IMG/VR virus record: IMGVR_UViG_3300032322_000915
Location: 1-31,245 of that record
Length of the DNA stretch: 31,245 bases
Direction: 5' to 3' (one strand)
From: a virus
The position numbers were made by a program, and so were the translations under genes. Each line of letters opens with the position of its first letter. Position 1 is the stretch's first letter. Below, in pieces: positions 1 through 31,245 of the stretch. The notes under the pieces are model-generated. The model ran no database searches. It was given only the letters and a program-made list of their open reading frames with translations, and had not been told where the DNA came from.

Positions 1-29
1 CTCCCGCAATCCCAGCATCGCATCTCTTC

Positions 30-248
30 TCACACATGAGGCGACTCCACGGAGACAAATTCATCCTTCTCCTCCCAGGTCGGGCAGTTGGTTGCTGCTA
101 GATCAGGAGTCCATAGATAGACGAGCTGATCCGTGATTACCAACGGCAGCGGAGGCAGGGGGAATTTGCAATTCGCCCAAGGGACTTCTGGACCCTCGTA
201 CCACTTGCACGTCAGGCACTTCTTCTCAGGTGCTTCAGACGGGTACAT
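30..248 (-). CDS. Small cysteine-containing protein, possible zinc-binding
   Basis: This 72-aa protein is not assigned to a named family. It has a CLTCKW motif near residue 11 and further cysteines in ANCKFP (about residue 27) and TNCPTW (about residue 54), a four-cysteine layout that could bind a metal. The start codon overlaps the last 14 bases of the upstream 85-aa gene and is preceded by a GGGGGAG ribosome-binding site, so the two are probably translationally coupled. It belongs to the leftward set that begins with the terminase small subunit candidate. Function unknown. Confidence 0.6.
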   Translation of the reverse strand: MYPSEAPEKKCLTCKWYEGPEVPWANCKFPLPPLPLVITDQLVYLWTPDLAATNCPTWEEKDEFVSVESPHV

Positions 249-492
249 AAAACTTCTCCCCCGGCATCCGCGTCTGCGGAAACAGCTTGGCGACTACCTC
301 TTCGGGGGTGCCGAGAACGACATAGCCATGGCCTCTGTCCCCAGCCATGCCAATCTCAGTCCATCCAGCGATAATCTGCGGAACAAACTGACAGGCTTCA
401 ATGTCCCCCTCCATTCGATATCCCACCGAATCAACATGGTCCGGGTTGATCCAGATCGGTGGGCGGTCAACCTGCTCAAATTTTACTAGCAT
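235..492 (-). CDS. Small protein with FlbD-like look
   Basis: The 85-aa product starts MLVKFEQVDRPPIWINPDH and ends near GEKFYVPV. I chose the ATG at 492 rather than the longer open frame up to 543 because AGGAGAAG lies just upstream of it. The pattern of a short strand, a turn, 'INPDHVDSV', then a glycine-rich segment and a 'TPEEVVAKLF' helix resembles the small FlbD/SwrD fold (often 'LNPDLIESV ... ESVEEVVEKI'). This is only a resemblance by eye and says nothing firm about function. It overlaps the next leftward gene by 14 bases. Confidence 0.6.
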   Translation of the reverse strand: MLVKFEQVDRPPIWINPDHVDSVGYRMEGDIEACQFVPQIIAGWTEIGMAGDRGHGYVVLGTPEEVVAKLFPQTRMPGEKFYVPV

Positions 493-613
493 CACTCTTC
501 TCCTAGTATATGAAAATACCACTACTGCTACATGGTACCACAAAACATAGGGGGGTGTTCTCCTATTGGAAAAATTTAACGAGACGCCTCACCGTGAATA
601 AAAGGGGGTGCCT

Positions 614-649
614 ATAGGCTTGAAAAGCCTATGTGTTGCAAGGCAACAC
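614..649. terminator. Two abutting perfect hairpins, possible terminator
   Basis: ATAGGCT/AGCCTAT (614-620 with 626-632, loop TGAAA) is followed without a gap by GTGTTGC/GCAACAC (633-639 with 643-649, loop AAG). On the minus strand the pair is followed by a C-run and then TTTTATT, which could end leftward transcription from the terminase side. The T-run is about 10 bases past the stem, so this is not a textbook terminator. Confidence 0.4.
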
Positions 650-772
650 ACCGTGAAGCATCTCAGACAGGGCACGTTGGGCGCTGGCTAGGCTGAAGTA
701 AGTGCCTTGGCGTGTGCCGTGAATGTAGAGGATGTGTGTGCCAAATGGGGTTGTGTGAATGAAATAGGGCAT
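629..772 (-). CDS. Possible small protein (47 aa)
   Basis: A 47-codon frame starts MPYFIHTTPFGTHILYIHGT and continues with a helix-like 'SLASAQRALSEML' segment. It sits between the terminase small subunit candidate and the 85-aa gene, on the same strand, in what would otherwise be a 360-base gap. The composition looks protein-like. There is no obvious ribosome-binding site before the ATG, so expression is uncertain. Its stop codon falls inside a pair of abutting hairpins (614-649). Unknown function. Confidence 0.35.
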   Translation of the reverse strand: MPYFIHTTPFGTHILYIHGTRQGTYFSLASAQRALSEMLHGVLPCNT

Positions 773-854
773 GGTGGTAGATTAGTGGGGTGAGTGTGGT
801 GAGTGGAATCGGATGAGTGGAATAGTATGTCATTCACAGCCACAGCAACCCGGC

Positions 855-1415
855 CTACTCCCCCTCCCCGCCCCCGGTGGGGGGCTGGGTATCCCCCGCC
901 TCACTTACTCCGTCCCCTAGTAAGTCAGTTGGTGTAACATCAATCATGTTAGTAACATCAGGTGCTAGTAAGTTGGCCAACCTAGCCTGTATCATATCGC
1001 ATATGTTAGCGTGTAAGTTAGTGGTGGATTCATTAGCTTGCGGTTCCTCGAATAGGCTAGCGTATTTAGTCTTACCTGCAAGTTCTAATGCTTTGAGTCT
1101 GGTTATGTCTGAATCGGTATTCGTTATGGTAGATGTGATTCCCTCCATTAACCAGTTCTGGAACTTACTTTTGTTCTCCCATAATCTCGCGGTTTCTCTA
1201 TCCCTTATTGCTGTAGTCAAAAGGGACACTTTAGGGTGTGCCGCCGTCCTGGTCGCCTCAACGTGCATTGCTGGTTTGCTGCTACCGTTCCAGCCATACA
1301 CTTGTCGATAAGCTTCTCCCTTAGATATTCCCCCAGCGGCCAATGCCCTAGCTAGCTTTACCTGTTTCGGAGTCATGCCCCGTTCTAGTTCTGCAATCGT
1401 TCTTCCCTTTGACAT
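855..1415 (-). CDS. Probable terminase small subunit
   Basis: The protein is 186 aa from the ATG at 1415; an in-frame GTG at 1421 is also possible and has the better-spaced GGATGG upstream. The N-terminus has the form 'MTPKQVKLARALAAGGISKGEAYRQVYG...' followed by 'AHPKVSLLTTAIRDRE' and later 'RLKALELAGKTKYASLFEE'. This matches the helix-turn-helix plus 'KALELLGK' layout usual in small terminase subunits of the Terminase_2 type. Those proteins bind the packaging site and recruit the large subunit. The C-terminal 15 or so residues are Gly/Pro rich and coded by a GC-rich hairpin-forming stretch. The large subunit is not in the window. The assignment rests on pattern recognition only. Confidence 0.6.
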   Translation of the reverse strand: MSKGRTIAELERGMTPKQVKLARALAAGGISKGEAYRQVYGWNGSSKPAMHVEATRTAAHPKVSLLTTAIRDRETARLWENKSKFQNWLMEGITSTITNTDSDITRLKALELAGKTKYASLFEEPQANESTTNLHANICDMIQARLANLLAPDVTNMIDVTPTDLLGDGVSEAGDTQPPTGGGEGE

Positions 1416-1458
1416 AATCACACTTTACCATCCAATACACTTTGCGACGCAAAGTACT

Positions 1459-1489
1459 TTATCCACAGTTTTTCCACAGTTTTTCCACA
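1459..1489 (+). repeat. Three DnaA-box-like sites at 11-bp pitch
   Basis: TTATCCACA at 1459-1467 is a perfect match to the E. coli DnaA box. TTTTCCACA follows at 1470-1478 and 1481-1489 and fits the relaxed TTWTNCACA consensus. Starts are exactly 11 bases apart and all are on the same strand. Confidence 0.7.
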
Positions 1490-1633
1490 TGGTCTATTTG
1501 CTCATTACATGACCATGGCGAGATTCTTTGTTTGGTTGATACCGTAGCACGTTTCACTAAACGATTGCATGGTGCCCCGCTATAGGCTCAATACGTCGAT
1601 CTTCATTTATTAAGGTTTACTATTATTTGCCAT

Positions 1634-1657
1634 CGTGGAACATATAAAGGTTCCACG
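1634..1657. repeat. Spaced inverted repeat, copy 1
   Basis: CGTGGAAC (1634-1641), an 8-base spacer, and GTTCCACG (1650-1657). The same arms with the same 8-base spacing recur at 1719-1741. Flanking CATCGTGGAACAT is also shared, suggesting iteron-like binding sites for an initiator or regulator. Confidence 0.6.
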
Positions 1658-1665
1658 CCCACAGT

Positions 1666-1685
1666 TTTTCCACAGGTTTTCCACA
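1666..1685 (+). repeat. Two DnaA-box-like sites at 11-bp pitch
   Basis: TTTTCCACA occurs at 1666-1674 and 1677-1685, again 11 bases apart and in the same orientation as the first cluster. A degraded site, TTTCCCACA, follows at 1698-1706. Confidence 0.65.
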
Positions 1686-1718
1686 GTTTGCCAGCATTTT
1701 CCCACAGATAGGAGACAT

Positions 1719-1741
1719 CGTGGAACATTTGCACGTTCCAC
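1719..1741. repeat. Spaced inverted repeat, copy 2
   Basis: CGTGGAAC (1719-1726), an 8-base spacer, and GTTCCAC (1735-1741). It begins 85 bases after copy 1 and has one fewer paired base. Confidence 0.6.
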
Positions 1742-1743
1742 AG

Positions 1744-1763
1744 TTTTCCACAGGTTTTCCACA
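1744..1763 (+). repeat. Two DnaA-box-like sites at 11-bp pitch
   Basis: TTTTCCACA occurs at 1744-1752 and 1755-1763, the third cluster with an exact 11-base step. It directly follows the second spaced inverted repeat. Confidence 0.65.
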
Positions 1764-1774
1764 GCTCACACATC

Positions 1775-1796
1775 ATATATACGCGCGCGCGCGCGT
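1775..1796. other. Alternating purine-pyrimidine tract
   Basis: An ATATAT run leads directly into A(CG)7T (1781-1796), a 16-bp perfect palindrome. The strictly alternating 22-base tract could adopt Z-form DNA or act as a melting or bending element next to the last DnaA-box cluster. Confidence 0.6.
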
Positions 1797-1810
1797 TTCC
1801 TATAGGCGAG

Positions 1811-1827
1811 AGTCTCATGGAGAGACT
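1811..1827. repeat. AGTCTC palindrome, copy 1 (diverged)
   Basis: AGTCTCATGGAGAGACT has 6-base arms and is the most diverged copy of the palindrome family. It lies just upstream of the promoter candidate at 1849, where a regulator could act. Confidence 0.55.
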
Positions 1828-1848
1828 AAAGAATATCTAAAAAAAAAT

Positions 1849-1878
1849 TTGACAGGATATTGTCCAGTATGGTTCAAT
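1849..1878 (+). promoter_or_regulatory. Early promoter candidate
   Basis: TTGACA at 1849-1854 is a perfect sigma70 -35 box preceded by an A-tract (about 1839-1847) like an UP element. With an 18-base spacer the -10 would be TTCAAT (1873-1878), a 4 of 6 match to TATAAT; no better -10 is visible. It would drive the plus-strand early genes from 2227 on. The weak -10 leaves room for an activator. Confidence 0.45.
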
Positions 1879-2226
1879 GGTGAATGTAAGGCAGTGGTTC
1901 TGAATGGAACCTGGGGATGCTAAGCATACCAGAGACATAAAGAACACAGGCGAACCACCACCTAGCACAGCAGTTCCGATCTTTGAAAACTGAATATAGA
2001 CCCAAGCACCCCCCCGATAGCAAGGGGGGGTGGATGAGGGTGGATAGGCGAGAGGAAGCGGTAGCCTAGTCTGGCGGGGTGAAAGCCCCTAGCACAATCT
2101 AGTTTGTCGTGCGATAAGAGACATCACTAGATCAAATAAGTAGTTTATTGAGTAGGCACATTATGAGTGTGCCTGCATGAGTAAACTGCTCATAGTCTCA
2201 CAATGAGACTATCAATAGGAGAAAAG
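1879..2226 (+). other. Structured leader ahead of the first early gene
   Basis: This 350-base stretch has no credible gene and a run of strong hairpins: CACCCCCCC/GGGGGGGTG (2007-2032), GGGG/CCCC (2076-2089), ATCTAGT..TGTC/GACA..ACTAGAT (2097-2132), an 11-pair stem with two G-U pairs around an inner 7-pair stem (2139-2190; inner AGGCACA/TGTGCCT at 2154-2174), then the AGTCTCA palindrome (2193-2211). Together they suggest a folded 5' leader or a noncoding RNA. I could not match it to a known riboswitch or RNA family. Confidence 0.45.
2193..2211. repeat. AGTCTCA palindrome, copy 2
   Basis: TAGTCTCACAATGAGACTA is a 19-bp palindrome with centre CAA. It ends 15 bases before the start of the 189-aa gene at 2227. 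Confidence 0.7.
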
Positions 2227-2796
2227 ATGAATTATTTGACGGTTATTCGTAACGCGGCCACACGCCGCGCGGAATTGTTTGGCGTGATGGCGCGCGCGCT
2301 ATTCGTCGTTAGCGAACAGGAACTCTTTAAGCCGGAGTTCACCACGATTCAAAAGTGGTTAGATGGTAACGGGATAGAGATATCCCGCGCCACCTTTTTC
2401 AGGATGCGCCAATTGGGGCTTATGCTCCAGTACGTTGAAATTTCGGACAAAGAGCTTGCTTCAGTAGGTGAGGCAAGTATGTATGAACTGGCGCGGTTAG
2501 GCCAATCTCACGAGTTGGCCACTAAATTCTGGGATTCGGGCGATATCCCTCGACTCATCAACGCCAGAATCAGTGGGGACATCCCCACTGTAGCGGCGCT
2601 TAAATCTGAGGTTGATACCCTACTGGGGAAAGCCCCCAAGGGCGAAAAGGAACCTGAAGGTTCCAGTGAGGGCGAGTCGCCCGATAAAGGCGACGAGTGG
2701 AAGGCCAAATATACGGCTCTCGTGGCGCGGATGCGCCAGCTTGCGCCGTCCTACCAGGCGGACAGGTTCGTAATCGACGTTCTGCAGGGACTCTAA
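2227..2796 (+). CDS. Putative DNA-binding early protein with HTH-like segment
   Basis: The 189-aa product starts MNYLTVIRNAATRRAEL. I chose the ATG at 2227 because AGGAG lies five bases upstream; an ATG at 2203 is part of the palindrome and has no ribosome-binding site. Residues about 40-70, 'FTTIQKWLDGNGIEISRATFFRMRQLG', followed by 'SVGEASMYELARLG', resemble regulator or partition-type helix-turn-helix proteins ('..WLE.ELGISRRTAYRY..'). The C-terminal third is charged (KGEKEPEGSSEGESPDKGDE) and ends in a short helical tail. As the first early gene, next to an origin-like region and two palindromes, it may bind one of these repeats. That is inference. Confidence 0.65.
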   Translation: MNYLTVIRNAATRRAELFGVMARALFVVSEQELFKPEFTTIQKWLDGNGIEISRATFFRMRQLGLMLQYVEISDKELASVGEASMYELARLGQSHELATKFWDSGDIPRLINARISGDIPTVAALKSEVDTLLGKAPKGEKEPEGSSEGESPDKGDEWKAKYTALVARMRQLAPSYQADRFVIDVLQGL

Positions 2797-2798
2797 CC

Positions 2799-2888
2799 AT
2801 GAGTCACAACGGAGAGTCTCACAATGAGACTCTCCACCCCTACGAGAAGGGGATTGCCCAACTAGGGCTACAGGAGAGTAACGCATGA
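2799..2888 (+). CDS. Possible tiny ORF across a palindrome
   Basis: A 29-codon frame starting MSHNGESHNETLHPYEKG has an AGGGA upstream and ends in an ATGA overlap with the next gene. About a third of it is encoded by the palindrome at 2811-2835, so it may be a chance frame. Confidence 0.25.
   Translation: MSHNGESHNETLHPYEKGIAQLGLQESNA
2811..2835. repeat. AGTCTCA palindrome, copy 3
   Basis: The core GAGTCTCACAATGAGACTC is extended on both sides to 11-base perfect arms (GGAGAGTCTCA and its complement) around CAA. It is the longest copy and lies between the 189-aa and 87-aa genes. Confidence 0.7.
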
Positions 2889-3148
2889 AAGAATTAGTTC
2901 GCATGGCGCGTTCGCGGTATCGTCGCGCCTGTTACATGGCATCCGGCGCTGCTATGGAGCGTAACGGTGGCCCGTGTTTCTTCACGGGTGCGCCTAGCAT
3001 AGCCCGGCGCGTCGCTAAGCGTACGGGTGTGCCGATTGCTGCGATTATCGCAACCCCTCAGGAGCCATGGGACTCCGCGTATTACGCCGGGAGGTATTAC
3101 TCTGGGCGGGATGAGAGATTCAATCTCGACATGGTGACGTGTGAATAA
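2885..3148 (+). CDS. Small basic protein, unknown
   Basis: This 87-aa product begins MKELVRMARSRYRRACYMAS and is arginine-rich in its first half, with two cysteines. A CAGGAGAG ribosome-binding site precedes the ATG. A segment 'SIARRVAKRTGVPIAAIIATPQ' could form a helix pair, but I do not recognise a family. Its end overlaps the GTG start of a tiny membrane protein by 8 bases. Confidence 0.6.
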   Translation: MKELVRMARSRYRRACYMASGAAMERNGGPCFFTGAPSIARRVAKRTGVPIAAIIATPQEPWDSAYYAGRYYSGRDERFNLDMVTCE

Positions 3149-3269
3149 ACACGTCGCAGCATTCGCAATGGTGGGCATGGTAGCAATAGCTGCCATGCTC
3201 GCTGACGTTTGGGCGTGGGCAGTGCTAGCTGTATTAGCTGGCATATTCATTCCCTTGGTTGAGGAGTAA
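3141..3269 (+). CDS. Tiny membrane protein (42 aa)
   Basis: From the GTG at 3141 the frame encodes MNKHVAAFAMVGMVAIAAML and then ADVWAWAVLAVLAGIFIPLVEE. After a short basic head it is almost wholly hydrophobic, with one long or two short membrane segments around a single Asp. It overlaps the 87-aa gene by 8 bases and ends just before palindrome copy 4. An ATG at 3168 is an alternative start. No family recognised; small early phage membrane proteins often modify the host envelope or exclude other phages, but nothing here shows that. Confidence 0.45.
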   Translation: MNKHVAAFAMVGMVAIAAMLADVWAWAVLAVLAGIFIPLVEE

Positions 3270-3271
3270 CG

Positions 3272-3290
3272 GAGTCTCACAGTGAGACTC
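3272..3290. repeat. AGTCTCA palindrome, copy 4
   Basis: GAGTCTCACAGTGAGACTC, centre CAG. It starts two bases after the stop of the 42-aa ORF and ends 25 bases before the ATG of the 85-aa gene. Confidence 0.7.
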
Positions 3291-3315
3291 TCCTACAACA
3301 AACAGAGAGGGATAT

Positions 3316-3573
3316 ATGACCATTATGCAAGCGGCAAAACAAGTTGCCGATAACAGACAAGCAGTGTTGATTCGCACCAAGAAAGACGGGCGCGGATATG
3401 ATATGAAGCCGCTGGATTGCGGCAACAAGCGGGGCTGGGTACTGCTCGATGGAATGACCGCGCAAGCGATACTGCTGGTGGTTGGCGCATTGAGCGACGC
3501 CAATCAGTCCAAGGTGGATTCCGTACCACTGGATAAGTTGGTGCGGTTCTGCTGGAAACAAGTAGGCGTCTAG
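3316..3573 (+). CDS. Hypothetical early protein (85 aa)
   Basis: The product starts MTIMQAAKQVADNRQAVLIR and has a GAGAGGGA ribosome-binding site. It combines charged segments with a hydrophobic helix 'MTAQAILLVVGAL' (about residues 47-59) that looks like a buried helix rather than a membrane span. A CGTCTA/TAGACG inverted repeat (3567-3583) covers its stop codon. No family recognised. Confidence 0.6.
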   Translation: MTIMQAAKQVADNRQAVLIRTKKDGRGYDMKPLDCGNKRGWVLLDGMTAQAILLVVGALSDANQSKVDSVPLDKLVRFCWKQVGV

Positions 3574-3608
3574 AAAATAGACGATTCAGATTCAACAGAG
3601 AGGAAACT

Positions 3609-3860
3609 ATGAAGACAATTGAGCAGTACGCAACAGTTGAACACGGCATATTCCGTGTGAACGTAGACGTGATGAAAGACGGCAGATTTTTAGATCGGTG
3701 GGCAGAAGAGTGCCGTCCAGCGTATCGGGACGAGCAGCTCAAGAGAGCTGGTATGGTCAGCAGAGGACTAAAAAACAACTACATAGGCAAGTCGGAACTT
3801 GCCTTTACTGACCATGGTGTGCTTGAACCACACGAATACCATCGACTGGCGCAGAGGTAA
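3609..3860 (+). CDS. Hypothetical early protein (83 aa)
   Basis: The product starts MKTIEQYATVEHGIFRVNVD and has GAGAGGAAA upstream of the ATG. It is charged and soluble, with an aromatic and His content typical of small early phage proteins ('RFLDRWAEECRPAYRDEQLK'). No motif gives a function. The next gene starts two bases after its stop. Confidence 0.6.
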   Translation: MKTIEQYATVEHGIFRVNVDVMKDGRFLDRWAEECRPAYRDEQLKRAGMVSRGLKNNYIGKSELAFTDHGVLEPHEYHRLAQR

Positions 3861-3862
3861 CC

Positions 3863-4051
3863 ATGCTAGTCCGAATCGCTGACACCGAATACTGCGACGG
3901 CGCGGAGGAGTTAATCGACCTGAATGAACTGCTCGCCGCGAACCCGGACGACGGCGAACTGATTGCCGCCGTACCCCGCATTGAGGCGGGGGAGACGGTT
4001 GTATTTGGAGGCGGGGCTACCCCGCTGGTTTTTATGAGGAGAACTACATGA
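3863..4051 (+). CDS. Hypothetical acidic protein (62 aa)
   Basis: The product begins MLVRIADTEYCDGAEELIDL and is strongly acidic in its centre ('NPDDGELIAAVPRIEAGE'). The coding sequence is more GC-rich than the genes either side, as is the next one. It ends in an ATGA overlap with the following gene, so the pair is probably translated together. No family recognised. Confidence 0.55.
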   Translation: MLVRIADTEYCDGAEELIDLNELLAANPDDGELIAAVPRIEAGETVVFGGGATPLVFMRRTT

Positions 4052-4266
4052 CCAGCTACTACACCATAGACGGGGCCACCCGCTTCTACACCGCAGGGGC
4101 CGCAGAAATCACCATGTGGGCAGAGGAGGATGCTGACGGCTGGCACGTTCACATGATGATCCGCCTTCACCCGCGCCGGGAATTATTTAGGAACACCACA
4201 GGCCCGTATGCCACGCGAGAGGTGGCCGAGCAGATGATTAAGCAGCGAATGAGCGTGGAGGCATGA
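4048..4266 (+). CDS. Hypothetical protein (72 aa)
   Basis: The product begins MTSYYTIDGATRFYTAGAAE and has a His/Met-rich centre 'GWHVHMMIRLHPRREL', then 'TGPYATREVAEQMIKQRM'. The alternating pattern suggests a small beta-sheet followed by a C-terminal helix. Start by ATGA overlap with the 62-aa gene. Its stop codon touches palindrome copy 5. Unknown function. Confidence 0.55.
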   Translation: MTSYYTIDGATRFYTAGAAEITMWAEEDADGWHVHMMIRLHPRRELFRNTTGPYATREVAEQMIKQRMSVEA

Positions 4267-4283
4267 GTCTCAAAATGAGACTC
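4265..4283. repeat. AGTCTCA palindrome, copy 5
   Basis: GAGTCTCAAAATGAGACTC, centre AAA. It begins on the stop codon of the 72-aa gene and is followed by a GC-rich hairpin. Confidence 0.7.
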
Positions 4284-4289
4284 CAACCA

Positions 4290-4305
4290 GGGGGCTTCGG
4301 CCCCC
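4290..4305 (+). terminator. GC hairpin with CTTCGG loop
   Basis: GGGGGCTTCGGCCCCC forms a 5-6 pair stem closed by a very stable UUCG-type loop. It is followed by TTCCCC rather than a T-run, and a CCCCTT/AAGGGG pairing (to about 4313-4323) offers an alternative fold. It may pause or attenuate transcription rather than end it. Confidence 0.4.
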
Positions 4306-4350
4306 TTCCCCGATTAGAAGGGGGTTCCAACTAGGAACAAAGGATAAACC

Positions 4351-4695
4351 ATGAAGAGAATCATTACCGATGAGCAAGGCGAGAAGATCGCTTGGTTCGA
4401 CGACAGCAAGGCCATCCGCTTTAGCGAGGAGCGGCGCTTTGATGGGCGCAACATGATTAGTGTGGCCACTAACGCGCAGTGGGAACACGAGGCGGTGTAT
4501 CGTACCGCCAAGGGAAAATGGGTACTAAACAAGTGGTCCGACTGGCAGGGATCGCCGGATCACTATCACTTGATCTCAGAGCAAGACGCTTTCCGGTGGA
4601 TCCACCTATGCAGCGACGACCTATCCAAAATCGAAACGCTGTCTGAAGGGTTACAGCGACTCTATCATCAGTTCGTTAACTTATTCGAGGCATAA
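4351..4695 (+). CDS. Hypothetical early protein (114 aa)
   Basis: The product begins MKRIITDEQGEKIAWFDDSK and contains six tryptophans. 'TNAQWEHEAVYRTAKGKWVLNKWSDWQGS' and 'LISEQDAFRWIHLC' suggest a beta-rich N-terminal half and helical C-terminal half. There is an AGGAACAAAGGATAAACC leader before the ATG. A 67-base spacer with palindrome copy 5 and a hairpin precedes it, so it may form a separate translational block. No family recognised. Confidence 0.6.
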   Translation: MKRIITDEQGEKIAWFDDSKAIRFSEERRFDGRNMISVATNAQWEHEAVYRTAKGKWVLNKWSDWQGSPDHYHLISEQDAFRWIHLCSDDLSKIETLSEGLQRLYHQFVNLFEA

Positions 4696-4696
4696 C

Positions 4697-4978
4697 ATGA
4701 CATACCCAACCATTCACCTCAACGGAACAAGCTTGGTGGATCTCATCAAGCAATACGAAGAAGCGCACCAGAGTGTCTATCACGCTGTGTTAGAAACCGA
4801 AAAAGCATCGCCCAATGCCAGGGATTACTATCCCCAAGGCGACTCAGCCTCGTATGAGGCAAGGCAAGAACACATCCACAGGATGGAACGCTTGCGTGAT
4901 GTTCTCCGAGAACTGGAACAAATCCTTTTGCGCCTTCATGAGGAGGCGATGAACAGAGCCATCTTTATCGAGGGATAG
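4697..4978 (+). CDS. Hypothetical helical protein (93 aa)
   Basis: The product begins MTYPTIHLNGTSLVDLIKQY and is largely helical. It has a likely two-helix hairpin from 'LVDLIKQYEEAHQSVYHAVLE' and 'EHIHRMERLRDVLRELEQIL'. This N-terminal 'IHLNGTS...L...Y..A......A' form is common in small phage proteins of unknown role. It follows the previous stop by one base and is followed at once by the next gene. No function inferred. Confidence 0.6.
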   Translation: MTYPTIHLNGTSLVDLIKQYEEAHQSVYHAVLETEKASPNARDYYPQGDSASYEARQEHIHRMERLRDVLRELEQILLRLHEEAMNRAIFIEG

Positions 4979-4979
4979 T

Positions 4980-5453
4980 GTGTGGATATACGACGACGGT
5001 GGCCGTAAGGCCGCTGGATTCAAGGGCAAAGCAAAGGACTGCGTTTGTCGTGCTGTAGCCATAGCTACAGGCTTACCCTACGCAGAAGTACACGCTGCGC
5101 TAGCGCAAGGCAACTACACTCAGCGCAAGACGCACCGTAGCAAACCAAGAGCGCCCACTGCCGACGATGGTATATATACCAAGCGCAAGTGGTTCCGCGA
5201 TTACATGCACAGCCTAGGCTTTGCATGGGTACCAACCATACAAGTAGGGCATGGGTGCCGGGTGTATCTGAGGGCAGACAATCTGCCTAAGGGTACACTC
5301 GTCATCAAAGTAAGCAGGCATGTGACCTGCATGATTGACGGTGTACTCAGGGACACATACAACCCAAGCCGTAACGGGCGAAGGTGTGTCTATGGGTATT
5401 GGGTACTCAACAGTCTCACAGTGAGACTCAAACCAACCAAGAGGAAAACATGA
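4980..5453 (+). CDS. Cysteine-protease-like protein
   Basis: The 157-aa product starts at a GTG at 4980 with AGGGA upstream. Residues 20-30 (DCVCRAVAIATG), 111-119 (VSRHVTCMI) and 125-131 (DTYNPSR) are spaced like the Cys, His and Asp/Asn of papain-fold peptidases and transglutaminases. C21 (or C23), H114 and D125 or N128 are the likely catalytic residues. The 'LRADNLPKGTLVI' strand and 'RRCVYGYWV' end fit the same fold. Phages carry proteins of this look, mostly uncharacterised. The last 14 or so codons are partly encoded by palindrome copy 6, so the family core ends near residue 142. Substrate unknown; a role against a host protein is possible. Confidence 0.6.
   Translation: MWIYDDGGRKAAGFKGKAKDCVCRAVAIATGLPYAEVHAALAQGNYTQRKTHRSKPRAPTADDGIYTKRKWFRDYMHSLGFAWVPTIQVGHGCRVYLRADNLPKGTLVIKVSRHVTCMIDGVLRDTYNPSRNGRRCVYGYWVLNSLTVRLKPTKRKT
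5412..5428. repeat. AGTCTCA palindrome, copy 6
   Basis: AGTCTCACAGTGAGACT, centre CAG. This copy lies inside the 3' end of the cysteine-protease-like gene and 21 bases before the next start codon. Confidence 0.7.
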
Positions 5454-5680
5454 TCTACGCGAAAGATATTTACATCAAGACGGCGCGATGCGGTAAGCAG
5501 TTGCGCCAGTCGCTCAAGCAACGCATCGCCTACTACGGCACGGCTGACGTGGTGGTGCCACTGCCTGACGGTGGCGCTGCGGTACACAGTGTGGCTACGC
5601 CATGCTGCAAGACCAGGGAAGAGGCGATGAGTCTTCTGATCGACGACCTCACCATCAAGATGAGTAATGCGACCAACTGA
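5450..5680 (+). CDS. Hypothetical early protein (76 aa)
   Basis: The product begins MIYAKDIYIKTARCGKQLRQ. I chose the ATG at 5450, which overlaps the previous stop (ATGA) and has GAGGAAA upstream, over a longer frame from 5384. It has strand-forming segments ('ADVVVPLPDGGAAVHSVATPCC') and ends in a helix with 'EEAMSLLIDDL'. No family recognised. Confidence 0.55.
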   Translation: MIYAKDIYIKTARCGKQLRQSLKQRIAYYGTADVVVPLPDGGAAVHSVATPCCKTREEAMSLLIDDLTIKMSNATN

Positions 5681-5864
5681 TTCTGTCTATTTTCTAGAAA
5701 ACCCGTCTGAGTTTATCCAGTACTACATTGCACTTGGTGCCAAGGTAGTATCAGAACGCAACCAACAGAGGAGATCGTATGAAGATATCTATACTCATGA
5801 AGTTCGAGTGGGACGAGCAGCAAGGCGCGGGAAAAGAGTACGCCATGCTTATGGCAAAGGCTAG
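5667..5864 (+). CDS. Possible overlapping ORF (65 aa)
   Basis: This frame begins MRPTDSVYFLENPSEFIQYY and overlaps the 76-aa gene by 14 bases and the next gene by 86 bases. The first 40 residues look protein-like and fill an otherwise empty 98-base gap. The basic tail (GRAARRGKRVRHAYGKG) is encoded over the next gene's start and may not be real. Confidence 0.35.
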   Translation: MRPTDSVYFLENPSEFIQYYIALGAKVVSERNQQRRSYEDIYTHEVRVGRAARRGKRVRHAYGKG

Positions 5865-6174
5865 GCGAGACCATCTTGTCTTGCTATACAACCAGCCCGT
5901 GACAATCGAAGCGCTTACCGTGGATGGTATCCACCTCGACGTAGCCAAGCACGACTTCCAGCACTGGGCAGAAACCCAGCGAAAGAAACTGGCAGAGCTG
6001 GATGCCAAAGGCCCACTGATCGACAAACTCCTGGACATATTCTCAGTGGCATCGTTCACTGGCGACGAACTGCACTACGAACTTGAGATGGCTCGCCTCA
6101 ACGGCGACCAGCACAAGATCGACCAGCTAACGCTCCAGGAAAGGGAGCGTTACAACAACGGACAGGCATTGTGA
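5779..6174 (+). CDS. Hypothetical helical protein (131 aa)
   Basis: The product begins MKISILMKFEWDEQQGAGKE and is mostly charged helices ('KHDFQHWAETQRKKLAELDAKG', 'LHYELEMARLNGDQHKIDQL'). GAGGAGAT precedes the ATG. It ends in a GTGA overlap with a tiny membrane protein, which itself abuts the MoxR-type gene, so all three are probably one translational unit. No family recognised. Confidence 0.6.
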   Translation: MKISILMKFEWDEQQGAGKEYAMLMAKARRDHLVLLYNQPVTIEALTVDGIHLDVAKHDFQHWAETQRKKLAELDAKGPLIDKLLDIFSVASFTGDELHYELEMARLNGDQHKIDQLTLQERERYNNGQAL

Positions 6175-6290
6175 AGCGTATTGTTCGAGAACTGCAACAA
6201 CTCAACGACACAATGATCGACGTATTGGGGGCCGCACTAGCGGCCCTCTTGGCAGTAGTTATTTTCATCACAGTACATCTGAGGAGATAG
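6171..6290 (+). CDS. Tiny single-span membrane protein (39 aa)
   Basis: From a GTG at 6171 the frame encodes MKRIVRELQQLNDTMIDVLG followed by AALAALLAVVIFITVHLRR. The layout is a short amphipathic head, one clear membrane helix (about residues 17-36) and a basic tail. It overlaps the 131-aa gene by GTGA and ends two bases before the MoxR-type ATPase start; its own last codons form that gene's GAGGAGATA ribosome-binding site. No family recognised. Confidence 0.5.
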   Translation: MKRIVRELQQLNDTMIDVLGAALAALLAVVIFITVHLRR

Positions 6291-6292
6291 AT

Positions 6293-7318
6293 ATGTATTC
6301 GCAACAGTTCATGAAGGCATTGCAGGTAGCCATCCACGCAAGGGTTCCCGTGTGGGTATGGGGGCAAGCTGGAGTGGGTAAGTCTTCCATCATTCGATCA
6401 GTAACCAAGGCGCTGAACCGTGACCATATCGACGTGCGCCCCACGACGATGGATCCGGTAGACATGGGCATACCATATATCGAAGGCGGCGTATGTCGTC
6501 GCGCTATTCCATCCTGGTTGCCGACTCACGACAATACGCTAATGGCTATTGAGGAGTTGCCCGATGCGCCGATGTCGGTACAGTGTGCGCTGTATCAGTT
6601 GGTACTGGAGCGCAGGCTAGGCGATTATGCGCTACCCGGTGGCGCGTATGTGTGCGCTACGGGCAACCGCGCACAAGACGGCGGCAACTACAACCAGCCG
6701 CCCACGCCGCTACTGAATCGGTTCCTCCACCTCCAGTTGGATTCCAGCTTCGATAGCTGGAACGACTGGGCTATCAACGGCGACAGTCTCAAAGTGGAAC
6801 TCGTCGCGCCCAAGGCAATCACCCCGTACATCCGACCGGAAGTGCGCGGGTTCTTCTCGTTCCGCAAAGACCTACTCGTGGCGCAACCCAACAAGAGCGA
6901 GTTTGCTTTCTGCACTCCCCGATCCGTTGAGATGCTTTCTCGTATCGTAGACCAGGAACCTGATGCCGACATCGCCGCCGAGTTAATCAACGGGTGCATT
7001 GGACAAGGCACAGGTACAGAGTTCCTTGGATTCCTCCGCACATGGCGCAGTCTGCCTACGCTGTCAGCTATCGAGGCATCACCCTTGACCGCAATCCTGC
7101 CCAAGTCATTGAGCGAATGCTACGCCACCGCTACTTACTTAGCGGCGAACTGGCAACCTAACAACTCCAACGCACTGTGCGAGTACATCAACCGCATGGT
7201 TCCCGAATACGGGTGCCTATTCCTTCGAGATGTTACCAAGCGCAACCCGCAGGCCATCACCGTACCGTCTGTGATGGGAATGCTCAACGATGTCAAGTAC
7301 AAGGACATCTTATTCTAG
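6293..7318 (+). CDS. MoxR-type AAA+ ATPase
   Basis: The 341-aa product has a Walker A at residues 24-31 (GQAGVGKS), Walker B at about 83-90 (LMAIEELP), a sensor-1 Asn in 'CATGNRAQDGG' (N125) and an arginine in 'LLNRF' (R143). This is the MoxR/YehL-like branch of AAA+ ATPases, which remodel or activate partner complexes together with VWA-domain proteins. Here a VWA protein lies 1.3 kb downstream on the same strand, with a DUF3150-like protein between them, a known kind of pairing. Start fixed by GAGGAGATAGAT upstream. The phage substrate is unknown; possibilities include metal insertion, complex assembly or interference with a host complex. Confidence 0.8.
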   Translation: MYSQQFMKALQVAIHARVPVWVWGQAGVGKSSIIRSVTKALNRDHIDVRPTTMDPVDMGIPYIEGGVCRRAIPSWLPTHDNTLMAIEELPDAPMSVQCALYQLVLERRLGDYALPGGAYVCATGNRAQDGGNYNQPPTPLLNRFLHLQLDSSFDSWNDWAINGDSLKVELVAPKAITPYIRPEVRGFFSFRKDLLVAQPNKSEFAFCTPRSVEMLSRIVDQEPDADIAAELINGCIGQGTGTEFLGFLRTWRSLPTLSAIEASPLTAILPKSLSECYATATYLAANWQPNNSNALCEYINRMVPEYGCLFLRDVTKRNPQAITVPSVMGMLNDVKYKDILF

Positions 7319-7336
7319 AGTCTCATTGTGAGACTC
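7318..7336. repeat. AGTCTCA palindrome, copy 7 (inverted)
   Basis: GAGTCTCATTGTGAGACTC is the exact reverse complement of the 19-bp core found in copy 3. It starts on the last base of the MoxR-type gene and ends 23 bases before the next start. Confidence 0.7.
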
Positions 7337-7359
7337 CCAACCAAATAGGAGATATCAAT

Positions 7360-7647
7360 ATGAATTGGCTTCCTGAAATCAAGATCAAAATCAAGAAAGT
7401 GAAAGTCAGCATGAGCGCATTCGACTGGCACTTGTTCTCTGACTTGCGCGGGGCTGAGGCAGTTGCTCGAAAGCTCAATAGAAAGTTTGAAAAGTGCGTT
7501 GAACAAGATATGTCGCCAGACGATATCTGCATCGAGATGAGGAATCTCATGATGCAGAAAGAGAACAGAGAGTTTGGAGCAGGCGATACAGAACCAAACC
7601 GAACGCTCAATAAACTCATCAATGTCATACACAAAGACTGGTATTAA
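7360..7647 (+). CDS. Hypothetical protein (95 aa)
   Basis: The product begins MNWLPEIKIKIKKVKVSMSA, with a lysine-rich alternating start, then helices ('AEAVARKLNRKFEKCVEQDM', 'DICIEMRNLMMQKENREF'). I chose the ATG at 7360, with AATAGGAGATATC upstream, over a longer frame that runs back through the palindrome. It sits between the MoxR-type and DUF3150-like genes and may belong to that cassette. No family recognised. Confidence 0.6.
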   Translation: MNWLPEIKIKIKKVKVSMSAFDWHLFSDLRGAEAVARKLNRKFEKCVEQDMSPDDICIEMRNLMMQKENREFGAGDTEPNRTLNKLINVIHKDWY

Positions 7648-7698
7648 ACCAACTAACCACTAACCAACAACCAACCAACAACAAGGAGATTACTTATC
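7648..7698 (+). promoter_or_regulatory. CA/AC-rich unstructured leader
   Basis: The spacer is almost free of G before the AAGGAG ribosome-binding site and repeats ACCAAC/CCAACA. Such a sequence keeps the mRNA open around the start of the 295-aa gene. Shorter AACCAACC runs follow palindrome copies 5, 6 and 7 as well. Confidence 0.4.
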
Positions 7699-8586
7699 AT
7701 GTTATCGAATCAGGCAGTTCTCGTGCGGTTCACCGTTTCTCAGTGGACTGGATATAAGTTTGACAAGAAGGCGACCGAAGAGGTGGAAGCCAACCATGGC
7801 GCGAATAAACACGCCGGGGAGGTTGGCCGATTCAACAAGCAGTTGGCCAGCAAGAAGTACATGAAAGATCTTTCGAGCAACATCTCGAATGCTCGTGCGT
7901 ATCACTACGAGCAGACGCTGCCATGGCAGGATGCCGAGGGTGTTCGCATCCTGCCAGTCAAGAACTACCAGAACTACCAGCAGAAGATGTCGGACTTCCG
8001 CAGCAAGCACGAAGAGGCGCTGGACAAATTCGTGCAGGACTACCCGGACCTCATCGACGAAGCACGGTATCGGCTGAACGGATTGTTCAACGCCGCAGAC
8101 TTCCCCCTACTGGGCGAGATTCGCAGCAAGTTCTCTTGGGAGATCTCGTTCATGCCCTTGCCTGAAGCTGGCGACTTCCGAGTATCGCTGTCGCAGGAAG
8201 TAGTAAAGCAGATGGAACTCGACCTGGAGAAACGACTGGCCAACAACTATACCGAAGCCTGCCGCGACCTATTCGACCGCGTACATAAGCAGGCAACGCA
8301 CATGGCCGACAAACTGGCCAACTACACTGGCACCCGAGACGGTGCTTTCCGTGACTCCCTGGTTGAGAACGCCAGAGACTTGGCGGCGCTGTTGCCACGC
8401 CTCAACGTGGGCGGCGATGCCCGACTCGATGCGCTGGCTCGTGACATCGACAACAAGTTGTGCCAGTACAGCGCCCAAGTGTTGCGCGAGAACGATGCAG
8501 CTCGTGCCGAGGTAGCCATCGACGCCAAGGCTATCGCCAAGCAGACCGAAGACATTCTCGCTCAGATGAGCGGCATGTTCGCATAG
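7699..8586 (+). CDS. DUF3150-like protein
   Basis: The 295-aa product begins MLSNQAVLVRFTVSQWTGYK and contains 'RAYHYEQTLPWQDAEGVRILP', 'FVQDYPDLIDEARYRLNGLF' and 'SWEISFMPLPEAGDFRV'. The order 'xW.G.K.D...T.E...HGA' then 'TLPW.D.G.RILP' then 'F.F.....PLP...DFRV' is what I recall for DUF3150 proteins, which often sit beside MoxR-type ATPase and VWA genes in phages and plasmids. The C-terminal half is helical. AAGGAG lies upstream and the VWA gene starts eight bases after its stop. Biochemical role unknown; the family name is from memory and should be checked. Confidence 0.6.
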   Translation: MLSNQAVLVRFTVSQWTGYKFDKKATEEVEANHGANKHAGEVGRFNKQLASKKYMKDLSSNISNARAYHYEQTLPWQDAEGVRILPVKNYQNYQQKMSDFRSKHEEALDKFVQDYPDLIDEARYRLNGLFNAADFPLLGEIRSKFSWEISFMPLPEAGDFRVSLSQEVVKQMELDLEKRLANNYTEACRDLFDRVHKQATHMADKLANYTGTRDGAFRDSLVENARDLAALLPRLNVGGDARLDALARDIDNKLCQYSAQVLRENDAARAEVAIDAKAIAKQTEDILAQMSGMFA

Positions 8587-8594
8587 AGGACGAC

Positions 8595-9716
8595 ATGACA
8601 CCAGCCGACAAGATCATACGCAACAATGTCAAGCTGGCGATGGGGAGCGAGGTGTTCTTCGGAACCCTCGCCCTTCGCTTTCCCTGGATCGCAGACGAGT
8701 CCTGCCCAACCATGGCAACGGACGGCACTGCTTTCTATTACAACCCTAAGTTTGTTGAGTCGATATCCCAGGAAGAAGTAAAGGCTGTAGTGATCCACGA
8801 GATAATGCACGTCGCATTACTGCACCCGATGAGCATGAAAGGCTATGAGCCACGTCGCGCCAACATCGCCATGGATTACGCGATCAACCTGCTTATCACA
8901 GACAGTGGGTACAAGTTGCCTTCCTGTGCTTTGCTCGATGAACGATACCGCAATATGTCATGGCAACAAATCTACAAGCTATTGCCTGAACAGAAAAAAG
9001 AGCAAGGCAATAACGGCGGTGGCGGCAACGACTACACCAACGGCGATGTGATGCCTACCCCTGGCAATGCGGAGCAGCAAGCTGCTGCTACGGAGAATGC
9101 CAAGGTAAGCGTGGCGCAGGCCGAGCAGAAGGCCAAGGCCATGGGCCATATGCCTGGGCCGATACAAAAGATGGTAGTGCAGGCTCGTGAGCCGGAAGAG
9201 AACTACCAGTATCTATTCCAGAAGTTCATGGCACCCGTCTTCCCCACTGACTACACCTGGGCGCGGCCTTCGCGCCGATTCATGGGGCAGGGTATGTACC
9301 TGCCAAGCGTACTCAAGACTGGGGTAGGTACGCTTGTGGTGGGAGTCGATACGTCTGCTAGCGTAGCCAGCGAAGACCTCGATAAGTTCCTGGGCCTCAT
9401 CAATCACTTCCTGGCCAAGGTTCGGCCAGAGATTACGCACGTCCTGTACTGCGACACCAAGGTATACAGGCATGAACAGTTCAAGCCGGGTCGTCCGATG
9501 GACCTCAGCGGATTTACTGCGAAGCGCGGCGGCACTCGCTTTGCTCCAGTGTTCGACTACGCACGGAAGCAAGAGCTTAAACCTAAAGCGTTTGTGTACT
9601 TAACCGACATGGAGTGCGATGAGTTTGGCACGGATCCTGGTGTGCCGATGTTGTGGATGCGCGTGGGCGATTACAAGATCACCCCACCATTCGGTACTGT
9701 GATCGACCTAAAGTAA
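8595..9716 (+). CDS. VWA-like protein with metallopeptidase-type HEXXH (DUF2201-like)
   Basis: The 373-aa product starts at the ATG at 8595 with AGAGGA upstream; the open frame back to 8460 overlaps the previous gene and is not used. Residues 68-72 are HEIMH in 'KAVVIHEIMHVALLHP', a zinc-site motif. A linker (about 133-185) is rich in Gly, Asn, Gln and Ala. A VWA-like domain follows, with 'GVDTSAS' (250-256, DxSxS metal site), 'RGGTRFAP' (311-318) and 'YLTDME' (335-340). This two-part layout matches DUF2201/VWA-like putative metallopeptidases. It closes the rightward early block and is probably a partner of the MoxR-type ATPase. Confidence 0.75.
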   Translation: MTPADKIIRNNVKLAMGSEVFFGTLALRFPWIADESCPTMATDGTAFYYNPKFVESISQEEVKAVVIHEIMHVALLHPMSMKGYEPRRANIAMDYAINLLITDSGYKLPSCALLDERYRNMSWQQIYKLLPEQKKEQGNNGGGGNDYTNGDVMPTPGNAEQQAAATENAKVSVAQAEQKAKAMGHMPGPIQKMVVQAREPEENYQYLFQKFMAPVFPTDYTWARPSRRFMGQGMYLPSVLKTGVGTLVVGVDTSASVASEDLDKFLGLINHFLAKVRPEITHVLYCDTKVYRHEQFKPGRPMDLSGFTAKRGGTRFAPVFDYARKQELKPKAFVYLTDMECDEFGTDPGVPMLWMRVGDYKITPPFGTVIDLK

Positions 9717-9722
9717 AACCAT

Positions 9723-9756
9723 CGCCCACATTCGCCCACACTTTCGCCCACACTTT
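9723..9756. repeat. Three tandem CGCCCACA repeats at a convergent junction
   Basis: CGCCCACATT (9723-9732), CGCCCACACTTT (9733-9744) and CGCCCACACTTT (9745-9756) are head-to-tail copies filling the short gap between the VWA gene and the oppositely oriented primase-helicase. Confidence 0.6.
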
Positions 9757-9760
9757 GGGC
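9746..9760. terminator. Small hairpin between convergent genes
   Basis: GCCCACACTTTGGGC gives a 5-pair stem (GCCCA/TGGGC) with a 5-base loop and lies at the 3' ends of two converging genes. It has no T-run and is short, so its role as a terminator is weakly supported. Confidence 0.3.
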
Positions 9761-11551
9761 CTACACTAACTCGTAGTATGTGCCAGTGGGGATGTCGTAC
9801 TTCAATCGCGTCATCCCCTGCTTGCCTATCCACTTAAACCTACACTTCCAAACGTGCAGTTCAACGTAGCCGTCCTGGTCTTTGCGATGAACTGTCAACC
9901 CGCAATCGGTCTTGTTGTACCAGTGCGCGGATCCGCTAATCTCATACCCACCTGGAACCATAGGCGTTGTGCCTTGGTTCTGCATCTTTGCCGGATGCGC
10001 CACGAACCATACATGAATGTTCGATGCTTTGGCGAACGCCGATACCTTGCTTAGCATAAGCGAAACTGATTCTGTCTCACTCTGAGTTTGATTGCGCCCA
10101 AGGTCTAAGCAGTTGTACGGATCAATCACTAATCCATCTATTCCATAACGCAACACTGCGGCATGGGCGCGGTCGAGTAGTGCATCGACTGTGGGTAGAT
10201 CGCGACTGCTGGCGAAGTCGATGAAGGTGAAGTGCTTCTGACACCAAGCGATAGCGCCTTCGGCTTCTGCTCTCGTCATACTCCCCGGCCATTGACTGAA
10301 GAACGGTTTCTTCAGGTGCATCTCTGACAGTTTGGATATGTGTTTGGCTGGCTCATTCTCCATGGATGCAATGGCAAACTTCCACCCTTCCCGATGCGCC
10401 AGATTCACCATGATCTGATCGAGGAAGTTGGACTTGCCCGAGGATGGAATACCCGTTACCACGGTCATCTGCCCCCGCGCCACGGTGTACAGTTGATCGA
10501 CTCCAGCAAACCCGGTACTCTCTCCCCGGCCATCGCCCTTAACGAATAGCTCCATCACCTGATCGGCGTAATGGTTTGCCGTATGCAGCGCCGTAAGAGG
10601 CATGGGCCGAGCATCCAATATCACTTGGCGCAATACGTCTGGTCCATGGTTAACCAGTACATCGTTGGCGTCTTTACTTCCTGATGGGTACGTTACCGAC
10701 ATGCACCGACTGCGGCCAAGCCTACGCGCCAACTCTTCGCATAGGTTTTTCCCTGGTGTGTCGTTGTCCACGCACAGCACATACATGCTGAACTTTCCCA
10801 AGAACTCTTCGAGATCGGCAATCCACGAGAACCTCTGGCTGTTGCCCTTCTCACTCTTTACTGGCGCACCCGCTGGCACCGATACCCAATTGGGTATGCC
10901 TGCCTGCGCTACCGATAAAGAGTCCATCTCTCCTTCGCATATCACTAGAGGACGAGTGATATCGAACTTCTGATGCAGGCCATACAGCAAGCCACCCGCG
11001 CCAGTGTCTTGGGCAAATGCCTTTGCCGCCGCCGACCGATACTTGTTGCTGGCGAGGTTGCCATCCAGATCGTAATACGGGAAGGCGATTACGTCCTGAT
11101 CCCCTCCACCAGAACGCAAGAACTTGCGGGTACTGCTGAGCCTGCCCAGGCTGGCAGTGTCTTCCGATATGCCACGCCGCTGCAAGTATGCAACGTGCTG
11201 CTGTATTAGCTTCTGCCCAGTTGCCACTACCTTCTGCTCTGGTATCGGTTCCACTTGTGGCGCAGGTATAGGCGCATCATTCTCAAACAGGAAATCCAAA
11301 TCGCTCAAATCAACCACTTCGCTTTGCTCCTCATATGCAATCTCGTAATCGTATTGCGGAGTCTGCACCACGCCAGACGCTCCACAATGATGGCAGTGGT
11401 ACACGGACCCTAGTTCGCCACGCGACCACGACAACACGGGTATCTTGGCATTCGCGCCACGACGATTGGCGCTGCAATCGGGGCATAGCGTACGCCACCA
11501 GCCACGCCCCGACGATTCAAACCTCGCACCCAGAATATCAAACGTAGGCAC
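9761..11551 (-). CDS. Primase-helicase (T7 gp4-like)
   Basis: The 596-aa product starts at a GTG (11551). It carries an N-terminal zinc-binding motif (C23, C26, C53, C56), a TOPRIM primase domain ('VICEGEMDSLS' at 203-213 and 'VDNDTPG' at 261-267) and a DnaB/RecA-like helicase domain with Walker A 'GIPSSGKS' (367-374), 'ENEP' after strand 2 and Walker B 'LVIDPYN' (474-480). The order is that of phage T7 gp4, which unwinds DNA at the fork and makes RNA primers. Length fits the family. It is the only minus-strand gene between 1.4 and 16.3 kb. It converges with the VWA gene and diverges from the recombination module. Confidence 0.9.
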   Translation of the reverse strand: MPTFDILGARFESSGRGWWRTLCPDCSANRRGANAKIPVLSWSRGELGSVYHCHHCGASGVVQTPQYDYEIAYEEQSEVVDLSDLDFLFENDAPIPAPQVEPIPEQKVVATGQKLIQQHVAYLQRRGISEDTASLGRLSSTRKFLRSGGGDQDVIAFPYYDLDGNLASNKYRSAAAKAFAQDTGAGGLLYGLHQKFDITRPLVICEGEMDSLSVAQAGIPNWVSVPAGAPVKSEKGNSQRFSWIADLEEFLGKFSMYVLCVDNDTPGKNLCEELARRLGRSRCMSVTYPSGSKDANDVLVNHGPDVLRQVILDARPMPLTALHTANHYADQVMELFVKGDGRGESTGFAGVDQLYTVARGQMTVVTGIPSSGKSNFLDQIMVNLAHREGWKFAIASMENEPAKHISKLSEMHLKKPFFSQWPGSMTRAEAEGAIAWCQKHFTFIDFASSRDLPTVDALLDRAHAAVLRYGIDGLVIDPYNCLDLGRNQTQSETESVSLMLSKVSAFAKASNIHVWFVAHPAKMQNQGTTPMVPGGYEISGSAHWYNKTDCGLTVHRKDQDGYVELHVWKCRFKWIGKQGMTRLKYDIPTGTYYELV

Positions 11552-11553
11552 TC

Positions 11554-11559
11554 TATAAT
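11554..11559 (+). promoter_or_regulatory. Possible -10 box for the recombination module
   Basis: TATAAT is a perfect sigma70 -10 hexamer located between the divergent primase-helicase and ribbon-helix-helix-like genes. No good -35 is visible about 17 bases upstream, so this would need an activator or may be chance. Confidence 0.35.
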
Positions 11560-11612
11560 CCTACCTGCAAAAAAGATTGTGTGCAAATGTAAAAATGTGT
11601 ATGCTTGTACTG

Positions 11613-11783
11613 ATGGCACGGCTCACAATACACATAACCGAAGACCTCCATCGACTACTAAAGCACCAAGTGGTTGATGGAAAAACCACACTGAGGAGGT
11701 TCGTAACGAATGCAATCGAACAAGCGTTACGGGAACAGGCACAACCTGCCGGATCCTGTAGCGGCAGTTCTGACAGTAGATAG
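11613..11783 (+). CDS. Ribbon-helix-helix-like small DNA-binding protein
   Basis: From the ATG at 11613 the 56-aa product starts MARLTIHITEDLHRLLKHQV and continues 'DGKTTLRRFVTNAIEQALRE'. A short strand ('RLTIHI') followed by two helices is the layout of CopG/Arc-type ribbon-helix-helix repressors. Upstream in-frame ATGs (11577, 11595) exist and no clear ribosome-binding site singles one out. It lies in the divergent region next to the primase-helicase start, a usual place for a local repressor. It overlaps the nuclease gene by 74 bases in another frame. Confidence 0.5.
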   Translation: MARLTIHITEDLHRLLKHQVVDGKTTLRRFVTNAIEQALREQAQPAGSCSGSSDSR

Positions 11784-12618
11784 ATATTCCAAGGGAGAGT
11801 CACACTGCTCCGTCACTGAACTCCTGCAAGGACCGAAGATCCGCATCCTTCGCAAGCATGGAATGCAGGAGGACGTGATCGACAGGCTATGGTCATCTCT
11901 TGGAACCGCGTGGCACCAGTACGCCGAGGAGGCGCTCGAAGGGTTCTCCGACTACATAGTCGAGGAACGATATTACCACACCATCAACGGCTGGGTAGTA
12001 TCGGGTCAAGTGGACATCCAAGCTCCACTCGACAACGAAACGTGGCGCATCTACGACTGGAAGGTAACCACCGAATCCAAGATCGAGCGAGGCGTTGCGT
12101 CAGAATGGGAGGCGCAATTAAATCTGTACGCATACTTGATTCGCCAAACGACTGGCAGGATAATATCAGAGGCAAAGGTGATCGCTATTGTACGAGATCA
12201 CAAAAGAAACGTGTTCGTTAAAGATCAAAGCGGGCCAGTGCGGATAATGGACATTCGCCTGTGGCCCTTTGAGCAGCAGGAAGAGTATGTACAGCAGCGG
12301 GTGAAGCTCCACCAGCAGGCTGAAGAAGCCCATGCTTTTGGCGAGCCGCTGCCAGACTGCACCGAACAGGAACAGTGGCGTATGCCCGACAAGTTTGCAG
12401 TGATGAAAGAGGGCGGAACCCGAGCCGTCAAGGTATTCGATACCCAGGAGGAAGCCGAACAAAAACTAGTACAAATAGAGAACGGCTGGATCGAAGTTCG
12501 ATCTGGCATAGCACGAAAGTGCGAAGGCAACTACTGTGGCGTTGCATCGAAGTGCGAGCAACGCGCCAAAGAAATCAAAGAAAAAACCAACAGAGGAGAT
12601 GTAACACCGTATGTCTAA
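11710..12618 (+). CDS. RecB-family PD-(D/E)XK nuclease
   Basis: The 302-aa product has H69 in 'LGTAWHQYAEEAL', D102 in 'SGQVDI', the 'YDWK' motif (D116, K118) and 'QLNLYAYL' (Q136, Y140). These are the successive motifs of RecB-type exonucleases such as Cas4 and phage exonucleases. One cysteine (C33) near the N-terminus and three near the C-terminus (CEGNYCGVASKC) resemble the iron-sulphur cluster layout of Cas4/AddB nucleases, with spacing C-x4-C-x5-C. AGGAGG lies 10 bases before the ATG. Next to an ERF annealing protein it is likely the exonuclease partner of a two-component recombinase. It overlaps the ERF gene by 8 bases. Confidence 0.8.
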   Translation: MQSNKRYGNRHNLPDPVAAVLTVDRYSKGESHCSVTELLQGPKIRILRKHGMQEDVIDRLWSSLGTAWHQYAEEALEGFSDYIVEERYYHTINGWVVSGQVDIQAPLDNETWRIYDWKVTTESKIERGVASEWEAQLNLYAYLIRQTTGRIISEAKVIAIVRDHKRNVFVKDQSGPVRIMDIRLWPFEQQEEYVQQRVKLHQQAEEAHAFGEPLPDCTEQEQWRMPDKFAVMKEGGTRAVKVFDTQEEAEQKLVQIENGWIEVRSGIARKCEGNYCGVASKCEQRAKEIKEKTNRGDVTPYV

Positions 12619-13282
12619 CACCCATCTCATCGCTGCTATCGGCAAGGTGATGGCAGGCGTGGGGTTTGTTCAGAAGGCTGGGAAGAATGAGTTCCACGGC
12701 TACAAGTACGCCACCGAAGGCGATGCAATCAATGCACTCCGTCCGCATCTGATTGAGAATGGATTGGTTATCGTATCCGATGTTCTGGACTGTAAAGGAC
12801 CAGACGAGTACGGAAACACCACCGTACGAGTTGCGTATACGATAATGCACGAGTCTGGCGAGAGCATGACCTGCCACTTCTTCGGCTGCGGTAACGACAA
12901 AAACAAGAACGGCATTGGCGACAAAGGATTGTACAAGGCGCTGACCGGGGCCAACAAGTACTTTCTGCTCAAGACGTTTCAGCTTGAGACTGGCGACGAC
13001 CCAGAGCGAGACGAGAACCAAGCTGAGTTTGTCGCGGCACCACCTAAGCCCAAGCCAACCACCCCAAAGCCTGCTGCGCCTACCCAAGCTGCTCAGGCTA
13101 TTGATATTGAACAACTCATCGCACAGATAGCCGACGAGTTGGAGCATTGCGCCAGCAAGACAGAGGCGCGGCAAGTGTGGACTCGCTACCAAGCCGAGAT
13201 AAACAGTGCCAAATTGCAGAATCCAAGCCGTGAGGCTGAGATCACTGCCCTATTTACCAAGGCTGCTAAACAGCTTCCCTAA
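12611..13282 (+). CDS. ERF-family single-strand annealing protein
   Basis: The 223-aa product begins MSNTHLIAAIGKVMAGVGFV and has 'NEFHGYKYATEGDAINALRPHLIENGLVIV' and 'GLYKALTGANKYFLLKTFQLETGDDPE', the hallmark segments of ERF-type single-strand annealing proteins (P22 Erf). A Pro/Lys/Ala-rich linker (about residues 143-163) leads to a helical tail. These proteins anneal complementary single strands to circularise or repair phage DNA. The adjacent nuclease supplies resected ends. GAGGAG is upstream though 12 bases away. Confidence 0.8.
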   Translation: MSNTHLIAAIGKVMAGVGFVQKAGKNEFHGYKYATEGDAINALRPHLIENGLVIVSDVLDCKGPDEYGNTTVRVAYTIMHESGESMTCHFFGCGNDKNKNGIGDKGLYKALTGANKYFLLKTFQLETGDDPERDENQAEFVAAPPKPKPTTPKPAAPTQAAQAIDIEQLIAQIADELEHCASKTEARQVWTRYQAEINSAKLQNPSREAEITALFTKAAKQLP

Positions 13283-13293
13283 AGGAGAACTCT

Positions 13294-13572
13294 ATGGAAA
13301 ACAAATACTTAGACACTGGCGCGTTGTTCGCCAACGACCGCAAGCAAAACGAAAAGGCCCCCGACTGGAAGGGCGATATCGAAATCAGCGCCGATCTGAT
13401 TAAGAAACTGGCGGCTGAAATCAAGGCAGGCAATCCTGCCAAGATCTCCCTGGCTGGATGGAACAGAGTTGCCAAGAACGGCAAGACGTTTCTTTCCATC
13501 AAGGCCAGCACCCCTTACGCTCCCCAGCAGGCAGCGCCTAAGGCTAGTGGCGATAAGCAACCATGGGAATAA
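13294..13572 (+). CDS. Small protein in recombination module, possibly single-strand DNA-related
   Basis: The 92-aa product begins MENKYLDTGALFANDRKQNE and has 'APDWKGDIEIS' and 'ISLAGWNRVAKNGKTFLSIKAS', then a Pro/Gln/Ala tail ending 'KQPWE'. The '.TGALF.N..K....PDWKG.I' start and 'GW.....G..FLSIK' core resemble DUF736-like or small OB-fold proteins found beside recombination genes. AAGGAG precedes the ATG. Its position right after ERF suggests a DNA-maintenance role, but no family is certain. Confidence 0.6.
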   Translation: MENKYLDTGALFANDRKQNEKAPDWKGDIEISADLIKKLAAEIKAGNPAKISLAGWNRVAKNGKTFLSIKASTPYAPQQAAPKASGDKQPWE

Positions 13573-13829
13573 GCATGGAAGGAATACTAGGGGGATTGTT
13601 ATTGATTGTCGCGGGATGCGCCATCATCCTGTGGCTTTATGTGAGGCAGCACGGGAGAGCGTACTTCTGGGGGCGAGTAGCCGCAAGAGCGAAAGCGAAT
13701 CACGATGCCTCGATCATCCGGGAAAAAGTAGACCAAGAACTTATCAAGCTATGGCTTGAGACAAAGGAGAAAAATGAAACTAACGCCCAAACAACGAGTG
13801 ATTGCGCGTGGAATGAACGCACTGTCTGA
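13563..13829 (+). CDS. Small membrane-anchored protein (88 aa)
   Basis: The product begins MGISMEGILGGLLLIVAGCA with one clear membrane helix (about residues 5-26) followed by a basic cytoplasmic-type tail ('HGRAYFWGRVAARAKANHDAS'). It overlaps the previous gene by 10 bases; the ATG at 13575 is an alternative start. The last 56 bases overlap the next gene in another frame. No family recognised. Confidence 0.5.
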   Translation: MGISMEGILGGLLLIVAGCAIILWLYVRQHGRAYFWGRVAARAKANHDASIIREKVDQELIKLWLETKEKNETNAQTTSDCAWNERTV

Positions 13830-13968
13830 CCTGATCTACGAAGGCAACTTCGGACCAGAAGACGCAGAGCGAGAACTAGGAAGAGCCTACGATGCCGGGT
13901 TACGGCACGGCAGGCAGGGCACAGAAGAACAACCCGCGCCACCTCCCGTGGTGCAAGCCATTAACTAA
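13774..13968 (+). CDS. Hypothetical small protein (64 aa)
   Basis: The product begins MKLTPKQRVIARGMNALSDL and ends in a Pro-rich tail ('EEQPAPPPVVQ'). AAAGGAG sits five bases before the ATG at 13774, a strong ribosome-binding site, so this start is preferred over one at 13756. Predicted helices in 'EDAERELGRAYDAGLRHG'. Its stop codon is followed by an AACCAGC/GCTGGTT hairpin (13968-13985). No family recognised. Confidence 0.55.
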   Translation: MKLTPKQRVIARGMNALSDLIYEGNFGPEDAERELGRAYDAGLRHGRQGTEEQPAPPPVVQAIN

Positions 13969-14017
13969 ACCAGCAAGGGCTGGTTGTGAGAGCAGCCAGC
14001 CCACTAGAGGAGAAGAT

Positions 14018-14185
14018 ATGGAAGACAAAGACTATTGGAGAGCGCGGTACCAAGCACTGACAGAGCAATATGATCGTGAAACTATATCGCTAAAGAAATC
14101 AGTTGATGAACTAAGCGCAAACCTGGAGCGTATCCGTCGAGAGTTGCGGGAGATGGTTGGCATGATTGGAGGAAGACATGAATAA
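14018..14185 (+). CDS. Small coiled-coil protein (55 aa)
   Basis: The product begins MEDKDYWRARYQALTEQYDR and is a nearly continuous charged helix ('ISLKKSVDELSANLERIRREL'). AGAGGAGAAG precedes the ATG at 14018. It overlaps the next gene by 8 bases. Such small helical proteins are frequent next to phage DNA-metabolism genes, but no function can be inferred. Confidence 0.55.
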   Translation: MEDKDYWRARYQALTEQYDRETISLKKSVDELSANLERIRRELREMVGMIGGRHE

Positions 14186-14471
14186 CAAACACGCCGCGCG
14201 GCTGCGGGGTATGGCGGAAATTGAAAACAGCGGCGAACTGATGTTTGCTGCCGTTGGCGACGAGGACGCCGCTGCATACAGCCGCTTCGCGAAAGCCGCG
14301 ATGTTGGCCGGGGCTGAGGCCCTGGAGGCAGTGGAGGTGGCGAAGGCGGCGCTGGTGGAACTCAAGAAAGAGTACGAAGGCGCGGGCATGGCAGACGAAA
14401 AGCGGAAGGTGACCTACAAGTGGTCGTTGACGCGCATCAACGCCGCCCTGGCGCGGCTGGAGGGGAAATGA
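14178..14471 (+). CDS. GC-rich helical protein (97 aa)
   Basis: The product begins MNNKHAARLRGMAEIENSGE, is Ala/Glu-rich and helical, and starts after TGGAGGAAGAC. 'EDAAAYSRFAKAAMLAGAEALEAVEVAKAALVELKKEYEG' is a long amphipathic helix. Its base composition is markedly GC-richer than the genes before and after this block, suggesting a separate origin. It ends in an ATGA overlap with the next gene. No family recognised. Confidence 0.55.
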   Translation: MNNKHAARLRGMAEIENSGELMFAAVGDEDAAAYSRFAKAAMLAGAEALEAVEVAKAALVELKKEYEGAGMADEKRKVTYKWSLTRINAALARLEGK

Positions 14472-15103
14472 CGAACGAAGAGAAAGCCAAGCTGTTAGAA
14501 AAAGAATCGCGCACCATTGACCGCTTCGGGTCTAGCCTAACACCGCCTGATAATTTTGCTGACATCCTCCGCGAGGCCGCGCAGGTGATGCGGGAGCTGG
14601 ACAAGAGATCGCTGCTGACCAGCCCCGACTGGAAAACCATGTATGAGGCTCAGGAGCGCGACATGGCGGCGCTGCGGAAGCGTGTCGGGGAGCTGCAGGC
14701 GGACCTTGCCACCGCTGGCAGCAACGTTCACACCCTCCGCGACGAACTGCGGGGGGCCCAGCAAGAGATGGCCGCTGATGCCATGCTGATCGCCGAGGCC
14801 CAGAGGGGTGCTGAGATCGTGGCCGACACTGAGCGGAGGCTGGAGCGGCGCATCGCCGAACTGGAGGCCGAGCGGGACGCGGCGCAGGCCGGGGCGGCTA
14901 GGGCGGTGGAGGCGCTGACGCAAGGAAGGGTACTGGCGCAGGAAGTGGTAGGCGAAACATGGGATCTGGCAGGCAGTTTCACCGACAAGGAGCAGGCACT
15001 GTTCGATTGGGTCGAGGATCTGGATTTTCTTAGATACCCGACTACCGCCCTCGACTGGCTCGCCCAGCGGGAGCGCGAGGCGGCGGTGCGGGGGATGAAA
15101 TGA
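14468..15103 (+). CDS. GC-rich coiled-coil protein (211 aa)
   Basis: The product begins MTNEEKAKLLEKESRTIDRF from the ATGA overlap at 14468, with GGAGGGG upstream. Residues about 65-165 form a long coiled coil ('MAALRKRVGELQADLATAGS', 'RRLERRIAELEAERDAAQAG'). The ends look globular ('WDLAGSFTDKEQALFDWVEDLD'). Base use is strikingly GC-rich (45 of 60 bases at 14881-14940 are G or C) against 22 of 60 at 15121-15180 in the next gene. That points to transfer with the previous gene. Function unknown. Confidence 0.55.
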   Translation: MTNEEKAKLLEKESRTIDRFGSSLTPPDNFADILREAAQVMRELDKRSLLTSPDWKTMYEAQERDMAALRKRVGELQADLATAGSNVHTLRDELRGAQQEMAADAMLIAEAQRGAEIVADTERRLERRIAELEAERDAAQAGAARAVEALTQGRVLAQEVVGETWDLAGSFTDKEQALFDWVEDLDFLRYPTTALDWLAQREREAAVRGMK

Positions 15104-15399
15104 AACTAAAGGACACAACAGAAGAGAACTTAATCATATTCCTGAACAACTTAGACATCGCAGGAATAAAGGACCAATACCCAGAAGAGCAAGCGCAACT
15201 GATAGCAGGTTTAGTGACAGGATCCAAGCCACTCTTCGATGCGATTAATTTCGTAATGACGGATCCATACATGTCTCCAATGGAGAAAGTAGCAAGTCTA
15301 TTCGTTGCGGCGTTTCAAATGGGACGCCAGTTTGAACTGTTCAACGTAATGAACTCAATGAGAAAAGGAACCAATGAAGGTAAAACTGAAAACGCTTAG
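15100..15399 (+). CDS. Hypothetical protein (99 aa)
   Basis: The product begins MKLKDTTEENLIIFLNNLDI, starting in an ATGA overlap with the GC-rich coiled-coil gene. It is helical with mixed hydrophobic content ('KPLFDAINFVMTDPYMSPMEKVASLFVAAF') and no clear membrane span. The coding sequence returns to low GC. Its end overlaps the dUTPase start by 26 bases. No family recognised. Confidence 0.55.
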   Translation: MKLKDTTEENLIIFLNNLDIAGIKDQYPEEQAQLIAGLVTGSKPLFDAINFVMTDPYMSPMEKVASLFVAAFQMGRQFELFNVMNSMRKGTNEGKTENA

Positions 15400-15823
15400 C
15401 GCTAGTGTGAAGATTCCCGTGTACGCTCACGGGCCAGCAGAAGACGCAGGCATGGACCTATATGCCGATGAGCAGGTATGGCTGTATCCAAACCAGCCAT
15501 TGCTGGTTAAGACTGGGCTGTCTATTGAACTCCCTCCTGGATACGAAGCTCAAGTGAGGACTCGCTCTGGCATGGCGCTCAAGCACGGCATCAATGTGCT
15601 GAATAGCCCAGGAACGATTGATCCATCCTACCGTGGGGAGATCGGCGTGATCCTAAACTGGAACGGCTACCGTCAGGTTGGCGACCAACCCTTCGTGATC
15701 GGGGAGGGTACGCGCATCGCCCAGATGGTAGTAGCCAAGTATGAGTCGGTAGAGTTTGAGCAGGCAGACGACTTGTCCGATAGCACCCGTGGAGATTGCG
15801 GCTTCGGATCGACTGGGGCGTAA
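15374..15823 (+). CDS. dut: dUTP diphosphatase
   Basis: The 149-aa product has all five trimeric dUTPase motifs in order: AGMDLYA (25-31), RTRSGMA (62-68), NSPGTIDPSYRGEI (77-90, with catalytic D83 and stacking Y86), GTRIAQMVV (112-120) and RGDCGFGSTG (139-148). It hydrolyses dUTP to dUMP and pyrophosphate, which keeps uracil out of DNA and feeds dTMP synthesis. Length is typical. It starts inside the end of the previous gene, so coupling is likely. Confidence 0.95.
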   Translation: MKVKLKTLSASVKIPVYAHGPAEDAGMDLYADEQVWLYPNQPLLVKTGLSIELPPGYEAQVRTRSGMALKHGINVLNSPGTIDPSYRGEIGVILNWNGYRQVGDQPFVIGEGTRIAQMVVAKYESVEFEQADDLSDSTRGDCGFGSTGA

Positions 15824-15832
15824 CCAACAGCG

Positions 15833-15859
15833 GCCTAGGGTTGATTACCAGCCCTAGGC
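15833..15859 (+). terminator. Hairpin after dUTPase
   Basis: GCCTAGGG (15833-15840) pairs with CCCTAGGC (15852-15859) across an 11-base loop, followed by TTTCC. The stem is perfect and lies between the dUTPase stop and the next ribosome-binding site. The T-run is short, so it may be a weak terminator or a regulatory hairpin. Confidence 0.45.
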
Positions 15860-15875
15860 TTTCCAAGGAGAGAGC

Positions 15876-16406
15876 ATGAGAAGAACGAAAGAGAAGTACC
15901 CGGTAGGCTGGCAGATGGGCAAGCCTGAAATCCCAGAAGATGTGGACACAGAGGAAGAAGCGCAGGAAGAAGAGAGCCTGCCTCGCCGAGATCACTGTAT
16001 CCGTATCGTGATTAACGATAAGGATATGCCCGAAACTCTATTCGGGAAAGACGAAGCAGGCAATCCCGTAATGATTCGACAAGCAACCAAGGCAATGTAC
16101 CGCATTGCAGAAACAATTGCGTTAAAGCTAAAGTTCCTGCCCATGCCCAAGGTGAAGATAAAAATCGTGCGCTATAAGGTCCACGCCATGCGCGAATACT
16201 CTTCGTTTATTGACGTGTGCTTGCGTATTATATACCGCGCCGGAGTGATTGAATGCACCAGCGGCACAACGGTAAAAGCCCTATCAGTGGAATGTATAAA
16301 GAGCGATAGAGAGAAAGTGGTTATCTTAATTGAGCCAGTGAATGCTAGCGATACCGGGATGGGATCTGTGACTTCAGCTCCCGAAGAGGAGCAGCCAGTT
16401 CATTGA
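15876..16406 (+). CDS. Hypothetical protein (176 aa)
   Basis: The product begins MRRTKEKYPVGWQMGKPEIP, then a very acidic segment ('EDVDTEEEAQEEES', about residues 21-34), then a mixed alpha/beta core ('KVKIKIVRYKVHAMREYSSFIDVCLRIIYRAG', 'VKALSVECIKSDREKVVILIE'). AAGGAGAGAG precedes the ATG. The last 62 bases run antisense over the end of the 1996-aa virion gene. I considered a RusA-type resolvase but do not see the aspartates expected. Function unknown. Confidence 0.6.
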   Translation: MRRTKEKYPVGWQMGKPEIPEDVDTEEEAQEEESLPRRDHCIRIVINDKDMPETLFGKDEAGNPVMIRQATKAMYRIAETIALKLKFLPMPKVKIKIVRYKVHAMREYSSFIDVCLRIIYRAGVIECTSGTTVKALSVECIKSDREKVVILIEPVNASDTGMGSVTSAPEEEQPVH

Positions 16407-19400
16407 TTCTCTCCTGGATGTCGTTCAGCTCATCTCGTTTCTGATCGGCTGTTAGGTCAGGACTCGCCAGTACAGTACGCTTCAAGCGATTCAGGGCCTG
16501 CACTCGTTTGAGTGTGGGCTGAATTGCTTTGTCAAGAGATGCCATGGCGCGTAACTCTTCTTTCTTATCTTCCGACAACTCACGTTGTCCTTTCGACACA
16601 GCGCGAAAAGTAGTAGCTGCCATGTTCGCCGCCTCGTCCAGTTCGTACAAATCTTCAACCGCTCTCTTGCCGTTAGCAGATTTGAACAATGGACCAATAA
16701 CAGGGAGAAGGTAAGGCTCTGAAAAACGCAGGCGCTCTGGAGATGCTACATCCTTGCCACCAGAAAACAACATACCTGCTAGGTCAGCAGTCATAGCGCC
16801 AACGGTTCCAGTGTATCCTCGCACCAAATGATCCAGCTTTACGGGAGAGTAGCCGATCTCTTCGCCGATCTTCTTGTAAAATTCTGAGGTGTATTCGGTA
16901 TAGCGTTGCTCAGGGATAAGACGTTGCAGGTAGGCGTTTTCGATTGGCTTGCGCGTGTAGTAATCGAAGTTGGCCGCATTCTCAAGGAACGGACGGAATG
17001 CCTGTGGATAAGGATCGAACGATAGAGTACCCCAGAGCGCACGCTGTAATGCCTCAACCATCTCTGGGCCATCGGATTGGCCAAGATACCAAGACATCAA
17101 TCTCTCAGGCAGCATCTTGGTAATGATCCCCATTTCTTGCGGGATCGGGAACTTTACAACAGTGCCTTCCTTTATGCCGGGAATCCAATCAATTGGAATG
17201 AATATGTTGGCGTCCCGCTCGTCGTTTGTGGAGTTTAGCCACGCCTTGTTGGTGGCCATTGCAGCGGCATATAGCACTGACAAGATAGCTACATAGGCCA
17301 TCCTACGAACAGCAACCTTACGAGACCCAGCACCCATGCTGGCTTCTGCCAGCTTATCGCCAAACACGGTGCGAGTGAAAACATCCAGGCCCTGTAATCG
17401 TGCATTGAAAAACGGTAGAAGCGCCATGGCGATTTGAGCGCCACGAGAGTTGCCACGGCGACTGAAGTTGATGGTTTCCATGGCAGCAAATACCGCTTCA
17501 TCAACATCTCCAGTCTCCTCAAGAACCTTCTTGTACACCTGAGTTCTCGAAACGCCTTCAGATAATTCCGACACTCTCTCTAAAGCGCCAAACGATTTAG
17601 AGAATACGCCGAATAGCTTGGACATAGCCTCATCCTGTCCAGCGCCAATCTTCTTGCGGATTGATTTAGCAGTATCTGCAACAGACTGCTGTCGGATGCC
17701 AGAAGCCGCAACGCCAGCTTGCTTGAGCGCCCGATACTCTGGGGAGTTCTGCGCTACCGAAGCAATGCCCTTCATCCATTCACCAATTGGGGGGGTGAGA
17801 TCGGATCCAATACCACCCTGCATCCAAACCTGCAACACGTCGCGAACAGAGTTGCGAATGATGAACGAAGGCGATGCTGTTACGCCACGGCGCAAGATCT
17901 GGGTAAATACCCCCATTACCTTCAGGGCATCTTGCAGAGGAACACCGGACTTGGCGACTGCATCGTATACCATCGGGTCGTTCACTTGATAGTATTCCTT
18001 AACCCCATTGTTCTTTATGTTGATTACGTTTGTTCCGTATTCAGCGTCCTTTGGTTCCTGGATTTGCTTCATGTATCCAGTCTCTAGGCCGTCGCGAACA
18101 ACCCGCTGAGCGGCAACATTTTTCATGGCCGTGCCGACCATGTAGTAGGTGTTGTGAATGATGTTCTCCATGAAGTCATTCACGCGGAGATTGCGCCCAG
18201 TTAATGCTTTAGCGGCAGCAAGGTTAGTAGCTTTCGCGCCTACCATTGGCGCATCAACTTCTCCCGTCTCTATGTCTGCGCCTTCCGCTGTCTTTACAGT
18301 AGGCAAGCGATAGAAGGGGATGTAGTAAGCCTTCTTCCACAGCTCGCCCATGTTCTTGTCAATGAATCCGCTATTGACCAAAACATCAACCAGTTGGTTA
18401 TTGAAAGACTGGTACCTTTCTAAGGCACTATTGATGTCGTCATCCCCAGAAAAAGTATCCAAGGTCTTCTGAATCTGCTCTTTGCTGATTACCCCACCAG
18501 GATCCCTACCCGTCTTCATTAGATCCATGAACCGACGAGCACCAGCTACTTCGGCAAACTCTTCGAGTTTGTTAGCGAATCCCGGCTGAGATGCAGGCTT
18601 ATTAGCAAGATCCTGAAACATCTCAATCACAGAGTTCTGCGGATCGTCTTTAGCGATAACCCTCCCGCTTTCCGTAACCTCAAACCCACCATTCAATAGG
18701 CCGCTCATCGCTATGTCTTGAGCCTTATCAGAGAACAGCAACGCCTGATAAGCGCCAGAAGCAGCGGCGATGAACTTTGGATCCTGTGTTTGCTCGTATG
18801 CTTTCAATGCCCAAACACGAACAGGGTCATAACGATCCAAGAACTTCTGACGGAAAGAAGACCGACGATCAACTGAGAAGAAGTTGTAAACACGATCAAT
18901 CAATCCCTCCTTGGCCGGAGGAGTGAACATACGAGATAATCCACCAGGAGTTACTGAGACATCCTCGATCTCACTAGCTCCATCGCCAAGCCCAGTCATC
19001 ACATCGGGCTGGCCAGCAACGCGAGTCTTCTTCTTTCTCTTCTTCTTCTGCTGCTTTTCATTGGGCGCTGCTTTATCTCCAGGAGCAGAAGCAGTAGCTG
19101 GAGTGGCAGGAGTGGCGACAAACGGCTTAATCTCTTTTGGCGCTCCAATAGAAATCGGCCTCTGCCCAGAAACCTGCTTCCCTTGTGGCGTTACTTCAAA
19201 CGCCGGAGTATAAGCACGGCTACCAATTTCGCCAGACTTGATTGCAGCCAGCACATCTTCAGCAGAAGAGTAACCCATCTCGGCAGCAGTGCGACCGAAT
19301 CCAAGAACAGCCTTCACCTTGCCGAGAAGAGAGCGCGATACAGGATCCAAACGCTGAGGATCAACCTGGGTTAAATCAGCAGCAGCCTTAGCCACCGCTT

Positions 19401-22335
19401 CCTCCTTCATTAACTGTTGAGCATTCTTCCTGTCTGCATAAAGCTTGCGGTATCTCTCTTCTCGTTCGCCCAGATAAGACACGGGGAATTTCTGAGTAAG
19501 AAGGTTCCACTCATTCTGGGAGAACATATTCAACTCTTTCATCGCATGAATGATTTCGTGGTCAAGAGTCTGGATCATGTCCTTCGTAGATCGGACATTT
19601 CCATCTGGAGCGACTGAAATGGTAATTAAGCGATCAAGGTATTGTCCACGAGAAGGCCGGACATTACCGCTGGAATCACGAACAGACCCAGCAATTCCTA
19701 GCAATAAAACGTCATCCATGTTGCGCTTCTTCAAAGCCGCAACAAGATCTGGCGCAAACTTCTTTGCTATCGCTTCGTTGAACTCAAACTGAGCAGGTTC
19801 GATGGGTTCAGGTTTAACCGCTTGGGCCTGTACCTCCTGGCTCTCTGGCGCAGGCTGAGCTTCTTCAATGTCAAACATCGGCCCTTTGGCCTTAGGCTCA
19901 ACAAAGATCTGACGATCAAGCTGAACGACATCGCCGCGCTTCTTCATGAGCGATAACATGCTCACTGCCTCAGGCGCTGGCATGTCGAATTGCTTACGCA
20001 AAGAGGAAGTCGTAATGGGGGTATCTGATGCTTCTTTTAGCTGTGAAAGAATGTCACTATACCGTTCAGTAGTGAAAGGCTGTCCTTCAAACTGACGACG
20101 TTCTAATACTTCCTCGGGCGTTACTACGGAAGCAGCCTTACTGCGCGACCTAACAGCACGCTGCACGGCCTCTTGACGCTCTCGCTGCTGCTCTAACTCC
20201 TCTTGAGACGCATCAGCTACCTGATTCCCTTTTGGTAGCCCTATCTTCTCAAACCGCTCACCATAAAGAGCTTGCGATGCACGCCTGCGCCGAACATCAA
20301 TAGGCTCTAGCGAACTACGCTCTAGGTTCATGGCCGTTCTGATATCGGCTTCTTCTTGAGCGCCCTGATATTCCTGCCTATTGATCTCAAGCTGAGTATC
20401 AATGAGTCCAGACAGTTCAATCTTCTGAGACTCGTTCAGCTTGCCAATGGGCTTACGCAACTCAGTACGCGCCAAGTTAGAAGCAATGCCAAAGTTCGCC
20501 TCAATGTTCTTACTGGCAGATTCAACCTGTTCTTGGCGCTCATATATTCCATCTGTAACAAGATCCAAGAAAGAAGGGATGTCGGCAGTTGGGATATCCT
20601 CAACGGAAGAGTAACCCATTTGGGCAAGAATACTATTCCCGATCTTGGAGTCCTGCTTGATTACAGATCGAACGTCCTCAACTGCCTTGGTTCTTTTTGC
20701 TGTCTCGGCTTTTTCGTATGCAATGCGAGCAGCTTCATTCGACTGCTCCATGTTGATACGAGCCTGCTTTAACTGCTCACGCTGTTGAGAGATTTCAGCA
20801 GGAGTTATATTGGCGCGATAAGAAATAAAGCCAAGCTCTGGGTCCTCATACTCGACAACGCTTTCAGGCGTAGGCGCTGGCAGTAATCGAGTAGGCGTTT
20901 CTCCACCTGTCGATATCTCCCTCCCTTTGGCCTCAACCATCGCAAGACGAGCGGCTTCATTAGACTGCCTCGCCTCTTCTCTTGATTGTTCGATACGACG
21001 GATAGCATCCTCGATGTTTTCATCGGCACGCATCCTAACCCTGGTTGGCTGTCCAGCAATTACAGCATCGTACTCAATCGTATCGCCGCCTGGAGGAAGC
21101 AGTAAGTTACTCGCCTCTCCCTGCGACAGAATATCTTTTGCTTTCTCTCCAACAGCAGCAACTTCGGCTTCTTGATTTAGGCGATCAGCCTTGGCCTTGG
21201 GGGTTTCTGTATCAACAAATCTCTGTTCATCTCCACGCGACACCAAGGTTGGTTGCGGCAAACTCTCGGGGATCAATGGCGCTTCCCCTACAGTACGCTT
21301 CGCCTCAGCCTGCCTTTGCCGAATTATCTTGCGGTTGCGCTGTGTCTCGAATATGTCAATGCCACCTTGGATGGCCGTACCCGCAATGCCGCCAGCGATC
21401 AACGACTCTTTCAATCCTTCAGAAAGCTGCTGCTCTGGATCGTAACCGTATCTCGCTAAAGCATTTTGGAGAACAGTCTGAGCGCCTTCTATCGGCGACT
21501 CAAGTAATCCAGACTTGATTGCACGGCCAGCAATATCAGCACTAGTGCGAGTGGCCTTTTGCTTTACCGCTTCTAGAGCAAGAGCCTCTGCAATCTTCGG
21601 CGCATCGCCAGCCAACTCCGTCTCAATGCGCTTTACCGTTGCTGCGGGGATTTCCGAATCAAGCAACTTGCCGATACCTGGAATCTTCCGAAGGAAAGGA
21701 GCGGCAGCACCAGCCTCAAGAAACCGCGCCAAAGGAACAGCTTCGAGCGCAGCAGTACCAACAGCAGCGGCAGCGGCTGCTCCATACTCCTGTAACGGTG
21801 AAACTTCTTTCCCTTCCGATCTCGCGTCTTCGATCTTCTGTAACTGCTCACCAGCACCAGATGCACCCGATACCGCTGAACTCAAACCCAATGCTGCGCG
21901 ACCGCCTAGGCCAAGAACCTTAGCGGCAATGCCGGGAGTTAAGTAGGTAGCGATGTTCCCAACCAATCGGCCAGCCTGTGCGCCAGTAGAGTCTCTTAGT
22001 TCTGGACTCATCAATTCACCCGATATGTCTTGGCCAAACTGAGAGATCCCAGCGCCAGCCTTCTTCAGCGCATCAATGGTGGTAAGAGCACCAATACCAG
22101 ATACAGTAGAACCAACGCCGCTGGCAATACCCTCAGGAACACTCCCCAAGAAAGCGCCAGCCTGAGACATAATCCCAGGCGTAGGCTTGGGCTTCTCTTC
22201 CACTGGAGGAGGTGGCGCTTTAGGTAGCGATAGTTGCTGAGAAACGTAAGAGTTGAGGTCTTGCTCAGATAAACCAGCAGGTACGCGCATCAGGCCGAAG
22301 CCCTTAACAAAGACAACCTCTTGCTGATTCGCCAT
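16345..22335 (-). CDS. Giant polyvalent virion protein with HEXXH and LPD38-like region
   Basis: The 1996-aa product begins MANQQEVVFVKGFGLMRVPA after a GGGGAAAAAATAA leader. Parts visible are: a Gly/Ala-rich hydrophobic N-terminal region (about 60-330); coiled coils and two tandem copies of a 'xEY...QSNEAAR.A' module (about 405-545); HEIIH at 926-930 in 'IQTLDHEIIHAMKELNMF', a metallopeptidase signature; a Lys-rich linker (about 1090-1110); and a C-terminal region with 'FIPIDWIPGIKEGTVVKFP' (about 1708-1726), which fits the LPD38 domain of large polyvalent phage proteins. It is likely carried in the particle and injected with DNA, like podovirus internal virion proteins. Exact roles are inferred. 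Confidence 0.7.
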   Translation of the reverse strand: MANQQEVVFVKGFGLMRVPAGLSEQDLNSYVSQQLSLPKAPPPPVEEKPKPTPGIMSQAGAFLGSVPEGIASGVGSTVSGIGALTTIDALKKAGAGISQFGQDISGELMSPELRDSTGAQAGRLVGNIATYLTPGIAAKVLGLGGRAALGLSSAVSGASGAGEQLQKIEDARSEGKEVSPLQEYGAAAAAAVGTAALEAVPLARFLEAGAAAPFLRKIPGIGKLLDSEIPAATVKRIETELAGDAPKIAEALALEAVKQKATRTSADIAGRAIKSGLLESPIEGAQTVLQNALARYGYDPEQQLSEGLKESLIAGGIAGTAIQGGIDIFETQRNRKIIRQRQAEAKRTVGEAPLIPESLPQPTLVSRGDEQRFVDTETPKAKADRLNQEAEVAAVGEKAKDILSQGEASNLLLPPGGDTIEYDAVIAGQPTRVRMRADENIEDAIRRIEQSREEARQSNEAARLAMVEAKGREISTGGETPTRLLPAPTPESVVEYEDPELGFISYRANITPAEISQQREQLKQARINMEQSNEAARIAYEKAETAKRTKAVEDVRSVIKQDSKIGNSILAQMGYSSVEDIPTADIPSFLDLVTDGIYERQEQVESASKNIEANFGIASNLARTELRKPIGKLNESQKIELSGLIDTQLEINRQEYQGAQEEADIRTAMNLERSSLEPIDVRRRRASQALYGERFEKIGLPKGNQVADASQEELEQQRERQEAVQRAVRSRSKAASVVTPEEVLERRQFEGQPFTTERYSDILSQLKEASDTPITTSSLRKQFDMPAPEAVSMLSLMKKRGDVVQLDRQIFVEPKAKGPMFDIEEAQPAPESQEVQAQAVKPEPIEPAQFEFNEAIAKKFAPDLVAALKKRNMDDVLLLGIAGSVRDSSGNVRPSRGQYLDRLITISVAPDGNVRSTKDMIQTLDHEIIHAMKELNMFSQNEWNLLTQKFPVSYLGEREERYRKLYADRKNAQQLMKEEAVAKAAADLTQVDPQRLDPVSRSLLGKVKAVLGFGRTAAEMGYSSAEDVLAAIKSGEIGSRAYTPAFEVTPQGKQVSGQRPISIGAPKEIKPFVATPATPATASAPGDKAAPNEKQQKKKRKKKTRVAGQPDVMTGLGDGASEIEDVSVTPGGLSRMFTPPAKEGLIDRVYNFFSVDRRSSFRQKFLDRYDPVRVWALKAYEQTQDPKFIAAASGAYQALLFSDKAQDIAMSGLLNGGFEVTESGRVIAKDDPQNSVIEMFQDLANKPASQPGFANKLEEFAEVAGARRFMDLMKTGRDPGGVISKEQIQKTLDTFSGDDDINSALERYQSFNNQLVDVLVNSGFIDKNMGELWKKAYYIPFYRLPTVKTAEGADIETGEVDAPMVGAKATNLAAAKALTGRNLRVNDFMENIIHNTYYMVGTAMKNVAAQRVVRDGLETGYMKQIQEPKDAEYGTNVINIKNNGVKEYYQVNDPMVYDAVAKSGVPLQDALKVMGVFTQILRRGVTASPSFIIRNSVRDVLQVWMQGGIGSDLTPPIGEWMKGIASVAQNSPEYRALKQAGVAASGIRQQSVADTAKSIRKKIGAGQDEAMSKLFGVFSKSFGALERVSELSEGVSRTQVYKKVLEETGDVDEAVFAAMETINFSRRGNSRGAQIAMALLPFFNARLQGLDVFTRTVFGDKLAEASMGAGSRKVAVRRMAYVAILSVLYAAAMATNKAWLNSTNDERDANIFIPIDWIPGIKEGTVVKFPIPQEMGIITKMLPERLMSWYLGQSDGPEMVEALQRALWGTLSFDPYPQAFRPFLENAANFDYYTRKPIENAYLQRLIPEQRYTEYTSEFYKKIGEEIGYSPVKLDHLVRGYTGTVGAMTADLAGMLFSGGKDVASPERLRFSEPYLLPVIGPLFKSANGKRAVEDLYELDEAANMAATTFRAVSKGQRELSEDKKEELRAMASLDKAIQPTLKRVQALNRLKRTVLASPDLTADQKRDELNDIQERINELAAPLRELKSQIPSRYR

Positions 22336-23607
22336 TTATTTTTTCCCCAGATCAACTACTCGAATACCGGAGCCAGCACTTATCTGGCCAAGCTCATCCA
22401 TCCTAAGGTCAATCTGGTCACGAACGGAGTTCAGTTTTTCGCTTAACTGCTTGTACTGTGGAGAGTTTGGAGAAAGCGATTCCATTTGCTTTGCTAGTTG
22501 CTCCTGCTGTTTCTGGAGGATGCCAACCATTTCAGCGGATTGCTTAAACGAATTGTCTATCGTGCGGGGAGGGGCCGCTGCTCTAATTCTTGCAACATCA
22601 AGTTGGGTTTTGTTTGACGCAAGTTTCTCTTGGAACTCCAAAGCCGCTTTAGTTATATCAACTTGGGAACCCAATCTACGGCGCTCGTTTTCGATCCGCA
22701 TCTTCTCTGCTTCGGTCGTGGCTCTTTGCTGCATATTGGCCAATGCACGGCTGTTCGCCTCGGCTGTCTGCATGAAGGATATCAACGTGCCACGATCCTG
22801 CCTAGAAAGTTCCATAGCAGCCTGTACTTTCTTGGCCTCATCTTCACGCTTCATCCGCTCCAGCGCAATGTTAGCCATCATCGCAGCCTGCATATCTTTC
22901 TTCTGCTGCTCTCTGCCAGACTGAATACTTTGTGTTGCGCCCATGATGCCACGAGCCAACTTACCAGCAAAGGTTTCTCTCGGATTGAACTGAGCCAGCT
23001 CTCTTGCTGCCGACAAGAAGGCATCGCCAATAATCGGACGGCCCTTCTTTGCCTGCTCCATCTGACGAGCGACTAGCTCCTGCTCTGCCGAATAATCCGG
23101 TGTGCCATACATTGTTTCGGCGCTTTTCTTGAAATCAGCAAACGAAGTCTCTGGGTACATGGCCCTCATTTGCTCGTAAGAAGTGGCAATACCGGGCGCT
23201 TTATAGGAAGACATAGTGGGTTGATATTCCATGAAATTACCCACTGCTTTTGCGTAGCCATCAGCCGCCTGCACCAAGTCACCTTCAGCATACCTAGCCA
23301 CATGCCCACCGCCAGCCATAGCAACTACCTGAGGCGGCGCTGTCTGCATAATGCCCTGAGCCTGAGGCTGTGCCTGCTGTTGCATTTGTTGCGGTTGCTG
23401 TTGCGCCAAGTTCTGCGCGGTCTGCTGTATCACAGTAGGCTGTGGTTGCTGCTGTTGCGACTTGGAAAACTCAGCCCTCAACTGCTCCCGGCGCTTCATC
23501 TCAGCAAGCACCAGATAAGGTGGAACCGATACGGGGTTCTGACCAGCCATCATGAGTTGCTGGTCTGACAGGTTCTTCAGATCATCTGCTGCTTTAATGA
23601 GATTCAT
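22336..23607 (-). CDS. Gln-rich virion-associated protein (423 aa)
   Basis: The product begins MNLIKAADDLKNLSDQQLMM. It has a glutamine/proline-rich stretch (about residues 51-94), a 'MAGGGHVARYAEGD' motif (about 96-109) and long helices in the C-terminal half ('MQAAMMANIALERMKREDEA', 'ANMQQRATTEAEKMRIENERRRL'). The 'GGGHVARYAEG' type of motif is seen in sets of adjacent virion proteins of many aquatic podovirus-like phages. It sits between two giant virion genes and directly precedes the 1996-aa gene with no gap. Probably an internal or tail-associated component. Confidence 0.6.
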   Translation of the reverse strand: MNLIKAADDLKNLSDQQLMMAGQNPVSVPPYLVLAEMKRREQLRAEFSKSQQQQPQPTVIQQTAQNLAQQQPQQMQQQAQPQAQGIMQTAPPQVVAMAGGGHVARYAEGDLVQAADGYAKAVGNFMEYQPTMSSYKAPGIATSYEQMRAMYPETSFADFKKSAETMYGTPDYSAEQELVARQMEQAKKGRPIIGDAFLSAARELAQFNPRETFAGKLARGIMGATQSIQSGREQQKKDMQAAMMANIALERMKREDEAKKVQAAMELSRQDRGTLISFMQTAEANSRALANMQQRATTEAEKMRIENERRRLGSQVDITKAALEFQEKLASNKTQLDVARIRAAAPPRTIDNSFKQSAEMVGILQKQQEQLAKQMESLSPNSPQYKQLSEKLNSVRDQIDLRMDELGQISAGSGIRVVDLGKK

Positions 23608-23615
23608 ACTCTACC

Positions 23616-26600
23616 TTAATTCTTGCGGAAAGAAGAAATCAAGCCAGGAATAGAAGCAGCAAGCGAGGTTAACCCACCAGCCGTATCAGGCCGCTGGAAT
23701 TGTACGCCCTCTGTCTGCATACCAGTCGGGACACCAGCCAAAATACCCTGCAAGAAGTTCATCTGCTGATACGGGAAGTTCTGCTGGTTGATGAAATCTT
23801 GGTACGCAAGATCCAACGCCGCCTGGGTACGAGTGTCGATAGCGCCACCAGCCTGCTGCATCGCCGCCAGCCGCTGGAGTTCAAGCTGCTGCGCCATACC
23901 AGGAATACCCATCATAGTCTGGCCCAGGCCAGCTAAGCCAGCGGCACCTGACTGCCCCTGCTGGAGCGCAGCCAGTCGGTTATTAAACTGCCGCTGCCGT
24001 GCCCCTTCCTGCTCGGCAGAAGCCTGCTTCATGGCGTCTAGCTGCATCTGCCACGTCGCCAAGTCGCCAGACTGTGTAGCCTTCGCCGCCTCTAGGCCAG
24101 CCTGAGTACCAAGCTGTTGAGTGGCAAGTGCCGACTGTAAGTTGGCCTGATCAACCGTAAGACCAGCCTGTTGATTCGCAAGCTGCGCCTGTAGAGCCTG
24201 CTGAGCAGCGAGTTGCTGGATGCCCAAGCGAGCGCCCAAGTTCTCCCGGCCAGCGGTAAGGCCAGCCTGCTGGTTGGCCAATGCCGCCTGTAGTTCTTGA
24301 GAAGACAACCCACGGAGAACATCTGCCCTCGTGCCGTAACCAGTAAGAGCAGCCTGCTGCGCCGCCTGTTGATTCGCAAGAGCAGCTTGCAGGCCAGCCT
24401 GAGTGCCAAGCTGCTGCGTAGCTAGGTTAGCGCCAAGATTCTCGCGCCCCGTGGTGATGCCTGCCTGTTGGTTAGCGAGAGCGGCCTGTAAATCTTGTGC
24501 GGATTGAGATCTCAGGATATCCGCCCTGGTTCCATATCCAGTAAGCCCTGCTTGTTGTGCGGCTTGCTGATTAGCAAGAGCAGCCTGTAAAGCAGCCTGA
24601 GTCCCAAGTTGCTGAGTAGCCAGACTAGAACCAAGATTCTCACGACCAGTGGTAAGACCAGCCTGCTGATTAGCAAGAGAAGCCTGCAAAGCAGATTGAA
24701 CATTGGCCTGCTGCGAAGCGAGAGAGGCTGTGCGATCACGCTCAAACTGTGCTTGCGCCCCCTCAAATGCTTTCTGGCGACCAACGGCTTCAATGTCCCC
24801 TAGCTGGCGCTGCAACGCTTCCTCAGCCATGCCTTCCTGGATCGCCTGACGGGATCCACCAAACGCACCAGCACGAACAGCGGCGGCGTTACGACTAGCT
24901 TTCTGCATTGCCGCCTGACGAGAGGCATCACGCTTCTGCGCCTCAATAACTGCATCCATGTAGGGAGACATATACTGCTGCGCTTGCGGTTGTCCGAACT
25001 GACTTACTTGGGTTTGGCCAGCACCCACTCGCTCAGGACCCTGCATCTGGAACTGCTGCACCTGAGGAACACCTTCAATTCTTGCGCCAGATATTCCACC
25101 AAGCGTAGAGAGAATATCTCTAGTTTGCCCAGTAACCCTTTCCGGTGCTTGCATCTGGAACTGCTGCACCTGAGGAACACCCTGAACCGTTGCACCAGTA
25201 ATGCCACCCAACTGACCAAGGATGTCGATGTTCTGACCACGCACGCCCATGGGTTCGTCCATCTGATGGTTTCTCAACTGAGCAGTGGTTACTCCACTAG
25301 GCGACCTCATGGTTGGCGCTTGGAGAGGCGATACCTTGATGGCATCGGCGAAACCCATCTTCTGGATTCCCGGCATCATGCTCATCAGGTAGCTATCCTG
25401 TGGAGCAAGTTTGGATGCGCCAATTAATCCCATGCCTTCTGTGGCGGCTTCCCCGGCTAGGTCGGTTGCATAGTTAATCGAGCGCAACCCTTTACCAAAG
25501 TCGCTACCAGGGTCGATGCCCATGTATTCCTGCCCAGGTTGTCCCATGGTACGGAACACACTGGGAAGCTTACCCGCGCCAGCCAAAGCGCCAGTGGTTA
25601 GATTGCTTGCGGTGAAGCCAACCCCAGGAGTATATTGTCCGAAGTCCTGGCCAAAGCCCATAACCCGCTGATTACCATACACCGGAGGAGCGTTGAATAC
25701 GTTCTGCGAAAGTTGTGGGGCATTTGGATTGGCAGACTGAAACAACGAGGCGACACCACCAGGGCCACCAAACCCACCAGCGGCAGGAGTTTGGGTAGCG
25801 CCGAATCCAAGGATGTTGGGACCAGTAAATCCACCACCAGTCTGCTTGCGAATTACACCGCCCTTGCGATAGTTCTGCACCTTGCCATCGTCGCCAATGT
25901 CGAACTGCGCCAAGTAACCACCAGAAGCAAAGCCCTTGCCGTAATAAGGCACAGCAGGTTTTTGCTCAAGCTCACGCAACCATTCCGGCACACCGTTGTC
26001 AGTCACTGGCTGAGATGTATATTCCATTGACTTGCCCTTGGATGCCGAAGCAGGAGGAGTGCTGGGAGCGGCAGGCTGGCCGACAGGAGACACAGACAAT
26101 CCAGAGGAATAGGCTTGGTTGTTCTGCTGAATCAAGCGGTCGATTGCAGAAGTGTCGCCACCAGAACGAGCAACATCAGCCCGAATCAGGTTAAGCGATC
26201 CAGTCATCTCACTGGGAGTCTGACCAGGACGAAGCTGCTGCTGTATCAATCCAGCATTGAACGAATCACTGCCACCAAAGTTAATCAGGTTTTGCGGAGG
26301 AGGGGCAACCGGACCAGCCACATTCGTGCGCTGCGTGGTACCTCCCAGTAGAGAGGCAAGCCCGGTAGCCTGCTCATCGGTAGCATACTGAAGCGGATTG
26401 TAACCACCAGCGCCTCGGCTGGCAGCAGTGGTTCCAGCAAGCCCAGGAGACGAAACGGGCGCAAGGCTTTCACCAGCGGATCCAACAGGAATACGATAGT
26501 CCGTTGAACCAGAACCGATTCCAGGCGCACTCATTCCAGGGGAGCGCCCAGGAATAGGAGGAGGAGCTGACGGGCCAGCAATCCGTACACCACCAGTTGG

Positions 26601-27281
26601 AGTAGTAGGCAATGGATTCGCAGCAGTAGGAGGAGTGCGAACGTCAGTGCTAACCGGAGGCGCAATCCCAGGAGTAATATCAGGACGTTGGTTGAAACGA
26701 TCTAAGTCGGTTCCAAAGCTAGATCCAGTCGTGTAAGCAGAAGTCTGCGATGGGCCACGAGAAGCGCCAAAGGGATTCGTACCACGAGGATAAGAAACAC
26801 CACCAGTCTGCTGGTTCGCGCCATACAAATCCTGCACAATCCCAACAGGCATTTCCTTGCGAAGATCTTCATACTTATCGAGGATCTGCTGAATGGGATC
26901 ACTGCTAAGAGATCCACCTTTGGCCGCTCTCGTAATCGTCTTATACGCTTCCGGCACATAGGTGCGAGTCTTCGGATCCCAAACCATGCCAAGTAACTGA
27001 GGCATGTTGCCAGAGGTCATGGCTAGCGCGTTGGCAATCGCACTACGGTTCTGCGCTTCAACGCCAGCATCGCCGCCAGCGCCTTGAGAAGTTTCTCCAG
27101 TCGGCTGCTGAGGAGGGGCCTGCCTCGTCGCGTCCCAAAATGTAGCATTGGGTAAGTTCTGGCGCATGTACTCGGGAGTAAACACAGCACCGAATGCCGC
27201 ATTCAAGAGCGCATTTCTGTAGGGTTTAATCCAATCAGGAACGTCTTGAACCTGCGTAACTGAGCTAAGCGGATCTGCCAT
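23616..27281 (-). CDS. Repeat-rich virion protein (1221 aa)
   Basis: The product begins MADPLSSVTQVQDVPDWIKP after AGGAGTAAAT. After a low-complexity Pro/Gly/Thr region (about 185-430), a 'ASGGYLAQFDIGDDGKVQNY' motif occurs near residue 450. A direct 36-residue repeat lies near 700-745. The segment 870-1067 is an array of six 33-residue units that start 'ANQQAGLT' or 'ANQQAAQQA'. Their 3 x 11 periodicity suggests a long hendecad coiled coil. The C-terminal part has 'LDLAYQDFINQQNFPYQQMNFLQGILAG'. Such proteins are probably internal or tail-tube virion parts; a tape-measure-like role is possible. No family is certain. Confidence 0.6.
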   Translation of the reverse strand: MADPLSSVTQVQDVPDWIKPYRNALLNAAFGAVFTPEYMRQNLPNATFWDATRQAPPQQPTGETSQGAGGDAGVEAQNRSAIANALAMTSGNMPQLLGMVWDPKTRTYVPEAYKTITRAAKGGSLSSDPIQQILDKYEDLRKEMPVGIVQDLYGANQQTGGVSYPRGTNPFGASRGPSQTSAYTTGSSFGTDLDRFNQRPDITPGIAPPVSTDVRTPPTAANPLPTTPTGGVRIAGPSAPPPIPGRSPGMSAPGIGSGSTDYRIPVGSAGESLAPVSSPGLAGTTAASRGAGGYNPLQYATDEQATGLASLLGGTTQRTNVAGPVAPPPQNLINFGGSDSFNAGLIQQQLRPGQTPSEMTGSLNLIRADVARSGGDTSAIDRLIQQNNQAYSSGLSVSPVGQPAAPSTPPASASKGKSMEYTSQPVTDNGVPEWLRELEQKPAVPYYGKGFASGGYLAQFDIGDDGKVQNYRKGGVIRKQTGGGFTGPNILGFGATQTPAAGGFGGPGGVASLFQSANPNAPQLSQNVFNAPPVYGNQRVMGFGQDFGQYTPGVGFTASNLTTGALAGAGKLPSVFRTMGQPGQEYMGIDPGSDFGKGLRSINYATDLAGEAATEGMGLIGASKLAPQDSYLMSMMPGIQKMGFADAIKVSPLQAPTMRSPSGVTTAQLRNHQMDEPMGVRGQNIDILGQLGGITGATVQGVPQVQQFQMQAPERVTGQTRDILSTLGGISGARIEGVPQVQQFQMQGPERVGAGQTQVSQFGQPQAQQYMSPYMDAVIEAQKRDASRQAAMQKASRNAAAVRAGAFGGSRQAIQEGMAEEALQRQLGDIEAVGRQKAFEGAQAQFERDRTASLASQQANVQSALQASLANQQAGLTTGRENLGSSLATQQLGTQAALQAALANQQAAQQAGLTGYGTRADILRSQSAQDLQAALANQQAGITTGRENLGANLATQQLGTQAGLQAALANQQAAQQAALTGYGTRADVLRGLSSQELQAALANQQAGLTAGRENLGARLGIQQLAAQQALQAQLANQQAGLTVDQANLQSALATQQLGTQAGLEAAKATQSGDLATWQMQLDAMKQASAEQEGARQRQFNNRLAALQQGQSGAAGLAGLGQTMMGIPGMAQQLELQRLAAMQQAGGAIDTRTQAALDLAYQDFINQQNFPYQQMNFLQGILAGVPTGMQTEGVQFQRPDTAGGLTSLAASIPGLISSFRKN
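24081..24674 (-). repeat. Six tandem 99-bp coding repeats
   Basis: Within the 1221-aa gene, six consecutive 99-bp units (33 codons) alternate two types: A (ANQQAGLT.GRENLG..LATQQ) and B (ANQQAAQQA.LTGYGTRAD). The order is A B A B A' A''. Unit starts at 24674, 24575, 24476, 24377, 24278 and 24179 all begin with an ANQQ codon block. Confidence 0.7.
25042..25181 (-). repeat. Exact 32-bp direct repeat in virion gene
   Basis: The same 32 bases occur at 25042-25073 and 25150-25181, 108 bases apart. They encode the shared GVPQVQQFQMQ segment of a 36-residue protein repeat. Confidence 0.65.
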
Positions 27282-27289
27282 ATTTACTC

Positions 27290-28336
27290 CTAAGCAGGCA
27301 ACACCCTGCTGTCTTTAATCTTTCCGGGTTGCTTCTTCGTGCCAGTTCGTTCCATGCGTACCCGATCCATCATCGCGTACAACTTTCTGGAACCTGCCTC
27401 ACTGCTTCCATCACCCAACCCGCTTACAACATCAGCGGGAATAATGAACTCATCGTTTGATAGAAGAACCTTCTGCCCACCATGCGCCATGCGAGCAGTG
27501 GCCATATCGTCCATGCCATTGCCCGGTCCTTTAATCATGCCCTCAGGCGGCGCGTAGTCTTCTTCTTCAGGCTCTTCCTCGCCAGACATCCGCTTGTACA
27601 AGTCCTGCAATGCCTCTTTCCCGTAGTAGGAGAGATAGGTATTCAACGCACCCTCAGGGTCTTCGCCTTCGCCACGAATCGCGGCCATAGCATCCTGCAC
27701 AATCTGACGAGCCTTCTTTTCTTCAGGCTCAAGAGATCCACCCTCAGCCTCGCGCATAACCTGTTGCTCCTTTGGCTGCTCAGGAATAACGCCCATCGGG
27801 AGAACAGAGGCCAAGCCCTGTGGTTGTGTTTGCTGGGGTTGTGGCTGCTGAGGCTGTCCGTATATATTCATCGGACGCATGACCGGGAAGATCATCTTCT
27901 GCTGTTCGCGAAGCGCCTTATCGTCCATCCATTTTTGCGCTTGAGTAAGTGATTGCTGGTTGCTCTTGTTTTGATCTGGAGAAAATGCACCAGCGGCAAG
28001 GCCGGAAGCGCCACTAATAAGAGCAGGAGCAACGACCTTTGAAACCAATGCCGCAGTTGACCCCTTTAGCCCCGCTATCCCAGCAGGCTGAAGGCCAGGG
28101 ACTAAGAGCATGGCCGCACTCGCCCCCAATCCAATTGCGCCCAGTAACTTCTTCCAACTAAAGGCTTCGTACATACCCGTTTCTGGATTGAGGGTAATCT
28201 CAATATCTGGATCCAGAGAACGCAGCACCGCTTCCATCCCCTTCAACTCGCTGGGGTGAATATGCAAAAGGGTGGAATCTCCACCCCTTCCTTTAGAAGC
28301 AACCTGCTTAGCGAGAGACGCAATTCCCTTACTCAT
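27290..28336 (-). CDS. Virion-associated protein with DEFIIPADVVSGLGDG motif (348 aa)
   Basis: The product begins MSKGIASLAKQVASKGRGGD. It has a hydrophobic Gly/Ala segment (about residues 64-120, 'LLGAIGLGASAAMLLVPGL'), a Gln/Pro-rich centre (about 160-175) and a C-terminal 'AHGGQKVLLSNDEFIIPADV' followed by 'VSGLGDGSSEAGSRKLYAMM'. The last motif is a recurring signature of phage structural proteins of unknown role. It starts in an ATGA overlap with the 98-aa gene, so the set is co-translated. Membrane insertion during DNA entry is conceivable but not shown. Confidence 0.6.
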   Translation of the reverse strand: MSKGIASLAKQVASKGRGGDSTLLHIHPSELKGMEAVLRSLDPDIEITLNPETGMYEAFSWKKLLGAIGLGASAAMLLVPGLQPAGIAGLKGSTAALVSKVVAPALISGASGLAAGAFSPDQNKSNQQSLTQAQKWMDDKALREQQKMIFPVMRPMNIYGQPQQPQPQQTQPQGLASVLPMGVIPEQPKEQQVMREAEGGSLEPEEKKARQIVQDAMAAIRGEGEDPEGALNTYLSYYGKEALQDLYKRMSGEEEPEEEDYAPPEGMIKGPGNGMDDMATARMAHGGQKVLLSNDEFIIPADVVSGLGDGSSEAGSRKLYAMMDRVRMERTGTKKQPGKIKDSRVLPA

Positions 28337-28629
28337 GTCGTTACTGTCACCGTACCCAGTTTAATCCTGATTCGATTACTTGGCGCGAATACTTGATTCG
28401 GTAGCACAACCTTTAGTACGCCATCTCCATCCGCCCACACCATGCCATCACGCAATCCATAGCCGCTTCTTGGGCACCGCAACAGCATTATCGAAGCGCC
28501 AACAAGTTCTCCAGGGACTCGTTGGTTGTAAATGTGAATGCCAAGGTTGCGGATTAGCGAGTCGAAGTAAAACTGGTCGTACTGAGCAGGCGGCTTCGGG
28601 AGAGTTTGTATTGGGGTATTGCGGTTCAT
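28333..28629 (-). CDS. Small virion-cluster protein (98 aa)
   Basis: The product begins MNRNTPIQTLPKPPAQYDQF and has 'SLIRNLGIHIYNQRVPGELVG' and 'NQVFAPSNRIRIKLGTVTVTT'. It has a beta-rich look and ATGA overlaps on both sides with its neighbours. Its place between the 636-aa and 348-aa virion genes suggests a particle component or assembly factor. No family recognised. Confidence 0.6.
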   Translation of the reverse strand: MNRNTPIQTLPKPPAQYDQFYFDSLIRNLGIHIYNQRVPGELVGASIMLLRCPRSGYGLRDGMVWADGDGVLKVVLPNQVFAPSNRIRIKLGTVTVTT

Positions 28630-30536
28630 CGCATACCATCCGGTTGAATCTGAAGTCGATTAGAACCAAGCCGCCACTTATAAACAGGATCTCCACCCGT
28701 GTACGATTGCGCCTTCAGCACAATCTGCCGCGCTCGAATCCTAAGGTTATTCTGGCTGGTGATCGGAACCTCGCCCTGAACCAATACCGTGTTCGTCTGA
28801 TACCCAGACTGACTCATTGGGTAGTTCACGCCATACACCTGAACATTAACCTTCTTGGTTATTCCAGCAGAAGTAACCCTCGGGTCGTTCACAAACTGGA
28901 TATCAGGAATAATCCGACTAATGAAAGAGAACTGCTCTCCGTCTTCGATATCAATAGGACCAGACGTTACATAGGCAACGATGTTCGATCCATCGGCTGT
29001 GTAGCCATACTCATGCTGGTACAAATTCGTGGCCGTATTTGACTCCGCAAGATCAGCCCCATATGGCATAGCGCCAATCGGGAAACCATCAGTCGCTAGA
29101 TCAAGCCAAGCTGTTCGATCCATCGTGCCAATCGTCCAAAGATCTTCGACGTAATTGTATGCGACATACCGACTGTTCTCTTCGGTATTGTCGGTCACGC
29201 TGGGGTACCACCAATAAACCTCATTGAACTGAGCATTCACTCCGGCGGCTACCTTAGCCTTCTGGCTCCAGTTCAAGTCGGAGAAAACGTAGCTCAGCAC
29301 TGGACAGTTCATCTTCACCACACTGCCGCTGTACTGATAGAAGTTATTGTTGTCCATCCAGTACACCGTGCCTCTGGCGTCTACCCCGGCCTTCGGCCCG
29401 ATAATAGAAACCGACTCGCCAATTCGGGTAAAGCTAAACGTGTAAGGAGGCCCAGTGTATGCCATCGTGAACAACGCCTTGTCGGTGAACACAAGGATCT
29501 GCTGCTGCGTCGGTATTGCCGAAACAATCTCAGACCCACTCGATATGGTGAACCCACCAGCCGTATTGTCCGTACGAGGCTCCCAGTCCAGATAGTCTTC
29601 CTGGGAAGACCAGCGCACGAGTAATAGATTCTGCGAAGCAGAACCTATTTCATTACAACCAAAAGCAATAACGTGCCGATCAATATCAGACACCAAGACC
29701 TGAAGAGCGATTATCGGCGCATCATTCGCACCACTTATAGTGGAAAGCTCGACGGCTCTGGTATTAAGAGGGTCCAACCCAGAGGCAGACCAGTAATAGA
29801 TGTTGCCATACCTGGGGTTGATGATAAGGTCCTCGCCATAATTGGAGTTCGACCAGATACGAAGATTGTCTGTGGGGCCGAGAGGAGTAAATGCACTACC
29901 CCAAGGGCCTCTTCCCCAAGGGCCAGAACCCCATCCGGTAGCGTAAACCTGACTATTCAATCCAATGTTCAATTGGAAGGCCGCGCTCACCGAAGCGCCA
30001 CCACCAGACGTAGAAGGAGTAATCGTTGCGCCAGAGGGGAACACCACATAGAAGCTTGTGGCGTTGATAACTTCAGTTACCTGAACTTCTACGTTCAACT
30101 GATCGGCAGTAAATCCATCAAAGCCAGTCGCGCCAGAAAAGGTTACCCAGTCGTACTGAATCGCATCGTGACCGGACGGCGTGGTCACCTTCATCTTCCC
30201 AGTCCCTGCTTCTTGCGTCTGGAACGGATTGCTTCCTAGCGCAATAGTTGTACGAATCGGCGTAATGTCGTTAATGTACTGACCAGACTCAATGTAATAC
30301 TTCTGGTTGGTCCCTATCCCAATGAATCGCTCAAGGGATAGGGAGGTCCACTGGATCATCGACCTGCAAGTGCCGTAGATGGTTTCAGCGTTTGCATACG
30401 CCTTCCACCCACCAATCACCTCAGGATATCCAAGCCGAAACCTGATCTTGTCAGAATCGTACCAGAACCCTTCAGCAGAGTACTCGGTTACGTCCTTAAC
30501 AATTCCAGGTTTAGGTTGGATCTTAACTAGGGGCAT
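28626..30536 (-). CDS. Virion structural protein, beta-rich (636 aa)
   Basis: The product begins MPLVKIQPKPGIVKDVTEYS and continues 'AEGFWYDSDKIRFRLGYPEVIGGW'. This start ('.KPGI..D.T.YS.EG.W.DSDKVRFR.G.PE.IGGW') is very common in podovirus-like structural proteins from aquatic phages. The body is beta-rich with repeated 'W.....' strands, compatible with a propeller-like head-to-tail or tail-tube (nozzle) protein, as in P22 gp10-type stabilisation proteins. The family name is by resemblance only. It is the first large gene after the lysis genes in the late block and overlaps the next gene by ATGA. Confidence 0.65.
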   Translation of the reverse strand: MPLVKIQPKPGIVKDVTEYSAEGFWYDSDKIRFRLGYPEVIGGWKAYANAETIYGTCRSMIQWTSLSLERFIGIGTNQKYYIESGQYINDITPIRTTIALGSNPFQTQEAGTGKMKVTTPSGHDAIQYDWVTFSGATGFDGFTADQLNVEVQVTEVINATSFYVVFPSGATITPSTSGGGASVSAAFQLNIGLNSQVYATGWGSGPWGRGPWGSAFTPLGPTDNLRIWSNSNYGEDLIINPRYGNIYYWSASGLDPLNTRAVELSTISGANDAPIIALQVLVSDIDRHVIAFGCNEIGSASQNLLLVRWSSQEDYLDWEPRTDNTAGGFTISSGSEIVSAIPTQQQILVFTDKALFTMAYTGPPYTFSFTRIGESVSIIGPKAGVDARGTVYWMDNNNFYQYSGSVVKMNCPVLSYVFSDLNWSQKAKVAAGVNAQFNEVYWWYPSVTDNTEENSRYVAYNYVEDLWTIGTMDRTAWLDLATDGFPIGAMPYGADLAESNTATNLYQHEYGYTADGSNIVAYVTSGPIDIEDGEQFSFISRIIPDIQFVNDPRVTSAGITKKVNVQVYGVNYPMSQSGYQTNTVLVQGEVPITSQNNLRIRARQIVLKAQSYTGGDPVYKWRLGSNRLQIQPDGMR

Positions 30537-30744
30537 TGGTTACGGCATCGTCCTTAGCCCGACTACGCAGCAACTCTTTGCTAAACGCAGTCGAAGCAAC
30601 ATTCAATTGGTCAAGATTGAACTGCAACTGAGCCATCTTGTTGTTGATGTCTGTAATTTGAGACACCAAATACTTCTGCCTGTCACTCAGCTCGCTAACT
30701 GCCACTTTCTCATTGTCGATGTAGATGTATTGTTCTTGAGACAT
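30523..30744 (-). CDS. Small helical protein, DUF6447-like (73 aa)
   Basis: The product begins MSQEQYIYIDNEKVAVSELS and continues as a helix 'RQKYLVSQITDINNKMAQLQFNLDQL'. The pattern 'Y.YIDN.KY.VSELSD.AK..V.QI....I..LQ..L.QL' is familiar from small proteins in cyanophage-type myo- and podoviruses (DUF6447-like). A GTAGGGT precedes the ATG. It overlaps the 636-aa gene by 14 bases. Role unknown. Confidence 0.6.
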   Translation of the reverse strand: MSQEQYIYIDNEKVAVSELSDRQKYLVSQITDINNKMAQLQFNLDQLNVASTAFSKELLRSRAKDDAVTNAPS

Positions 30745-30814
30745 ACCCTACTATCTTACTACCACACAGCCTTCTTTGCCTTCATTTGCTGATATGCTGC
30801 CTCAACGGCGCGAA

Positions 30815-30961
30815 CTACACTTCCATGGCGCAAAAGGTGTCGCCAAACTTCAGTATCGGAGCGCCCAGCGCAACGGCTTCCGCGTGGTGCTTGCGGATCA
30901 GTGCGAGATCGGAATGGGCATTGTCAGCGTGTTCGTCGGTGCGGGTTATCGTCCAGTTCAC
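30815..30961 (-). CDS. 48-aa ORF overlapping the holin stop
   Basis: Starting at a GTG (30961) that shares GTGA with the holin stop codon, this frame encodes MNWTITRTDEHADNAHSDLA and ends 'GDTFCAMEV'. AGGAAG with a 7-base spacer can serve as its ribosome-binding site. The frame is also exactly the -1 frame that would follow slippage on A-AAA-AAG at the holin end, so the residues could instead form a C-terminal extension. No family recognised; being right after the holin, a lysis-control role is possible. Confidence 0.5.
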   Translation of the reverse strand: MNWTITRTDEHADNAHSDLALIRKHHAEAVALGAPILKFGDTFCAMEV

Positions 30962-31245
30962 TTTTTTTCTTCCTGAAGTTGCGCCAGTACGTTCGTTAGT
31001 TTTTGCGGAAGGGGCAGGCCAGCCTTTCCGCAGTTTTCCATGATGGAGATCAGTTCCGTCAAGCAGAACCAGCCGGCCACATACGCCGATAACTCGAACG
31101 GCATCGGATGCACCGACTCGGCGATCTGCAATGCTACGATCAGCAGCAGCGCGACGGTCTTCTTGACGAAGCCCTTGCGACTGACATCGGACGACACCGC
31201 GCCAGTGGACCACGCAACGAGAAATCCGGTTGCGAAGTCGACGAC
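30958..31245 (-). CDS. Holin (phage_holin_4/TcdE-like), 5' end outside the window
   Basis: The visible part reads VVDFATGFLVAWSTGAVSSD, then 'VSRKGFVKKTVALLLIVALQ' and 'YVAGWFCLTELISIMENCGKAG', ending LQEEKK. The 'D..TG...AW..G..SS....KG...K' segment, a central membrane helix, and 'ELISI.EN.GK.GLPLP..L' are the signature of the Phage_holin_4 (TcdE/UtxA) family, which makes membrane pores that let the endolysin reach the cell wall. The reading frame continues past the right edge, so the start is not seen; a GTG at 31197 is internal to the family domain. The gene ends in an A-AAA-AAG-TGA slippery arrangement. Confidence 0.8.
   Translation of the reverse strand, partial: VVDFATGFLVAWSTGAVSSDVSRKGFVKKTVALLLIVALQIAESVHPMPFELSAYVAGWFCLTELISIMENCGKAGLPLPQKLTNVLAQLQEEKK

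Follow-up and report, generated by a model that had tools for sequence, protein, structure and literature searches.

A helically phased array of DnaA boxes at the divergent control region of a tailed phage, a candidate assembly site for host DnaA

The control region of a probable tailed phage carries seven DnaA boxes in three groups, within each of which the box starts lie exactly 11 bp apart. The DNA analysed here (the window) comprises all 31,245 bases of an IMG/VR record, which is classified as linear and probably represents part of the phage genome. The array is best read as a platform, apparently gained by convergence, on which host DnaA would assemble at an origin or an early promoter. 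Judged from the sequence, host DnaA quite probably binds the array; that the bound protein would also directly help to open or activate the locus is an evenly balanced proposition. Such a site is likely to represent the hijacking of the host replication starter by a phage.

The array and its surroundings

A sequence scan found TTWTCCACA at 1459/1470/1481, 1666/1677 and 1744/1755, always on the + strand, and thereby confirmed the seven boxes, their grouping (3, 2 and 2) and the 11-bp step described in an earlier note on this DNA. Across the 31,245 bp there are eight copies in total against a mean of 0.40 and a maximum of 3 in 100 dinucleotide shuffles of the window; the single copy outside the array lies at 17003, so that the count over the rest of the sequence, which had been proposed as a check, came out at one outside versus seven inside. 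All six copies of TTTTCCACA in the window fall in the array, and repeat finding recovered the 11-bp unit. The 2-bp linkers vary at about 5 of 14 positions and the boxes at 1 of 63 (the allowed W position; p ~5e-4), and this combination of variable linkers and constant boxes points to selection on the box, not to recent copying alone. Chance or low complexity as the origin of the array was ruled out by the shuffles together with this test of linker and box variation. The modules of groups 2 and 3 are near-duplicates, each of which also contains an everted CGTGGAAC...GTTCCAC element (Table 1).

Table 1. Features of the divergent control region and of selected genes in the window
Feature	Position	Strand	Remarks
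Terminase small subunit gene	855-1415	-	First gene of leftward block; phrog_51, E 0.0019
ACTTTGCG-A-CGCAAAGT dyad	1439-1455		Adjoins group 1; putative, read by eye; similar dyads in L007 and L127
DnaA-box group 1: TTATCCACA, TTTTCCACA, TTTTCCACA	1459-1489	+	Starts 11 bp apart
Isolated half-parS-like motif GTTTCAC	1551-1557	+
Everted half-parS-like pair	1631-1656	+	GTGGAAC (1635-1641), GTTCCAC (1650-1656)
Degenerate third unit of group 2: ACGCCCACA	At -11 from group 2	+
DnaA-box group 2: TTTTCCACA twice	1666-1685	+	Starts 11 bp apart
Degenerate eighth DnaA box TTTCCCACA	1698-1706	+	21 bp (two turns) after 1677
Second everted half-parS-like pair	1716-1741	+	GTGGAAC (1720-1726), GTTCCAC (1735-1741)
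DnaA-box group 3: TTTTCCACA twice	1744-1763	+	Starts 11 bp apart
Alternating CG tract	1780-1796		Conserved in L127 and L007
Candidate unwinding element	1827-1866		77.5% A+T; contains TTGACA of likely early promoter
First early gene	2227-2796	+	All-helical protein, possible regulator
Primase-helicase gene	9761-11551	-	TOPRIM and DnaB-like C-terminal domain; phrog_239, E 1e-89; Pfam Toprim_2, DnaB_C

The array is situated in the divergent gap between the small-terminase gene, which points leftward, and the early genes, which run rightward from about 2227 to about 16.4 kb with only the primase-helicase gene on the opposite strand; the remainder of the window is a long leftward structural block. 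The earlier description of the array as lying between leftward and rightward gene blocks, beside AT-rich DNA and in a phage with its own primase-helicase, was borne out on all three points. Erf and exonuclease genes are also present (Pfam/PHROGs). The AT-rich element begins 64 bp past the last box, and its A+T content is reached by just 0.02% of the 40-mers of the window; the TTGACA within it was assigned to a putative early promoter by comparison with the relatives L007 and L127. Among relatives, the best match of the small terminase was to phrog_1595 (E 2e-4). The first early protein was modelled as helical with fair confidence (mean pLDDT 76.5), and the model had no significant fold match in PDB or BFVD.

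Seven boxes of the array fit TTWTNCACA exactly and one is degenerate; that the DnaA of the phage host prefers such boxes is assumed. Both TTATCCACA and TTTTCCACA are consensus boxes in E. coli, where the TTTT class binds well only with C at position 5 (PMC5835720). TTTTCCACA is also the typical cyanobacterial DnaA box, shared with cyanobacterial oriC (PMC4674748), and nothing else links this phage to cyanobacteria. The low-affinity arrays of E. coli oriC (R5M-tau2-I1-I2 and C3-C2-I3-C1) consist of head-to-tail 9-mers exactly 2 bp apart, which share direction and helix face and lie close to AT-rich DNA (PMC4451416), and the same layout is found in the phage, with 2-bp linkers, a single direction, one helix face and the adjacent AT-rich candidate unwinding element. 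Unlike the E. coli arrays, that of the phage has boxes of consensus strength instead of weak ones, arranged in groups of two to three and without a convincing DnaA-trio.

The P1 plasmid-prophage origin and similar plasmid origins resemble the locus, a candidate origin, in belonging to extrachromosomal replicons and in combining DnaA boxes with phased repeats beside AT-rich DNA, and host DnaA is able to form the open complex at origins of the P1 type (PMC5043065). However, such origins possess iterons together with a Rep initiator, and neither was found in this phage. No Rep or initiator was detected among the window proteins scanned against Pfam and PHROGs (part of the genes of a fragment genome), and an initiator could sit among the uncharacterised or missing genes. 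Host DnaA is used at the early control region of phage lambda (PMC8203912), which differs in possessing its own O and P initiators and for which that source describes no such phased array. Searching plasmids for sequences similar to the array gave no match, and the host search recovered neither relatives in bacterial genomes nor a tRNA.

Several other elements were observed in the early region. The alternating CG tract is conserved next to the likely early promoter in the window, L127 and L007 alike and may form Z-DNA. A leader hairpin, AGTAGGCACATTATGAGTGTGCCTGCATGAGT, at 2140-2195 is conserved in L127 and L007 with four pairs changed on both sides, and an Rfam search with it gave no match. 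The sequence AGTCTCANNNTGAGACT occurs six times (2194, 2815, 3273, 4266, 5412 and 7319), several copies being just 5' of early genes, and other palindromes take its place in relatives: GTCCAAANTTTGGAC in G001 and L131, GTCTAGATTCTAGAC in L257, L130 and L128, and GTCCAAATTTGGAC in L127 and L007. From relative to relative the motif appears to vary in step with the type of first early protein, in the manner of a stoperator set and its repressor. Positions 6293-9716 encode a MoxR-like ATPase, a protein of 295 aa and a VWA/metallopeptidase, a cassette resembling one (MoxR, DUF3150, VWA) in Synechococcus phage MinM2.

Related loci and parS-type sites

Relatives of the window were recovered via a terminase search, a first viral-contig search with the ORF 2227-2796 having returned none, and nine loci of the same gene order, the window included, were compared, a small set with incomplete records. 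No exact TTWTCCACA occurs in the divergent gap of any of the eight other relatives, nor across the whole of the 53-kb G001, which is largely colinear with the window and probably near complete, as its small and large terminase genes lie at opposite contig ends. The closest relative by terminase, L127 (70% identical), is without the array. In L007, also among the nearest relatives, three boxes with one mismatch each, spaced at 11 bp, occupy the corresponding relative position ahead of half-parS repeats and a CG tract; a degenerate array of this kind was equalled in 1 of 20,000 shuffles. Loss of the spacing in relatives, which the earlier note had named as refuting its proposal, was thus partly observed, L007 alone keeping a degenerate 11-bp array. 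The absence of exact boxes from eight relatives means that the array is not essential to the lineage, and by these comparisons it is labile, not a lineage trait. In the parts read of named phages that share the gene order or a virion protein (MinM2, CRP-901 and DSL-LC04) no array was found. G001 encodes, at 38980-39819 (L138), a protein resembling a tyrosine integrase by eye, none being seen in the window, which suggests that the lineage may be temperate.

At the same locus, five relatives carry a perfect parS palindrome of chromosomal type, TGTTCCACGTGGAACA or its 14-bp core, namely G001 (L139), L257, L131, L128 and L130 (two copies), and this palindrome is identical to parS2 and parS3 of P. 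aeruginosa (PMC4368675). The parS palindrome TGTTNCACGTGNAACA is absent from the window. Half-parS motifs GTTCCAC and GTTTCAC are listed for P. aeruginosa ParB (PMC7022226), and GTTYCAC half-sites cluster in the divergent gap of seven of the nine loci. The gap of the window contains five against 0.24 expected (p ~5e-6), a count that is not fully independent evidence because some of these half-sites touch the array. In L007, four tandem 10-bp units ATGTTYCACG (2100-2141) each include a half-parS motif. No ParB_N was found in the five lineage records searched, G001 and L257 among them, and host ParB could still act. In the explanation that we prefer, this branch would have gained or retained the array, its relatives bearing other host-type sites, the parS palindromes, at the same place.

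Phased boxes in unrelated viruses

A lightly deduplicated sample of viral contigs was scanned for two boxes separated by any gap up to 30 bp; the IMG/VR contigs of this survey can include prophage or plasmid DNA. Among the matches listed, at least 120 for TTTTCCACA, the distances between TTTTCCACA pairs peak at 12, 21, 32, 11 and 22 and those between TTATCCACA pairs at 12, 11, 21, 22 and 32, which gives peaks at 11-12, 21-22 and 32-33 bp for both boxes alike. In the reversed-sequence control most peaks fall at multiples of three, as is characteristic of coding repeats. Pairs at 11-12 bp lie outside ORFs in 108 of the 177 matches listed (75/124 and 33/53), compared with 28% for random positions.

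The most extensive array belongs to a single-stranded DNA phage, Microvirus mar31 (L260, MZ089777), with eleven perfect 11-bp units GTTTTCCACAG at 2986-3104 between the capsid and pilot genes. A similarity search with the mar31 array gave no match, its own record included, presumably owing to masking by the repeat filter. Arrays with 11-12 bp spacing also occur in two other microviruses and in the T4-like cyanophages S-CAM1, ACG-2014d (both Synechococcus phages) and S-RIM44. Those of mar31, S-CAM1, ACG-2014d and S-RIM44 share with the window the box, the 11-12 bp phase and the non-coding position, but differ in that no common genes were seen at the loci and in the copy number, which reaches 11 in mar31. 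In the openly accessible literature we found neither DnaA-box arrays reported for cyanophages or gokushoviruses nor a function assigned to them. The survey suggests that arrays of helically phased DnaA boxes recur among viruses, and the array of the window is in this respect less exceptional than had been claimed. The recurrence of one 11-12 bp arrangement of one host box in viruses without evident kinship is the strongest reason to suppose a common host target.

Replication and competing explanations

Neither a DNA polymerase gene (A, B or III-alpha) nor a DnaA gene was found in five lineage records, including G001. A phage without a polymerase gene would depend on the enzyme of its host and would be well served by an origin that host DnaA opens. 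How podoviruses that lack a DNA polymerase gene bring the host polymerase to their own origin has been stated to be an open question (PMC9860041). Host DnaA monomers would bind cooperatively to the head-to-tail boxes on one helix face and build short oligomers next to the AT-rich element; these would assist in DNA opening, in activation of the rightward early promoter, or in both, after which host DNA polymerase III and the phage primase-helicase would copy the phage genome.

The signs of an origin at this place are mixed. Third-position GC skew of the + strand has no reversal at the locus (right block -0.06, left block -0.17), a constancy that gives no sign of a bidirectional origin and would be compatible with a unidirectional one. 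A switch of raw GC skew at about 1.5 kb was dropped as support for an origin, since it follows coding direction and is not seen at third positions. The scan for DnaA-trios (<=16 bp from a box, BUS) yielded nothing convincing; a single minimal run of three, which is not the GAT motif, follows box 1481, and runs of this kind would often arise by chance. The earlier proposal that the phage recruits host DnaA is therefore supported in part: the consensus, spacing, orientation and phasing of the boxes, the absence of polymerase and DnaA genes and the arrays in unrelated phages speak for it, whereas GC skew, the DnaA-trio scan and the eight relatives without exact boxes speak against a replication start at this locus.

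DnaA might act here as a transcription factor alone, setting the divergent terminase and early promoters by the host DnaA level, with replication starting elsewhere. We consider this unlikely, though it would account for an array between divergent genes and upstream of a TTGACA whose position is conserved in L007 and L127, and DnaA is known to activate ori-lambda transcription and the expression of the lambda replication initiators (PMC8203912). In cyanophage ACG-2014d, TTGACA follows only a few bases after the box pair, but in the window some 87 bp separate it from the last box, and a consensus promoter scan found no site there. Seven boxes in three groups also exceed the needs of known DnaA-regulated promoters. 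The lability of the array fits a promoter role and titration equally well. The latter, in which boxes would soak up host DnaA as phage copies rise and halt new rounds of host replication, is quite improbable: seven boxes per genome are few, they are confined to one regulatory locus instead of being scattered, and their exact helical phasing and common direction exceed what simple titration needs. Nevertheless, plasmids with DnaA boxes titrate DnaA (PMC5835720), and the phages with arrays are highly diverse; among them are ssDNA microviruses that have a replication initiator of their own and for which a role like that of oriC is difficult to imagine. Titration and initiation would look alike in sequence.

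It is likewise improbable that the repeats serve a phage protein as operator or packaging site, the candidates being the adjacent small terminase and the first early protein. Small terminases frequently recognise phased repeats close to the gene that encodes them, and the fold of the early protein hints, non-significantly, at the DNA-binding domain of the ParB-family protein SopB (E 0.98). Against this, L127 has no array despite its similar terminase, the 11-bp box unit is also present in microviruses and T4-like cyanophages, and a random 11-bp repeat would match TTWTNCACA in roughly 1 in 1,000 cases by our rough estimate. A terminase packaging (pac) site in particular is disfavoured, as the repeat is not conserved with the terminase. 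The least credible of the alternatives is a host-ParB (parS-type) region in which the DnaA boxes are drifted half-parS copies, TTCCAC being common to both. The full parS of five relatives, its identity to P. aeruginosa sites and the clustered half-sites favour it, but drift would not yield seven perfect DnaA boxes at a constant 11-bp phase, and the window has no full parS, its half-sites partly running into the array.

A broader proposal, which we put forward tentatively and hold to be rather unlikely, is that phages without a polymerase or initiator imitate the host origin region at their own control locus, with DnaA arrays in some and parS or half-parS in relatives, so that host DnaA and ParB would start or position replication; the 11-bp array would then have been invented repeatedly, even in ssDNA microviruses. 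A compact array of host-DnaA sites at the control region of a polymerase-less phage is a concrete, testable candidate for polymerase recruitment, and since phased arrays recur, one test of binding or replication could inform many unrelated phages.
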